This document shows, piece after piece, positions 1 through 64,000 of a stretch of 64,000 bases of DNA. The notes beneath the pieces were generated by a model. The model was given only the letters and a program-made list of their open reading frames with translations, had not been told where the DNA came from and did not search any database. A program made the position numbers and the translations under genes. The DNA is from Dickeya oryzae (GTDB lineage: Bacteria > Pseudomonadota > Gammaproteobacteria > Enterobacterales > Enterobacteriaceae). How positions within the stretch are numbered: the first letter of the stretch is position 1; every line of letters begins with the position of its first letter. The stretch covers positions 124,001 to 188,000 of the forward strand of contig NZ_SULL01000016.1 in the NCBI RefSeq assembly GCF_009372235.1. Reading direction: 5' to 3'.

Positions 1-193
1 CTGTATAGCAGGGTAATGAGAAATGCTTTTGCCTGACGACGGTGTGGTGGTGAAGACGTACATGGCCTAAAGACTGTGGGTGTGGTGCCGTTATGTTTCA
101 ATATGTGTCAGAAAAATGTGGCCCGATGGTGTGGGAACACCTCATGCTTCATTTTTGCTGATGAGTGATGACCGGCGCTGCATAGGACTTCGA

Positions 194-1153
194 ATGACTT
201 CTCCACTTTCTTTCAACCGTTCTGCCACAGGTACGCCAACGCAGAATGTCAGGACCAATAGTGACGCCAGTACGGCGCAAACCAGCACCGAAACCGAGAC
301 ATCCCGCGAGCAGCCATCGTTGACGTCTGTGATGGTGCAATTCAGCGACGAGGTTCGTAAACGTATTGATGCCGCCATGCGGGTCAATATGAACAAGCTC
401 AACAGTGCCGACCAGGACCTGGCGCGCGGGCGTATTGAACAAATCAAACGGCGCATCCAGATGCTGAAGATGATGTTGCTGTCGCTGGCTGGCCAGTCGG
501 TGCCTCCCGGTGTACTACGCGAGCTTCGCCAGTTGGCCGCAGAGCTGGGACAGGCGGCGAAAACACTGAGCGGAGGCAGCGGCGGGGCGGCTACCGGCTC
601 GGCGGGAGGGGAAAATCAGTCTGGCGTGGCAGCAGAAAGCGGTGGTGGTGCATTGTCCACAGCCACAGCCACAGCCACAGCCACAGCCACAGCCACAGCC
701 ACAGCCACAGCCACAGCCACAGCAGCAACCACCACCTCTGCCGCTGGTGACAGTGCCTCTGCTGAATCGCCGACTCTGGGCGCGGGGGAGCGTACTGCGG
801 GCGTGCCATCGACGGCAAAAAGTGGTGAGGGCGACGCGTCTGCACGGGAAGCGAAACAATGGCAGGACGTGGCTGCTGCGTTTATTGAGCGCAGTGCCGG
901 TTCAACGCAGCGGCGGGCAGATGCGAAGTCAATACAGGATGCCGTTCGTGAGCTGAAATCGTTACTCTCGATGGCGAAAAATGCCAGCCGACATGACGAT
1001 GACGAAGCCCAAAAGCAGATTAAGGCGATCAATCGCGCTGTTGCCGATATCGAGAAGACGGTGCAGTCGATGAACATGACGGGAGGGGCGGATATCAGTG
1101 CCGATCTGTCTGTCGGCCCGGCGGGCAATGTCTCGATTGATGTGCAGGTCTGA
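194..1153 (+). CDS. Unrecognised protein with central Thr-Ala repeat
   Basis: I do not recognise a family. The start is set at 194 because an AGGA-type ribosome site lies just upstream; an in-frame ATG at 80 is possible but has no good site. The 319-residue product has a Ser/Thr-rich N-terminus, a predicted helical segment rich in Arg, Lys and Leu (about residues 65-125), a Gly/Ser/Ala linker, about eleven Thr-Ala dipeptides encoded by a hexanucleotide repeat, and a second charged helical segment near the C-terminus. No signal peptide or membrane segment is evident. The layout suggests two coiled or helical modules joined by a flexible low-complexity linker. The function is unknown. Confidence 0.6.
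   Translation: MTSPLSFNRSATGTPTQNVRTNSDASTAQTSTETETSREQPSLTSVMVQFSDEVRKRIDAAMRVNMNKLNSADQDLARGRIEQIKRRIQMLKMMLLSLAGQSVPPGVLRELRQLAAELGQAAKTLSGGSGGAATGSAGGENQSGVAAESGGGALSTATATATATATATATATATATAATTTSAAGDSASAESPTLGAGERTAGVPSTAKSGEGDASAREAKQWQDVAAAFIERSAGSTQRRADAKSIQDAVRELKSLLSMAKNASRHDDDEAQKQIKAINRAVADIEKTVQSMNMTGGADISADLSVGPAGNVSIDVQV
657..723 (+). repeat. Hexanucleotide tandem repeat (CCACAG), about 11 copies
   Basis: A perfect CCACAG repeat of about 67 bp lies inside the unrecognised coding sequence and encodes alternating Thr and Ala. The unit is six bases, so slipped-strand copy changes would alter linker length in two-residue steps without shifting the frame. Confidence 0.95.
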
Positions 1154-1171
1154 GCGTCACACAGCAGCATG

Positions 1172-1207
1172 ATTCGGGGAGTCGGGCCAGTCTCCTTCTC
1201 CCCGAAT
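1172..1207. terminator. Hairpin between convergent genes
   Basis: A 9-bp inverted repeat (ATTCGGGGA / TCCCCGAAT) with an 18-nt loop sits between the convergent unrecognised gene and the first chemoreceptor. Neither side has a T-run, so intrinsic termination is only a possibility. Confidence 0.35.
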
Positions 1208-1235
1208 AGGTGATTAACCGCTGCTGATGCCGTGG

Positions 1236-2861
1236 TTATCGTGACGCTAATGTCAGAGGCAAGGCGACGTTGTCAGGCGATGGGCGTCGGGTCTGGCCAG
1301 CATGACTGACCAGGATGAACACATTCACCAACTGCACCAGATGGCTAGCCTGGGCGTTCAGGCTTTCCGCCGCGCTGGCGGATTGTTCTACCAGCGCGGC
1401 GTTTTGCTGGGTAACCTGGTCGAGCTGGCTGACAGCCTGATGAATCTGGCCGATGCCGGATTCCTGCTCACCGGTGGTGACCCCAATCTCATTAATTAAT
1501 TCAGCAACATGACGCGCCTGAGAGACGATCTCCCCCATCGTGACACCGGCATGGCTGATACGACGAGAGCCGCTTTCTACTTTCTCCATGCTTTCGGTGA
1601 TCAATGCCTTGATTTCCCGGGCGGCGGACGCGGAACGTTGCGCCAGTGAGCGTACTTCTCCGGCTACTACCGCAAAGCCACGGCCTTGCTCACCGGCACG
1701 GGCGGCTTCCACCGCGGCGTTCAGTGCCAGAATATTGGTCTGGAAGGCAATACTGTCGATGACGCTGATGATATCGCCGATTTTTTGTGAGCTGCTGGTG
1801 ATCTCTTGCATGGTGCAAATCACGTCGCTCACCACCTCACTGCCTTTGGTGGCCGTCTGGCTGGCGGTGGTGGCCAGCAGGGCGGCTTCGCGCACGGTTT
1901 CGCCGTTTTGATGAATCGTCTGGCTCATCTGCTCCATCGACGCGGCGGTTTGTTGCAGGCTGGCGGCTTGCTCTTCGGTACGCTGGCTGAGGTCTGCGTT
2001 GCCGATGGCGATTTGTTGCGACCCGCTGGCGATAGACTCGCTGCTCTGGCGTACCTGACTGACGATGTGACTGAGGTTGTCGCGCATGGTATGCATGGCG
2101 GCCAGCAGGCTGTACTGGTCGTTGGCGTGTAACTGCACCTCTACCGCCAGGTTGCCTTGTGCCACCTGTTGGGCAATATGTGAGGCATAGGCTGGCTCAC
2201 CGCCCAGTTGCCCTTTCACCTGACGGGTAATCAGCCAGGCGACCAGTACACCCAACAATGCACTGATGGCGGTGACTATCAACAACAGGCTACCGGCGTC
2301 GCGGGCATCCGCCATGAAATGCTGGGACATCTCGACCGTGTCATTCTTGTGTTCCGTTATCATGGTATCCATCACGTTGAACAGCGTGGACTGCGCGCTC
2401 AATAGCTCACCCAGAATTAACGCGCGGGCCTGTTCTTGCTGGCCGTTCATGCTCAGTTCCATGACTTTTCGTACCGCATTGGAATAAGGCGGACGTGCCT
2501 GATTGAGTTGCGTCAGCAATTCCCGTGACTTTTTCAGCTTCAGTTTTTCATCCAGCAACCTGAGCAGACTGTTATTCCGTTCGATAAGTGTGTCGAGTCG
2601 GCGCTTTTCCTGCGTGAGAAGCGTGGTGTCAGTTTGTATTGCGCTTTCCCGAATAATTCGGGCTGCGGCATTGAAGTTATCTTTAATTTCCTGCATGGCA
2701 ATCAGGTTATTCAGGCGAATATTGGACAGGTAATCCAGATTATTGCCCACATGAATCAACTGGCTGCGCCCGAAAATGGCTACGGTAAAACCGATCAGAA
2801 TGACCAGTATAAAACCGGATCCGAGCATAGTGCCGAGCTTCATATTTTTTAGTATCTGCAT
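1236..2861 (-). CDS. Methyl-accepting chemotaxis protein (MCP 1)
   Basis: This is a transmembrane chemoreceptor that signals to CheA/CheW. At 541 residues it has an N-terminal membrane segment (about 10-30), a periplasmic four-helix-bundle-type sensor region, a second membrane segment (about 190-212), a HAMP region beginning near the conserved LGGEPAYA motif, and the highly conserved cytoplasmic hairpin tip ([19 protein letters not shown]). It is a close paralogue of the two receptors at 3372-7248. Unlike them it ends in LTLASR and lacks the aromatic C-terminal CheR/CheB-tethering pentapeptide, so it may depend on its neighbours for efficient methylation. The ligand cannot be read from the sequence. 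Confidence 0.93.
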
Positions 2862-3310
2862 CGTGTGCCTTATTTTATTTTGGTGTTGCCGTCATGCATG
2901 AATATGCATTCCCTGGAGTGAAACAAAAGCGCGTATAGCCGTCATACTTCCGGTGGCAGTCGTGCTGTCCTGCCACATCGAGTGATGTGGGATATCGGTG
3001 GTAAAGACGGTGGATGTAACCTCACCGGCGAAACAACCTGTGCGAATTGATTTCAACTTGTTATCGTTGAGTTGCGAAATGATTTTTTAGTTAATTAACT
3101 TTTTAACAAAATACATCCACTGTTTTAACCAACATGACAGGTGGCGTGCAGGCGAAATAAAGGCAGACCATTGATGGTGCGATAAAAGTTGCATGTGCTG
3201 GCGTGTGTGGCGTTGTTAAAACTGGTGAGGCTGAATATGCCGAGATGGTTGAAAATCTTCCGGCATCCTGAGGTGCAATGGGGAGAGAAAAAGTCGTGAA
3301 TCCGTTTTTC
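2862..3310. other. Intergenic region upstream of MCP 1
   Basis: This AT-rich gap between two tandem receptor genes presumably holds the MCP 1 promoter. I looked for a flagellar sigma-28 promoter (TAAA / GCCGATAA) and found no convincing match. The short ORFs here lack ribosome sites and coding character. Confidence 0.4.
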
Positions 3311-3340
3311 AAAAAAAACCGCCACGGTGACGTGGCGGTT
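3311..3340 (-). terminator. Intrinsic terminator of MCP 2
   Basis: A perfect 10-bp stem (AACCGCCACG / CGTGGCGGTT) with a four-base loop is followed on the minus strand by a run of T. It lies about 30 bp past the MCP 2 stop codon. Confidence 0.9.
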
Positions 3341-3371
3341 GGAGGGGTTACGGTTCGTCGTGTAGTCGGGC

Positions 3372-5071
3372 TTAGAACTGTTCCCAGTCGTGGTTATTGT
3401 TTCTGCTCGCCAGCGCGGGTTTCAGGGCCGGTTTAAGCGCAGCCGGTTTTTTTAACGCCGGTGCAGTCTGCGGCTGACGGCGCGGCGATGGAGACGGCGA
3501 CGGTGTGGCCGAGGCGTGCGCAATGTTAAACACACTCATCAGCTCCACCAGCTTCGCGGCCTGTTCGCTCAGGCTTTCAGCGGCACTGGTCGATTCTTCC
3601 ACCAGCGCGGCGTTTTGCTGGGTGACGCTATCCAGCTGGGTGATGGCCTGGTTGATTTGCGAGATACCGGATTCCTGTTCCTGCGTGGTGACGCCGATTT
3701 CGCTAATCAGGTCGGCCACATGCTGTGCCTGAGTCACAATATCCGTCATGGTTTCACCGGCATGCGACACCAGTTGAGAGCCGCTTTCCACTTTTTCCAT
3801 GCTGGTGGTGATGAGTTCTTTAATTTCGCGGGCAGCAGACGCTGAACGTTGTGCCAGTGAGCGAACTTCCCCAGCGACCACCGCAAAACCGCGCCCTTGT
3901 TCACCAGCGCGGGCCGCTTCTACCGCGGCATTGAGCGCCAGGATGTTGGTCTGGAAGGCGATGCCGTCAATCACGGTAATGATGTCGCCAATCTTACGGG
4001 AACTGGTGCTGATGTCGCCCATGGTGGCGATAACATCGCGTACCACATCGTTGCCTTTGGTCGCCGTCTGGCTGGCCGCGCTGGCAAGCTGGGCGGCTTC
4101 GCGCACGGTGTCGCCATTCTGGCGGATGGTCTGGCTAATCTGTTCCATTGAGGCGGCGGTTTCTTGCACGCTGGCGGCCTGCTCTTCGGTACGGCGGCTC
4201 AGGTCGTTGCTGCCGATGGCGATTTCACTGGAGCCGGTGGAAATTGAGGCGCTGCTGTCGTGTACCTGATGCACGATATCACTCAGTTTGGCACGCATGT
4301 CGCCCATGGCAGCCAGCAGGCTGGTGGTATCCCCGGCTTGCAGTTCGACGTTGATGGCCAGGTTGCCGTTGGCAATCTGACGCGCGATATCAGAGGCATA
4401 CGCCGGCTCGCCACCCAGCATTTTTTTGATACGGCGGGTAATCAACCAGGCAATTGCGATACCCAGTACCGTCGAGATAGCGGTGAGTGCCAGCATCAGG
4501 ATACCGGCGGTGCGTGCCGCTGCGCTGGCACGTCAGCCGACTGACGAGTGTCACTTTTCTGGTAGCTCACCATCGCGTTGATGGCTTTGAAGTAATTATC
4601 CTGCGCTGGTTTCACTTCGTCCATGATGACGGTTTTGGCTTCATCCAGCTTGTTGTTCAGGCTGAGCGCAATGGTTTTTTGCGTGGCAGCTTGGTTGATG
4701 GGCCGTACCTGATTGATTGCATCAAGCAGCGATTTTTCTTTGGGGGTGCTCGCCAGTTCACCTATACGTTTTAATATTTCATTATTTCTGGCCGAGTTTT
4801 GATTGATACGTTGTTTTGCCTGCTCCACCTGGTCATGCGTGGTAAACAGTGTCAGATTGCGTACCGCAATGGCGGTACTGTTCAGGTTATCTTTCAATTC
4901 CTGAACCAGCAGTAATCCTTCCAGTTGGTCGCTGGCCAGGGTATTGATGGTGTTGCCTTGCTGGCGTAATTCAAGCTGCCCATAGCCAGAAACGAAAAAG
5001 CTGATGACCAGCACGATGGCAAAACCTGCGCCCAGCATGGTGGCAAGTTTCATATTCTTCAGAATGCTCAT
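3372..5071 (-). pseudogene. Methyl-accepting chemotaxis protein (MCP 2), frameshifted
   Basis: Two adjacent reading frames together encode one chemoreceptor. The upstream part (5071-4496, 191 aa) has the first membrane segment and most of the sensor domain. The downstream part (4496-3372, 374 aa) has the second membrane segment, HAMP region, signalling tip and a C-terminal DWEQF pentapeptide. Alignment with MCP 1 and MCP 3 shows a single missing base near 4530, in the codon just before a conserved Ala-rich stretch; adding one base restores 566 codons and the same spacing as the paralogues. The upstream stop overlaps the downstream ATG (TGATG), so coupled reinitiation could yield a membrane-anchored signalling domain without a sensor. 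A sequencing error remains possible. Confidence 0.85.
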
Positions 5072-5559
5072 GGTGTATCCCCCGAATGTTGTTTTTAATC
5101 ACGACAAACCGGTGCGTGTTACCCGTCATTCTTCACGTTGCAGCGTTATTTTCTGCCTTGCCGCAATATGAATGATTACGGGCATAAGAAAGAACGAATA
5201 CCAAAATCATCAGGTTATTTGTGATATCGAGGGTTAATCTAATCGATGAGTCTTTGTTATATCTTAGGATGTGAAATAAATTTTATTGATTGTGAATTTA
5301 TTTTTTTAATCTTTATCAATCATGGTGTTACGTTTTAATTTTTAATTTTCTTTGGCGGTGGAAAATAATAATAGTCATGTGCGTTATTTTATATCGGTTG
5401 ACGATATCTATACCTGGGGAAATCATTTTCAAAAAAATGAGTATCGTTGTGGATATACGACAGCGGCTGATAATAGACCCCGTTATTAATCGTGGTGTCA
5501 GGTATTTTTAATCGGGATAGCCCGCCACGTTGCCGTGGCGGTGTCAGGAGAAAAGGTGC
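5072..5559. other. AT-rich intergenic region between MCP 2 and MCP 3
   Basis: No gene is supported here. A hairpin at 5522-5541 (CCGCCACG / CGTGGCGG) just beyond the MCP 3 stop resembles the MCP 2 terminator stem but lacks a T-run. The remainder is AT-rich and presumably carries the MCP 2 promoter, which I cannot define. Confidence 0.4.
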
Positions 5560-7248
5560 TTAGAACTGTTCCCAGTTGCCGTTGCTGCCGGTGTCGTTTG
5601 CCAACGCCAGTCTGGACGGCGCTAACTTATGCGATGACATTCCCGGTTTCTGCAATGAAGGGGGCTGCTGCTGACCAAAGGTATTCTGAGTCGTGAAGAT
5701 ACTCATCAGTTCCACCAGTTTTGCCGCCTGATCACTCAGGCTGTCGGCGGCACTGGCTGACTCTTCCACCAGCGAGGCGTTCTGCTGGGTGACCTGATCG
5801 AGCTGGTTGACCGCATCGTTAATTTGCGAGATGCCGGATTCCTGTTCATGCGTGGTCACACCGATTTCGCCTATCAAATCCGCGACGTGACGCGCCTGCT
5901 TCACCAGCTCGTCGATGGTGGAACCGGCTTCGCTGACCAGTACCGAGCCCACTTCCACTTTTTCAACGCTGGCGGTAATCAGTTCCTTGATCTCTTTGGC
6001 AGCAGAAGCGGAGCGCTGCGCCAGGTTTCTGACTTCACCGGCCACGACGGCAAAGCCGCGGCCTTGTTCACCGGCACGGGCTGCTTCCACTGCTGCGTTG
6101 AGGGCCAGAATATTGGTCTGGAAAGCAATGCCGTCAATGACGCTAATAATGTCGCCAATTTTGTGCGAGCTGTGGGAGATCTCTTCCATGGTACGAACGA
6201 TGTTACTGACGGCCTCGCCGCCTTTGGCGGCAGTTGAGCTGGCGGATTGCGCCAGTGTGGACGCCGTACGCACGGTATCGCCGTTCTGGCGGATGGTCTG
6301 ACTCATCTGCTCCATTGAGGCGGCGGTCTGTTGCAGGCTGGCGGCCTGCTCTTCGGTACGCTGGCTCAGGTCGGTACTGCCGGCGGCAATTTCGCTGGCA
6401 CCGGTGGCGATGGATTCACTGCTCTGGCGCACCTGGGTCACTATCTGCCCCAGCTTCTGCCGCATTTCGTTCATGGCAGCTAACACGCTATTGCTATCGC
6501 CTGAGCGCAGTTCAACCTGAAAAGCCAGATTGCCGTCAGAGATTTTCTGCGCCACCGCAGCGGCATACGCGGGCTCGCCACCCAACTGGCCTTTTACTGT
6601 ACGAGTGATAAGCCAGGCGGTCAGTGCGCCGAGTACGGCGGCGGCCAGCGCCAGCGCCAGCATCACCGAGCCATCGGAACGGGCATCACGCATCGAGCTT
6701 TCGACCACATTCATGGTGACTTTCTTTTGAAAGTCGAGCATGTTGTCCAACGCCTTGAACACGCCGTTTTGGGCGGTTTGCATGTCGTTAAGGATCAGGT
6801 CACGTGCCTGGGTGCGCTGTTCCTGCTGGGCGGACATCCCCAGTGCGACGGCTTTATTAAAGGCTTGCAGATAAGCCGGACGCGCCAGCGTCAATTGGTT
6901 GAGCTGGTCGCGTGTTTCCGGCGTATCCAGCCGTTCGGAAAGTTGTTTGAGCACCTCGGTGTTACGCGCGATCTGCCGGTCTATCTGCTGCTTTTCAGCC
7001 GCGATACGCTCCGGGTCGTTACTGAGTGCGATATTGCGTACCAGACGGGAATTGGTATCGAAGCCGGTTTTGGCTTCCTGAATCAACATCATATTGGTGA
7101 GGGTCGTGGAGGAGAGGTGATCAATGTCATCACCGAGTCCTACCAGTTGGGTTCGGCCGAAGGTCGCGACCAGCAAACCGATTACGATGACCAGGGCGAA
7201 TCCGGCACTCAGCATGGTGCCCAGCTTCATTTTTTTTAGCGCGTTCAT
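5560..7248 (-). CDS. Methyl-accepting chemotaxis protein (MCP 3)
   Basis: This intact chemoreceptor is paralogous to MCP 1 and MCP 2. The start is placed at 7248 because a strong AAGGA site lies about six bases upstream and the sequence then aligns with its paralogues; an in-frame ATG at 7275 would add nine residues. The 562-residue product has an N-terminal membrane helix, a four-helix-bundle-type periplasmic sensor, a second membrane helix (about 205-225), the LGGEPAYA motif at the HAMP region, a methylation-helix region and the conserved [19 protein letters not shown] tip. The C-terminus is NWEQF, matching the CheR/CheB-binding pentapeptide of high-abundance receptors. The ligand is unknown. 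Confidence 0.94.
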   Translation of the reverse strand: MNALKKMKLGTMLSAGFALVIVIGLLVATFGRTQLVGLGDDIDHLSSTTLTNMMLIQEAKTGFDTNSRLVRNIALSNDPERIAAEKQQIDRQIARNTEVLKQLSERLDTPETRDQLNQLTLARPAYLQAFNKAVALGMSAQQEQRTQARDLILNDMQTAQNGVFKALDNMLDFQKKVTMNVVESSMRDARSDGSVMLALALAAAVLGALTAWLITRTVKGQLGGEPAYAAAVAQKISDGNLAFQVELRSGDSNSVLAAMNEMRQKLGQIVTQVRQSSESIATGASEIAAGSTDLSQRTEEQAASLQQTAASMEQMSQTIRQNGDTVRTASTLAQSASSTAAKGGEAVSNIVRTMEEISHSSHKIGDIISVIDGIAFQTNILALNAAVEAARAGEQGRGFAVVAGEVRNLAQRSASAAKEIKELITASVEKVEVGSVLVSEAGSTIDELVKQARHVADLIGEIGVTTHEQESGISQINDAVNQLDQVTQQNASLVEESASAADSLSDQAAKLVELMSIFTTQNTFGQQQPPSLQKPGMSSHKLAPSRLALANDTGSNGNWEQF

Positions 7249-7561
7249 AGATGTCCTTAACGTCGTGTATTCCATGTATTATTTTTACCTCGTCCAGGAG
7301 GTTAAATAGTTCTGAGTGTGTATCATTCAGGTTTATTCTATTTCATATGAGTATTTCTGTGAGCTAGCCGACAATTCTCCTGTTTATTAACTGTATTCTA
7401 TGAATAGATAAGATGATGTTTTATAAGAGCCAGTAACATGGATCGTTGAAATCAGTGAGTAACGTAAAAATAGCCTTAAATAAAATTAGCCATAGCTGTG
7501 CTGGTTAATAAGAGTAAGGAATATAGTTTGATTTGTCGAATGTAAAGTGCGTAAGGCCAAA

Positions 7562-7688
7562 TATACCCAAAATAATTCGAGTTGCAGGAAGGCGGCAAGA
7601 GAGTGAATCCCGATGAGTTTACTCAGGTTAGTGATTCGGGTGAGCGAGCGCAGCCAACACACCTGCAACTTGAAGTATGACGGGTATA
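7562..7688. repeat. ERIC element (127 bp)
   Basis: A 127-bp imperfect palindrome bounded by TATACCC / GGGTATA contains recognisable versions of both ERIC-PCR primer sites (GTGAATCCC...GAG and TTAGTGATTCGGGTGAGCG). Length and structure match the enterobacterial repetitive intergenic consensus. A minus-strand ORF spanning it is an artefact of the repeat. Confidence 0.93.
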
Positions 7689-7689
7689 A

Positions 7690-7721
7690 AACACCACCTG
7701 ATAAGTTCAGATGGTGTTTTT
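7690..7721 (-). terminator. Bidirectional intrinsic terminator after the GntP permease gene
   Basis: A 12-bp stem with one mismatch (AACACCACCTGA / TCAGATGGTGTT) and a five-base loop is flanked by T-runs on both strands. It directly abuts the ERIC element and lies downstream of the permease gene on the minus strand. Confidence 0.85.
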
Positions 7722-7793
7722 GCAATTCTGGTCGTACTTTTACAGTTTTACGTTAAAGAAAGGGAAGAACGCGCAAACAAGAAATGATACCTA

Positions 7794-9167
7794 TCAAATA
7801 ATAAACCACAGCATCTGAATAATGACGAAACCCACCAGACCCATCACCGTGGTCAGTACCGTCCAGGTTTTCAGACCGTCGGCGACCGACAGCCCCAGAT
7901 AGCGGGTGACCACCCAAAAACCGGCGTCATTGACGTGCGACAAGCCCAGCCCACCAAAGCAGGCGGACAGCGTGACCAGCACCAACTGCATGTGACTCAT
8001 GCCACTGACCGCCTGACTCAGTAAGCCACTGGTGGTGATGATGGCGACGGTGGCGGAGCCTTGCGAGGCACGCAGCGCCAGCGAGATGATAAAGGCGGCT
8101 GGAATGATGGGCAGATGGATGGCGGTCAGGGATTCGGCCAGCGCTTTGCCGACGCCGGACTCCACCAGGACCTTACCGAAGGCACCGCCAGCGCCCGCGA
8201 CCATGATCACTGCGGCGGAGGTAGGAATGGCGGCGCTCATCACATCACTGATTTTGTCTTTCGACCAGCCGCGACGCAGTGCCAGAAAATAGGTCGCCAG
8301 CGCCAGCGCAATCAGCAGGGCAACCGCCGGTGTGCCCGCCAGTACCATGGCTTTACGCAGCAGGTTGTCGGCAGGCAGGGTGGCAGCGGCAATGGTGCCC
8401 AGCAGAATAATACCGATAGGGATAACGATCAGGCTGGCTATCAGACCCGCGCCGGGAACCGCTTGATGACCGGGCAATCGGCTGGGTTCCGGTAATGTGC
8501 TGGGTTCCGGTTTGGATAACTGCATCTGTTCCAGCACCTCGATAGACAAGGCATAGTGGCGGCGGTTCATGCTACGAGCGGTAAAGTAGCCGACAATACT
8601 GGCCGGAATCGCGATGGCGATACCAACCATCATCAGCCAGCCGATGTCGGCACCCAGCATGGCACCCGCCGCCGCTGCGCCCGGGTGGGTAGGCAGCGCG
8701 ACATGTACTGCCAGCATCACTCCAGCCATCGGCAGGCCGAATTTTAGCGGCGAAACATGGGCGACTTTACTGAACCCGTAAATAATGGGGACCACGATGA
8801 TAAACCCGACCTCAAAAAACACCGGGATACCCAGAATAAAGGCGGCCATGGTCAGCGCGACCACGGTGTGTTTGGGGCCAAGGCTGCGGGTAAAGCGCTG
8901 TGCCAGCGATTCTGCGCCGTTGGAGGCTTCGATCATGCCGCCCAGCATCGCGCCAAGACCAATGATGATCGTGATAGAGCCCAGTAAACCGCCCATGCCG
9001 CCGGTGATGGCTTTCATGATGTTATCGACCGGAATACCGGTAGCGAGCGCCACCATGAAACTGACAACCAGCAGCGCGACAAAAGGATGAACTTTGGCCT
9101 TGATGACCATCAGCAGCAGAATCAGGACGCCAGCGATGGCGATGGTAAGCAACAGCGCGGTAGACAT
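7794..9167 (-). CDS. ygbN: GntP-family permease (tetronate uptake, YgbN-like)
   Basis: This 457-residue integral membrane protein belongs to the gluconate:H+ symporter (GntP) family. Hydrophobic segments run throughout, with family-like stretches such as PVFFEVGFIIVVPI and LPTHPGAAAAG. It is the last gene of a minus-strand cluster encoding tetronate (four-carbon acid sugar) breakdown, in the same position as ygbN in E. coli, so the likely substrate is a threonate- or erythronate-type acid sugar. A ribosome site (GAGGATAACCT) precedes the ATG. The 221-bp gap from otnI is larger than elsewhere in the cluster, so an extra promoter or a processing site is possible. Substrate specificity is inferred from context. 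Confidence 0.88.
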   Translation of the reverse strand: MSTALLLTIAIAGVLILLLMVIKAKVHPFVALLVVSFMVALATGIPVDNIMKAITGGMGGLLGSITIIIGLGAMLGGMIEASNGAESLAQRFTRSLGPKHTVVALTMAAFILGIPVFFEVGFIIVVPIIYGFSKVAHVSPLKFGLPMAGVMLAVHVALPTHPGAAAAGAMLGADIGWLMMVGIAIAIPASIVGYFTARSMNRRHYALSIEVLEQMQLSKPEPSTLPEPSRLPGHQAVPGAGLIASLIVIPIGIILLGTIAAATLPADNLLRKAMVLAGTPAVALLIALALATYFLALRRGWSKDKISDVMSAAIPTSAAVIMVAGAGGAFGKVLVESGVGKALAESLTAIHLPIIPAAFIISLALRASQGSATVAIITTSGLLSQAVSGMSHMQLVLVTLSACFGGLGLSHVNDAGFWVVTRYLGLSVADGLKTWTVLTTVMGLVGFVIIQMLWFII

Positions 9168-9388
9168 AGGTTATCCTCGCAATGGGGGAAGCGGTTATTT
9201 ATATCGTTATGCGTTATAAATACGGGTGTCCCACGAATTTCTGGCAGCAATATATCTGCGTCATTTTTCGTAAAAAATGCATCGCAAAAATTACTATGCC
9301 GCCATTACTTCTTCAGGAAGCGTATTTTAAAAATTATCCCTGGTGGCAAGGCCACGGTGATAATGAATTCGGTTATTTCATTCGGCTA

Positions 9389-10168
9389 TTACAATAAATA
9401 AGGTTTTATCCAGGTCAATCCGGCTTCGGTATTGCCACGTGGGTTATATTCACATCCAATCCAGCCGGAATAACCTATTTTGTCTAATTCATCGAAAATA
9501 AATGGATAGTTTATTTCCCCTTCATCCGGTTCATGACGACCCGGTACCGCCGCAATTTGAATATGACCATAGCGCCCTTTCATTTCGCGCAAAATATGCG
9601 TCAGATTACCGTCGACAATTTGTGCGTGATACAGATCGACCTGCACCATCACGTTACTGCGGTCTATCCGGTTGACCATATCCAGCGTCTGATATTGGCT
9701 GGCGAGGAGATAACGTGGTTTGAGGCCAGGATTTAACGCTTCCAGCATTACGGTGATGTCGTAGGGCGCAAACAGATCGGCGGCGTAGCGAATATTGTCG
9801 ATGTAGGTTTGTTGGCAGCGCTGAATATCGGCATGTTCGGGTATGACGCTTGCCATAATATGCACCGACGGACACTGCAGAGCGATGGCGTATTCCAGCG
9901 CGAGCTGAATATCACGACGGGCGTCATCTACCCGCTCAGGCAATGCGGTAACGCCCCATTCTCCGGCGGCGACGTTGCCTGGCGCGGTATTAAATAATAC
10001 CTGTTGCAGCCCATGCTGTTTTAATTTCTCCGCCAGCAGGTCGGCGGGATAGTCATAGGGAAACAGAAATTCAACGGCCTTGAACCCGGCCTGCGCAGCG
10101 GCCTGAAAACGGTCCAGAAAAGGCAGTTCGGTAAATAGCGTAGAAAGATTGGCGGCAAATTTCGGCAT
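9389..10168 (-). CDS. otnI: 2-oxo-tetronate isomerase OtnI
   Basis: This 259-residue TIM-barrel isomerase is of the hydroxypyruvate isomerase-like (Hyi/OtnI) family. It carries the family segments MLEALNP and GCEYNP, each contributing a Glu expected to bind the metal and catalyse enediol isomerisation. In the tetronate pathway defined for the DUF1537 kinases, OtnI converts 2-oxo-tetronate from LtnD into 3-oxo-tetronate, the substrate of OtnK. It sits two bases after otnC with its own GGAG ribosome site and is presumably cotranscribed. Hydroxypyruvate isomerase activity is the main alternative, but the neighbours favour OtnI. Confidence 0.88.
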   Translation of the reverse strand: MPKFAANLSTLFTELPFLDRFQAAAQAGFKAVEFLFPYDYPADLLAEKLKQHGLQQVLFNTAPGNVAAGEWGVTALPERVDDARRDIQLALEYAIALQCPSVHIMASVIPEHADIQRCQQTYIDNIRYAADLFAPYDITVMLEALNPGLKPRYLLASQYQTLDMVNRIDRSNVMVQVDLYHAQIVDGNLTHILREMKGRYGHIQIAAVPGRHEPDEGEINYPFIFDELDKIGYSGWIGCEYNPRGNTEAGLTWIKPYLL

Positions 10169-10170
10169 GA

Positions 10171-10821
10171 TTAACTCCGTAATTCGGCAATTTCTTCATC
10201 CGTCAGATAACGGATGCGTCGGTCACCAAGAATAAAAATCAGTCTGGCGGTTTCTTCCAGCTCTTCCATATTGTCTGCGGCGGCCCGCAGGTCTTTGCCG
10301 GTCACAACCGGCCCGTGGTTGGCCAGCAGAAACGCCCGGTAATGCGGAGCAAGGCGGGCGAGGTCTTCCCCCAGCCGGGCATCGCCAGGGCGATAATAGG
10401 GCACCAACGGGACAGTCCCTACCCGCATCACGACATAGGGTGTAAACGGTCGGATCACATCCTGCGTATTCAGTCCTTCCAGACAAGATAACGCGGTGAG
10501 GTAAGCACTATGCAGGTGGACCACGGCGCGGCAGTCGGGGTTATTCAGATACAGTGCCCGGTGAAAGCTCACCTCTTTAGACGGTTTGTCACCCGATAAC
10601 CATTCGCCGTTCAGGCTGACTTTGGATAAGCGCTCCGCCTGTAATTCTCCCAGACACGAGCCGGTGGGGGTGGCGAGCAGGTTGCCGTCTTCCAGCAGCA
10701 GCGACAGATTACCAGCCGAACCGGTGGCATAACCGCGCTGAAAGAACGAGGCACCCAGCCGCACCATCTCTTCGCGGGCCTGTTTTTCACTTGAGGTGAT
10801 ATGTTCGCTTTGTTTGCTCAT
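10171..10821 (-). CDS. otnC: 3-oxo-tetronate 4-phosphate decarboxylase OtnC
   Basis: This 216-residue protein belongs to the class II aldolase/adducin family. The metal-binding HLHSAY motif, an N-terminal SAGNLS segment and a late NHGP motif are visible. In the tetronate pathway OtnC decarboxylates 3-oxo-tetronate 4-phosphate to dihydroxyacetone phosphate and CO2, feeding glycolysis. It lies 17 bp after otnK and just before otnI. L-fuculose- or L-ribulose-phosphate aldolase paralogues have a similar sequence; the kinase and dehydrogenase next door make OtnC the better call. Confidence 0.88.
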   Translation of the reverse strand: MSKQSEHITSSEKQAREEMVRLGASFFQRGYATGSAGNLSLLLEDGNLLATPTGSCLGELQAERLSKVSLNGEWLSGDKPSKEVSFHRALYLNNPDCRAVVHLHSAYLTALSCLEGLNTQDVIRPFTPYVVMRVGTVPLVPYYRPGDARLGEDLARLAPHYRAFLLANHGPVVTGKDLRAAADNMEELEETARLIFILGDRRIRYLTDEEIAELRS

Positions 10822-10838
10822 GCACTCAGTTCCTATTG

Positions 10839-12116
10839 TTAACGCATTGAGGGTGACGAGGGATGCTGGGCGCGGGCAAAAAAGTTTTCATCGCCGAAGT
10901 TGCCAGACTTGAGCGCCAGCGACAGTGGGTGATCCACCGAGGTGACCCACGGCACGCCGGGCGAAATTGTAGGGCCGATGTGGAAGGCGCGAATGCCAAG
11001 CGTTTGTACGACGATGCTGGAGGTTTCACCGCCCGCGATGATAAAGCGGCGGAAACCCGCAGCCTGCAAGTGTGCCGCCACGCTGGCGAACAGGGTTTCC
11101 ACCGCACGGCTACTGGCGGCGGCACCATACTGCTGCTGAATAGCACTCAGCGCCTGTGGTTCAGCGGTAGCGAACAGCAGGGGGGCCAGTGTGTCATCCC
11201 GATGGGTGATCGCCCAATCGGCGAGTTCGCGGGCGTAACGTTGCAACCCGGTTTCGCTTGCCAGACAGCGCACGACATCCACCGCCTGACTGGCCGCCTG
11301 CTGGCGATAACACGCCACCTGTTGGTTGGTCATTACTGAGCAGGAGCCGGAAAGCACCACGGCCGGGCCGGGTTGCGGCTCGCCCGCCTTCGTCGCCGGG
11401 CATGAGTCGGCACCTGCCCAGACGCGTGCTAATCCTATCGCCAGCCCGGAACCACCGGTGACCAGCTTCATCGTTCGCAGCGCCTCGCCCTGCGTCAGCA
11501 AATGCTGCTCGTTTAGGGTGTCTAACACCGCGTAGCGGCAGCCTTGTTCACGCAGTTGCGCCAGTTGCTGTTGCACCGCCTCGCTGCCTTGCTCCATCAC
11601 ACGATAAGGTACCAGTCCGCAACGTCCGCGCGCCTGGCATTCCATCAGCCGTAACAGGCTGCTGTCGGTCATGGGTGTTACCGGGTGATGGCGCATACCG
11701 GAATCGGATAACAGCTGATCCATCACAAACAGGTGCCCCTGATACACGGTGCGACCGTTGACCGGCAGCGCCGGGGAAATCACCGTCATCGATTCGCCCA
11801 GCGCGTCCAGTAGCGCGTCGGTCACCGGGCCGATATTACCGTTTGCCGTGCTGTCGAAGGTGGAGCAGTACTTGAAGTAAAACTGCTGACAATGCTGTGC
11901 CTGTAACCATGACAGTGCGCTCAGGGAATCGTCGATAGCTTGCTGCACCGGACAGGAGCGTGACTTAAGGCTGATGACCACCGCCTGCGCCTGCACCTGA
12001 TAATCCGCCGACGGTACACCGTTGAGTTGTACCGTCGACAGGCCGTTTTGCACCAGAAAGCTGGCGATGTCGGTGGCACCGGTAAAATCATCTGCGATGA
12101 CGCCCAGGGTAATCAT
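10839..12116 (-). CDS. otnK: 3-oxo-tetronate kinase OtnK (DUF1537 family)
   Basis: This 425-residue kinase is of the four-carbon acid-sugar kinase family (former DUF1537). The N-terminal motif GVIADDFTGATDIA is the sugar-binding signature, and the C-terminal domain has a Gly-rich nucleotide-binding stretch (IIAGGETS). OtnK phosphorylates 3-oxo-tetronate at O4 using ATP. Its ATG overlaps the ltnD stop codon by four bases (ATGA), indicating translational coupling. The length fits the family. A related kinase, DtnK (D-threonate 4-kinase), shares the fold, but the presence of ltnD, otnC and otnI supports OtnK. Confidence 0.9.
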   Translation of the reverse strand: MITLGVIADDFTGATDIASFLVQNGLSTVQLNGVPSADYQVQAQAVVISLKSRSCPVQQAIDDSLSALSWLQAQHCQQFYFKYCSTFDSTANGNIGPVTDALLDALGESMTVISPALPVNGRTVYQGHLFVMDQLLSDSGMRHHPVTPMTDSSLLRLMECQARGRCGLVPYRVMEQGSEAVQQQLAQLREQGCRYAVLDTLNEQHLLTQGEALRTMKLVTGGSGLAIGLARVWAGADSCPATKAGEPQPGPAVVLSGSCSVMTNQQVACYRQQAASQAVDVVRCLASETGLQRYARELADWAITHRDDTLAPLLFATAEPQALSAIQQQYGAAASSRAVETLFASVAAHLQAAGFRRFIIAGGETSSIVVQTLGIRAFHIGPTISPGVPWVTSVDHPLSLALKSGNFGDENFFARAQHPSSPSMR

Positions 12117-13063
12117 GCGTCCTCCTGTGGTTGTGGAAATCCTTGTTGTGACGATCCTTGTTGTGGCAGTTCGATACCATTGAAAATCTTGATCACCGCG
12201 CTGTCATCTTCTTTGCCGAAACCGGCGTTGCTGGCGGCGGTAAACATGTTGAACGCGGTGGAAGCCAGCGGTAGCGGGAAGTGCAACGATTTGGCCGTGT
12301 CGGTAACCAGTCCCAGATCCTTGACGAAGATATCGACGGCAGATTTTGGCGTGTAGTCACCCTCTACCACGTGTTTCATGCGGTTTTCGAACATCCAGGA
12401 ATTACCCGCGGCGTGGGTCACCACGTCATACATTACTGACAGTGGGATACCGGCGCGGGCGGCCAACGCCATCGCTTCGGCACCGGCGGCGATATGTACG
12501 CCCGCCAGCAACTGGTGGATGATTTTTACTGTCGCGCCGAGGCCAATCTCTTCTCCGATACGGTACACCTTGCCTGCGACGGCATTCAGTACCGGTTCGA
12601 GTTTCTCAAACGCTTCATGGCTGCCGGATGCCATGACCGTCATTTCCCCGGCAGCGGCTTTGATAGCACCACCAGACACCGGCGCATCCAGCATCAGTAA
12701 TTGGTGTTCCGCCAGTCGTTCGGCAATGCGTTTGGCGTCCTGCGCTGAAATGGTGGAAGACACCATGACCGCAGTGCCCGGTTTTAGCTGTGCGGCGACA
12801 TTGGCCTCGCCAAACAGAATGCTGTTGACCTGAGCGGCGTTGACCACCAGCAACACGACCGCATCGAGCTGTGTGGCAAAGTGGTCGATCCTGCTGTCGG
12901 CTTGTTCTGCGCCTTCCTGACGCAGTCGCTCTAGCGCGTGCGGGTTGATGTCTACGCCGTAGGTGGTCAATCCGGCGCGGATACAGGAGACGGCGGCACC
13001 GAATCCCATGGAGCCGAGGCCGATCACGGCGACAGCATACTGTGCGGGGGTCTGTGGGTTCAT
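12113..13063 (-). CDS. ltnD: Tetronate 2-dehydrogenase LtnD (beta-hydroxyacid dehydrogenase family)
   Basis: This 316-residue NAD-dependent dehydrogenase is of the 3-hydroxyisobutyrate dehydrogenase superfamily. It shows the N-terminal Rossmann motif VIGLGSMGFGAA, the substrate loop DAPVSGG, and the catalytic-lysine helix beginning KIIHQLLAG. In this context it oxidises L-threonate (or D-erythronate) to the 2-oxo acid, the first pathway step. It is the first gene of the minus-strand operon, opposite a divergent DeoR regulator and downstream of a CRP-like site. Its C-terminus carries a Gln-rich tail that looks extra relative to the conserved family core. Confidence 0.88.
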   Translation of the reverse strand: MNPQTPAQYAVAVIGLGSMGFGAAVSCIRAGLTTYGVDINPHALERLRQEGAEQADSRIDHFATQLDAVVLLVVNAAQVNSILFGEANVAAQLKPGTAVMVSSTISAQDAKRIAERLAEHQLLMLDAPVSGGAIKAAAGEMTVMASGSHEAFEKLEPVLNAVAGKVYRIGEEIGLGATVKIIHQLLAGVHIAAGAEAMALAARAGIPLSVMYDVVTHAAGNSWMFENRMKHVVEGDYTPKSAVDIFVKDLGLVTDTAKSLHFPLPLASTAFNMFTAASNAGFGKEDDSAVIKIFNGIELPQQGSSQQGFPQPQEDA

Positions 13064-13133
13064 AGGGCTTTCTCTGTTAATTTTAGTGATATTTTGTTGT
13101 GATGTGTTAAATGTAGGCGCTTGTTAGCGGTAA

Positions 13134-13155
13134 TGCGGTGATTGATATCACACAA
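13134..13155. promoter_or_regulatory. CRP-like operator in the divergent ltnD/DeoR region
   Basis: The sequence GGTGA-N6-TCACA at 13137-13152 is one base from the CRP core TGTGA-N6-TCACA. It lies between ltnD and the divergent regulator, as expected for catabolite control of a carbon-source operon. Confidence 0.65.
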
Positions 13156-13346
13156 ATTAACATTGATGGGCAAGACGACGAGAATCGGGTGACGGGGCAT
13201 GAGGAGGCCATATTGGCGGATGTTACGCTCTATTGCGGGCGGATGTCGGTGAGCGCATAGTTTGCGACGTGAATTTATGATAATTATCGCGCTCGGCACA
13301 GGGTGAAATCACAATAGTTATCACAGCAATTAACAGGAGTGGGGAA

Positions 13347-14108
13347 GTGATACCGGTAGAACGCCATCAAAAGATTTTGTCACTGATTACTGAACGTGGA
13401 GTGGTCAGCATCAGTGAGCTGACGGACATGCTGGGCGTATCGCACATGACAGTGCGGCGGGACGTACAAAAGCTGGAGCAGGATGGATTGTTGCTCAGTG
13501 TGTCTGGCGGGGTACGCTCGCCGGAGCGCCTGGCGATGGAACCCTCTCATCAGGATAAGTCAGTGATGTTCAGCCAGCAGAAAGAGGCGATTGGTCGGCT
13601 GGCTGCGCAGCAGATCCCGCATAACAGTTGCATTTATCTTGATGCGGGTACCACCACGCTGTCGCTGGCGCGCCAGTTGGCAGAGCGGGATGATTTACTG
13701 ATTGTGACCAATGATTTCGCTATCGCCGCGTTGCTGATCGAATCCAGCCAGTGCCGCATGATCCACACCGGTGGCACCCTGTGCCGGGAAAACCGCTCCT
13801 GTGTTGGTGAGGGGGCGGCGCTGGCTCTGCGTAACCTGATGATTGATATTGCTTTCGTCTCTGCTTCCTCATGGAGCCTGCGTGGCTTGTCTACCCCTAA
13901 CGAAGACAAGGTATCGGTGAAACGGGCAATTATCGAGGCCAGCAGTAAACGCATCCTGCTCAGTGACGCCTCTAAATATGGCCGTATCGCGACCTGGATT
14001 GCCACGCCGATAACGGTATTCGACAGCATCATTACTGATAACGGGCTACCCGTCGCCGCCAGAGACGCACTGGGGAAGATGGGGGTAACGGTGATGGTGG
14101 CTGGGTAA
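13347..14108 (+). CDS. ygbI: DeoR-family transcriptional regulator of the tetronate operon (YgbI-like)
   Basis: This 253-residue DeoR/GlpR-type regulator has an N-terminal winged helix-turn-helix (about residues 6-58, with the typical ISELTDMLGVSHMTVRRDV recognition segment) and a C-terminal sugar-phosphate sensor domain with the YLDAGTTTL motif. The start is GTG at 13347 with a strong AGGAG site. It is divergent from ltnD, as ygbI is from ygbJ in E. coli, and by analogy represses the ltnD-otnK-otnC-otnI-permease operon until a phosphorylated intermediate binds. The inducer is inferred, not visible. Confidence 0.85.
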   Translation: MIPVERHQKILSLITERGVVSISELTDMLGVSHMTVRRDVQKLEQDGLLLSVSGGVRSPERLAMEPSHQDKSVMFSQQKEAIGRLAAQQIPHNSCIYLDAGTTTLSLARQLAERDDLLIVTNDFAIAALLIESSQCRMIHTGGTLCRENRSCVGEGAALALRNLMIDIAFVSASSWSLRGLSTPNEDKVSVKRAIIEASSKRILLSDASKYGRIATWIATPITVFDSIITDNGLPVAARDALGKMGVTVMVAG

Positions 14109-14356
14109 GACTGACTCACGGTGTGTTAACTGGCCTGCGTAATGGGGAGTCGCCGCTATTTTTCAGGTCACAGACGTGCTGGCGGCAGCTCACGTTTTGC
14201 GGTGTCATTTCTTGGTGCTCAGGAGAGAGGGATCATACCGAACAGGGCTGACGGCTACGGTAATGATTCTCAACAACTTGCTGATTAAAAAATAAAATTC
14301 GGTTACTGATCTTTCGACCTTCCCCGTTTCCTTTTCGCCAATGCAATCGTATGCAC

Positions 14357-14396
14357 TTGTCATGGCGTTGTCATGTTGAGGTTATTTTTCTGTCAT
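14357..14396 (+). promoter_or_regulatory. Tandem Pho boxes upstream of ugpB
   Basis: TTGTCAT-N4-TTGTCAT (14357-14374) matches the 11-bp periodicity of PhoB half-sites. A further CTGTCAT at 14390 is in phase (22 bp on), forming a second, weaker box. A TATAAA -10-like hexamer lies at 14423. In E. coli ugp is a Pho-regulon operon. Confidence 0.75.
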
Positions 14397-14455
14397 CTGC
14401 GCGTGTCATGTTACCTGCCGAATATAAAACGTGCTTTTTCGCTCATGGCGCTAAC

Positions 14456-14552
14456 AACGAATCCGTACTCGCAATCGCTCGGTACTGACAGTCGATCAGT
14501 ACTTACAGTCGATCAGTACTTATAAACGATCCGTACTTACAGCAGTACTCAC
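14456..14552 (+). repeat. 17-bp imperfect tandem repeat in the ugpB leader
   Basis: Five full copies and one partial copy of a 17-bp unit (consensus ARTCGATCMGTACTTAC) fill the space between the predicted promoter and the ugpB start. The third and fourth copies are nearly identical. Each unit contains a GTAC core. The array should be transcribed as part of the 5' leader; its role is unknown. Confidence 0.9.
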
Positions 14553-14571
14553 CATGATCTCAGGAGACAGC

Positions 14572-15891
14572 ATGTTTCAGCACGCTATCCGTAAAACTGC
14601 CGCCGTCGTTATTATGGCGTTAGCCGCCAGCGCACAGGCGCAGGCCGCTACCGAAGTCCAGTTCTGGCATTCAATGGAAGGGGAACTGGGCAAGACCGTG
14701 AACTCTCTGGCTGACCGCTTCAACCAGACACACAGCGACGTCAAAATCGTGCCGGTGTACAAAGGCAACTACGAGCAGAGCCTGGCAGCGGGTATCGCCG
14801 CGTTTCGTAGCGGTAACGCCCCGGCTATCCTGCAGGTGTATGAAGTCGGTACGGCGACCATGATGGCCAGCAAGGCTATCAAGCCGGTCTATCAGGTCTT
14901 CAAAGACGCGGGCGTGCCGTTTGATGAGAGCATTTTCGTGCCGACCGTTTCCGGTTACTACTCCGATGCCAAAACCGGTCACCTGCTGTCCCAGCCGTTT
15001 AACAGCTCGACGCCGGTGCTGTATTACAACAAAGACGCCTTCAAAAAAGCCGGTCTGGACCCAGAGCAGCCGCCGAAAACCTGGCAGCAGATGGCTGATT
15101 ACACCGCTAAGCTGCGCGCGGCTGGCATGAAGTGCGGTTACGCCAGTGGCTGGCAGGGCTGGATTCAGATTGAAAACTTCAGCGCCTGGCACGGCCTGCC
15201 GATCGCCACCAAAAACAATGGGTTCGATGGCCTTGATGCGGTGCTGGAGTTCAATAAGCCGATTCAGGTCAAGCATATTCAAATGCTCGAAGACATGAAC
15301 AAGAAAGGCGACTTCACCTATTACGGTCGTAAAGACGAACCGACCGAGAAGTTCTATAACGGCGATTGCGCGATGACCACCGCGTCATCCGGTTCACTGG
15401 CGAATATTCGTCAGTACGCCAAATTTAACTACGGTGTGGCGATGATGCCGTATGACGCCGATGTGAAAGGCGCGCCGCAGAACGCCATTATCGGTGGTGC
15501 CAGCCTGTGGGTGATGAGCGGCAAAGACGCGGCGACCTATAAAGGCGTGGCGGAATTCATGCAGTTCCTGTCTACACCGGAAATCGCCGCCGAGTGGCAC
15601 CAGAAGACCGGCTATCTGCCGATCACCACCGCCGCTTACGAGCTGACCAAAAAGCAGGGTTTCTATGACAAGAACCCCGGTGCTGATATCGCCACCCGTC
15701 AGATGCTGAACAAAGACCCGCTGCCGTTTACCAAAGGGCTGCGTCTGGGCAACATGCCGCAGATTCGCACCATCGTCGACGAAGAGCTGGAAAGCGTCTG
15801 GACTGGCAAGAAAACCCCGCAGCAGGCGCTGGATGCCGCTGTGGAACGCGGCAACGTGCTGCTGCGTCGCTTCGAACAAGCGAACAAGTAA
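14572..15891 (+). CDS. ugpB: sn-Glycerol-3-phosphate ABC transporter, binding protein UgpB
   Basis: This periplasmic solute-binding protein captures glycerol-3-phosphate and glycerophosphodiesters for the UgpAEC importer. The start is set at 14572 because the AGGAG ribosome site lies between this ATG and an earlier in-frame ATG at 14554. That gives 439 residues, close to E. coli UgpB. A signal peptide with cleavage after AQAQA (about residue 26) precedes the mature [12 protein letters not shown] start typical of the family. It is the first gene of ugpBAECQ, preceded by Pho boxes and a tandem-repeat leader. Confidence 0.96.
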
Positions 15892-15980
15892 CCGCATTCC
15901 GGGCCGAAGGGATTCGGCCACCCCTGTTTTTTCCTGAGAACCCTGTTTTCTGAGAATTCTGTTTTCTGAGAGCCTTGTGC

Positions 15981-16868
15981 ATGAGTGCTTCCCGTCCTGT
16001 TTTTGGCCGCAGCCTGTTGCCTTACCTGCTGGTGCTGCCGCAACTGGCCATCACGGTGGTTTTTTTCCTCTGGCCAGCCGGGCAGGCGCTCTGGTATTCG
16101 GTGCAGAGTGTCGACCCGTTCGGCCTGTCCAGCCAGTTTGTCGGGCTGGAGAACTTCACTAATCTGTTCCACGACAGCTATTACCTTGGCTCGTTTTACA
16201 CCACGCTGCTGTTCAGCTTTCTGGTGGCGGCGTCAGGGCTGGTGTTGTCGTTGTTTCTGGCCGCATTGGTGGATTACACCCTGCGCTTTAGCCGCTTATA
16301 CCAGACGTTGCTGATTCTGCCTTATGCGGTTGCGCCTGCGGTGGCGGCGGTATTATGGATGTTTTTGTTCAACCCCGGTCTGGGGCTGATTACCTGGTTA
16401 TTGCACCAGTTGGGCTATGACTGGAACCACGCGCAGTACAGTGGTCAGGCGATGTTTCTGGTGGTGCTGGCGTCGGTCTGGAAGCAAATCAGCTACAACT
16501 TTCTGTTTTTCCTCGCGGCGTTACAGTCTATTCCCCGTTCGCTGATTGAAGCGGCGGCGATTGATGGTGCCGGGCCGGTACGCCGTTTCTTTAATCTGGT
16601 GCTGCCGCTGATTTCACCGGTGAGTTTTTTCCTGTTGGTGGTCAACCTGACCTACGCCTTCTTCGATACCTTCCCGGTTATCGATGCCGCGACCGGCGGC
16701 GGGCCGGTACAGGCGACCACCACGTTAATCTACAAGATTTACCGCGAAGGGTTTGCCGGTCTTGATCTCTCCAGTTCGGCGGCGCAGTCGGTGGTGCTGA
16801 TGCTGGTGGTGACCGTGTTGACGGTTATCCAGTTCCGCTTTGTCGAGCGTAAGGTGAATTATCAATGA
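15981..16868 (+). CDS. ugpA: sn-Glycerol-3-phosphate ABC transporter permease UgpA
   Basis: This inner-membrane permease of the Ugp importer is very similar to E. coli UgpA along its whole length. The ATG at 15981 gives 295 residues, equal to E. coli; a TTG two codons upstream is less likely. About six membrane helices are visible, and the cytoplasmic EAA loop ([11 protein letters not shown]) that contacts the ATPase lies near residue 195. It pairs with UgpE, whose start overlaps its stop by four bases. Confidence 0.96.
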
Positions 16869-17743
16869 GCCAGTCTGCCATGACCGCAAGCCGGATGATT
16901 GAGAACCGTCGCGGGCTGGATGTCTTCAGCCACGCCATGCTGGTCGTCGCCATTGTGGTGGTGCTGTTCCCGCTGTATGTCGCGTTTATCGCCGCCACCA
17001 TGAGTCAGGAACAAATGTCACAGGTGCCGATGTCGCTGCTCCCCGGCGGCCACCTGTGGGAAAACATGGTGTATATCTGGCAGCACGGTGTGGGCGATAA
17101 CAACAGCGCGCCATTCGGCCTGATGCTGTTTAACAGCTTTGTGATGGCGCTGACGATCACCGTCGGCAAAATCAGCGTCTCGATGCTGTCGGCCTACGCC
17201 ATTGTCTATTTCCGTTTCCCGTGCCGTAACCTGTTCTTCTGGATGATCTTTTCTACCCTGATGTTGCCGGTGGAAGTGCGTATCTTCCCGACGGTGGAGG
17301 TGATTTCTCACCTGAATATGACCAACAGTTATGTCGGGTTGACTCTGCCGGTGATGGCGTCGGCCACCGCCACGTTTCTGTTCCGCCAGTTCTTTATGAC
17401 GCTGCCGGACGAACTGCTGGAGGCGGCGCGTATCGACGGTGCCAGCCCCATGCGCTTTTTCTTCGACATGGTGCTGCCGTTGTCTAAAACCAATCTGGCG
17501 GCGCTGTTTGTCATCACCTTTATCTACGGCTGGAACCAGTATCTGTGGCCGCTGTTGATCATCAACGACCCTCGTCTGGGTACGGCGGTCGCCGGTATCC
17601 AGAGCATGATCGCCACCGGCGATACCGCTACCCCCTGGCATCAGGTGATGGCGGCGATGCTGATGACGATGTTACCGCCGTTATTGGTGGTGTTGCTGAT
17701 GCAACGCTGGTTTGTGCGCGGTCTGGTTGATAGTGAGAAATAA
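16865..17743 (+). CDS. ugpE: sn-Glycerol-3-phosphate ABC transporter permease UgpE
   Basis: This is the second inner-membrane permease of the Ugp importer. The chosen ATG overlaps the ugpA stop (ATGA), giving 292 residues. An internal Met at residue 11 (position 16895) would match the 281-residue E. coli protein, and the extra N-terminal residues may not be translated. The EAA loop ([12 protein letters not shown]) contacts UgpC, and the C-terminus [10 protein letters not shown] is identical to the E. coli protein. Confidence 0.95.
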
Positions 17744-17749
17744 AACCCT

Positions 17750-18826
17750 ATGGCATGCTTAAAACTTCAGGCCGTCACCAAATCCTACGACGGCAAAAAT
17801 CAGGTGATTCGACCGATTGATCTCGACGTGGCAGACGGCGAATTTGTGGTGATGGTGGGGCCGTCCGGCTGCGGTAAATCGACCCTGCTGCGCATGGTCG
17901 CCGGGCTGGAACAGACCACCAGCGGCGATATTTATATCGGCGATGAGCGTGTGACGGATAAAGAACCCAAAGATCGCGGTATTGCGATGGTGTTCCAGAA
18001 TTACGCGCTCTACCCGCACATGAGTGTGTACGACAACATGGCCTACGGCCTGAAAATCCGTGGCTTTGGTAAAGATCAGATCCGCCAGCGGGTGGATGAA
18101 GCGGCGCGCATTCTGGAATTGCAGCCGTTGTTGCAACGCAAACCGCGCGAGCTGTCCGGCGGCCAGCGTCAGCGTGTGGCGATGGGCCGTGCCATTGTGC
18201 GCGAACCGTCGGTGTTCCTGTTCGATGAGCCGTTGTCCAACCTTGATGCCAAGCTGCGTGTGCAGATGCGTCTTGAACTGCAACAACTGCACAAACGACT
18301 GAAAACCACCAGCCTGTATGTCACCCACGATCAGGTGGAGGCGATGACGCTGGCCCATCGCGTGATTGTGATGAATAAAGGCGTGGCGGAGCAGATCGGC
18401 GCACCGGCAGAGATTTACCGCAAACCGGCATCGCTGTTCGTCGCCAGTTTTATCGGCTCGCCTGCGATGAATTTGTGGGCCGGGCAGGTGAGCGCCGACG
18501 GTAGCCGGGTTGAACTGTCGGCGGATTTTTCGCTGCCGTTGCCGGTGGCGAAACCGGAGTGGCAAGGGCGCGCGGTGACGCTGGGCATGCGCCCGGAGCA
18601 CATTGTGCAGTCCACCGCTGAGGCCGGTGGCGTACCGCTGGTGGTGGACACGCTGGAACTGCTGGGTGCGGATAATCTGGCGCACGGCAAATGGGCGGGG
18701 CAGAATATTGTGGTGCGCCTGTCGCACGAGCATTGTCCGGCGGTGGGAGAAACCCTGTGGCTTACACTGCCGACGGTATCCTGGCATATATTTGATTCGC
18801 AAAGCGGATTACGGATGGAAGCATGA
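17750..18826 (+). CDS. ugpC: sn-Glycerol-3-phosphate ABC transporter ATPase UgpC
   Basis: This 358-residue ATPase powers the Ugp importer. Walker A (GPSGCGKST, about residues 37-45), the ABC signature LSGGQRQR and Walker B ([12 protein letters not shown]) are all intact, followed by a MalK-type C-terminal regulatory domain. It starts 6 bp after ugpE, and its TGA overlaps the ugpQ ATG, so the whole operon is tightly coupled. Confidence 0.96.
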
Positions 18827-19566
18827 CCCCGAACTGGCTTTATCCTGCTATCGTCGCCCACCGTGGCGGCGGTTCTCTGGCTCCGGAAAACACACTGGCG
18901 GCGATTGATGTCGGTGCGCAGCATGGTCACAAGATGATCGAGTTTGACGCCAAGCTGTCGCAGGACGGGCACATCTTCTTGTTGCACGACGACACGCTGG
19001 AGCGCACCAGTAACGGGTGGGGCGTGGCGGGCGAGCTGCCGTGGGACAAACTGGTCGGGCTGGATGCCGGTAGCTGGTACAGCAGCCAGTTTCAGGGCGA
19101 ACGCCTGCCGCTGCTGTCTGAAGTGGCGAAACGCTGCGAACAGTACGGTATGGCGGCCAATATCGAGATCAAACCGACTACCGGCTGCGAGGAGCAGACC
19201 GGCCGTGTGGTGGCGCTGGTCGCCCGCGAGCTGTGGCAGAGCCATCCTGTCGCGCCGCTGCTGTCGTCGTTTTCGGTTGAGGCGCTGGCTGCCGCGCAGC
19301 AGGCTGTGCCGGAGTTACCGCGAGGTCTGCTGCTGGATGAATGGGAGGAGGACTGGCGTAATCTGACGACACGGTTAGGCTGCGTCTCGATTCACCTCAA
19401 CCACCGTCTGCTTGATGAAGCGCGCGTCAGAGCGTTGAAAGACGCCGGGTTGCGTATTCTGGTGTATACCGTCAATCAGCCCGATCGGGCGCGTACCCTG
19501 TTGCAGTGGGGCGTTGACTGTATCTGTACCGACCGGATAGATTTGATTGGACCGCAATTTAATTAA
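18823..19566 (+). CDS. ugpQ: Glycerophosphodiester phosphodiesterase UgpQ
   Basis: This 247-residue cytoplasmic GDPD-family enzyme hydrolyses imported glycerophosphodiesters to glycerol-3-phosphate and an alcohol. The TIM-barrel motifs [12 protein letters not shown] (catalytic His and Glu) and [10 protein letters not shown] followed by [10 protein letters not shown] are present. It is the last gene of ugpBAECQ, translationally coupled to ugpC. Confidence 0.96.
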
Positions 19567-19670
19567 CGTCGGCGGGTATCGTCTGTCCTGACAGCGTATG
19601 ACTCCGACCCATAAATCGGCGTGTTTCGTCAGGCGTTTCCTGTATGACCTCGGGCCATGTCGCCCGCTCC

Positions 19671-19693
19671 CGGTAAGGCGTTACGCCTTACCG
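19671..19693. repeat. Perfect palindromic hairpin after ugpQ
   Basis: A 10-bp perfect stem (CGGTAAGGCG / CGCCTTACCG) with a TTA loop lies between ugpQ and the next gene. There is no T-run. It may stabilise the 3' end of the ugp mRNA or be a REP-like element. Confidence 0.6.
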
Positions 19694-19748
19694 TCGTGAC
19701 CTGCCATCAGCCTTCGCCTGGGGAGCAACGCCTTATTAAGGAAGGGCG

Positions 19749-20705
19749 ATGCCCACGTTTATTGTTTCTCTTTGGCACCAGATTTTTCTTTCTCTACCGC
19801 TGTTTGTGCTGATTGCGCTGGGCTATGCCTTGATCCGTTTCGGCCATTGGTCGTCCACGGTGACCGATGCGCTGAGTAAATTCGTCTTTTCCGTGGCGCT
19901 GCCCGCCATGCTATTTCGCATGATGTGCGACTTTTCCAAACGACCCTCGGTGGATGCCCGGTTGCTCATTGCCTTCTTTGGCAGTTGCCTGCTGGTCTTC
20001 ATTCTGGGGCGGGTGGTTGCCAGTCGGGTGTTCCGGCTGGATGGCGTTTCCGGCTCGGTGTTTTCGCTCAGCGGTATTTTCTCCAACAACGTGATGCTTG
20101 GCCTGCCCATCGCCACCCTGATGCTGGGGCCACAAGCGGTTCCGTCTGTGGCGCTGGTGCTGGTGTTCAATGGTTTGATTTTATGGACACTGGTAACGGT
20201 GTCGGTGGAGTGGGCGCGTAACGGTTCGTTGTCGATGCAGGGGTTTACCAAAACGGCGCTCGGCGTGCTGAAAAACCCGCTGATCATCGGCATTTTGTCC
20301 GGCACGTTTTACAGCCTGACGGGCTTGCCGCTGCCGGATGTGGTGGACAAGCCGATAGGCATGCTAGGGCAAATTGCCGTCCCGCTGTCGCTGATAGCGC
20401 TGGGGATGGGGCTGGCGGAATACCGCATCCGTGACGGGTGGCAAATCAGCGTGGCTATCTGTCTTATCAAACTGGTGGTACAGCCGTTGGTGGTGTGGGG
20501 GCTGGCGCTGGCATTAGGACTGCCGGAGATGGAAACCCGTGTGGTGGTGCTGCTGGGGTCGATGGCGGTGGGCGTGAATATCTACCTGATGTCCCGGCAG
20601 TTCAATGTATTGGGTGGCCCGGTTGCCGCCAGCCTGCTGATGTCGACCGCGCTGGCGGGGGTGACCACGCCGTTGATCCTGACGCTGATGGGCGTGCGGG
20701 TTTAA
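19749..20705 (+). CDS. AEC-family (auxin efflux carrier) transporter
   Basis: This 318-residue membrane protein has about ten hydrophobic helices in the N- and C-terminal halves characteristic of the AEC family. Family-like features include the early FVFSVALPAMLF stretch and the GIFSNNVMLGLPI segment. The AAGGAAGGG ribosome site supports the start. AEC proteins export or exchange small carboxylates and other anions, but the substrate cannot be deduced here. It is separated from ugpQ by about 180 bp and is probably a separate transcription unit. Confidence 0.88.
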   Translation: MPTFIVSLWHQIFLSLPLFVLIALGYALIRFGHWSSTVTDALSKFVFSVALPAMLFRMMCDFSKRPSVDARLLIAFFGSCLLVFILGRVVASRVFRLDGVSGSVFSLSGIFSNNVMLGLPIATLMLGPQAVPSVALVLVFNGLILWTLVTVSVEWARNGSLSMQGFTKTALGVLKNPLIIGILSGTFYSLTGLPLPDVVDKPIGMLGQIAVPLSLIALGMGLAEYRIRDGWQISVAICLIKLVVQPLVVWGLALALGLPEMETRVVVLLGSMAVGVNIYLMSRQFNVLGGPVAASLLMSTALAGVTTPLILTLMGVRV

Positions 20706-20733
20706 CACACGCTCAGGCCTCTTACCTGCTCAT

Positions 20734-20771
20734 GTCAGTGCCCGTCAGGCGATTGCCTGACGGGCACTGAC
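20734..20771. terminator. Long perfect hairpin between convergent genes
   Basis: A 17-bp perfect stem (starting GTCAGTGCCCG) with a GATT loop separates the convergent AEC transporter and yhhA genes. There is no T-run on either strand, so it may be a transcription barrier or an mRNA-end stabiliser. Confidence 0.6.
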
Positions 20772-20798
20772 GGGTATTCGGTGATAGCAGCGATATCA

Positions 20799-21083
20799 TC
20801 AGTAGCTGCGGTTGGTATTACCGGGGGCAGATTGCTGAATGCGCTGGCGATTTTGCTCCAGTTGCTGTTGCAGTTGTTGCTGTTGTTCGCGGCTGCGCTG
20901 CTGAATGTCCTGATTGAGCTGCTGCTGCTGGAATTGTTGGCTTTGCTGCATCTCCTGTAGCAACCGCTTCTGGCTGCTGATGCCGTTTTCAAACTGCTGT
21001 TGCTGGGGCGAGATAGTTTGTGTAGCGGCCTGAGCCAGCAACGGCAGGCTCAACAGCCACATCAGGGAAGGCAGTATTCTCAT
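20799..21083 (-). CDS. yhhA: Exported Gln-rich protein YhhA (DUF2756)
   Basis: This small 94-residue protein has an N-terminal signal peptide (MRILPSLMWLLSLPLLAQA) followed by a highly Gln-rich, predicted coiled-coil helix. The start at 21083 has a strong GGAGGAG site; upstream in-frame codons lack one. In E. coli yhhA directly follows ugpQ, so position and composition both support the assignment, though E. coli YhhA is longer. The function is unknown. Confidence 0.75.
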   Translation of the reverse strand: MRILPSLMWLLSLPLLAQAATQTISPQQQQFENGISSQKRLLQEMQQSQQFQQQQLNQDIQQRSREQQQQLQQQLEQNRQRIQQSAPGNTNRSY

Positions 21084-21253
21084 AGCTCCTCCGGGGGAAA
21101 CGACGGCCTTATCAGGTTCTATTCTAGCGGTTAATGCAAGCCGCGTCTGGTTTTCGCCGACAGATCGGACGATGTGCCACACAGGTCGTTGCTGGGGGAC
21201 GGACACGGAATACGCTATACTGACGCCCACCTTTTTTCGTGCCTGACTTTATC

Positions 21254-21718
21254 ATGTTTCATATTGCACTCTATGAGCCGCAGATCGCACCCAACACCGG
21301 CAATATTATCCGTCTGGCGGCCAACAACGGTTGCTCGTTGCACCTGATCGAACCCTTGGGTTTTGATTTCGAGGAAAAAAAGCTACGTCGCGCCGGGCTG
21401 GACTATCACGACCTGGCGAATGTCAGCCGTCACCGTAACTATCAGGATTTTTTGCAGGCAGTGGCAGGGCAGCGGATTTTCGCCTGTACCACCAAAGGCA
21501 GCCGTCCTTACGACGAGCCTGACTATCAGCCGGGTGATGTGCTGTTGTTTGGCTCGGAAACCGCCGGTCTGCCGGATGACATTCGCAATGGTTTCGCACC
21601 GGAAAACCGCATCCGCATTCCGATGGAACCCAATTGCCGTAGCCTGAATTTGTCCAATTCGGTGGCGATCATCAGTTACGAAGCCTGGCGTCAGAATGGG
21701 TTCGGTGGCCGCCGCTGA
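21254..21718 (+). CDS. trmL: tRNA (cytidine/uridine-2'-O-)-methyltransferase TrmL
   Basis: This SPOUT-superfamily enzyme methylates the 2'-OH of the wobble nucleotide 34 of certain leucine tRNAs. Motifs match E. coli TrmL (YibK): [15 protein letters not shown] near the N-terminus, [11 protein letters not shown], and the C-terminal knot segment [19 protein letters not shown]. The ATG at 21254 aligns with the E. coli N-terminus (154 residues); an upstream GTG at 21239 is less likely. Its ribosome site is weak. Confidence 0.93.
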
Positions 21719-21815
21719 CCGGCCCTTTACTGCTGTGACGGTGCGGATATCGGGTTCCGTAACGGCTGGCAAGCGTTGTGTGGTGGCAGGAGCACGGTGG
21801 CAGACGGAAGTCGGG

Positions 21816-22589
21816 TTAACGCTGTTGCAGGATAGGGGTACGACGCGCAGGCGTCGGGTTAAGCAGGAACACCACTTCGCCCCGGTAGAAGGGTGATGAT
21901 GCCAGCCGCCGCTGCCACTGTTCATCCCACTTACCGTGTTGTACCAGTCCGAGCCGGAACGGCAAGGTCAGGCGCAACAGCGCAGGCAGATACGCGGTGT
22001 AATTCTCCACGGTTTGCCGCCCTTGATAGGTTTGCACCACCATTTCATCGACCACCCCGTTGAGGCGATTGAGTTGGCGAACGTCGCCGGTTTTGGCCCA
22101 ATCCAGCAGCCCGGTAACGCTCAACCGGCAACCGGGCGGCAATTGCTGGCGTAACGCCTGCAAAAATTCAACGTAATGGGACAAGTGGTAGCTTTTGGCG
22201 TCGAAATCAAGCTGGATGCCATCAAGGTGATTACCGGCAGCGGCCCAACGTTGCCGAAGGTGCAACAGGCGTTGCCATTCCGATTGACTCAGCCGCAATT
22301 CAGATACCCGAAACGACAACCACAGGTGTTTGACCGGTAACTTGCTGACCGGGATCCCCTGGCGCAGAAAAACGGTTTTGCCGTTCCGGCGGGCGATTTC
22401 CCCCTGATGCAGGTAAAGCGTATCGGCCTGAGCGAGCACCGGTTGCGGCTGTACCGCCGCCCATAACCAGAACGCATGATAACGGGCGGCGTCAACGGTG
22501 GCACCGTAGGCGGTGATACTCAGGCACAGCAGGCTTGTCAGCACAACAGTACAACGGACTACCAGTAGTATTTGAGCTGTCGCGCCCAT
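21816..22589 (-). CDS. Exported DUF3142-type protein
   Basis: This 257-residue protein has an N-terminal hydrophobic export signal (about residues 5-30) and a barrel-like domain resembling DUF3142, with the segment GIQLDFDAKSYHLSHYVEFL in which Asp residues follow a beta strand. That pattern recalls glycoside hydrolase folds, but catalysis is not demonstrated. Its start overlaps the end of the upstream gene by about 30 bp, indicating a two-gene operon of exported proteins. The function is unknown. Confidence 0.75.
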   Translation of the reverse strand: MGATAQILLVVRCTVVLTSLLCLSITAYGATVDAARYHAFWLWAAVQPQPVLAQADTLYLHQGEIARRNGKTVFLRQGIPVSKLPVKHLWLSFRVSELRLSQSEWQRLLHLRQRWAAAGNHLDGIQLDFDAKSYHLSHYVEFLQALRQQLPPGCRLSVTGLLDWAKTGDVRQLNRLNGVVDEMVVQTYQGRQTVENYTAYLPALLRLTLPFRLGLVQHGKWDEQWQRRLASSPFYRGEVVFLLNPTPARRTPILQQR

Positions 22590-24760
22590 TGGCTACCTTT
22601 GAACTCGGTTTTGAGCTGTCGGAACCACGCTTTGCGGGTTCCCTTGCTGATATCCTGCGAACCGCAGTCGTTATAGCCGCTGGGTGCGTAGCAATAAATA
22701 GCGCGGTAGAGCGCATAGCTCTTGTCTTCCTCTGGGGCTTTCGCGTCGGCAATCACTTGCATGTAGTTATCCAGACGGTTGAACTCCTGACCGGGATAAT
22801 AATCGGTAGCATCCGTCAGGCCGTTGAGCATGTTGCTTTCACCCCAATCGAACCCCACGCCGTTACCGGTGCGCAGGAAGAATTCGCCCATGCAGTTGAG
22901 CGCGTGGGCGTCGTTGGCGTTATGGCTCAGGGCTGTGACCGTTTCCTGCAAGGTGGGACATTCATACCCCTCTTCGGTATCACTGCCGTCCCAGTTAAAC
23001 AGCGTCAGATCTTCTGCATTCCAGCTCATGTTCTCTGTGCTTTTCAGCGGTGCGATGACTTTCAGCAACTCGCTGTCTTTCAGGAAACCGGTGTAATCGC
23101 GGTGGGTGAGCTGTTTGGTGAGCAGTGTGTGCAGGGCGATGGCCCGCTCTTCCGGCGTCTGTTGTGGGCCGGTCTGTCGGTGCAGCAGATCGGCATCGGC
23201 GCTGACTTTCAGAATGGCAGAACGAAAACGCAGGTTTTTGACCGGACTTTCGGGGGTGAAGACTCGCTCAGGATGGCCGCTATCCACCAGCGTTTGTGCC
23301 AGCGCCAGTTGCAGATACTGCTGCTGGGTGTAGGTGGTTTTCAACGTCAGCAGGTGACGCCAGTGTGCTTCCGCGTCATCCCACTGTTTCTGGCGTTGCA
23401 TCGCCAGCCCGCGCAGCACCTGGCTGCTAAAGGCGGTCACATCAGAGATATCCTTTGCAGTGGTCATCGGCAGGGTTTTGAGCACCGCTGCGTCGTCCCG
23501 CAATTGGTAATACTGAAACGCCGCCTGCAGGTAGTGAAACGCGTCCTGCATCCCGGCTTTTTCAAACAGCGGTTGCTGACGGGTGATTTCTTCCTGTGTA
23601 AGAGCGGGTAAGGTCATCCAACCGTCGGGGCTGCGCAGACGTTTGATGTCCTGCACCAGCATCAGAATGGGGGTGTCGGCGGAAGACACAAAGCGACTGT
23701 CTTCCAGCAGTTTGTTGTCAATTTCGTTACCGATGGTTTGCAGTTGCTCCACGCTGGTGGCTGATGCCAGCGCTTTGCTAAAACGCCGGGCCAGTGCAAC
23801 GGTATCACCGCTGATCCATTCAGCCCGGCGGTACAGGCCTTCCGCGGAGTCGACGTATTTCCCTTTAGGGTACTGTTTCAGGTAGTCATCGATGCGTTGC
23901 ACCGCCTGTTGCCCGGCCGTTTTATCCATCTTGCGTGGGTCGAACATGTTGTACTCGTCCTGCGCGTCTTTCATCGCCTGATTAATCGACACCCGAATCA
24001 GCATATAACGCGCGGTTTCTGCGACCCAAGATTGGTCGGCTGGCAACAACTGTTGGAAGCCCTTGTCCGCCTGATCCAATTGCCCGTCATAAAATGCGGT
24101 GGCGCTGATGAGGTAGCGTCGCAGCTCACCAGCGTGGCCTGTTTCCGGCACATCGGCCAGATCGGTTGTCGCGTTATCCAGGAGGTAATCGCTGGATAAC
24201 ATCCTCGTTCTGACCAGGGCTAACTGGGTCCGCTGGGCGTCGCTCAGCGACTTATCCGCCAGCAGCAGGTCGAAAAAACGCTCAAGTGTGGTGAGGTCGT
24301 TGGATATCCAGCGGCCATCCAGGTCAACGGGTGTCAGGGAGCGCAGTTTATCCAACTCGGTATCGGGGAAATGTAACTGAACGGCTTTTTGCAGCAGTGA
24401 TGCATTCTCGTCGTTGGCTTTATCATCCACAGGCGCACCAGGATCGGCCTGAGTGTCGGCGTCGGTGCCATTGCCATTGTCTTCGGTGGCGTCGAGCCCC
24501 ATCACGCGGTACGCGGTGAACGGGTCGACACGGGAACGGGTTTGATCCGGCTCCGGCTGCGGGATAGGCAGCGGGATATGGTTATGGCTGCTTTGCAGCA
24601 GCATGAGATTGGTACGGGTGTCATTATCCGGCAAAAGGTAAGGAAGTGCGGGCATACCGCAATCAGCATCGGAAAAACCGCATACGCCATCACCGGAGGC
24701 ATACGCTGACATTGGTACCAGAGTGGCAATGAATCCAGCCAATAAGGCTAATCCTTTCAT
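22559..24760 (-). CDS. Large exported TPR-like protein of unknown function
   Basis: This 733-residue protein starts with a signal peptide (cleavage expected after AYA, about residue 21), followed by a short Cys-containing segment (VCGFSDADCG), a Pro/Asp-rich linker, and a long helical body with several TPR-like helical pairs (for example YLKQYPKGKYVDSAEGLYRRAEW near 285-310). Four more Cys lie near the C-terminus and could form disulfides. It is probably periplasmic and works with the DUF3142-type protein encoded just downstream with an overlapping end. No function is known. Confidence 0.75.
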   Translation of the reverse strand: MKGLALLAGFIATLVPMSAYASGDGVCGFSDADCGMPALPYLLPDNDTRTNLMLLQSSHNHIPLPIPQPEPDQTRSRVDPFTAYRVMGLDATEDNGNGTDADTQADPGAPVDDKANDENASLLQKAVQLHFPDTELDKLRSLTPVDLDGRWISNDLTTLERFFDLLLADKSLSDAQRTQLALVRTRMLSSDYLLDNATTDLADVPETGHAGELRRYLISATAFYDGQLDQADKGFQQLLPADQSWVAETARYMLIRVSINQAMKDAQDEYNMFDPRKMDKTAGQQAVQRIDDYLKQYPKGKYVDSAEGLYRRAEWISGDTVALARRFSKALASATSVEQLQTIGNEIDNKLLEDSRFVSSADTPILMLVQDIKRLRSPDGWMTLPALTQEEITRQQPLFEKAGMQDAFHYLQAAFQYYQLRDDAAVLKTLPMTTAKDISDVTAFSSQVLRGLAMQRQKQWDDAEAHWRHLLTLKTTYTQQQYLQLALAQTLVDSGHPERVFTPESPVKNLRFRSAILKVSADADLLHRQTGPQQTPEERAIALHTLLTKQLTHRDYTGFLKDSELLKVIAPLKSTENMSWNAEDLTLFNWDGSDTEEGYECPTLQETVTALSHNANDAHALNCMGEFFLRTGNGVGFDWGESNMLNGLTDATDYYPGQEFNRLDNYMQVIADAKAPEEDKSYALYRAIYCYAPSGYNDCGSQDISKGTRKAWFRQLKTEFKGSQWARQLKYYW

Positions 24761-25120
24761 GTCCTTTTCCTGTGCAGGGTGTCAGGCAACATCAAGAACG
24801 TATCCATCAAACATGTGTAGGTTCATGCATGACTGAAGGGACAAACAGCATGGCCAGCGGGTAGTCTGGTTTGTTTGTTGGCAAGTCAGGACCCGTGGCA
24901 CTGGTCTACACTCTACCCGACCACAGGAAAAACTCAATTGGTTGACGGTCTGGATGTGACAACAGGCGCGCTACACCGCGCCCGAAAACTGTCCACATCC
25001 GATGATACCGCGTGCCTGCCCTTGATGCGTTTGAGATGGCCTTGATGCCGCATTCACACGCATAACAACATTCACTTGGACAACACATTCACACTGACAA
25101 CAATAAATGCCGACAACATC
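24761..25120. other. Intergenic region between the exported operon and cpxA
   Basis: These 360 bp lie downstream of cpxA and upstream of the TPR-like gene, all on the minus strand. They presumably hold the promoter of the exported pair. I see no convincing hairpin, operator or small gene. Confidence 0.4.
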
Positions 25121-26491
25121 CTAACGCTGATAGAGCGGTAACCAGAGTGTGAGCTGTAAACCACCCAACGGGCTTTCGTCAGCCTTGGCCCAGCCACGAT
25201 GTTGGGTCAGTGCCGTTTCGACGATAGCCAGCCCCAGACCAGTACCACCAGACTCCCGGTCACGGGCTTCGTCAGTACGATAGAACGGGCGGAAAATTTG
25301 TTCCCGATCTTCCGGGCTGACTCCCGGTCCATCGTCACCGACGACAATGGTCACGCCTTGAGCATCGGCCGAGAACGACACGGCGATGCGGCTGTGCGAA
25401 TAGCGCAGCGCATTACGCACCACATTCTCCAGTGTGCTGTCGAGCGCGGTAGGGTTGCCGAACAACGGCCACGGTCCCGGTGGTGATAACACCTCAAGCG
25501 TTTTGCCCATCTGTTCGGCTTCAAAGCGGGCGTCGTCCAGCACATCGTTCCACAGCTCATCCGCCTGCAGTTCTTCGCGTGACAGTTCGTTCTTATGCTG
25601 ATTGCGGGAGAGCACCAGCAAGTCGTTGATCATACCGTCGAGACGCTGGGTTTCGGTTTCTATACGGTTGAGTTCGTTGCCTTCGCCCTGACGGCGGCGT
25701 AATAGCGCGGTTGCCAGTTGCAGCCGGGTCAACGGTGTGCGTAACTCATGGGAGATATCGGATAACAGGCGCTGTTGCGCGGTCACCATGCGCTCCAGTG
25801 CGCTGACCATCTGGTTAAAGCTGGCACCGGTCGCCCGGAATTCCTGTGGGCCAGACTCCAGCTCCGGGTGCTGCTTCAGGTTGCCGCGCGCCACATCATC
25901 GGCCGCGTTTTTCAGTTTGCGTGCCGGTTTCGCCAGACTCCAGGCTAGCCATAACAACAATGGCGAACTGGTGAGCATGGTGACTATCAGCAACAACAAC
26001 GGGCGGTCAAACAACAGGTTGATAAAGTCGGATTGTGGGCTGCTGGCGGGACGCAGCATGTACATCAGGTAGCTGTCTTCGCCATCACGTACAGCGAACG
26101 GCCCCAGTAATTCCAGCCGACCGTATTTTTTCTTTTGCGGGAAATCCGCACTGTCGGACTGGCCGATGAAATTGCGCACTATCTGCATTTCATTACGCTG
26201 AGCACCGATCACGCGCCCTTCACTGGTGACCAGCAGCAGGCGCTGACCCGGCGGCGCCCACTTTTCGATCACGCGAAACAAGCGACGCCACCACAGCAAA
26301 TCATTGGCGGGATCGCTCGCCAGCTCGGCTTCTATGTGCTGCTCCAGCATCAACCCCTGCCGCTGTTCGTTTTCCAGCAGCGGGGTCAGTTGCCGTGAGT
26401 CCAGTTTCGGCAGCATCAGTACCAGCATCAGCACCAGTGCCAGCGTCAGCCAGAAAATAGCGAAAATACGGGCGGTGAGGCTGTTTATCAT
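25121..26491 (-). CDS. cpxA: Envelope-stress sensor histidine kinase CpxA
   Basis: This 456-residue inner-membrane sensor kinase/phosphatase monitors misfolded envelope proteins. An N-terminal membrane helix (about 8-28), a periplasmic sensor domain, a second membrane helix (about 163-185), a HAMP domain, the phospho-accepting His248 in DISHELRTPL and an ATP-binding domain with DDGPGV and GTGLGLAIV motifs are all visible. It lies 16 bp downstream of cpxR in the same operon and is expected to phosphorylate CpxR. Confidence 0.96.
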   Translation of the reverse strand: MINSLTARIFAIFWLTLALVLMLVLMLPKLDSRQLTPLLENEQRQGLMLEQHIEAELASDPANDLLWWRRLFRVIEKWAPPGQRLLLVTSEGRVIGAQRNEMQIVRNFIGQSDSADFPQKKKYGRLELLGPFAVRDGEDSYLMYMLRPASSPQSDFINLLFDRPLLLLIVTMLTSSPLLLWLAWSLAKPARKLKNAADDVARGNLKQHPELESGPQEFRATGASFNQMVSALERMVTAQQRLLSDISHELRTPLTRLQLATALLRRRQGEGNELNRIETETQRLDGMINDLLVLSRNQHKNELSREELQADELWNDVLDDARFEAEQMGKTLEVLSPPGPWPLFGNPTALDSTLENVVRNALRYSHSRIAVSFSADAQGVTIVVGDDGPGVSPEDREQIFRPFYRTDEARDRESGGTGLGLAIVETALTQHRGWAKADESPLGGLQLTLWLPLYQR

Positions 26492-26507
26492 ACGATGGCG
26501 GCCTGAA

Positions 26508-27206
26508 TCATGCGGTAGACACCATCAGATAACCTCTGCCACGCAGGGTTTTAAACCAGGGCAGCCCATCTTTTCGCTCCGGCAGCTTACGCCGCAGGTT
26601 GGAGATATGCATGTCGATGGCGCGATCGAACGGCGTCAGGCGCTTACCCAGCACTTCCTGACTGAGATGCTCACGCGAGACGACCTGTCCCAGACGTTGT
26701 GCCAGCAGGTAGAGCAGGGTGAATTCCGTACCGGTCAGGTCCAGCACTTCGTTATCGAAGCTGGCTTCCTGACGACCGGGGTTAAGCCGCAGCGCATCCA
26801 CTTCGATAGTGGGGGCACTGGCTTCGCCGGCCTGCTGTTGATCGGTCCAGTTAGAACGACGCAGGATAGCGCGGATACGGGCGACCAGCTCCCGGTCGTT
26901 AAACGGTTTCGGCAGGTAATCGTCTGCGCCCAATTCCAGGCCGAGGACACGGTCCAATTCGCTGCCACGGGCGGTAAGCATGATTACCGGCGTCTGGTAG
27001 CGTTGGCGCACTTCTTTAAGTGTGTCGATGCCGTTTTTCTTCGGCATCATGATATCCAGCAATAACAGGTCAACCGAGTCATCCAGCACGCTTAACGCCT
27101 GTTCGCCGTCATGGGCGACAACGACGTTAAAGCCTTCCATTTCGAGCAATTCCCGTAACAGGGATGTCAGTTCGCGATCGTCATCAACCAACAGGATTTT
27201 ATTCAT
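26508..27206 (-). CDS. cpxR: Envelope-stress response regulator CpxR
   Basis: This 232-residue OmpR-family response regulator has a receiver domain with acidic pocket DDD at 8-10, phospho-acceptor Asp51 (LLLLDIMMP) and conserved Lys in LPKPF, followed by a C-terminal winged helix. It activates cpxP and autoregulates cpxRA; a perfect CpxR box lies in the divergent region upstream. Confidence 0.97.
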   Translation of the reverse strand: MNKILLVDDDRELTSLLRELLEMEGFNVVVAHDGEQALSVLDDSVDLLLLDIMMPKKNGIDTLKEVRQRYQTPVIMLTARGSELDRVLGLELGADDYLPKPFNDRELVARIRAILRRSNWTDQQQAGEASAPTIEVDALRLNPGRQEASFDNEVLDLTGTEFTLLYLLAQRLGQVVSREHLSQEVLGKRLTPFDRAIDMHISNLRRKLPERKDGLPWFKTLRGRGYLMVSTA

Positions 27207-27260
27207 GATTTACCTACCTCCACGGGCAAAATACGCCATAGATCGCCGCTATTCCATGAC

Positions 27261-27275
27261 TTTACTTAGTTTTAC
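27261..27275 (-). promoter_or_regulatory. CpxR box between cpxR and cpxP
   Basis: On the minus strand the sequence reads GTAAA-N5-GTAAA, an exact match to the CpxR consensus. It lies in the cpxR/cpxP divergent region, positioned for stress induction of cpxP and autoregulation of cpxRA. Confidence 0.9.
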
Positions 27276-27404
27276 ATCGTCTGACGCATGTTTGCAGCAA
27301 GGCATTTAGACTAGGTCCATCGATTAGCCAACAGTACACGGCACACTTTACGCAAACATAAGCTGTACGTGAACACATGTCGGTGAACACAGAGGAGTCA
27401 TGAG

Positions 27405-27968
27405 ATGCGGGGCACCCTCATCACGTTATCTTTTACTTCACTGCTGATGCTGGTCACCGGCACTGTGATGGCGATCGAGCATCATTCTTCTGTCGACAGT
27501 GATGCCTCTGCCGAAAACAATGCCCCACAAGTGGGGAACTGTTATCGGGATGACTCTGCCACGAAACGTGAAGAGAGTCAGCAAGGTATGTTCGACGGTG
27601 TGAGGCTGACGGAACACCAGCGTCAGCAAATGCGTGACCTGATGCGGCAAGTGCGCCACGAACAGCCTGCTTATGAGGCGAATGATGTGGAAATCATGCA
27701 TCGGTTGGTCACGGCAGAAAAATTTGATGCCCCGGCGGTGCAGGCGCAGGTCGCCAAAATGGTACAGGCACAGATTGCGCGTCAGGTAGAAATCGCCCGG
27801 GTGAGTAATCAGATGTACAACATGCTGACGCCGGAGCAAAAAGCGGTGTTAAACCAGAAACATGAGCAGGCGATGCAGACTGTGCGCCAGCAGATGCCCG
27901 CGTCCGACTCGAGCAGCCAGAATTTGCAACTGTCCCGTCAGGGGCAGGATGAGAGCCCAGAGCAGTGA
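27405..27968 (+). CDS. cpxP: Periplasmic Cpx inhibitor/chaperone CpxP
   Basis: This 187-residue protein has a signal peptide (cleavage expected after residue 23) and the two LTxxQ motifs of the CpxP/Spy family (LTEHQ at 68-72, LTPEQ at 141-145). CpxP dampens CpxA signalling and delivers misfolded proteins to degradation. It is divergent from cpxRA with a CpxR box between them. The AGAGGAG ribosome site supports the ATG at 27405. Its 3'-UTR encodes the small RNA CpxQ. Confidence 0.94.
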
Positions 27969-27975
27969 TAGTTTT

Positions 27976-28050
27976 GAGTAATGAATGATAGTACCGAGTA
28001 ATGCGTGTTTTTCCGAGTAGTGAGAAGTGAGAGTAGTGCCGAGAGTAGTG
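27976..28050 (+). repeat. Degenerate GAGTARTG repeats in the cpxP 3'-UTR
   Basis: Five copies of GAGTA(A/G)TG at irregular spacing lie between the cpxP stop and the CpxQ 5' end. They would be in the mRNA stretch removed when CpxQ is cleaved from the cpxP transcript. No function is known. Confidence 0.55.
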
Positions 28051-28070
28051 TGTGTTAAAGAAGTAACCTG

Positions 28071-28131
28071 TTTTCCTTGCCATAGACACCATCCCTGTCT
28101 TTTTCCCCGCCTTGATGGCGGGGTTTTTTTT
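28071..28131 (+). ncRNA. cpxQ: Small regulatory RNA CpxQ (cpxP 3'-UTR)
   Basis: The 3' end of the cpxP transcript carries the single-stranded region of CpxQ (TTTTCCTTGCCATAGACACC and the next ten bases) essentially as I remember it from E. coli and Salmonella, followed by a GC-rich hairpin and eight T residues. CpxQ is released from cpxP mRNA by RNase E and, with Hfq, represses envelope-related mRNAs. The terminator stem-loop differs from the enterobacterial version I recall and instead matches terminators inside the neighbouring tail-fibre array. Confidence 0.88.
28105..28131 (+). terminator. cpxP/CpxQ intrinsic terminator
   Basis: A 7-bp stem (CCCCGCC / GGCGGGG) with loop TTGAT is followed by eight T. 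It ends both cpxP mRNA and CpxQ. The same stem core and loop recur at 30585 and 32519. Confidence 0.95.
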
Positions 28132-28207
28132 GGTGCACATAACCAATAACTCTTTTGCCTTTAACTAACACAGGCTGATACATCGATTACCAATAGCGCG
28201 GCTGGGC

Positions 28208-28696
28208 CTAATGGTGACGCCATTTCTGGGTGATGGGGTTACTGATGTTGTTTTCTGCCAGGGTAAAGGTGCCATTCTGTTGTGCGATAGCTTCTCCCGT
28301 GTCGACAATCGCATTTTGTATAAAGTATTTTTCCTTATCCCCATTAATAAAGGTTAACTGGTGAAAGGCAGTCTTTTTTCCCCAATCTTCAGAAGGTAAT
28401 GAGATATATCTGATAGTGTATGTTTGATCTTGAAAATTTCCCTGCATGACATAGACGCCATAATGCTCTTCACCCTGGGAGATTATTTTATAAATACCAT
28501 TGTCATAATAAAATATTTCCGCATCAGGAAAGGGTTTCTTTTCATAGAGTTTACGGTAATGCAGCGTTTGCTTGTAAGTCGGCGCACCAAAGCCAACTTC
28601 GAGTTTTTGCTCATTATTATCGGTGGTTAACGAGCTTGCCTTGCTGGAGCTGACGGTCATCAGTCCCAGAAAAAGAAATGAAAAATTCATCTTCAT
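28208..28696 (-). CDS. Small secreted protein of unknown function
   Basis: This 162-residue protein has an N-terminal signal peptide (hydrophobic residues 4-16, cleavage expected near residues 20-21) and a beta-rich body without Cys. An AAGGAG site about eight bases upstream supports the ATG at 28696. The gene is clearly more AT-rich than the surrounding housekeeping genes and lies at the left edge of the tail-fibre array, pointing away from it. I recognise no family. It is probably horizontally acquired. Confidence 0.7.
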   Translation of the reverse strand: MKMNFSFLFLGLMTVSSSKASSLTTDNNEQKLEVGFGAPTYKQTLHYRKLYEKKPFPDAEIFYYDNGIYKIISQGEEHYGVYVMQGNFQDQTYTIRYISLPSEDWGKKTAFHQLTFINGDKEKYFIQNAIVDTGEAIAQQNGTFTLAENNISNPITQKWRHH

Positions 28697-29067
28697 GACC
28701 TATCTCCTTAACGTTGCTTCATGATTCCTCTGAAAAATAATAATGCATGCTGGTTGAGGTGACTACCCGCCTGTCGATTCTCTGGAGGAATTATATTTCT
28801 GTCATGCCAATGATGTTACTAATTATCACCTGCTTTCCCGTTGTTTATGGCGATGAATTTATGGCGATAAAAAAACACGATAAGAGTGGTTGTGCTATCG
28901 CTGTTCCAACCCTAATCAGGCGTTTTTTTGTTGGCCTGTCAGCATAATGCCCGGTACTGCCACAACAGGCTTAAATCGCTTGAAAAAGTGCATGTCGACA
29001 GGTGTGGCGGTATTTTCTCCATGCCTGAGCATGGGTCTCTTTATCGCTAATTCTGATGAGACATATT
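28697..29067. other. Divergent region holding the leader of fibre 1
   Basis: This 371-bp gap separates the small secreted protein gene and fibre gene 1. It contains an Ogr-type late promoter at 28891-28948 and a roughly 120-nt leader before the fibre 1 ATG. Short ORFs here have no ribosome sites. Confidence 0.6.
28891..28948 (+). promoter_or_regulatory. P2-type (Ogr/Delta) late promoter A, slightly degenerate
   Basis: TGT-N12-CCA (one base from TGT-N12-ACA) at 28891-28908 is followed, at the same distance as in promoters B-D, by CATAAT at 28943-28948. The dyad centre falls at about -55 if transcription starts 7 nt past the -10 box. It precedes fibre 1. Confidence 0.6.
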
Positions 29068-30483
29068 ATGAGTACGAAATATACGGCTCTGCTTACCCAG
29101 GTGGGAGCCGCCAGGCTGGCTAATGCCATCGCGCAGGGAAAACAATTGGCGATCGCACGGATGGGCGTAGGCGATGGCGGTGGTATATTACCCACGCCGA
29201 ACCCCTCCCAGACTGCGCTGTTGAATGAAAAACGCCGCGCTGCGATTAATTCGTTGAGTATCGACCCCACTAACGCGAACCAGATTATTGTCGAACAGGT
29301 TATCCCGGAAAACGAGGGGGGATTCTGGCTGCGGGAAATTGGTTTGTACGATGACGATGATAATTTGATTGCGGTAGCTAACTGCCCGGAAACTTATAAA
29401 CCGCAGTTACAGGAGGGTTCTGGCCGTGTACAGACGGTACGTATGATTCTGGCTGTCAGCCAGGTTGATGCGGTGTCATTGAAAATTGACCCGGCGGTGG
29501 TGTTGGCGAGTCGGCAATATGTCGATGACAAGGCATTATCTTCGCAGACGTATACCAATACGAAAGTAACGGAAGTTAAATCCTATACCGACAATGGATT
29601 AGCTGCACATATTGCTGCTGTGAATCCACACAAGCAGTATGCGCCGATTGAAAGCCCGGTATTTACCGGTAATCCCACCGCACCGACACCACCTTTATTT
29701 GATGCGGATAGCAGTATTGCGACTACGGCGTTTGTGCAAAGATCACTGGGTAATTTACAGGGTGTATACCAGATAAAAGAGTCGACCACACTGACCCCTG
29801 ATGCGTTTGGGCGCTTTATTGAAGTCATTTCACCCGGTATTACACTTACTTTGCCTGATGCAACCCTATGTCAAGGCGGGGTAATTGAGCTGCGCAATGC
29901 CAGCGGGGGTGTGCTCTCGGTCTCTGGAGCGGGGAAAAGTATTGTGGGTTCCGTAACCCCTGTGGGGCCGGACAGTATCGTATTGCAGAGCGGAACTTAC
30001 GTACGCTTACTGACGACGGGGGGCGATTGGCGTGTCTCAGGTGCCAATCTCCCACTTGATGAAATTGCGGGTATTCCATTGCCCTGGCCGCAGTCTATGG
30101 CACCCACTGGCTGGCTTAAATGTAACGGTCAGTCGTTCGATAAAAATCTGTATCCCAAGTTGGCGCAGGTTTATCCATCAGGCTTGTTGCCCGATTTGCG
30201 TGGCGAGTTTATTCGTGGCTGGGATGATGGGAGAGGAGTGGATGAAGGACGAGTTCTCGGGTCTGCACAGGCTGGTACTTATATTACAGGTGATAATGGT
30301 AATACACCCGCAGTGCAGGGTATTGGGAATTTGCAAGAATGTAATGCGGATAAACCAGATTCGATAGCAAGGTCAATATATTGGATAGCTACATCTAGTA
30401 CTCAGGAGTCGATTGGTTCTCCTTATTGGGGGGTGACTCGTCCACGAAATATCGCCTTTAACTACATTGTGAGAGCCGCATAA
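29068..30483 (+). CDS. Phage tail-fibre protein 1 (tail-collar type)
   Basis: This 471-residue fibre starts with the conserved attachment domain shared by all five fibres (MSTKYTALLTQVG..., about residues 1-155, including [16 protein letters not shown]). A repetitive shaft follows with the motif [18 protein letters not shown], then a beta-rich segment, a tail-collar domain (PTGWLKCNGQSFDKNLYPKL...FIRGWDDGRGVD), a variable tip and the terminal RPRNIAFNYIVRAA. The ATG at 29068 is chosen by alignment with the other fibres over an in-frame ATG at 29056. No assembly gene follows; a terminator does. It probably forms the receptor-binding fibre of a P2-like tail or tailocin. Confidence 0.9.
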   Translation: MSTKYTALLTQVGAARLANAIAQGKQLAIARMGVGDGGGILPTPNPSQTALLNEKRRAAINSLSIDPTNANQIIVEQVIPENEGGFWLREIGLYDDDDNLIAVANCPETYKPQLQEGSGRVQTVRMILAVSQVDAVSLKIDPAVVLASRQYVDDKALSSQTYTNTKVTEVKSYTDNGLAAHIAAVNPHKQYAPIESPVFTGNPTAPTPPLFDADSSIATTAFVQRSLGNLQGVYQIKESTTLTPDAFGRFIEVISPGITLTLPDATLCQGGVIELRNASGGVLSVSGAGKSIVGSVTPVGPDSIVLQSGTYVRLLTTGGDWRVSGANLPLDEIAGIPLPWPQSMAPTGWLKCNGQSFDKNLYPKLAQVYPSGLLPDLRGEFIRGWDDGRGVDEGRVLGSAQAGTYITGDNGNTPAVQGIGNLQECNADKPDSIARSIYWIATSSTQESIGSPYWGVTRPRNIAFNYIVRAA

Positions 30484-30583
30484 ACGAGAGATATTTTTCC
30501 ACTGTAGTAAATATCTTCTGTGAATAAAAACACATTGATTATTCTATTTGAACTGGATTGACTGAATATATCACTCTTTTTCT

Positions 30584-30610
30584 ACCCGCCTTGATGGCGG
30601 GTTTATTTTT
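30584..30610 (+). terminator. Terminator of fibre module 1
   Basis: Stem CCCGCC / GGCGGG with loop TTGAT is followed by TTTATTTTT. It is the same stem-loop as at the cpxP/CpxQ end and in module 2. Confidence 0.85.
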
Positions 30611-30621
30611 ATCAGCACTGT

Positions 30622-30679
30622 TGTGCCATGGTAGATACAACCCCCGTCGGACGATTTACCCCCTATCTCTTTGCATAAT
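30622..30679 (+). promoter_or_regulatory. P2-type (Ogr/Delta) late promoter B
   Basis: TGT-N12-ACA at 30622-30639 is centred 43 bp before a CATAAT -10 box (30674-30679), i.e. at about -55. This is the P2 late-promoter architecture. The fibre 2 ATG follows after a leader of about 110 nt. There is no good -35 hexamer, as expected for an activator-dependent promoter. Confidence 0.78.
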
Positions 30680-30791
30680 GTTGTCAGAGGCAACAACAAC
30701 ATGAAATGGCTTGCAAAAGCAGGTGGTGATTCTTGCTGTGCATTATGGCGATACAACATGACTGTTTAAGGTAACCCGGAAGGAAAATGGT

Positions 30792-32084
30792 ATGGCGGCG
30801 AAATATATAGCATTGCTCACTCAGGTGGGAGCGTCGAAACTGGCGAATGCCACGGCATTAGGGAAAATACTGAATATTACCCATATGGGGGTGGGGGATG
30901 GCGGCGGTAACCCGACAACACCTAATCTGACTCAGACGGCATTAATTAATGAAAAACGTCGGGCGGAATTAACGACCCTGAACGTGGACCCCGCTAATCC
31001 GAACCAAATTATTGCCGAGCAGATAATTCCAGAAAATGAAGGGGGGTTCTGGCTGCGTGAAATCGGGTTATACGATGCAGATGGGGATTTGATCGCGGTA
31101 GCCAACTGCCCGGAAACCTATAAACCGCAGATGCAGGAAGGCTCTGGTCGTGTACAGACAGTGCGCATGATTCTGGCTGTCAGCCAGACTGATGCAGTGT
31201 CATTGAAAATTGACCCGGCGGTAGTGTTGGCAAGTCGGCAATATGTTGACGACAAGGCATTATCGTCGCAGGCGTATACCGATACGAAAATCACGGAAGT
31301 TAAATCCTATACCGACAATGGATTAGCCGCACATACTGCTGCTGTAAATCCACATAAGCAGTATGCACCGATTGAAAGCCCGGTATTTACCGGTAATCCC
31401 GCGGCACCAACGCCACCTTTATTTGATGCGGATAGCAGTATTGCGACTACGGCGTTTGTGCAAAGAGCCTTGGGTAATATGCGGTCGGTATTGGGTGTCA
31501 AAGAAAGCCAGGTGTTAACCGGTGATGCGTTTGGCTGCTTTATTGAAGCCCAGGTGGCAGGTATTACGATTACGTTACCGAACGCGTCCCTTTGCGCTGG
31601 TGGGGTTATTGAGTTCAATAATATCTCCAACGGAGCTGTGACGATTTCTGGTGCAGGGGTGAATATTCTGGGGCCCAATAACCCATCTGGCTCAAATACG
31701 ATGACGGTTAAAAGTGGGACGAATATAAAATTCCTTTCCACGGGGCCACAGTGGCGTGCGATTGGTGGTGTAGGCGCTGCTGGTGTAGGGTTGAATGGTT
31801 ATCAAATTTTACCGTCCGGCATTATTATGCAATGGGGGACCGGGGTAACCTTAGGCGCGGGAGTTATCAACCAGCTATTCCCTATTGCCTATCCTAATAA
31901 TATCTTCTCCGTCGTTATTACGGAAAATAACTCCGTTGGCTGGAATTATACGGGGGTGACAGTGTATGGGCAAAGTAATAGTACAAAAGAAATGCTGAAA
32001 GGCTATGGTGCCTTTGTTCGTAATGGTGGTTCCGTTGAGTTCTCTTCGGGTATTTCATATCAGTTTATTGCAATAGGGAATTGA
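30792..32084 (+). CDS. Phage tail-fibre protein 2 (gp53-like tip)
   Basis: This 430-residue fibre shares with fibre 1 an almost identical N-terminal half (attachment domain and shaft to about residue 235, ending in the SSIATTAFVQRALGN segment). The distal half differs: instead of a collar domain it ends in a beta-rich tip beginning GYQILPSGIIMQWGTG and finishing YQFIAIGN, resembling gp53-like fibre C-termini. An assembly gene follows after 8 bp. It should recognise a different receptor from fibres 1, 3 and 4. Confidence 0.9.
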   Translation: MAAKYIALLTQVGASKLANATALGKILNITHMGVGDGGGNPTTPNLTQTALINEKRRAELTTLNVDPANPNQIIAEQIIPENEGGFWLREIGLYDADGDLIAVANCPETYKPQMQEGSGRVQTVRMILAVSQTDAVSLKIDPAVVLASRQYVDDKALSSQAYTDTKITEVKSYTDNGLAAHTAAVNPHKQYAPIESPVFTGNPAAPTPPLFDADSSIATTAFVQRALGNMRSVLGVKESQVLTGDAFGCFIEAQVAGITITLPNASLCAGGVIEFNNISNGAVTISGAGVNILGPNNPSGSNTMTVKSGTNIKFLSTGPQWRAIGGVGAAGVGLNGYQILPSGIIMQWGTGVTLGAGVINQLFPIAYPNNIFSVVITENNSVGWNYTGVTVYGQSNSTKEMLKGYGAFVRNGGSVEFSSGISYQFIAIGN

Positions 32085-32092
32085 GGTGTAAT

Positions 32093-32473
32093 ATGTTTTA
32101 CTCTAAATCGTCTAATGGTTTTTATAGCCGTGAAATTCATGGTGCTAATGTTCCTGATGATGTTATTGAAATCAGTGATGATGATTATCAGGACTTATTA
32201 AGCCAACAGGTTCTTGGTAACGCTATTGTGTTTGATGAATCAACCCAAAAACCGATAGCGGTTACACCGGCATCACCATCGAAAACGCAGTTGGCGGAGG
32301 CCGCACGGCGTCAACGAGATAGCTTATTGGCTACCAGTGACTGGACGCAAGCGCCTGATGCCCCAGTAGATCAACAGGCCTGGCGGATATATCGGGAGGC
32401 ACTGCGCAAGATTCCTGAACAGGCGGGGTTTCCCGTCACTATTGAATGGCCGTTATTACCTGAAAATAAATAA
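32093..32473 (+). CDS. Tail-fibre assembly protein for fibre 2
   Basis: This 126-residue protein resembles the Caudovirales tail-fibre assembly (chaperone) family, which helps trimerise or attach distal fibre tips. The start at 32093 has a GAGG site; an upstream TTG overlaps the fibre stop and is less likely. The N-terminal half is specific to this cassette (FYSKSSNGFYSREIHG). The C-terminal half carries the family pattern of a charged helix (EAARRQRDSLLATSDW) and the ending AWRIYREALRKIPEQ...IEWP. It is cotranscribed with fibre 2. Confidence 0.85.
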   Translation: MFYSKSSNGFYSREIHGANVPDDVIEISDDDYQDLLSQQVLGNAIVFDESTQKPIAVTPASPSKTQLAEAARRQRDSLLATSDWTQAPDAPVDQQAWRIYREALRKIPEQAGFPVTIEWPLLPENK

Positions 32474-32517
32474 CCGTATTTTTCTTTTTAGTTTTTCTCA
32501 TCGTCTTTTTTAACGTT

Positions 32518-32542
32518 CCCCGCCTTGATGGCGGGTTTTTTT
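32518..32542 (+). terminator. Terminator of fibre module 2
   Basis: Stem CCCGCC / GGCGGG with loop TTGAT is followed by seven T. It is identical in stem core and loop to the terminators at 28105 and 30584, and lies just before promoter C. Confidence 0.9.
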
Positions 32543-32554
32543 CACCCGTGTTGT

Positions 32555-32612
32555 TGTGCCATGGCGGATACAACGCCAGCCAGACGATTTGCCTGCCGTC
32601 TCTTTGCATAAT
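32555..32612 (+). promoter_or_regulatory. P2-type (Ogr/Delta) late promoter C
   Basis: TGT-N12-ACA at 32555-32572 and CATAAT at 32607-32612 have the same spacing as promoter B (dyad centre about -55). The flanking sequence and leader are closely similar to those of promoter B. Confidence 0.78.
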
Positions 32613-32723
32613 GTTGTCAGAGGCAACAACAAAATGAAATGGCTTGCAAAAACAGACGGCAGTCTTCGCGGTACGGATTGCGATGCCATATGACGGATTA
32701 AGCTGACCTGAAAGGAAAATGGT

Positions 32724-33824
32724 ATGACGGTGAAATACATGACATTGCTCACCCAGGTGGGAAGGGCGAAACTGGCGAATGCCGCGGCATTAGGAAAAAT
32801 GCTGAATATTACCCACATGGGGATAGGCGATGGGGGCGGTAACCCAACAACGCCAGACCCGGCACAGACGGCATTAATTAATGAAAAACGCCGGGCGGTA
32901 TTGAATGCCCTGAGAGTGGACCCCAATAACCCAAACCAGATTATTGCCGAACAGGTGATCCCGGAAAATGAAGGCGGATTCTGGCTGCGTGAGATCGGGT
33001 TATATGATGCGGATGGGGATTTGATCGCAGTCGCCAACTGCCCGGACACCTACAAACCGCAGTTGCAGGAAGGCTCGGGTCGCGTGCAAACCGTGCGTAT
33101 GATTTTGGTGGTTAGCAATGCCAGCGCCGTTACCTTGAAAGTGGACCCGTCGGTGGTACTGGCAACCCGTCAGTCGGTTGATGACAAAGCCATTGAGGTG
33201 AAAGCCTACGCCGATACGCTGATGACCAGCCATGTGAGTGAGGCGAATCCGCACAAGCAGTATGCGCCGATTGAAAGCCCTGCATTGACGGGCATTCCCA
33301 CCGCGCCGACCGCAGTGGCAGGAACGACCACAACACAATTGGCAACGACGGCATTTGTGGCAGGGGCGGTGAATTCACTGTCAGATAAAACCGATAACAA
33401 CATCAAACTAAAACTGGATATTAATGACATCGTGGGTATTCCACTGCCCTGGCCGCAGGCTAACGTGCCTTCGGGCTGGCTCAAATGCAACGGTCAGGCG
33501 TTTGATAGAAACCTGTATCCACGGCTGGCACAGGTCTACCCGTCGGGAGTATTGCCTGATTTGCGTGGTGAGTTTATTCGTGGTTGGGATGATGGGCGTG
33601 GGGTGGATAGTGGTCGGCAGTTGTTAGTGTTGCAATCTGATGAGTTTAAAAATCACTCACATACATATACGGTAAGTCTTGACCGAGCACCAGCAACAGC
33701 AGGCAATGCAGTGTTTGGTGATGAACCATATTATGGCACTACTACTATTGCGGTCTCGCCAGCAGGTGGTGCAGAAACGCGTCCCCGAAACATTGCCTTT
33801 AACTACATCGTAAAGGCGGCATAA
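32724..33824 (+). CDS. Phage tail-fibre protein 3 (tail-collar type)
   Basis: This 366-residue fibre has the conserved N-terminal attachment domain (MTVKYMTLLTQVG...), a shorter shaft ([30 protein letters not shown]), a collar domain (PSGWLKCNGQAFDRNLYPRL...FIRGWDDGRGVDSGR), a variable tip with an NHSHTY motif, and the terminal RPRNIAFNYIVKAA. No assembly gene follows. It has its own late promoter. The leader is similar to that of fibre 2 and the collar to those of fibres 1 and 4, so it looks like a recombinant of array parts. Confidence 0.9.
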   Translation: MTVKYMTLLTQVGRAKLANAAALGKMLNITHMGIGDGGGNPTTPDPAQTALINEKRRAVLNALRVDPNNPNQIIAEQVIPENEGGFWLREIGLYDADGDLIAVANCPDTYKPQLQEGSGRVQTVRMILVVSNASAVTLKVDPSVVLATRQSVDDKAIEVKAYADTLMTSHVSEANPHKQYAPIESPALTGIPTAPTAVAGTTTTQLATTAFVAGAVNSLSDKTDNNIKLKLDINDIVGIPLPWPQANVPSGWLKCNGQAFDRNLYPRLAQVYPSGVLPDLRGEFIRGWDDGRGVDSGRQLLVLQSDEFKNHSHTYTVSLDRAPATAGNAVFGDEPYYGTTTIAVSPAGGAETRPRNIAFNYIVKAA

Positions 33825-33971
33825 TAGATATAAAAAAGAGTGTTATTTATTCATCGGCAGTATGGATAAAACAATACAAATTTATTTTGGGGGATGGGAT
33901 TTATTTCTTACAACTACAGCATGCTTGTTTTTAATGAAATTATTACCTGAAGGTATATTTATCCCATCTGT

Positions 33972-34029
33972 TGTGTCATAGCAGAAACAACGCCATCAAC
34001 AGGTAATTATTTTAGTATCTTTGCATAAT
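33972..34029 (+). promoter_or_regulatory. P2-type (Ogr/Delta) late promoter D
   Basis: TGT-N12-ACA at 33972-33989 and CATAAT at 34024-34029 have the same spacing as promoters B and C. The surrounding sequence is diverged and AT-rich, so conservation of the dyad, its spacing and the -10 box stands out. Confidence 0.75.
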
Positions 34030-34123
34030 GGTTGTGAGAACGCAGAACGAACACTCGACTCTGGTATTACGGCAATATTTTTGCCGCTGACTCTATTTTA
34101 AATTTATTCAGACGAGATAAACG

Positions 34124-35053
34124 ATGGGAACTAAATATTTTACGATTCTCACTCATATCGGTGAGGCGAAATTAGCGCAGGCAATCTCAACCGGAAAACC
34201 GCTGGAAATTACCCAAATGGGGGTGGGGGATGGCGGTGGTGTATTACAGGCACCGGACCCGACGCAGACATCACTGGTGAATGAAAAACGCCGGGCGGCG
34301 ATTAATTCCCTGAGTGTGGACCCGGATAACCCCGGTCAGGTTATTGCCGAGCAGGTAATCCCTGAAAATGAAGGGGGGTTCTGGCTGCGTGAGGTGGGGC
34401 TTTATGATGCGGCCGGTAATCTGATTGCGGTGGCAAACTGCCCGGAAACCTATAAACCCGAACTGAAGGAAGGGTCGGGCCGGATTCAGACCGTGCGCAT
34501 GATTCTGATCGTCAGCCGTACTGATGCCATCACCCTAAAATTTGACCCGACGGTGGCGCTGGCGACACGGCGTTATGCCGACACACTGCTGGCCGGGCAT
34601 CTTGCTGAGCCTAACCCGCATTCGCAGTACCTGCTGATCAGTGAGTTTGTGGGGATCCCACAACCCTGGCCGCAGGCGACCGCCCCGGCGGGCTGGCTGA
34701 AATGTAACGGCCAGTCGTTTGATAAAAGCGCTTATCCCCGGCTGGCGCAGGTCTACCCGTCTGGCGTGTTGCCGGATTTGCGCGGTGAATTTATTCGTGG
34801 CTGGGATGATGGGAGAGGGATAGATTCAGGTAGATCATTGCTATCTATGCAAGAATCTACGTGGATACAACCAGATTTAGAAAACGGTACAACTGCATCA
34901 GCTATCGCTCTTGGGAATACTGAGCGTGGTTTTGATTTATCAATGACAGGAGCACTGAGCAATATTCCGGGAGCTACGTCGAATGGCTCAAGAGGTAAAT
35001 GGTATATCAGGCCTCGTAACATCGCCTTTAACTACATCGTGAGGGCGGCGTAA
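34124..35053 (+). CDS. Phage tail-fibre protein 4 (short, tail-collar type)
   Basis: This is one of the two shortest fibres (309 residues). The attachment domain (MGTKYFTILTHIG..., about 1-155) is joined almost directly to a collar domain (PAGWLKCNGQSFDKSAYPRL...FIRGWDDGRGIDSGR), a variable tip (about 245-290) and the terminal RPRNIAFNYIVRAA. The shaft seen in fibres 1-3 is missing. Its stop overlaps the ATG of an assembly gene by one base (TAATG). It resembles fibre 5 in its N-terminal half. Confidence 0.9.
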   Translation: MGTKYFTILTHIGEAKLAQAISTGKPLEITQMGVGDGGGVLQAPDPTQTSLVNEKRRAAINSLSVDPDNPGQVIAEQVIPENEGGFWLREVGLYDAAGNLIAVANCPETYKPELKEGSGRIQTVRMILIVSRTDAITLKFDPTVALATRRYADTLLAGHLAEPNPHSQYLLISEFVGIPQPWPQATAPAGWLKCNGQSFDKSAYPRLAQVYPSGVLPDLRGEFIRGWDDGRGIDSGRSLLSMQESTWIQPDLENGTTASAIALGNTERGFDLSMTGALSNIPGATSNGSRGKWYIRPRNIAFNYIVRAA

Positions 35054-35673
35054 TGACGATATCGACGCAGGACGTGCGCGCAGTGCTGGCGGCAGACGGG
35101 CTGGCTACTCAGGCAGGTTGGTTGCGGGTGTACCACGTGGATGTGCTCACCCGTGAGTTCGATGGTTACAGCGATGAATACCTGATGGTCGGTACCGGGA
35201 TTCCCGCCCATAGCTACGCCGATGAGCCGCCGCAGCCAGAGGTGGAAGGGCAAGCGCTACGGCGTTCATCTGACGGCCTGCAGTGGGAATGGGTGCCTGA
35301 TTTACGTGGGCAGACCGCTTACGATACGCAGACCCGTCAGCCACAGGTGGTGAGTGAGCTGGGTGCGTTGCCCGCAAACCTCACCCTGCTGCCGCCTGCC
35401 AGTGCCTTTGACCGCTGGGAGGGGGCGCAATGGGTAACGGATACGGCGGCCTATCAGGCAAGCCTGGCGCAATCGGCCCGACAGGAGTATGACGCCCGTC
35501 GCCAGATAGCACATGACCGCATTCGCGAGCTGACCTATGCGCAGGAACTGGACATCGCCACCGAGCAGGAAACCGAGGCGCTTAAAAGCTGGAAAATCTA
35601 TCTGGTGCAGTTAAGTCGCGTCGATTTGAGTCATACACCGGACATCGACTGGCCGACCCCTCCATCACACTGA
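35053..35673 (+). CDS. Tail-fibre assembly protein for fibre 4
   Basis: This 206-residue member of the tail-fibre assembly family is longer than its two relatives in the array. It has an N-terminal region (TISTQDVRAVLAADGLATQAG), a central Trp-containing part and the typical helical C-terminal region (ARQEYDARRQIAHDRIREL...EALKSWKIYLVQLSRVD, ending in IDWPTPP). It is translationally coupled to fibre 4. Family membership rests on the C-terminal pattern and position. Confidence 0.85.
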   Translation: MTISTQDVRAVLAADGLATQAGWLRVYHVDVLTREFDGYSDEYLMVGTGIPAHSYADEPPQPEVEGQALRRSSDGLQWEWVPDLRGQTAYDTQTRQPQVVSELGALPANLTLLPPASAFDRWEGAQWVTDTAAYQASLAQSARQEYDARRQIAHDRIRELTYAQELDIATEQETEALKSWKIYLVQLSRVDLSHTPDIDWPTPPSH

Positions 35674-35684
35674 TGAGACGCTAC

Positions 35685-35732
35685 ACCCGTTCGGAATAAC
35701 GCGGCGTTGTTATTCCGAACGGGTTGTTTTTT
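35685..35732 (+). terminator. Terminator of fibre module 4
   Basis: A 16-bp perfect stem beginning ACCCGTTCGGAATAAC with an eight-base loop is followed by TGTTTTTT. Its sequence is unrelated to the module 1 and 2 terminators. Confidence 0.93.
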
Positions 35733-35808
35733 GCTACCCCATTCCAATGCGTTATCCCTCCTGGGTCTTATCGCTCGTTCCTGTTTACCGACCCTGTAGT
35801 GATGATGT

Positions 35809-35865
35809 TGTGCCATCGCTGCTACACCCGTATGAGCGGGTGATTTAACGGGCCATCAGCATAAT
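35809..35865 (+). promoter_or_regulatory. P2-type (Ogr/Delta) late promoter E
   Basis: TGT-N12-ACA at 35809-35826 is followed by CATAAT at 35860-35865, one base closer than in promoters B-D. It precedes fibre 5 with a leader of about 100 nt. Confidence 0.72.
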
Positions 35866-35967
35866 GGTTGTCAGACGGCAGACAGGACAGTGCACGCTTG
35901 CCGTGTGCTGATTCTCCCCGACGACTGCCTGACCTTTTCCTTTACATTCATGCTGATGAGAGAAACG

Positions 35968-36891
35968 ATGGGAACGAAATACTTTACCTTGCTCACCCAG
36001 GTGGGTGAGAAAAAGCTGGCGGCGGCGATAGCCGCAGGAAAAGCGCTGGAGCTGGCCCAAATGGGCGTGGGGGATGGCAACGGTGTACTCCCCACTCCCG
36101 ATCCGCTGCAAACCAAATTGGTCAATGAAAAGCGACGTGGGGTGATCAACTCGCTAACGGTTGACCCGGACAACACCAATCAGATGATTGCCGAGCAAGT
36201 GATCCCGGAAAATGAAGGGGGATTCTGGCTGCGTGAAATCGGGTTGTACGATGTTGATGGTGACTTGATTGCGCTCGGTAACTGCCCGGAAACCTATAAA
36301 CCGGAACTGAAGGAAGGATCGGGCCGGGTGCAGACGGTGCGCATGATCCTGATTGTCAGCCGTACCGATGCGATAACGCTGAAATTTGACCCGACGGTGG
36401 CACTGGCGACACGGCGCTATGCCGATACCTTACTGGCTGATCATGTCGTTGCCGTTAACCCGCATAAGCAGTATGCCCCGATTGAAAGCCCGGCATTTAC
36501 CGGTACTCCTGCGGCACCGACCGCTGTAGCAGGAACGAGAACGACACAACTGGCAACAACCGCCTTTGTAGTAAATGAAATCAATAGTGAATTTACGGAA
36601 TACCATCTCGACGGTGTATTTTCAGCCATCGATATCGCTAAAAAACGACGGATTATGCAAGGAAAGGGCTCCGGAGTATTTTCTAATGGTACTGTGATAT
36701 TCACGTTACCATTAGCATTCAGCGATGCCTATTTTTCATTTATTGCTATTGATGTGGGGAATGGCGCAATTAGTTTTGCGGCAACACCAGCCGGTGCAGG
36801 AACCGTAACTATTTATGCGCGACATGTGGTTAATGGTGCACTGATTAATGGGACATTTGATTTTAAATATATTGCAATGGGGGGAATCTAA
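35968..36891 (+). CDS. Phage tail-fibre protein 5 (distinct tip)
   Basis: The start is placed at 35968 by alignment with the other fibres; an in-frame ATG at 35890 would add 26 unrelated residues. The 307-residue product has the conserved attachment domain ([13 protein letters not shown]), the shaft motif [16 protein letters not shown] with [10 protein letters not shown], and a distinct AT-rich beta tip ending [11 protein letters not shown], with no collar domain. It resembles the fibre 2 class of tips in ending pattern only. Its stop overlaps the start of an assembly gene. Confidence 0.88.
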
Positions 36892-37277
36892 TGTTTTATG
36901 CAACTGATACGGGTTTTACATTTGAATGTATTTCAAATAAGCAAGTACCTGTGACTGATGAGGTATGGTCTGAATTAATTCAGGGGCAAGCATCAGGAAT
37001 GGTAATTACAACCGACCATAATGGTTACCCTGTATTAATAAATGCTCCCCAACTGACATCCTCGCAAGCAGTTGCGAATGCCCAAGCAATGAAGAGCAAA
37101 CTACTTTCTGACGCTGCATTAGTAATTGCACCCTTTCAGGATGCTGTTGATCTTGGTATGGCAACAGACCGTGAAGTTACGCTATTAGCTGAGTGGCGGA
37201 ATTATCGTGTGCTTTTAAATAGAGTTGACACATCCACCGCACCCGATATCACCTGGCCTGCTGCTCCTGCGGCGTAA
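36891..37277 (+). CDS. Tail-fibre assembly protein for fibre 5
   Basis: This 128-residue protein of the tail-fibre assembly type begins one base into the fibre 5 stop codon (TAATG). Its N-terminal half is cassette-specific ([19 protein letters not shown]). The C-terminal half has the family helix and ending ([26 protein letters not shown]). Its last 29 bases overlap the convergent NUDIX gene, so the array stops abruptly here. Confidence 0.85.
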
Positions 37278-37728
37278 CCAGACAAGCTCTGCCCGGCCAC
37301 AGCATTTCAACTAGCTGTTCCGGGTAGACCTTATCCTGTGTGGCGAGGAGTTCATCGCGGCTCCACCAGTGATGGTCTCGCATCACTTCCTGTTCATGCG
37401 CCGTCCAGTTGCCAGTGTGGAGAGTACTGCCGGTGATAGGGATGACAAAAAACCGTTCATCGGCAAGCACGGTGTTTCCGTCAGGCATCGCCATGGTAAA
37501 GGTACGCGTCGCGATACACGGGCCGGGACCCTGACGACGGATACCGGTCTCTTCCCACAGCTCTCGTACCGCTGCCTGCTCAAACGTTTCTCCGTTTTCT
37601 ACCGCCCCGCCAGGTGTTGCCCAATAACGCTGTCCGGCAAGGGCATCCTGAGTATGATGGAACAGAAATAGCAATACCCGTTGTTCAGGGTTGAGAATCA
37701 GCAGGCGTGAAGCTGGTCGCCGTTTCAT
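37249..37728 (-). CDS. NUDIX hydrolase
   Basis: This 159-residue NUDIX-fold pyrophosphohydrolase has a complete NUDIX box at about residues 40-62 ([23 protein letters not shown]). The family cleaves nucleoside diphosphates linked to another moiety; the substrate is not predictable. The 3' end overlaps the last tail-fibre assembly gene on the opposite strand. Composition is similar to the housekeeping genes, so it may be the ancestral neighbour that marks the right edge of the array. Confidence 0.9.
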
Positions 37729-37930
37729 ACGATTTCCCGATGTCTATCTGGTCGTCGCTATTCTCCCCATCACCAGACGTGATGTCCATGCCTGCTGCGA
37801 AAAAGCGAGCCATGGCGCGGCTTGCGTGGCGTGTCAGGTGGCTGTCGGGTTGGTGTCAGGTTACTGTCGTGGTGTTTTTCACGGTGCTCACGCAGGCTTG
37901 CATCGGGTTTTCATTCAACAGGAGTGCACC

Positions 37931-38401
37931 ATGAACACGATCAAATCACAGCGCCTTGCCCGTGCCTGGTCTCAGGAACAACTGGCCGAACTGTCGGCGT
38001 TGAGCGTCAGAACCATTCAGCGGATTGAAAACGGAGAACGTGCCAGTCTGGAAACGCTCAGTGCGATTGCCGCGGCGTTTGGCGTCAATGTGACGACGTT
38101 GATGCCAGAAGACAGCGAGCAGGCGGCGAGTGGCGACTCGCTGGCGTTACGCATTTCGCAGGCCAGAACACAGGTTGAGCAGGAAAGCCGTTTCTGGCGC
38201 AGTCTGTTGCTGTTTGTACCGGTGAACATCGTGCTGGTGGTCATCAATTTGTGGGTTAATCCGCACACGTACTGGTTTATCTGGCCACTGCTGGCGTGGG
38301 GCGGCGCGCTGCTGGTTCGGTCGGCCCGGATTTTCTGGCTGCGAGATCGCTGGTCACGCTGGGAGCAGGAACGGTTGCAGAAAATTCTGCGTAAGCCCTG
38401 A
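37931..38401 (+). CDS. XRE-type regulator with C-terminal 2TM domain
   Basis: This 156-residue protein has an N-terminal Cro/C1-type helix-turn-helix (about residues 4-60: RLARAWSQEQLAELSALSVRTIQRIENGERAS) followed by two hydrophobic helices (about 98-115 and 119-136) of a 2TM-type domain. The start has an AGGAGTG site; upstream in-frame codons run into non-coding sequence. It would be a membrane-tethered DNA-binding protein. The target is unknown; neighbouring genes are the fibre array/NUDIX gene and fieF. Confidence 0.85.
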   Translation: MNTIKSQRLARAWSQEQLAELSALSVRTIQRIENGERASLETLSAIAAAFGVNVTTLMPEDSEQAASGDSLALRISQARTQVEQESRFWRSLLLFVPVNIVLVVINLWVNPHTYWFIWPLLAWGGALLVRSARIFWLRDRWSRWEQERLQKILRKP

Positions 38402-38548
38402 GTCAGCGAAGGGCATGACGCGCTGTATATATCGATGGGTTGGCCGTCGCTGGAAAAGCGCGGGTGACCCCAATCCTGACATAAAGTGTCACGGTTTTTC
38501 CCTGCTGGAATTCGGTATACTGGCTCCCTCGCTTGAATGGAATAGTGT

Positions 38549-39451
38549 ATGAATTCTCATTACGCACGTCTGGTGACGACCGCGGCTTTTCTGGCTACCG
38601 GTATGGCGTTATCGCTGTTTGGCATGAAGGTGTATGCCTGGTGGTACACCGGTTCGGTCAGCTTGCTGGCATCACTGGTGGATTCGCTGGTGGATATCGC
38701 AGCGTCGCTGGTTAACCTGCTAGTCGTTCGCTATTCGTTGCAACCTGCTGATATGGAACATACGTTCGGGCATGGCAAAGCCGAGTCGCTGGCCGCGCTG
38801 GCGCAGAGCATGTTCATTGCCGGTTCGGCGCTGTTTCTGTTATTGACGGGCGCTCAGCATCTGATGAACCCACAGCCGCTACAAGGGGCTGAACTGGGTA
38901 TGTGGGTGACCGTGATTGCGCTGGTGGCGACGGGCTTTCTGGTGAGCTTCCAGCGTTGGGTTATCCGCAGAACACATAGTCAGGCGGTGCGGGCAGACAT
39001 GCTGCATTACCAGTCTGATGTCCTGATGAATGGCGCCATTTTGCTGTCGTTGGTACTAAGCTGGAAAGGTATCAACTGGGCCGACGCGGTCTTCGCGTTG
39101 GGGATTGGTATCTATATTCTGAGCAGCGCGCTGCGCATGGCCTATGAGGCGATTCAGGTTCTGCTGGACAGAGCCCTGCCTGATGACGAGCGACAGGAAA
39201 TCGTCAATATCGTGTCTTCATGGCCGGGGGTAAGTGGTGCGCATCAGTTGCGCACCCGCCGTTCTGGCCCGACTCGCTTTATCCAGTTGCATCTGGAAAT
39301 GGCGGATAACCTGCCGCTGGTGGAATCACACCAGATTGCGGACGAACTGGAGCAGGCATTGCTCAAACGCTTCCCCGGTTCAGATGTTATCATTCATCAG
39401 GATCCTGTTTCGGTGGTGCCGCAGGAGCAGCGTGGGCGCTGGGAACTGTAA
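38549..39451 (+). CDS. fieF: Ferrous-iron and zinc efflux protein FieF
   Basis: This 300-residue cation diffusion facilitator is very similar to E. coli FieF (YiiP). It has six membrane helices, the DSLVD metal-site motif in the second helix, the HYQSD motif in the fifth, and a cytoplasmic C-terminal domain ending [11 protein letters not shown]. It exports Zn(II), Fe(II) and Cd(II) using the proton gradient. In E. coli it follows cpxP directly; here a 10-kb accessory region intervenes. Confidence 0.96.
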
Positions 39452-39531
39452 CGGGTCGGGTTTTATCCGGGCCATGATGTGTTGTAAGAATGTGATCTAC
39501 GATAGATTTTTCGTGGATGAAGAGACTGACC

Positions 39532-39544
39532 TGAATCAATTCAG
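39532..39544. promoter_or_regulatory. Cra (FruR) operator overlapping the pfkA promoter
   Basis: TGAATCAATTCAG matches the Cra consensus TGAAWCGWTTCAS at 12 of 13 positions. It overlaps the expected -35 region of a TATACT -10 box at 39559-39564. In E. coli Cra represses pfkA. Confidence 0.75.
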
Positions 39545-39650
39545 CTGGGTGTATTTGTTATACTATGTTGATAAAACGGTTAGGCTTTGTCTTGTGAGCC
39601 TTGAGAATAGAAGAATCTGCGAATTTACATCTACAAATCCAGAGGTTGTC

Positions 39651-40613
39651 ATGATTAAAAAAATCGGAGTACTGACGAGCGGTGGCGATGCGCCGGGGAT
39701 GAATGCGGCCATTCGTGGTGTGGTGCGTGCCGCGTTAGCGGAAAACCTGGAAGTATACGGTATTTATGACGGCTATCTGGGCTTGTATGAAGATCGCATG
39801 GCACAGTTGGACCGCTATAGCGTGTCTGACGTGATCAACCGTGGCGGCACGTTCCTCGGGTCTGCCCGTTTCCCGGCGTTCCGTGAGGAAGCGGTACGTC
39901 AGGTGTGCGTGGAAAACATGAGAAAGCATGACCTGGACGCGCTGGTGGTGATCGGGGGGGACGGTTCCTACATGGGGGCTAAGCGCTTGACCGAAATGGG
40001 CTTCCCCTGCATCGGCCTGCCGGGCACCATCGACAATGACGTGGCCGGTACCGACTACACCATCGGTTATTTCACCGCGCTGGAAACCGTGGTGGAGGCG
40101 ATTGACCGCCTGCGTGATACCTCGTCTTCCCACCAGCGTATTTCCATCGTGGAAGTGATGGGACGCCACTGTGGCGACCTGACGCTGGCCGCAGCGATTG
40201 CCGGTGGTTGTGAATTCATCGTGCTGCCGGAAGTTGACTTCAAAAAAGAAGACCTGGTGGAAGAGATTAAAGCCGGTATCGCCAAAGGGAAGAAACACGC
40301 CATCGTCGCGATTACCGAACTGGTGTGTGATGTGGATGAACTGGCACACTATATTGAAACGGAAACCGGACGCGAAACCCGCGCCACGGTGTTGGGCCAC
40401 ATTCAGCGTGGTGGTTCACCGGTAGCGTATGACCGCATCCTGGCTTCCCGCATGGGGGCCTACTCCATTGAGCTGTTGCAGCAAGGCTATGGCGGCCGTT
40501 GCGTCGGGATTCAGAATGAAAAACTGGTCCATCATGATATTATCGACGCCATCGAGAACATGAAGCGCCCGTTCAAAGGCGACTGGCTGAATACCGCCAA
40601 GAAGCTGTTCTGA
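39651..40613 (+). CDS. pfkA: 6-Phosphofructokinase I
   Basis: This glycolytic enzyme phosphorylates fructose 6-phosphate to the 1,6-bisphosphate. The ATG at 39651 gives 320 residues, equal to E. coli PfkA. The nucleotide loop ([18 protein letters not shown]), the active-site PGTIDNDV segment with catalytic Asp, and the substrate segment EVMGRHCGD are intact. A Cra operator and a -10 box lie about 90-120 bp upstream, and an intrinsic terminator follows. Confidence 0.97.
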
Positions 40614-40644
40614 TGCGCACCCGGCGTGGCCGGGTTGAGCAAGC

Positions 40645-40676
40645 AAATCCCGCTCTATTTGGGCGGGATTTCTTAT
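40645..40676 (+). terminator. pfkA intrinsic terminator
   Basis: A 9-bp stem (AAATCCCGC / GCGGGATTT) with a nine-base loop is followed by a T-rich stretch, about 30 bp after the stop. Confidence 0.85.
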
Positions 40677-40910
40677 TGGGAAACGGAAAACGGCGACGGC
40701 CCGATGAACGAGGTGTATGCCAGCGGTGGGTAACGCAGACATGCAGGTGCATCCTCACCGTCATGATTCGCTGGCATAATGTCGATGCCCTGCGGCGTTC
40801 ACCGGGCGTCGGGTGAGTTGCTGATCTACACTTTTACCCGTCTCATGCTATTCCCACGCGCAGGTGGCGCAGGCATGAGCACCCCATACAGAAATTATTG
40901 AGGTTTTCGC

Positions 40911-41795
40911 ATGACAAAAGTTACTGTTGCCGCCACGCAGATGGCCTGCACCTGGGATTTGCCAAAAAATATCGCAAACGCCGAAAGGCTGGTGCGTCAG
41001 GCTCATGCGCAGGGAGCGCAAATCATTCTGATTCAGGAACTGTTTGCCGCGCCTTATTTCTGCATCGACCAGAGCCCAGAGCATTACGCGCTGGCGCAGG
41101 AATTGGAAACCAGCCCGCTTATCAAACACTTTTCCGCGCTGGCGGCCGAGTTGGAAGTGGTGCTGCCGCTGAGTTTCTTCGAGCGCGCCAATAACGCCTA
41201 CTATAATTCGCTGGTCATGATTGACGCTGACGGTAGCGTACTGGACGTCTATCGCAAAACCCATATTCCTAACGGTCCGGCCTATCAGGAAAAACAGTTC
41301 TTCATTCCGGGCGACACCGGGTTCAAAGTGTGGCAAACCCGCTACGCCAAAGTGGGCGTGGGTATCTGCTGGGATCAGTGGTTCCCGGAAACGGCCCGTT
41401 GCCTGGCACTCAAAGGGGCCGAACTGATTTTCTACCCGACCGCCATCGGTTCTGAACCGGCGTATCCGGATATCGACAGTCAGCCGCACTGGACCCGCGT
41501 ACAGCAGGGTCACGCCGCCGCCAACCTGATCCCGGTGATCGCGTCCAACCGTATCGGTACCGAAGCCAGTAAATACCTCGACGGTCTGGAAATGACGTTC
41601 TATGGCTCGTCGTTCATTGCCGATCAAACCGGTGCGCTGGTCGCGCAGGCCAACAAGACCGACGAAACAGTGCTGGTGCATGAGTTCGATTTGGAAGCGA
41701 TTGCTGCGCAGCGCGCTGCCTGGGGCTTGTTCCGTGACCGCCGTCCGGACATGTACGGTGTTATCGGCACCTCTGACGGCAAGACCTGGAGATAA
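40911..41795 (+). CDS. aguB: N-carbamoylputrescine amidase AguB
   Basis: This 294-residue nitrilase-superfamily enzyme hydrolyses N-carbamoylputrescine to putrescine, CO2 and ammonia. The Glu-Lys-Cys triad appears in QELFA, RKTHIPNGP and GICWDQWFPE. It directly precedes aguA, with a 3-bp gap, forming the agmatine-to-putrescine pathway. The cdh and sbp genes found between pfkA and tpiA in E. coli are absent. Confidence 0.94.
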   Translation: MTKVTVAATQMACTWDLPKNIANAERLVRQAHAQGAQIILIQELFAAPYFCIDQSPEHYALAQELETSPLIKHFSALAAELEVVLPLSFFERANNAYYNSLVMIDADGSVLDVYRKTHIPNGPAYQEKQFFIPGDTGFKVWQTRYAKVGVGICWDQWFPETARCLALKGAELIFYPTAIGSEPAYPDIDSQPHWTRVQQGHAAANLIPVIASNRIGTEASKYLDGLEMTFYGSSFIADQTGALVAQANKTDETVLVHEFDLEAIAAQRAAWGLFRDRRPDMYGVIGTSDGKTWR

Positions 41796-41798
41796 GTG

Positions 41799-42899
41799 AT
41801 GTCTGAGCTGACCACGCCGTTGCAAGACGGCTTCGCCATGCCAGCGGAATGGGCGCCGCACGACGCGGTGTGGATGTTGTGGCCGTACCGCCGCGACAAC
41901 TGGCGCATGCAGGGCGACGAGATTCCCGCCCAGCGGACCTTTGCTGCCGTTGCGGCGGCTATTTCGCAAACCACACCGGTTGTGATGGGCGTGCCGCGTG
42001 ACCAGATGGCGCTGGCTAAAAGCGTGATGCCGACTGGCGTGACGCTGGTGGAAATGGAAAGCGATGACGCCTGGGTACGTGACACCGGGCCTACCGTGGT
42101 GTTGAACGCGGCCGGTGAGCGTCGTGGCGTCGACTGGCAATTCAACGCCTGGGGTGGCACGCTGGGCGGCCTGTATGAAGACTGGAGCCGTGACGAGAAG
42201 GTGGCGGCGCAGGTGCTGGCTTATCACGGCGATGCGCGCTATGCCGCTCCGCTGATTCTGGAAGGTGGATCGATCCACACCGATGGTGAAGGCACATTGC
42301 TGACTACTGCCGAGTGCCTGTTGAACCCGAACCGCAATCCGCATCTGAGCAAAGCGAAGATTGAGCAGCACCTGCGGGATTATCTCGGTGTGTCGGCCTT
42401 TATCTGGCTGGAAGAAGGCGTCTATAACGACGAAACCGACGGCCATATCGACAACATGTGCTGTTTTATCCGCCCCGGCGAAGTGGTGCTGCACTGGACG
42501 GACGATGAAACCGACCCGCAGTATGCCCGCTCTCAGGCGGCGTATCAGGTGCTGTCCCAGACGAAGGATGCCCAGGGCCGGTCGCTAAAAATTTGGAAAC
42601 TACCGGCACCCGGCCCGCTGTATGCGACCCCGGAAGAAGCGGCGGGCGTGACCGAGGGTAACGCTATCGAGCGTAACGCCGGGTCACGGCTGGCAGGGTC
42701 TTACGTCAATTTCCTGATCAGCAACAAGCAGGTGATTTATCCGCTGCTGGATGAACGTACTGACGGCGAGGCACATGCGCTGTTGCAACAGATGTTCCCC
42801 GACTACCTGATAAGTGGTGTTCCGGCGCGCGAAATCCTGCTGGGCGGCGGCAATATCCACTGTATTACTCAGCAGATCCCGGCGGCGAAACAGGGGTAA
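41799..42899 (+). CDS. aguA: Agmatine deiminase AguA
   Basis: This 366-residue guanidino-group-modifying enzyme converts agmatine to N-carbamoylputrescine and ammonia. Family motifs are intact: [16 protein letters not shown], the DGHIDN segment and the C-terminal [13 protein letters not shown] containing the nucleophilic Cys. The ATG at 41799 follows a GGAG site; a GTG one codon upstream is less likely. It is in an operon with aguB. Confidence 0.95.
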
Positions 42900-42902
42900 T
42901 TT

Positions 42903-42939
42903 ACCTAATGCCGATCTTTAAATGATCGGCATTAGGTTT
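42903..42939 (+). terminator. aguA terminator
   Basis: A perfect 14-bp stem (ACCTAATGCCGATC / GATCGGCATTAGGT) with loop TTTAAAT lies three bases after the aguA stop. The T-run is short. It separates convergent aguA and phoA. Confidence 0.75.
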
Positions 42940-42994
42940 CACTCCTGCCTTTTGTATTATTGCGGTGCTACGGTTGCGTTATCGGATGTAGGGA

Positions 42995-44419
42995 TCACTT
43001 CAGACCCATCGCGTTTTTCATGGTGTAGAACAGGTCGGTTTGGTCGGTCAGCCCCACGACGTTGGCGGCGTGCGGGCCGTAGGCGGCGATGCGCAACTGG
43101 GTGCCCGTGTGGCCTTGGGATTCCTCTTCCGAGTTACCGTAGCTGATGGTCATCACCGCATTATCTTTGGTGTTCAGCGCCTGCGTCAGGCCCGGTGCTT
43201 TGGTTCCGTTTTCGATAATCTGGCTGGAGTGGGCGTGGTCGGCGGTGACAATCACCAGCGTGTTGCCGTCACGACGGGCGAATTCCAGTGCTTTTTGGAC
43301 CGCTTCGTCCAGGTCGACGGTTTCACCGAATTGACCACATGGGTTGGCGGCGTGGTCCTGTTTGTCGATAGACGCGCCTTCAACTTGCAGGAAGAAACCG
43401 TTTTTATTCTTGCTCAATAACTGGATAGCTTTATCGGTCATTTGCGCCAGCGTCGGCACGGTGGCCGCGCGTTTGGTATTCGGCTCACAGGTTACAACCG
43501 GTTTGTCCAGGTTGCCGTGGTAGCTCGCTTGCGGCCCCTGCCAGCGCACCGGCATGTTGCCATCGGCGAATAGCCCCAGCACCGGCTTGCTCTGCGTGGC
43601 GGCGGTAACGGCGTTCATGCCATCGAGATCCGTCACGATGTGATAGCCCAGCGCTTCCGCCTGTTCTTTCAGGCTTTTCCCCTGATATTTACCTGCTTTG
43701 GCGAGTTCTTTAAACGTGGCACCGCCACCGCCCAGCGTGACATCAGCACGGGTGACCAGTAACTGTTCAGCAATAGAGCCGCGACCGCCGTTTTCCAGTG
43801 CGTTGGTCGGGCACTGCTGGCTGGTTTTTTCCGGGCCGTAGCACTTGCGGGAGGTCACGTGGGACACCATGGCGGCCGGTGTGGCGTCTTCCAGTTCGGC
43901 GGTAGAGACGTTGCCCGTCGCTTTGCCTGCCATTTTAGCGATTTCAATCAGTGTTTTATGGTCTTTGCCATCCACATCAACGCCCAGTGCGCCGTTGTAG
44001 GTTTTGACACCGCTGGACCAGGCGGTGGCCGATGCCGCGGAATCGGTGACGTAGTCTGGTTTGCGGGTTTTCTTGTCCAGCGAGTAGTGGGTGTACTGGC
44101 CTGTCAGCGGCAGTGCATCGATACCTTTGAAGAAGCCGCCAGCCCCCATCGCGTAGTTGCGTGCAGCCGTGATTTCCGAATCGCCCATGCCGTCGCCAAT
44201 CAGCAGAATCACGTTTTTGGCAGTCTTCGCGTTGAGTGAGGCTTTCAGCATCTCCGTTTGATCGGCATTGAGGCGGCGGGCACCACCGGGTTGGGTGATG
44301 TCACCCTGCGCCTGGCGTTGGTAGTCGGCGCTGGCGGCCAGTGCGCTACCTGCTACCAGTGTCATCATCAGGGAAGAGAGCAGTGTTTTGCGAATAATAG
44401 CCTTACGAGTCATTTTCAT
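42995..44419 (-). CDS. phoA: Alkaline phosphatase PhoA
   Basis: This 474-residue periplasmic alkaline phosphatase has a signal peptide (cleavage expected after SALA, residue 29), the nucleophile Ser127 in [10 protein letters not shown], metal ligands in [10 protein letters not shown] and [14 protein letters not shown], and TADHAHSSQ near the C-terminus. It releases inorganic phosphate from phosphomonoesters. The upstream region has a single PhoB-like half-site rather than a full box. The position next to tpiA differs from E. coli. Confidence 0.94.
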
Positions 44420-44478
44420 TCACTCTTGGTTAAATTAAGTAACAAATAAACACGACTGGTAAAACCTAGACGGGAAAA

Positions 44479-44485
44479 ATGACAA
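44479..44485 (-). promoter_or_regulatory. Possible PhoB half-site upstream of phoA
   Basis: On the minus strand TTGTCAT matches one 7-bp Pho half-site, about 60 bp before the phoA start. The partner half-site is poor, so PhoB control is plausible but not established from sequence. Confidence 0.35.
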
Positions 44486-44523
44486 AATAATGAATGCAGG
44501 CGGAGTCAGTGGGAAAAAGACAT

Positions 44524-44551
44524 AAAAAAACGGCTCCAGACTGGAACCGTT
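44524..44551 (-). terminator. tpiA intrinsic terminator
   Basis: Imperfect inverted repeat ACGGTTCCAG / CTGGAGCCGT on the minus strand is followed by seven T, about 20 bp after the tpiA stop. Confidence 0.88.
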
Positions 44552-44571
44552 GTGTGGTGTTCGCGCAGGAA

Positions 44572-45372
<801 letters not shown>

Positions 45373-45483
45373 TCAATACATGGCTGCGTCAGGCAGCCAC
45401 TCTGACGATGATACAGAACTGCCGATAGTATAGAGTCGAAATGGCGCGGTGGCTCTGTTTTTCGTGCCTAATTCTCGATGTGA

Positions 45484-46080
45484 TCACGAATCAGATAGTG
45501 CTAGCTTAATCGGTTCAACAGCGAAGGTTAGCCCTTTTTCACCGTGATCAGCCACAACATAGCGCAATGCGCCCTCTGTTTGCTGGTAAAAGCGCTGCCC
45601 TTTGCCTTTTTCCAGCAATGTCTCGATTTTTTTCAGGCTTTGTTCGTTGGTGAGCGATGGCATAAAAGTGCGTACCAGTGCTGCCATGTAACCGATGGCT
45701 TGTTTGCGTCTCCCGTTTTGGTCAGTGTCTTTAGGCTTGGGAAGCCAGGTAATTTGCATGGTTTTAATCTTGCCGGTGCCTTTTTCCAACGCGGTGGATG
45801 AATACAGATAGTCGTTGATACGACTGGCCGCACGCGTCAGGTTCGGTGAGTCTTCACCGGTGTCGATGACCCGGTATTCACTAATCGGCAGGGACGGGTT
45901 ACTCAGGTTGTAGCGGGTACGAAATTGCACGATGTTCATGTCGAACGTGGGAGAACCCGGCAGCAGGTAAGGGGCGGCAGTCGGGGTTTGAGGTTTGAAT
46001 AAGCCGTCACTTCTGGCATAGGGTGTGCAGAGTAGGCCAGCAGACAGGCAACAAACAATCAGCAGGGCATTTTTCATCAT
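45484..46080 (-). CDS. yiiQ: Exported DUF1454 protein YiiQ
   Basis: This protein has a signal peptide (MMKNALLIVCCLSAGLLC) and a mature domain of the DUF1454/YiiQ type; the function is unknown. The start is placed at 46080, where the signal peptide begins; an in-frame ATG at 46113 would add eleven polar residues. Ribosome sites are weak for both. Gene order tpiA-yiiQ-DUF805 gene-fpr is the same as in E. coli. Confidence 0.85.
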   Translation of the reverse strand: MMKNALLIVCCLSAGLLCTPYARSDGLFKPQTPTAAPYLLPGSPTFDMNIVQFRTRYNLSNPSLPISEYRVIDTGEDSPNLTRAASRINDYLYSSTALEKGTGKIKTMQITWLPKPKDTDQNGRRKQAIGYMAALVRTFMPSLTNEQSLKKIETLLEKGKGQRFYQQTEGALRYVVADHGEKGLTFAVEPIKLALSDS

Positions 46081-46224
46081 TAGTTTATTCGTATCGTCAC
46101 TCACTGTTGGCATGCTGTGTGATTAAAGCGGGATTCAGGATCAATTGTCAAAATGTGCGGTAAAAAACACAACCTGACTTAAGGTAAACTCATACCCGTA
46201 GACCGTATTCGGGGATAAGAAGAC

Positions 46225-46650
46225 ATGACAATACAACAATGGTGTTTTTCGTTTCGTGGCCGCGTTGGTCGCCGGGATTTTTGGTTAGGGATGGTGATCG
46301 TGCTGGCGCTGATGGTGGGATTATTCGTGTTGGCCGGTACCGGTTGGCTGGATACCCAGAAGGCGGCGTTTGCACTGGTGATGCTAATGTGGCCGCTGAC
46401 GGCGGTACTGGTCAAAAGACTGCATGATCGCAACCGAAGTGGCTGGTGGGCGTTATTGCTGGTGGTGGCCTGGATGCTGGGTAACGGCAATTGGTCGATG
46501 CTACCATCGCTCGCGCAATGGGGCGTAGAGCGTTTCTTGCCGACGCTGATTACCGTGATGATGTTGCTTGATTGCGGCGCGTTTGTCGGCACGACAGGTG
46601 CAAACCGTTTCGGACCGGCAGCGGAACCGTTGCGGTTCCGCGCGTCCTGA
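46225..46650 (+). CDS. yiiR: DUF805 membrane protein (YiiR-like)
   Basis: This 141-residue inner-membrane protein has the DUF805 signature: N-terminal FSFRGRVGRRDFW, several hydrophobic helices and the loop KRLHDRNRSGWW. The function is unknown. The position between yiiQ and fpr matches yiiR in E. coli. Confidence 0.85.
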   Translation: MTIQQWCFSFRGRVGRRDFWLGMVIVLALMVGLFVLAGTGWLDTQKAAFALVMLMWPLTAVLVKRLHDRNRSGWWALLLVVAWMLGNGNWSMLPSLAQWGVERFLPTLITVMMLLDCGAFVGTTGANRFGPAAEPLRFRAS

Positions 46651-46706
46651 GTGCCGTTTGTTTCTATCGTTTTGTGGTTACTCGACGGTTGTCGGGATAG
46701 TCGGGA

Positions 46707-47453
46707 TTACCAGTAGTGCTCGCTGGTCATATGGCCGGGACGACGACGCAGGTGTTTGCTCATCTGTCGCGTCTCCTTGAGCAACTGCTGGGTATCTCGC
46801 ACCATCTGCGGGTTGCCGCATAGCATGACGTGGCTGGTAGCGGCATCCATCGGTAAGCCGACTGCTTCTTCCAGCGCACCGTTTTCAATCAGTGCCGGTA
46901 CGCGGCCAGTGAGTGAGCCGGGCTGTTCCTCCCGGCTGACAACGGACTGGATGCGTAACTTACCGTTGTAGCGCTGTTCCAGTTGTTGCATCAGTGGCAG
47001 ATAGCTCAGGTCTCGAGCGAACCGAGCAGCGTGGACCAGCACGATGTTCTTGAACCGCTCCAGGTCGCGCCCTTCCTGCAAAATCGACAGATACGGGCCG
47101 ATGGCGGTACCGGTTGCCAGCATCCACAAGGTATCGCAGTCCGGGATCTCCTCAAGTACGAAGAAACCAGCCGCTTCCTGGGTTACCAGCACCTCATCGC
47201 CTGGCTGGCAACGGTGCAGATGCGGGCTGAGCTTGCCGTCCGGCACGTTAACCAGATAGAACTCCAGCAGCGTGTTGCTGGGTGCGTTGACGTAAGAATA
47301 GGCGCGCTGTACCCGTTCGCCATCCAGTTCCAGCGCCAGTTTGGCGAACTGCCCGGCGGTAAACGGCGCTATCGGCGCTTCCAGCCGCAGGCTGAATAAA
47401 TTTTCCGTCCAGTGTTCAACCTGAATAACTTTACCGGTCACCCACTCTGCCAT
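46707..47453 (-). CDS. fpr: Ferredoxin/flavodoxin-NADP+ reductase Fpr
   Basis: This 248-residue FAD enzyme transfers electrons between NADPH and flavodoxin or ferredoxin. The FAD-binding motif RAYSYVNAP, the NADP-binding GTAIGPYLS, the CGNPQMV segment and a C-terminal Trp (SEHYW) match the bacterial Fpr subclass. It lies between the DUF805 gene and glpX as in E. coli. Confidence 0.95.
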   Translation of the reverse strand: MAEWVTGKVIQVEHWTENLFSLRLEAPIAPFTAGQFAKLALELDGERVQRAYSYVNAPSNTLLEFYLVNVPDGKLSPHLHRCQPGDEVLVTQEAAGFFVLEEIPDCDTLWMLATGTAIGPYLSILQEGRDLERFKNIVLVHAARFARDLSYLPLMQQLEQRYNGKLRIQSVVSREEQPGSLTGRVPALIENGALEEAVGLPMDAATSHVMLCGNPQMVRDTQQLLKETRQMSKHLRRRPGHMTSEHYW

Positions 47454-47577
47454 GGTTATCTGCTCCTGTTTTTGATCTCTCGGGTGTCACAGGGCTGTGT
47501 GCAGCCGAGCTTTACGATACGCGATCTATTAACAACAGTGAAACAATTCATGCTGAGCTGCGCATCCCCTGCCGTGA

Positions 47578-48588
47578 TTACAGCAGAAAGTCGTGCAGCG
47601 CCTGATCTTTGCGGTCCAGGTAATGGGTGGAGCTGATACGACGGATGGTTCGTGACTTGCCGCGGATCAGCAGCGTTTCGGTGGTGGCGATATTGCCCCG
47701 GCGTGAAATGCCGTCGAGCAGGTCACCTTTGGTGATGCCGGTAGCGGAAAATATCACGTTGTCGTTGCGCGCCATGTCACCCAGTGTCAGCACGTTGCCT
47801 GCTTCAATGCCCATTTCGCGACAGCGTGCTAATTCCTGTTCGCCCAGGCGGCGGTTTTCCTCGTTATCTTCCTTTACCTGATGGCGGGCCAGCAGGCGCC
47901 CTTGCATGTCGCCATCCAGCGCACGGATCACCGCGGCAGAAATCACGCCCTCCGGCGCACCGCCGATGCCGTAAAGTACATCCACTTCGCTTTCCGGCAT
48001 ACAGGTCAGAATAGACGCGGCCACATCGCCATCAGGAATGGCAAAGACTTTTACCCCCAGCCGCTGCATATCTGCGATGACCTGATCGTGACGCGGTTTG
48101 GCCAGCGTGATGACGGTCAGCTCGCTCAGCGGTTTACCCAGCCGTTCGGCAACGCGCTTGAGGTTCTCTTCCAACGGTTGGTCAAGATTGATAGCGCCTT
48201 TAGCCTGCGGGCCGACAATCAGTTTTTCCATGTACATGTCAGGAGCATGCAGGAAGGCTCCCTGTTCGCCGACGGCCAATACCGCCAGGGCATTAGCCTG
48301 CCCCATAGCAGTCATACGGGTGCCTTCGATCGGGTCGACGGCGATGTCTACCGCGTCGCCGTTACCGGTGCCCACCTGTTCGCCGATATAAAGCATCGGG
48401 GCTTCGTCGATCTCACCTTCGCCGATGACAATCTTGCCGTTGATGTCGACCTGATTGAGCATGATGCGCATCGCCTGCACGGCAGCGTTATCAGCGGCGT
48501 TTTTGTCGCCGCGCCCCAGCCATTTGTAGCCGGCCAGCGCAGCGGCTTCGGTTACGCGGGAGAATTCGATGGCTAATTCACGTTTCAT
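47578..48588 (-). CDS. glpX: Class II fructose-1,6-bisphosphatase GlpX
   Basis: This gluconeogenic phosphatase converts fructose 1,6-bisphosphate to fructose 6-phosphate. The ATG at 48588 gives 336 residues, equal to E. coli GlpX; earlier in-frame codons read through the promoter and terminator region. Metal-site motifs GEGEIDEAPM and DPIEGT are intact. In E. coli glpX is the third gene of glpFKX; here a strong terminator separates it from glpK. Confidence 0.95.
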   Translation of the reverse strand: MKRELAIEFSRVTEAAALAGYKWLGRGDKNAADNAAVQAMRIMLNQVDINGKIVIGEGEIDEAPMLYIGEQVGTGNGDAVDIAVDPIEGTRMTAMGQANALAVLAVGEQGAFLHAPDMYMEKLIVGPQAKGAINLDQPLEENLKRVAERLGKPLSELTVITLAKPRHDQVIADMQRLGVKVFAIPDGDVAASILTCMPESEVDVLYGIGGAPEGVISAAVIRALDGDMQGRLLARHQVKEDNEENRRLGEQELARCREMGIEAGNVLTLGDMARNDNVIFSATGITKGDLLDGISRRGNIATTETLLIRGKSRTIRRISSTHYLDRKDQALHDFLL

Positions 48589-48687
48589 GGATACCAGTCC
48601 TGCACAGGGAATAAGGAACAAAAGAAGAGTAGTCGGGACGCTATGGTAACACAGGCGTGTTGGCGGGCGGGTGAGGGGGAGGGTAAG

Positions 48688-48711
48688 AAAAAGGGCGCGA
48701 TAACCGCGCCC
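48688..48711 (-). terminator. Intrinsic terminator between glpK and glpX
   Basis: On the minus strand a 7-bp GC stem (GGGCGCG / CGCGCCC) with a five-base loop is followed by five T, 20 bp after the glpK stop. It should reduce or block readthrough into glpX. Confidence 0.9.
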
Positions 48712-48731
48712 GATCAAGGATAGTGGTGATT

Positions 48732-50243
48732 TTACTCGTCGTGTTCTTCCCACGCACGGGCGCGTTCCACCGCTTTTTGCCAGCCACGATAGCGGAAATT
48801 ACGTTCCACGGTTTCGATGCTGGGGCGGAATTCACGCTCAATGGTGGCCTTGCTCTTCACTTCGTCCAGATCGTTCCAGAAACCGGTAGCCAGACCCGCC
48901 AGGAAGGCGGCACCCAGCGCGGTAGACTCACGCACTTGCGGACGCTCAACGCGCGTACCCAAAATGTCAGACTGGAACTGCATCAGGAAGTTGTTGGCGA
49001 CGGCACCGCCATCCACCCGCAGCGCCTGCAAGCGGGTATCAGCATCTGCCTGCATGGCATCCAGTACGTCACGGGTCTGATAAGCGATGGATTCCAGCGT
49101 AGCGCGGATAATGTGATTAGCATTGGCACCACGGGTCAGGCCAAAAATCGCGCCACGGGCGTACGGGTCCCAGTAAGGGGCACCCAGACCGGTAAACGCC
49201 GGTACGACATAGACGCCATTGGTGTCTTTCACTTTGGTGGCGAAGTATTCAGAGTCCATCGCGTCGCCAATCAGTTTCAGCTCGTCGCGCAGCCACTGGA
49301 TAGATGCACCACCGATAAATACCGCACCTTCCAGCGCATAGTTCACTTCACCGCGTGGGCCGCAGGCAATGGTCGTCAACAGGCCGTGTTTGGAGCGAAC
49401 CGCTTCTTTACCGGTATTCATCAACAGGAAGCAGCCAGTACCGTAGGTGTTTTTCGCCATACCGGGCTGTACGCACAGTTGGCCGTACAACGCGGCTTGC
49501 TGGTCACCGGCGATACCGGCGATAGGAATACGGGTACCGCCTTTACCGCCAATATTGGTCTGGCCGTACACTTCAGAGGAAGGACGGACCTGCGGCAACA
49601 TGGCACGTGGAATATCCAGCACGTCCAGCATGCGCTCGTCCCAGTCCAGAGAATGGATGTTGAACAACATGGTACGTGAGGCGTTAGTGTAATCGGTGAC
49701 GTGGACGCGACCCTGGGTCATTTTCCAGATAAGCCAGGTATCGATGGTGCCGAACAGCAGCTCGCCGCGACGGGCACGTTCACGCGACCCTTCCACATGG
49801 TCGAGGATCCATTTCACTTTCGTGCCGGAGAAATACGGGTCAACCACCAGGCCGGTGTTGGCGCGGATGTACTCTTCCATGCCGTCTTTTTTCAGCTTTT
49901 CGCAGATATCTGCGGAGCGGCGGCACTGCCACACAATGGCGTTATAAATCGGTTTGCCGGTCTCTTTTTCCCACACCACGGCGGTTTCACGCTGGTTGGT
50001 AATACCGATACCGGCCACTTCGTCGCTACTGATGCCCGCTTTTGCCAGCGCTTCCACCAGCGTGGAGCTTTGTGACGCCCAAATTTCCATCGGGTCGTGT
50101 TCTACCCAGCCCGCTTTGGGGTAAATCTGGGTGAATTCCCGCTGGGATACGCTGACGATGTTGGCGTCATGATCCAGCACAACAGCCCGTGAACTGGTTG
50201 TGCCCTGGTCGAGCGCGACAATGTATTTTTTTTCCTGGTTCAT
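48732..50243 (-). CDS. glpK: Glycerol kinase
   Basis: This 503-residue FGGY-family kinase phosphorylates glycerol to sn-glycerol 3-phosphate. The N-terminal phosphate loop ([11 protein letters not shown]), the glycerol-binding segment with NQRET, and the [11 protein letters not shown] motif are intact. It lies 27 bp downstream of glpF. Its product joins the pool fed by the Ugp system. Confidence 0.97.
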
Positions 50244-50270
50244 AAACGTAATCCTGTTAGCGGAGTAGGG

Positions 50271-51122
50271 TCAGACCTTACGAGTTTGGGCAGAGGCCGC
50301 CGTGTCGGTGTCGCTATCAATAGCGCAGACATCACAAGGCAAGTTACGGCCAATCAGGGTGCGATAGCCAAATGCCCCCAGACAGGCTCCGACGATCGGG
50401 GCGAAAATCGGTATCAGTATATAAGGGATGTCACGTCCGCCAGTCAGCGCGATTTTGCCCCAGCCAGCGAAGTAGGCAAACAATTTTGGACCGACATCAC
50501 GCGCCGGGTTCATGGCAAATCCGGTCAACGGGCCCATTGATGCGCCAATAACCGCGATCAGAATCCCTATCAACAGCGGTGCCAGCGGGCCACGCGGAAT
50601 ACCATTGCCGTCATCAGTCAGTGCCAGAATCAGACACATCAAAATAGCGGTGATAACGGTTTCCACCATGAAGGCCTGCATCACGGAAATATGCGGGTTT
50701 GGATAGGTGGAGAAGACACCTGCCAGATCGAGGCTTTCCACACTACCACGCACAATATTGTGCGTTTGTTCGATGTTATCGAACAGGTTGTGGTAGAGGC
50801 CATAGACCAGTGCCGCCGAACAGAACGCGCCGGCGACCTGTGAAACGATATAAGGCAGGACTTTGCGGCCATCGAAGCAGGCAAATAGCCACAGGGCGAT
50901 GGTGACCGCAGGGTTGAGGTGAGCACCGGAAATCGCGGCGGTCAGGTAGACCGCCATCGCGACGCCCAATCCCCAGATAATACTGATTTCCCATAGACCC
51001 AGACTGGCGCCTGCCAGTTTCAGAGCCGCTACACAGCCAACGCCAAAGAAGATCAGCAGGCCAGTACCGAGAAACTCGGCAACGCACTGGCCTTTAAGGG
51101 TAGAAATATCAGATTGACTCAT
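50271..51122 (-). CDS. glpF: Glycerol uptake facilitator (aquaglyceroporin) GlpF
   Basis: This membrane channel of the MIP family passes glycerol and other small polyols. The ATG at 51122 aligns with E. coli (MSQ...STLKGQC), giving 283 residues; an upstream in-frame ATG is unlikely. Six membrane helices and both NPA half-helix motifs (HLNPAVT and MNPARD) are present. It is the first gene of the glpFK unit, with a GlpR operator upstream. Confidence 0.96.
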   Translation of the reverse strand: MSQSDISTLKGQCVAEFLGTGLLIFFGVGCVAALKLAGASLGLWEISIIWGLGVAMAVYLTAAISGAHLNPAVTIALWLFACFDGRKVLPYIVSQVAGAFCSAALVYGLYHNLFDNIEQTHNIVRGSVESLDLAGVFSTYPNPHISVMQAFMVETVITAILMCLILALTDDGNGIPRGPLAPLLIGILIAVIGASMGPLTGFAMNPARDVGPKLFAYFAGWGKIALTGGRDIPYILIPIFAPIVGACLGAFGYRTLIGRNLPCDVCAIDSDTDTAASAQTRKV

Positions 51123-51261
51123 AATGCTTGTTCCTGCTTGTAGGCTACAGCATGGTGGTTGACGCATTCCTCTATGGGTCTGCGCGTTTCAGGCCTGTCT
51201 CGTTCATCTTTGGCGATTCGCGGTCAGGCTCTTTTTGTATTTCGGATGTGAATTTATCGTT

Positions 51262-51281
51262 AATGCTCGAAAACGAGAAAT
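51262..51281 (-). promoter_or_regulatory. GlpR operator upstream of glpF
   Basis: A dyad AATGCTCGAA / AACGAGAAAT matches the GlpR half-site WATKYTCGWW perfectly on one arm and at nine of ten positions on the other. It lies about 140 bp upstream of glpF, consistent with GlpR repression. Confidence 0.75.
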
Positions 51282-51724
51282 ATCGAAATCAAAATGTGTG
51301 TGATGTGTCAAGAAAATGCGCACATTCGCGTAATCGGACGCAAAACTGTCATCCGGTCAGCAGACAGGTGTTAATCGGAGTGTGAAATTCATTAACATTA
51401 ATATGGTTTAACAATATTTCGGGCAATTTTCGGCCTGTACTGATAGCGCGTGAGCGAAAAAGCAGGCAGAGTCGCTGTTTTACCGGTAGTGCGCTGGACA
51501 CGCTTGATCCGGCTACATACAATTTGGCTGGCGTTTACGTCCGGCGTAGCCATAGCAGATGTGCAGGCTGAGTGCGTAAGACGGCATGAGATGTCTGTTT
51601 GTGAAACCTGTGCCGGTGCATACCTGCTCGCGGGATACCGTGCGTGGCACACCTGTTCGTGATACATCTGTGATACATCTGCGTTAACCGGCTCAGGCCG
51701 TGCGATCAAAAGGGGTTAGAAGTT
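51282..51724. other. Divergent intergenic region between glpF and zapB
   Basis: This long gap holds the glpF promoter region and the zapB promoter. Small ORFs at 51398-51709 and 51450-51662 overlap on opposite strands and lack ribosome sites, so I do not call them. A short direct repeat (GTGATACATCT twice) lies at about 51659-51681. Confidence 0.4.
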
Positions 51725-51967
51725 ATGTCATTTGAAGTGTTTGAGAAGCTGGAAGCGAAAGTTCAGCAGGCGATTGACACGATCACGCTGTTGCAGATGG
51801 AAATCGAAGAGCTGAAAGAGAAGAACAATGCGTTGTCGCAGGAAGTAGAGAGCATGGCGGGTAACCGTGATGCATTAATGAGCGAGAACGAGCAACTCAA
51901 GCAGGAACAGTCGGTGTGGCAGGAACGTCTGCGTGCACTGCTGGGTAAAATGGAAGACGTTCAGTAA
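51725..51967 (+). CDS. zapB: Cell-division coiled-coil protein ZapB
   Basis: This 80-residue protein consists almost entirely of coiled coil with regular heptads and is nearly the same length as E. coli ZapB. It links ZapA-FtsZ to the chromosome terminus via MatP and supports Z-ring assembly. It is a monocistronic gene between glpF and rraA, as in E. coli. Confidence 0.95.
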
Positions 51968-51997
51968 CTGCCGACGCCACACAGACAACGGCACACA

Positions 51998-52015
51998 GGG
52001 CGTCTGTTGACGCCC
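51998..52015. terminator. Hairpin between convergent zapB and rraA
   Basis: A 7-bp stem GGGCGTC / GACGCCC with loop TGTT lies between the two convergent genes. No T-run follows, so termination is tentative. Confidence 0.45.
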
Positions 52016-52031
52016 TTGGCAACCTGGCCGG

Positions 52032-53599
<1,568 letters not shown>

Positions 53600-53708
53600 G
53601 GTGTTAATTGGATCATGGTATTAATGAGATCATGGTGTTTATGGGCCATGCTATCAGCCAGGTTGTGGCGCGTTAAGTGCAGGAATAATGCAACCTGGTG
53701 ACGGCATC

Positions 53709-53744
53709 AAAAACAACAGTGGGAGGCCAACGCCTCCCACTGTT
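53709..53744 (-). terminator. hslVU intrinsic terminator
   Basis: A perfect 13-bp stem (AACAGTGGGAGGC / GCCTCCCACTGTT) with a four-base loop is followed on the minus strand by GTTTTT, just past the hslU stop. Confidence 0.92.
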
Positions 53745-53771
53745 TGGTCATCAGTGCGATCCGCGAACGGA

Positions 53772-55103
53772 TTATAAGATAAATCGGCTCAGATCTTCAT
53801 CTGCTACTAACTCATCCAGGTGACTGCGTACATAATCTGCATCGATCGTCACGGTTTGACCGTTCATTTCGCTGGCGCCATAGGACACATCCTCGATCAA
53901 ACGCTCCAATACCGTATGCAGACGACGAGCACCGATGTTTTCCGTACGCTCGTTAACCTGCCAGGCCGCTTCCGCGATACGGCGGATACCATCTGGCTGG
54001 AAGGTGATGTTAACGCCTTCGGTTTCCATCAGCGCCTGATACTGGCGGGTCAGCGAGGCGCTAGGTTCGGTCAGGATACGCTCGAAGTCTTCGGTGGTCA
54101 GTGCCTGCAACTCAACACGGATCGGCAGACGGCCCTGCAACTCGGGGATCAGGTCCGATGGGCTGGCAACCTGGAACGCGCCGGACGCGATGAACAGGAT
54201 ATGGTCAGTTTTTACCATGCCGTGCTTCGTGGACACCGTACAGCCTTCCACCAGTGGCAGCAGGTCGCGCTGGACGCCTTCGCGTGATACGTCCGGGCCG
54301 GAGGTATCACCCCGTTTGCAAATCTTGTCGATTTCATCGATGAAGACGATGCCGTGTTGCTCCACCGCTTCAATCGCCTGCTCCTTGAGTTCTTCCGGGT
54401 TAACCAGCTTGGCGGCTTCTTCTTCCGCCAGCAGTTTGAAGGCCTCACGAATCTTGATCTTGCGGCTTTTTTGTTTCTGCCCTGCCAGATTCTGGAACAT
54501 GGATTGCAGCTGATTGGTCATCTCTTCCATGCCGGGAGGGGCCATGATTTCGACACCAACCGGTGCGGCAGCCAGCTCGATTTCGATTTCTTTGTCGTCA
54601 AGCTGCCCTTCGCGCAGTTTCTTGCGGAATGCCTGACGAGCCGCGGACGGCTCATGATTCTCTTCCGGCTGGCCCCAGTTGTTCTTGGCTGGGGGGATCA
54701 GCACGTCCAGAATGCGCTCTTCGGCCAGCTCTTCGGCACGATAACGGTTTTTTTCTATTGACTGCTGACGCACCATTTTAATGGCAACGTCGGTCAGATC
54801 ACGGATGATGGAATCCACTTCCTTGCCGACATAACCCACTTCGGTGAATTTAGTCGCTTCTACCTTGATAAAGGGCGCGTTCGCCAGCTTGGCGAGGCGA
54901 CGGGCGATTTCCGTTTTCCCCACCCCGGTCGGGCCGATCATCAGGATATTTTTCGGGGTCACTTCATGGCGCAGGCTCTCTTCCAACTGCATGCGCCGCC
55001 AGCGGTTACGCAAGGCGATCGCGACGGCGCGCTTTGCTTTGTGCTGTCCGATGATGTAGCTATCAAGCTCGCTGACTATTTCGCGCGGGGTCATTTCAGA
55101 CAT
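53772..55103 (-). CDS. hslU: HslU ATPase/unfoldase of the HslUV protease
   Basis: This 443-residue AAA+ ATPase is the same length as in E. coli. Walker A (GPTGVGKT, residues 57-64), Walker B ([11 protein letters not shown]) and the inserted I-domain between them are intact, and the C-terminal tail (DLSRFIL) that docks into HslV is conserved. It unfolds substrates such as SulA and RpoH for HslV. It starts 9 bp after hslV and is under the heat-shock promoter described upstream. Confidence 0.97.
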
Positions 55104-55112
55104 AGTGGATCC

Positions 55113-55643
55113 TTACGCCTTGGAGGCTAATTCTTCAATCGTGTGGAACTGGTTGGTGTAGATACAGATATCACCCGCAATACCCAGTGATTTTTCGACA
55201 ATCTCTCGGGCGCTTAATTCCGTGTTTTCCAGTAAAGCGCGCGCCGCTGCCTGCGCATAGGGGCCGCCGGAGCCGATGGCGATCAGGTCGTTTTCCGGCT
55301 GAATCACATCACCGTTACCGGTAATGATAAGCGACGCATTTTCGTCGGCGACGGCCAGCAGTGCTTCCAGACGACGCAGCATACGGTCAGTACGCCAGTC
55401 TTTGGCCAGTTCCACCGCCGCTTTAACCAGATGACCCTGATGCAGTTCCAGCTTGCGCTCAAACAGCTCAAACAGGGTGAAGGCATCCGCGGTGCCACCA
55501 GCAAACCCGGCGATAACCCGATCGTTATACAAACGGCGTACTTTGCGTACATTGCCTTTCATTACCGTGTTGCCCAGGGTGGCTTGCCCGTCACCGCCAA
55601 TTACCACCTGACCATTGCGACGCACACTTACAATTGTTGTCAC
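55113..55643 (-). CDS. hslV: HslV protease subunit
   Basis: This 176-residue proteasome-beta-like threonine peptidase has its catalytic Thr directly after the initiator Met ([20 protein letters not shown]), which becomes N-terminal after processing. It forms the double hexamer that degrades substrates fed by HslU. A sigma-32-type promoter and a leader stem-loop lie upstream. Confidence 0.97.
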
Positions 55644-55663
55644 GAGTTTATCCCCGTTACTGA

Positions 55664-55690
55664 GAAAAAGACCCCCGCGCGGACGCGGGG
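55664..55690 (-). promoter_or_regulatory. GC-rich stem-loop in the hslVU leader / ftsN terminator
   Basis: On the minus strand CCCCGCG / CGCGGGG with a four-base loop is followed by GTCTTTTTC. It lies downstream of ftsN, so it could terminate ftsN, but also within the transcript from the hslVU heat-shock promoter. I recall that E. coli hslVU mRNA has a similar CCCCG...CGGGG stem-loop that stabilises it. Confidence 0.75.
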
Positions 55691-55704
55691 CGTATTGACG
55701 ATAA

Positions 55705-55732
55705 ACATGGGGGAGGGGCGTGGGGTTTTCAA
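55705..55732 (-). promoter_or_regulatory. Sigma-32 (heat-shock) promoter of hslVU
   Basis: On the minus strand TTGAAA, a 14-base spacer and CCCCATGT match the sigma-32 consensus essentially perfectly. The -35 element overlaps the ftsN stop codon. Confidence 0.88.
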
Positions 55733-56697
55733 CCCCCGCTGGCTAACGGGATGCAGTTGGATTGCCCCATACCTTTGAGCTTTTGTGCCATTTTGTCGGC
55801 GACAGCGCGGCTGTTGTACGGACCGAGCATGATTCGGTGCCAGCCTCCGCTGCTGGTGATACGACTTTCTACACCGGCAAACGCCAGCTCTGCGCGTACC
55901 GACTCTGCGGGTTCTGTGGTTTTGAACGAGCCGCATTGCACCATCCAGCGCTGTTCTTTCTCTGGTTTGCTCTCAGGTTTGCTGTCTGGTTTGGTGTTGT
56001 CGGTTTTAGCCGTTTCTTTGGCCGCGGCTGGCGGTTCTGTTTTCGTCACCTCTTTACGGGATTCCGTACGGGATTCCGTCTGCACCGGTTTCTGGGCTGT
56101 TTGCGTCTGCGTGGCGACGTTCGACGTCGCATGATGCGGTGTTGTCACCGGGGCGGCGGTCGTCGTGCGTGGCGTCATCGGTTGTATCGTGCCATTGGTA
56201 TTGGTACTCGATACGCCGGGCACCACGGTTTGCGTTCTGGGCGTGGTAAGAGAACGCGCAGGCATCTGGCTCTGATCGTTGTAAGGCACTTCCGTCAGCG
56301 TGGTCGGCTGGCGTTTCATGTCTGATTGCATCTGTTCGAGCAGTTGGCGCTGTTCATTGGTCAGTTGGCCTGTTGACTGGATTTCTCCCCCTGCCGATGG
56401 CTCGGTCGGCGAAGCCACGCCAATCTGACGGTTTTCCAGCTCTTTGATATAACGCCAGCGCTCTTCCGGTTTGGGCGGCAACCCATTGCCTTTGGTGCCC
56501 TGATGCGGCAGGACGGGCGATTCATCCGGCTTATTGTGGGCGATAAAATAGAGTCCACCGGCAAACGTGACCAGCACGGCAACGGCCAGCGCTATCATGG
56601 TTTTAGATGCGCCTGAGGACCCTCCTCGTTTCCGGCTGGATGTTTTTTTCCGGCGCGTTCCAGAACGCCCCCGGCTGACATAGTCTCGTTGTGCCAC
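55729..56697 (-). CDS. ftsN: Cell-division protein FtsN
   Basis: This 322-residue bitopic division protein has a short basic cytoplasmic part ([15 protein letters not shown]), one membrane helix (about 33-52), a long Pro/Thr/Gln-rich periplasmic linker and a C-terminal SPOR domain (about 245-318) that binds denuded septal peptidoglycan. It triggers constriction by activating the FtsQLB/FtsWI complex. It lies between hslV and cytR, as in E. coli. Confidence 0.95.
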
Positions 56698-56748
56698 AAT
56701 TGTTTCGTTGCTAAGAAAATAGGTAACAGGTCGCCATGTTACTGAACC

Positions 56749-57819
56749 CTAAAATGTTTGACCAGCACCGGAATTCTTAAAGCCTGTAACACGCAGCGGT
56801 GGAGCGGCAGTACTGTCGCGAATAATCAACTGGCTGGACATCAGTCGTGACCCGCGAGCCACCTTGTGTTGCTGCAACTGCGTCAGCAGCAACAGCGTCG
56901 CTTCGCGACCAATATCGTAGCGGGGCTGAGAAACGGTAGTCAGCGCCGGGAAGCAGTGGCTGGCCTGGGCGATGTCATCAAACCCGATAAGCGACAGGTC
57001 TCGTGGGACGTCCAGCCCCATTTTCCGCGCCTGGGTTAACGCACCCAGCGCCATCACGTCGCTATGGCAGAAAATCGCGCTGGGGGGAGTAGGGTGTGAC
57101 ATCAGCGTTGTCAGGCCGCGTGAGCCGGTATCGTAACTAAAATCTCCGTGTACGATGTACTGGTTGTCGATAACCAGTCCACAGCGCCGTAGCGCCTGAA
57201 TATAACCTTGCAGCCGATACTCGCTGAGCGGAATCTGCTGTGGGCCGGCAATACAGGCAATGCGCTGATGCCCCAACTGCTGGAGATAACTGACGGCTTC
57301 AAACGCGGCGGTCAGGTTATCAATGTGTACCGTGGGCATATCCAGCTCGGGGGCGAATTCGTTTGCCATCACCATCGGCGGAAGATGACGGCGCTCATCT
57401 CTACCCGCATCAAACGGTAGTTGCGACCCCAATAACAGGATGCCGTCTATCTGACGGGTGGCAATCAGGTCCAGAAAGGTTTTTTCTGTCTGGCGCTGGT
57501 GCGCACAATCGCCGATCAGGACCAGATAACCGCGTTCCGCGGCGGTTTCTTCAATGCCGCGCAGCATTTCGCCGAAGAAGGGGTCACAGATATCAGGCAC
57601 CAACGCCAGAATCGTTCTTGATTCATGCCGCTTGAGATTACGAGCAAGGTTTTGTGCAGAGTACCCCACTGCCAGCGCAGCCTGCTCCACTTTCTTGCGG
57701 GTCGCAGCCGAGACTTTCTCCGGGTTGGTCAGGGCGCGTGACACCGTTGCGGTGGAGACACCAGCCTTATCGGCCACGTCTTTCATGGTTGCGGGTGGGA
57801 TGAATTTTTTCTGCTCCAA
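56749..57819 (-). CDS. cytR: LacI-family transcriptional repressor CytR
   Basis: This 356-residue repressor has an N-terminal LacI-type helix-turn-helix (about 12-60: MKDVADKAGVSTATVSRALT) and a periplasmic-binding-protein-like sensor domain. In E. coli CytR, with CRP, represses nucleoside uptake and catabolism genes and responds to cytidine. It is about 15 residues longer than the E. coli protein, mainly at the C-terminus. Position between ftsN and priA supports the name. Confidence 0.94.
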   Translation of the reverse strand: MEQKKFIPPATMKDVADKAGVSTATVSRALTNPEKVSAATRKKVEQAALAVGYSAQNLARNLKRHESRTILALVPDICDPFFGEMLRGIEETAAERGYLVLIGDCAHQRQTEKTFLDLIATRQIDGILLLGSQLPFDAGRDERRHLPPMVMANEFAPELDMPTVHIDNLTAAFEAVSYLQQLGHQRIACIAGPQQIPLSEYRLQGYIQALRRCGLVIDNQYIVHGDFSYDTGSRGLTTLMSHPTPPSAIFCHSDVMALGALTQARKMGLDVPRDLSLIGFDDIAQASHCFPALTTVSQPRYDIGREATLLLLTQLQQHKVARGSRLMSSQLIIRDSTAAPPLRVTGFKNSGAGQTF

Positions 57820-58123
57820 CGCATTTCCTCCTTGCGTCAGCGTTTACTGGCGCCGTAGTCAGGGTGGCCGTTATGACAGGTCGGCCGCCGTTTTACAGAA
57901 TGTCTGATCCGCCATGCGGCAAATGCGGTGATGACATGCATGGCATCGATGGTGCGCCAACTGCCTGATCAGCATACTGCTTCCGCCATCACTCTTAACA
58001 GATTGCGTCCAGGATTTATCGAATAATTTACGCCTGTACCTTCTGGATTATCAGTTTTTCGGTATTGTTCGCAAAAACCATGACGGCGACTGGCACGGCT
58101 CAGGCCTGCGGCGCAGAATTGGC
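57820..58123. other. Intergenic region between cytR and priA
   Basis: This 304-bp region is downstream of priA and upstream of cytR, both on the minus strand. It should contain the cytR promoter. I see no clear operator, terminator or small gene; one short minus-strand ORF lacks a ribosome site. Confidence 0.4.
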
Positions 58124-60358
<2,235 letters not shown>

Positions 60359-60498
60359 TTATGCATCAGGGTTTGTCTGCCGTCACGGTACTGTGCGCGA
60401 CGACGTTGTGCAATCTTGCCAGTACCTGGTTGAGGTAAGGCGGTGTGTTTGCGCGGATCCAATTGCATCGGGTGGTTAATTTCTGTATGATCCGCCGC

Positions 60499-60579
60499 CT
60501 TTATACCTCGTAGTATAAAGACTATTTCACTCAACTTCGTGTGGTGTCTGGCGGAACAGGGCCGGATAGCGACGCGGCC
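60499..60579 (+). promoter_or_regulatory. Inverted repeats upstream of rpmE (possible L31 leader)
   Basis: Two hairpins precede rpmE: CTTTATAC / GTATAAAG (60499-60520) and GGCCG / CGGCC (60560-60579). Gammaproteobacterial rpmE is reported to be autoregulated through a leader structure; these could form it, but I cannot confirm the fold. Confidence 0.35.
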
Positions 60580-60596
60580 TTAAACAGAGGTTTCCC

Positions 60597-60812
60597 ATGA
60601 AAGAAGGTATTCACCCGAATTACGTTGAAATTACTGCAACTTGCTCTTGCGGTAACGTCATCAAAACCCGTTCTACCGTTGCTCACGACCTGAACCTGGA
60701 CGTCTGTGGTGCTTGCCACCCGTTCTTCACCGGTAAACAGCGTGTGGTTGACACCGGCGGTCGTGTTGAGCGTTTCAACAAACGTTTCAGCATGCCAGGC
60801 ACCAAAAAATAA
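60597..60812 (+). CDS. rpmE: 50S ribosomal protein L31 (zinc-binding form)
   Basis: This 71-residue protein bridges the ribosomal subunits. The four zinc-ligand Cys are present (C16 and C18 in ATCSCGN, C37 and C40 in DVCGACHPF), identifying the C+ form that is replaced by a Cys-less paralogue under zinc starvation. It is a monocistronic gene with its own terminator, divergent from priA. Confidence 0.97.
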
Positions 60813-60860
60813 TTGGCTCCTGCGCTGGGGCAGAGAATCGGTTAACCGGTTATTCTGCCA

Positions 60861-60893
60861 AAACAAAGGCACCTGCGGGTGCCTTTGTTGTTT
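60861..60893 (+). terminator. rpmE intrinsic terminator
   Basis: A perfect 10-bp stem (CAAAGGCACC / GGTGCCTTTG) with loop TGCG is followed by TTGTTT. It lies between convergent rpmE and metJ. Confidence 0.88.
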
Positions 60894-60926
60894 CAGCGGT
60901 GCTTTCCTGTCTGCTTCACTGCCTGC

Positions 60927-61244
60927 TCAGTATTCCCACGTATCCGGGTCAATCCCCATTTCACGCATAATCGCTTTGGCGGCTTCAGGGATTTCATCGC
61001 CGCGCTCTTTACGCAAATCGTCATCATTGGGTAAGGGTTGGCCGGTAAAAGCGTGCAAGAACGCTTCACACAGTAACTCGCTATTGGTTGCGTGACGCAG
61101 GTTGTTGACCTGACGACGGGTACGCTCGTCTGTCAGTATCTTCAATACCTTCAAAGGGATAGATACGGTGATCTTCTTAACCTGCTCACTTTTCTTGCCG
61201 TGTTCAGCGTATGGGCTTACATATTCGCCATTCCACTCAGCCAT
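60927..61244 (-). CDS. metJ: Methionine repressor MetJ
   Basis: This 105-residue ribbon-helix-helix repressor uses S-adenosylmethionine as corepressor. The ATG at 61244 gives the E. coli length and N-terminus ([15 protein letters not shown]). The DNA-binding beta strand ([12 protein letters not shown]) is intact. It is divergent from metB with met boxes between them, so it represses both itself and metBL. Confidence 0.97.
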
Positions 61245-61339
61245 GGGATACCTTAAATATTGATCGTGATAAAAACAGTCACTGGCACAAAACACCATAA
61301 TTCTAACGATTATTGCAGGGATGCTCAATCTATACGCAA

Positions 61340-61371
61340 AGAAGTTTAGAAGTCCAGATGTATTGACGTCT
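61340..61371. promoter_or_regulatory. Four tandem met boxes (MetJ operator)
   Basis: Four contiguous 8-bp units (AGAAGTTT, AGAAGTCC, AGATGTAT, TGACGTCT) resemble the MetJ consensus AGACGTCT. They lie in the metJ/metB divergent region. Confidence 0.9.
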
Positions 61372-61437
61372 ATATTATCCGGGTTTACTCTCTAACTTAA
61401 CTTCTTCACCTCAGTCTTCCAGTCAGGAAAAGTACCG

Positions 61438-62598
61438 ATGACGCGTAAACAGGCTACTATCGCAGTCCGCAGTGGGTTAAACAATGACGAACAGTTCGGT
61501 TGCGTTGTTCCCCCGATTCACCTCTCCAGTACTTACAACTTCACCGGTTTTAATGAGCCCAGAGCGCATGACTATTCACGGCGCGGCAACCCGACCCGTG
61601 ATGTTGTCCAGCGTGCGCTAGCGGAACTGGAAGGCGGGGCGGGCGCGGTCATGACCAGCAGCGGTATGTCGGCTATCATGCTGGTTTGTACGGTATTCCT
61701 GAAGCCTGGCGATCTGTTGGTCGCGCCGCATGATTGTTACGGCGGCAGCTATCGTTTGTTTGATAGCCTGAGCAAACGCGGTGCTTTCAACGTGAAATTC
61801 GTCGATCAGGGCAATCTGGTTGAGCTTAATGCCGCACTGGCGGAAAAACCGAAACTGGTACTGGTTGAAAGCCCCAGCAATCCGCTTCTGCGCGTCGTGG
61901 ATATCGCCGCTATCTGTCAGGCAGCGCGTGATGTTGGGGCGGTGAGCGTGGTGGATAACACCTTCCTGAGTCCCGCGTTGCAAAATCCGCTTAAACTGGG
62001 TGCGGATCTGGTGGTGCATTCCTGTACCAAATACCTTAACGGTCATTCGGATGTGGTGGCCGGGGCGGTGATTGCCCGCGACCCTGAGGTCGCGATGGAA
62101 CTGGCCTGGTGGGCTAACAATATTGGTGTGACCGGCGCGGCGTTTGATAGCTACCTGTTGCTGCGCGGTATACGGACGTTGTCCCCACGTATGGCGATGG
62201 CGCAGAAGAATGCATTGCAAATTGTGGAGTATTTGCGGCATCAGCCACTGGTCAAGGCGTTGTATCATCCTTCTTTGCCCGGGAATGCCGGTCATGAGAT
62301 TGCCTGTCGGCAACAGTCCGGTTTTGGTGCGATGCTGAGTTTTGAGCTGGATGGCGATGAAGATACCCTGCGTCGTTTTCTGTCCGCGCTGGATCTCTTC
62401 ACGCTGGCAGAGTCGCTGGGTGGCGTCGAGAGTCTCATTTCTCATGCCGCTACCATGACTCACGCAGGTATGGCACCGCAAGCGCGCGCTGCCGCCGGTA
62501 TCTCGGAAACGTTATTGCGTATTTCTGTCGGCATTGAAGATGGTGACGATCTGGTCGCCTCTCTGGACAGAGCATTTCAGGCAGCAGCCAAGAGGTAA
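61438..62598 (+). CDS. metB: Cystathionine gamma-synthase
   Basis: This 386-residue PLP enzyme joins O-succinylhomoserine and cysteine to form cystathionine in methionine synthesis. The PLP-binding Lys198 (SCTKYLNGHSD) is in the same position as in E. coli, and the phosphate-binding SSGMSAI and VVDNTF segments are present. It is the first gene of metBL, two bases upstream of metL, and preceded by met boxes. Confidence 0.97.
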   Translation: MTRKQATIAVRSGLNNDEQFGCVVPPIHLSSTYNFTGFNEPRAHDYSRRGNPTRDVVQRALAELEGGAGAVMTSSGMSAIMLVCTVFLKPGDLLVAPHDCYGGSYRLFDSLSKRGAFNVKFVDQGNLVELNAALAEKPKLVLVESPSNPLLRVVDIAAICQAARDVGAVSVVDNTFLSPALQNPLKLGADLVVHSCTKYLNGHSDVVAGAVIARDPEVAMELAWWANNIGVTGAAFDSYLLLRGIRTLSPRMAMAQKNALQIVEYLRHQPLVKALYHPSLPGNAGHEIACRQQSGFGAMLSFELDGDEDTLRRFLSALDLFTLAESLGGVESLISHAATMTHAGMAPQARAAAGISETLLRISVGIEDGDDLVASLDRAFQAAAKR

Positions 62599-62600
62599 CA

Positions 62601-64000
62601 ATGAGTGCGTTAGGGATAGCAGCGGCCGTAAAAGGACGGCAACTGCATAAATTCGGCGGCAGCAGCCTGGCAGATGTGAAATGTTATCAGCGTGTCGCTG
62701 GCATCATGGCGAATTACAGTCAGGCTGGCGACTTGATGGTGGTCTCGGCGGCAGGCAGCACCACCAACCAGTTAATTAGCTGGTTGACCCTCAGCCAGTC
62801 GGACCGGATTTCCGCCCATCAGGTACAGCAGTCGCTGCGCCGTTATCAAAGTGAACTGATTTCCGGTTTGCTGCCAGCTGAAACGGCGGCACCGCTGATT
62901 AATGAATTCATTCGCGATCTGGAACGCCTGGCGGCGTTGCTGGATGGCAAAATGACCGATGCCACCTATGCCGAAGTGGTGGGGCACGGTGAAATCTGGT
63001 CGGCACGGCTGATGGCGGCGGTGCTGAACCAGAAAAACCTGTCTGCGGCCTGGCTGGATGCGCGAACCTTCCTGCGTACCGAACGGGCAGCACAGCCGCA
63101 GGTCGATGAAGGTCGCTCCTGGCCATTGTTGCAGCAATTACTGACCCAGCATGCCGGACAGCGGCTGGTCATCACCGGGTTTATCAGTAGCAACGAGGCC
63201 GGTGAAACCGTGCTGCTGGGGCGCAACGGCAGTGACTATTCCGCCACGCAAATTGGTGCGCTGGCGGGTGTTGATCGCGTGACTATCTGGAGCGACGTGG
63301 CCGGTGTGTACAGCGCTGACCCACGCAAAGTCAAAGATGCGTGCTTGCTGCCGCTGCTGCGGCTGGATGAAGCCAGCGAGCTGGCTCGTCTGGCTGCACC
63401 GGTACTGCATGCCCGTACCCTGCAACCGGTTTCCGGTAGTGATATCGACCTGCAATTGCGCTGTAGCTACCAGCCAGAGCAAGGGTCGACCCGTATTGAG
63501 CGGGTGCTGGCTTCCGGCACCGGTGCCAAGATTGTCACCAGCCATGATGACGTGTGCCTGATTGAGATTGGCGTACCGGCGGATCACGATTTTGCCCGTA
63601 TGTACAAAGACGTCGAGCAACTGTTGCAGAAAGCACAAATTCGGCCGCTGGCGTTGGGCGTACATCAGGACCGTAATCTGCTGCAATTGTGCTACACCTC
63701 GGAAGTGGTGGGCAGTGCCTGGCAAGTGCTGGAACAGGCGGCGTTGCCGGTATCGCTACACCTGCGTGAAGGACTGGCGTTGGTCGCGTTGGTGGGGGCT
63801 GGTGTGTGTCGTAACCCGCTGCACAGCCACCGTTTCTACCAGCAACTGCGTGACCAGCCGATCGAGTTCGTCTGGCAGGCGGAAGACGATATCAGTCTGG
63901 TGGCGGTACTGCGTGTCGGGCCGACCGAGCATCTGGTTCGTGGTCTGCATCACTCGCTGTTTCGGGCGGAAAAGCGCATCGGTCTGGTACTGTTTGGCAA
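62601..64000 (+). CDS. metL: Aspartokinase II/homoserine dehydrogenase II MetL (partial)
   Basis: The reading frame opens at 62601 (MSALGIAAAVKGRQLHKFGG) and stays open to the window edge, about 466 codons, so the gene is cut off at its 3' side. The aspartokinase N-terminal KFGGSS motif, the GRNGSDYSA segment and the WSDVAGVYSADPRKV motif are present. The start of the homoserine dehydrogenase domain lies near or beyond the edge. It catalyses the first and third steps of the aspartate pathway towards methionine and is cotranscribed with metB under MetJ control. Confidence 0.96.
   Translation, partial: MSALGIAAAVKGRQLHKFGGSSLADVKCYQRVAGIMANYSQAGDLMVVSAAGSTTNQLISWLTLSQSDRISAHQVQQSLRRYQSELISGLLPAETAAPLINEFIRDLERLAALLDGKMTDATYAEVVGHGEIWSARLMAAVLNQKNLSAAWLDARTFLRTERAAQPQVDEGRSWPLLQQLLTQHAGQRLVITGFISSNEAGETVLLGRNGSDYSATQIGALAGVDRVTIWSDVAGVYSADPRKVKDACLLPLLRLDEASELARLAAPVLHARTLQPVSGSDIDLQLRCSYQPEQGSTRIERVLASGTGAKIVTSHDDVCLIEIGVPADHDFARMYKDVEQLLQKAQIRPLALGVHQDRNLLQLCYTSEVVGSAWQVLEQAALPVSLHLREGLALVALVGAGVCRNPLHSHRFYQQLRDQPIEFVWQAEDDISLVAVLRVGPTEHLVRGLHHSLFRAEKRIGLVLFG

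Follow-up and report, generated by a model that had tools for sequence, protein, structure and literature searches.

The late promoters of bacteriophage P2 (PP, PO, PV and PF) carry a TGT-N12-ACA-type dyad and are activated by Ogr, a C4 zinc-finger protein (PMC3931495, in the portion accessible). In PO and PF the left half of the dyad is GTTGTG and the right half CCA; the sites annotated for the activator include GTTGTGTCAGTGATAAGCCA (PO) and GTTGTGCTGTCGATTAGCCA (PF), and the dyad centre lies, as read by eye, 55.5 (PO) and 56.5 (PF) bases upstream of the annotated start. The P2 fibre gene H belongs to the V operon. P2 Ogr also acts in trans on the satellite P4, according to the accessible part of PMC7552001. 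Among tailocins, several fibres are described as broadening the killing range, namely in the multi-fibre tailocins of Pseudomonas chlororaphis and through the invertible fibres of carotovoricin, and in the available parts of these sources the fibre genes lie inside the tailocin locus (PMC12090994, PMC13195805). The dickeyocin P2D1 of D. dadantii 3937 is described as a single cluster of about 22 kb with no tape measure homologue reported, and the main text of that paper, as far as accessible, uses none of the terms ogr, promoter, late control and orphan (PMC10719855). A 2025 paper, in the portion available, states that the regulatory proteins and mechanisms of P2D1 production are still to be elucidated (PMC12297226).

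Examination of the window, by which we mean the whole 64,000-nt stretch of Dickeya oryzae DNA analysed here, reveals an array of five tail-fibre genes, each preceded by the same type of dyad as in P2 and by a CATAAT box. The array and its borders comprise the following features:

27405-27968, + strand, cpxP-like gene (LTXXQ family), left array border
28891-28948, + strand, element A: dyad 28891-28908 (TGT-N12-CCA), CATAAT 28943-28948
29056-30483, + strand, fibre gene A, 475 aa from the first ATG, with PF12571 N-domain and Collar domain; an in-frame alternative start (MSTKY) lies 12 bases inside the first ATG
30584-30602, + strand, terminator-like hairpin, 20 bases upstream of element B
30622-30679, + strand, element B: dyad 30622-30639, CATAAT 30674-30679
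30792-32084, + strand, fibre gene B, 430 aa, PF12571 and gp53-like C-terminal domain
32081-32473, + strand, tail assembly chaperone of module B (PF16778), in-frame ATG at 32093
32519-32535, + strand, terminator-like hairpin, 20 bases upstream of element C
32555-32612, + strand, element C: dyad 32555-32572, CATAAT 32607-32612
32724-33824, + strand, fibre gene C, 366 aa, PF12571 and Collar domain
33972-34029, + strand, element D: dyad 33972-33989, CATAAT 34024-34029
34124-35053, + strand, fibre gene D, 309 aa, PF12571 and Collar domain
35053-35673, + strand, fibre assembly chaperone of module D (PF02413)
35685-35724, + strand, terminator-like hairpin (17 pairs), upstream of element E
35809-35865, + strand, element E: dyad 35809-35826, CATAAT 35860-35865, spacing 1 base shorter
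35968-36891, + strand, fibre gene E, 307 aa from the MGTKY start, PF12571 N-domain
36891-37277, + strand, fibre assembly chaperone of module E (PF02413)
37249-37728, - strand, NUDIX-type gene, right array border, named from sequence and gene order
38549-39451, fieF-like gene beyond the NUDIX-type gene, named likewise

All five dyad starts (28891, 30622, 32555, 33972 and 35809) given in an earlier sequence-only reading were reproduced, with TGT-N12-ACA exact in four of the five and CCA at the right end of site A, as also found in PO and PF of P2. The reported distance of about 43 bp from dyad centre to CATAAT (42 bp in E) was measured as 43.5 in A to D, where the box begins 52 bases from the dyad start, and 42.5 in E, where it begins at 51 bases. 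This fixed spacing would place the dyad centre near -55, and the P2-family late-promoter architecture recognized in that reading holds. The putative array promoters nevertheless differ from those of P2 in that they stand on the chromosome outside any phage or tailocin, with one promoter per fibre gene, and in their CATAAT -10 box, which was not spotted by eye in PO or PF. When the dyad (one mismatch or fewer) was required together with CATAAT at +51 or +52, both strands of the window gave five matches, which are the five reported sites only, against a chance level of 0.27 on average and 2 at most in 100 first-order Markov windows. TGT-N12-ACA by itself is not enriched in the window (19 matches versus 15.6 expected). 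In a simple consensus scan of 27900-37800, none of the ten sigma-70-like sites uses the CATAAT boxes of the five elements, and the scan showed no sigma-70 -35 box suitably spaced from them.

The main ORFs between the cpxP-like and NUDIX-type genes encode fibres and chaperones, apart from a single 162-aa ORF that matches no Pfam family. The statement that the window holds no other late phage gene needs a small correction, as three tail-fibre chaperones sit in the array modules; its companion, that no Ogr is encoded there, was borne out, the genome's sole PF04606 match being on contig C1 and the window on C10. We also considered whether the array itself is a P2-like prophage and rejected this, as integrase, replication, head and core tail genes were not found among these main ORFs. 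The best window match to the P2 attachment core is 19/27 and lies outside the array, and thus gives no sign of an integration site.

The predicted Ogr/Delta activator encoded elsewhere was recovered by profile search as exactly one protein. This 63-aa zinc-finger protein is the product of a gene at the end of a P2-type tail locus that resembles the P2D1 tailocin and lies on C1. This locus contains sheath, tube, tape measure, baseplate, fibre and ogr, a gene content equal to that of P2D1, except that it has a tape-measure-family match. Its tube ORF is labelled 'head closure' in PHROG and was taken as P2 FII from its position. No match to capsid, portal or terminase families was obtained among the 20 larger ORFs of the locus that were scanned. 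In nine Dickeya genomes the tailocin Ogr is near-identical, with 63-64 aa and a CX2CX22CX4C pattern. Matches to the P2D1-like sheath, ogr and fibre genes occur in all nine, as does the array, so the refuting finding named in the earlier reading, array-bearing relatives devoid of Ogr homologues, was not observed; since every genome has both, this co-occurrence tests little.

Related dyads are found before the late genes of the tailocin itself. Its fibre gene is preceded in 9/9 genomes by a GTTGTC dyad with CATACT at +52, and its sheath gene, again in 9/9, by GTTGTGCCAT with CACTAT at +52. The right halves of these sites are weaker than in the array, being CAA at the sheath site in eight of nine tailocins, and TAA or CAA at the fibre site in two of nine; the fibre dyads of G001 and G005 fell below the detection of the first script and were located by eye. 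The first tail unit has a dyad in 8/9, with GAGGAT or CAGGAT in place of a -10-like box at +52. In a position-weight scan the tailocin -10 regions score poorly, and just the dyad half carries over.

The array adjoins cpxP- and fieF-like genes in all nine Dickeya genomes, with the cpxP-like homologue on the same side throughout; the NUDIX-type border gene is represented in G003 by a 47-aa match only. No array has an Ogr or sheath match, and one of the nine is reduced to a single fibre and a remnant. Fibre comparisons covered 36 full-N-domain array genes, four partial rows from G002 and G003 being left out. Upstream elements accompany 34 of the 36; one further gene has an element with a poor right half and one, in G004, has none. 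One G001 array fibre is short (226 aa). Spacing in the 34 scored elements is 52 in 29 and 51 in five, with a script that admitted 51-53 only.

The element is well conserved against its surroundings, which upholds the earlier proposal of selection on it: across 204 divergent element pairs, identity is 1.00 in GTTGTG and 0.945 in CATAAT, versus near-random values in the spacer (0.31) and leader (0.285). The conservation profile uses 30 spacing-52 elements above a score threshold, including the G003 remnant; the threshold partly preselects the TGT, ACA and CATAAT columns, and columns -2, -1, +3, +7, +19 and +58 are invariant though not preselected. A looser genome-wide pattern (one mismatch) gave no excess, with 84 matches versus 104 in the control; nine of its matches were exact, at five array sites, one tailocin site and three places elsewhere. 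Later patterns were built on the conserved GTTGTG. TGTTGTGYYATN8CA has 40 matches in the nine whole genomes (26 in arrays, nine in tailocins and five elsewhere; control 2), and in the window's genome it has five, four in the array and one in the tailocin. In a family-wide sample of 392 genomes the element with CATAAT matched five, which are the five Dickeya sampled, and none of the 387 non-Dickeya genomes; a reversed control matched three genomes.

Array N-domains show dN/dS of 0.02-0.19, as ratios from computed dN and dS in 14 hand-picked array pairs (the set also took in one hand-picked tailocin pair). They share a mean identity of 73% with the tailocin fibre N-domains, which are 90% identical among themselves and form their own group in a tree (97/96), while array module classes are retained across species. 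Given these differences, a fit of array N-domains to the tailocin baseplate is no more than plausible.

Elements, geometry, conservation, the single Ogr, the tailocin dyads and array synteny in nine genomes together provide a sequence basis on which the identification of the elements as putative P2-type late promoters, with the tailocin Ogr as their activator, is strongly supported. We propose that Ogr from the tailocin locus would bind, near -55, to dyads of the GTTGT...(A/C)CA type and assist RNA polymerase in starting at the CATAAT boxes. Upon tailocin induction (by mitomycin C, as published for D. dadantii) Ogr would switch on the tailocin late genes and, in trans, the five separate units next to cpxP, each a fibre gene with or without a chaperone gene, with array expression presumably timed to tailocin induction. 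Array fibres may then assemble onto tailocin particles; having N-domains of the kind on the tailocin's own fibre, they would let the cell make tailocins with alternative tips, and such alternative receptor-binding tips could widen the killing range. The array is probably a genus-wide fibre bank, turned on in trans by the tailocin Ogr, which would provide alternative fibres. The larger picture of a divided weapon, with the tailocin locus supplying injector and activator, the chromosomal bank most of the targeting tips, and one induction yielding several specificities, is a tentative one with close to an even chance. Both readings are weighed slightly lower because the tailocin right halves are weak and because the extra fibre of G022, a relative from another genus, is placed outside the array classes. 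The G022 tailocin is without its own N-terminal fibre gene, and the PF12571 fibres of that genome lie only at the distant cpxP-fieF locus (prophage H and an orphan behind this type of promoter); a working tailocin there would need a fibre from elsewhere.

The array could instead be a silent reservoir for recombination of tailocin fibre tips, its promoters being passengers of the copied segment. Mosaicism lends this some credit, as the N-domain of fibre B in G000 is closest to one module of G008 (97%) and the C-part to another (93%), and C-terminal tips seem to be exchanged between array positions. No near-identical stretches common to array and tailocin were seen in the nine genomes, however: array N-domain DNA is at most 77% identical to any tailocin locus and the best common C-terminal stretch about 83%, which indicates no recent transfer, the tailocin N-domains stand apart as a separate group, and near-invariant boxes amid near-random surroundings are unlike a passenger. 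We consider a silent reservoir unlikely. Less probable still is that real promoters mainly serve transient P2-like prophages or P4-like satellites through their Ogr or Delta; these proteins work across elements and further Ogr homologues occur in four of the nine genomes, but the tailocin Ogr is the sole one in the other five, including the window's own, and none of four prophage fibres examined has such a promoter, while a related one precedes the fibre gene of the tailocin in 9/9.

Very unlikely, finally, is a relic: a P2-like prophage would once have integrated next to cpxP and left its fibre end, now decaying and functionless. In G022 this locus does hold a P2-like prophage, at whose edge lie an extra fibre and the same element, and part of the array has decayed in G002 and in G003; against this, low dN/dS, module classes kept across species and near-invariant boxes point to present use, and the N-domain of the G022 extra fibre clusters with tailocin and prophage fibres (85/83) rather than with array classes. 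For the latter reason even a prophage origin of the array is no more than possible.

The fibre bank that we favor is like P4 in being a separate locus turned on by a partner's Ogr; unlike P4, a mobile parasite, it has a fixed place in the chromosome and would contribute parts to its partner's particle. It likewise differs from the P. chlororaphis and carotovoricin systems in being distant from the tailocin, with its own promoters. We found no description of a fibre array outside a tailocin locus in the literature, of which subscription journals were mostly beyond reach. In the accessible part of the P2D1 study, gel and mass spectrometry of D. dadantii 3937 particles, with eight bands cut, named only in-cluster fibres, which speaks against array fibres on particles insofar as the 3937 array is intact (PMC10719855). 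In favor of the proposal, tailocins were restored in D. dadantii by a plasmid that carried the sheath and tube genes together with 200 bp of their native upstream sequence, although a lac promoter was also present (PMC12904277, in part). If our proposal is true, a tailocin could gain targets without change to its own locus, and bacteria keep phage late regulation to link two distant chromosomal loci. Tailocin range predicted from the tailocin cluster alone may then miss most receptor-binding genes, and P2D1 regulation becomes directly testable.

In a named genome collection at least one record, Dickeya undicola 2B12, has the element, a count that is no measure of rarity, as other Dickeya genomes with exact matches are missing from it. 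The window's genome has three more PF04984 sheath matches, on C13, C8 and C2 (those on C8 and C2 weak), which could be other clients.

Re-reading of the sequence confirmed that five elements, each a TGT-N12-ACA-type dyad (right half CCA in site A) followed by a CATAAT box, lie and are spaced as the sequence-only reading had stated (dyads A to E at 28891, 30622, 32555, 33972 and 35809). The dyad alone is not unusual in the window (19 observed versus 15.6 expected). Its combination with a CATAAT box placed 51 or 52 bases from the dyad start occurs five times, before the five fibre genes and nowhere else, whereas in 100 first-order Markov windows it averaged 0.27 occurrences and never exceeded 2. 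All five downstream genes begin with the P2-type fibre N-domain (PF12571), and modules B, D and E additionally contain a chaperone gene. Terminator-like hairpins are found immediately 5' of elements B, C and E, with a further one at 28105, well upstream of element A; as the scan overall yielded 15 sites against 10.7 in shuffles, only G+C-rich hairpins with a T run count as evidence. Given these hairpins, the array reads as a series of separate transcription units, the scan giving no clear terminator before D. A short GTTGTC/GGCAAC hairpin, noted by eye, could form in the leaders just 3' of the B and C -10 boxes (window 30680-30700 and 32613-32633), where it would sit close to the likely transcript 5' end.

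The array is bordered in the window by a cpxP-like gene on one side and NUDIX-type and fieF-like genes on the other. Homologues of cpxR, cpxA, cpxP and fieF flank it in all nine Dickeya genomes compared, as does a NUDIX homologue (a short match in G003); these names derive from sequence and gene order, and for cpxP also from an LTXXQ-family match. A search for the P2 attachment core at this locus found none. Between cpxP and the array lies an ORF of 162 aa (window 28208-28696) with no Pfam match; of the eight other Dickeya genomes, three (G002, G006 and G008) have a relative at the corresponding position.

Across the nine genomes, 36 array fibres have a full N-domain, and the element precedes 34 of them (the box being CATAAT in 30, CATACT in three and GATAAT in one); one of the remaining two retains the left half and CATAAT with a poor right half, and the other lacks the element. 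The earlier proposal that the element is under selection is supported by a comparison of 204 element pairs with diverged spacers and leaders: GTTGTG is 1.00 identical, CATAAT 0.945 and ACA 0.79, but the spacer only 0.31 and the leader 0.285. The fibre N-domains are themselves under strong constraint (dN/dS 0.02-0.19 in 14 pairs), and the tips change or get replaced. In the N-domain tree the tailocin fibres form one group (97/96) and the array modules fall in classes common to several species, the class of fibre A having a member in 9/9 genomes. This constraint, together with the tree classes shared across species, indicates that the array is old and has been kept, with no visible overwriting from the tailocin. 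Decay is seen as partial fibres in G002 and G003 and a short fibre (226 aa) in G001. The arrays of G002 and G003 (L106 and L107) contain truncated fibre N-domains, and in G003 the promoter element upstream of one remnant is still complete (L107, before 11187).

The Ogr activator that had been predicted to be encoded elsewhere corresponds to the single PF04606 match in the genome, on a contig other than the window's, where it is the terminal gene of a P2D1-like tailocin locus:

Tailocin locus, contig C1, about 23 kb: repressor, replication protein A, tail terminator, baseplate and spike proteins, fibre, DNA invertase, sheath, tube, tape measure, two further tail proteins in P2 order (U, D), and ogr at the end

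Its gene content identifies this locus as the dickeyocin P2D1 cluster known from D. dadantii 3937, for which no homologue of the tape measure was reported (PMC10719855), whereas the locus here includes a tape-measure-family match. The tailocin Ogr (63-64 aa, CX2CX22CX4C) is near-identical across the nine genomes and is the sole Ogr match in five of them. The DNA invertase lies next to a chaperone and the C-terminal part of a fibre (C1:246501-248496; L003:2502-4497), so the tailocin may also switch tips by inversion.

Sites related to those of the array occur in the tailocin. Its fibre gene is preceded in 9/9 genomes by GTTGTC with CATACT at +52 from the dyad start (right half CCA in five, ACA in two and poor, TAA or CAA, in two), and its sheath gene in 9/9 by GTTGTGCCAT with CACTAT at +52 (right half CAA in eight and CCA in one). 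The first tail unit has GTTGTGC(C/T)AT upstream in 8/9 (absent in G005; right half ACA in seven and CCA in one), and its bases at +52 are unlike a -10 box. Thus, tailocin and array have the left half and the spacing in common, and the right half, often CAA or TAA in the tailocin, is looser there than in the array. The pattern TGTTGTGYYATN8CA matched 40 places in the nine whole genomes (26 in arrays, nine in tailocins and five elsewhere), and its reversed control two; the window's own genome has five matches, namely four array sites and one tailocin site, site A falling outside the pattern. In phage P2, whose four late promoters have TGT-N12-ACA and are under Ogr control (PMC3931495), the annotated activator sites of PO and PF contain GTTGTGTCAGTGATAAGCCA and GTTGTGCTGTCGATTAGCCA, respectively; both end in CCA, as site A does, and their dyad centres, read by eye, lie 55.5 (PO) and 56.5 (PF) bases before the annotated start sites.

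The single Ogr and these related sites support the earlier suggestion of Ogr control in trans and narrow it to the P2D1-like tailocin as the likely partner of the array. Promoter type and activator are of known kinds; we found no description, in the literature searched, of a chromosomal fibre array under P2-type late promoters or Ogr. That Ogr can act on a locus other than its own is established from the satellite P4 (PMC7552001, PMC8628076). Given that the P2D1 sheath, tube and fibre genes rise 295-, 655- and 191-fold 2 h after mitomycin C (PMC12297226), an Ogr-driven array should rise together with them. Restoration of tailocin production in D. dadantii by a plasmid carrying the sheath and tube genes with 200 bp of upstream DNA, and also a lac promoter (PMC12904277), fits trans activation without proving it. 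Against array fibres on the particles, gel bands of P2D1 yielded six named proteins, all of which map to the tailocin cluster (PMC10719855); minor fibres could have been missed. As to other clients, the window's own genome has three further sheath-family matches, on contigs C13, C8 and C2, none of which has a PF12571 or Ogr match. G007 has no sheath-family match besides the tailocin sheath, making the tailocin the sole candidate client found there. The second strong sheath-family match (C13:94740-95267) points to another contractile-tail element.

A genome of another genus of the family, G022, bears on the origin and use of the array. It has a prophage between the cpxP and NUDIX/fieF genes:

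P2-like prophage (locus L173:7754-20000 and L174:1-13754): integrase, regulator, replication protein, terminase, portal, baseplate and fibre

The prophage has no match to the tailocin sheath, tube or Ogr proteins. At its fieF side is an extra PF12571 fibre, with TGT-N12-ACA upstream and CATAAT at exactly +52. The fibre end of a P2-like element at the cpxP-fieF site may have been the starting point of the array, which may then have been retained because it could be driven by the tailocin's Ogr. In the tree, however, the extra fibre's N-domain falls among the tailocin and prophage fibres (85/83) rather than in the array classes, which argues against simple descent. G022 also carries a P2D1-like tailocin (region L182:9400-15600), which has the sheath-promoter box and whose Ogr shows 91.5% identity over 59 aa. 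At its fibre position is a 451-aa ORF, by eye of another kind; further along, all that remains of a fibre is a piece lacking the N-domain, and the only two PF12571 genes of the genome are both at the cpxP-fieF locus. This tailocin could conceivably use the distant cpxP-fieF fibre, or it may simply be dead. In the tailocin of the window's own genome, a transporter-like gene (448 aa, by eye) lies between fibre and invertase (C1:243831-245177), with related reading frames at the corresponding position in G022 (L182, about 11941-13283).
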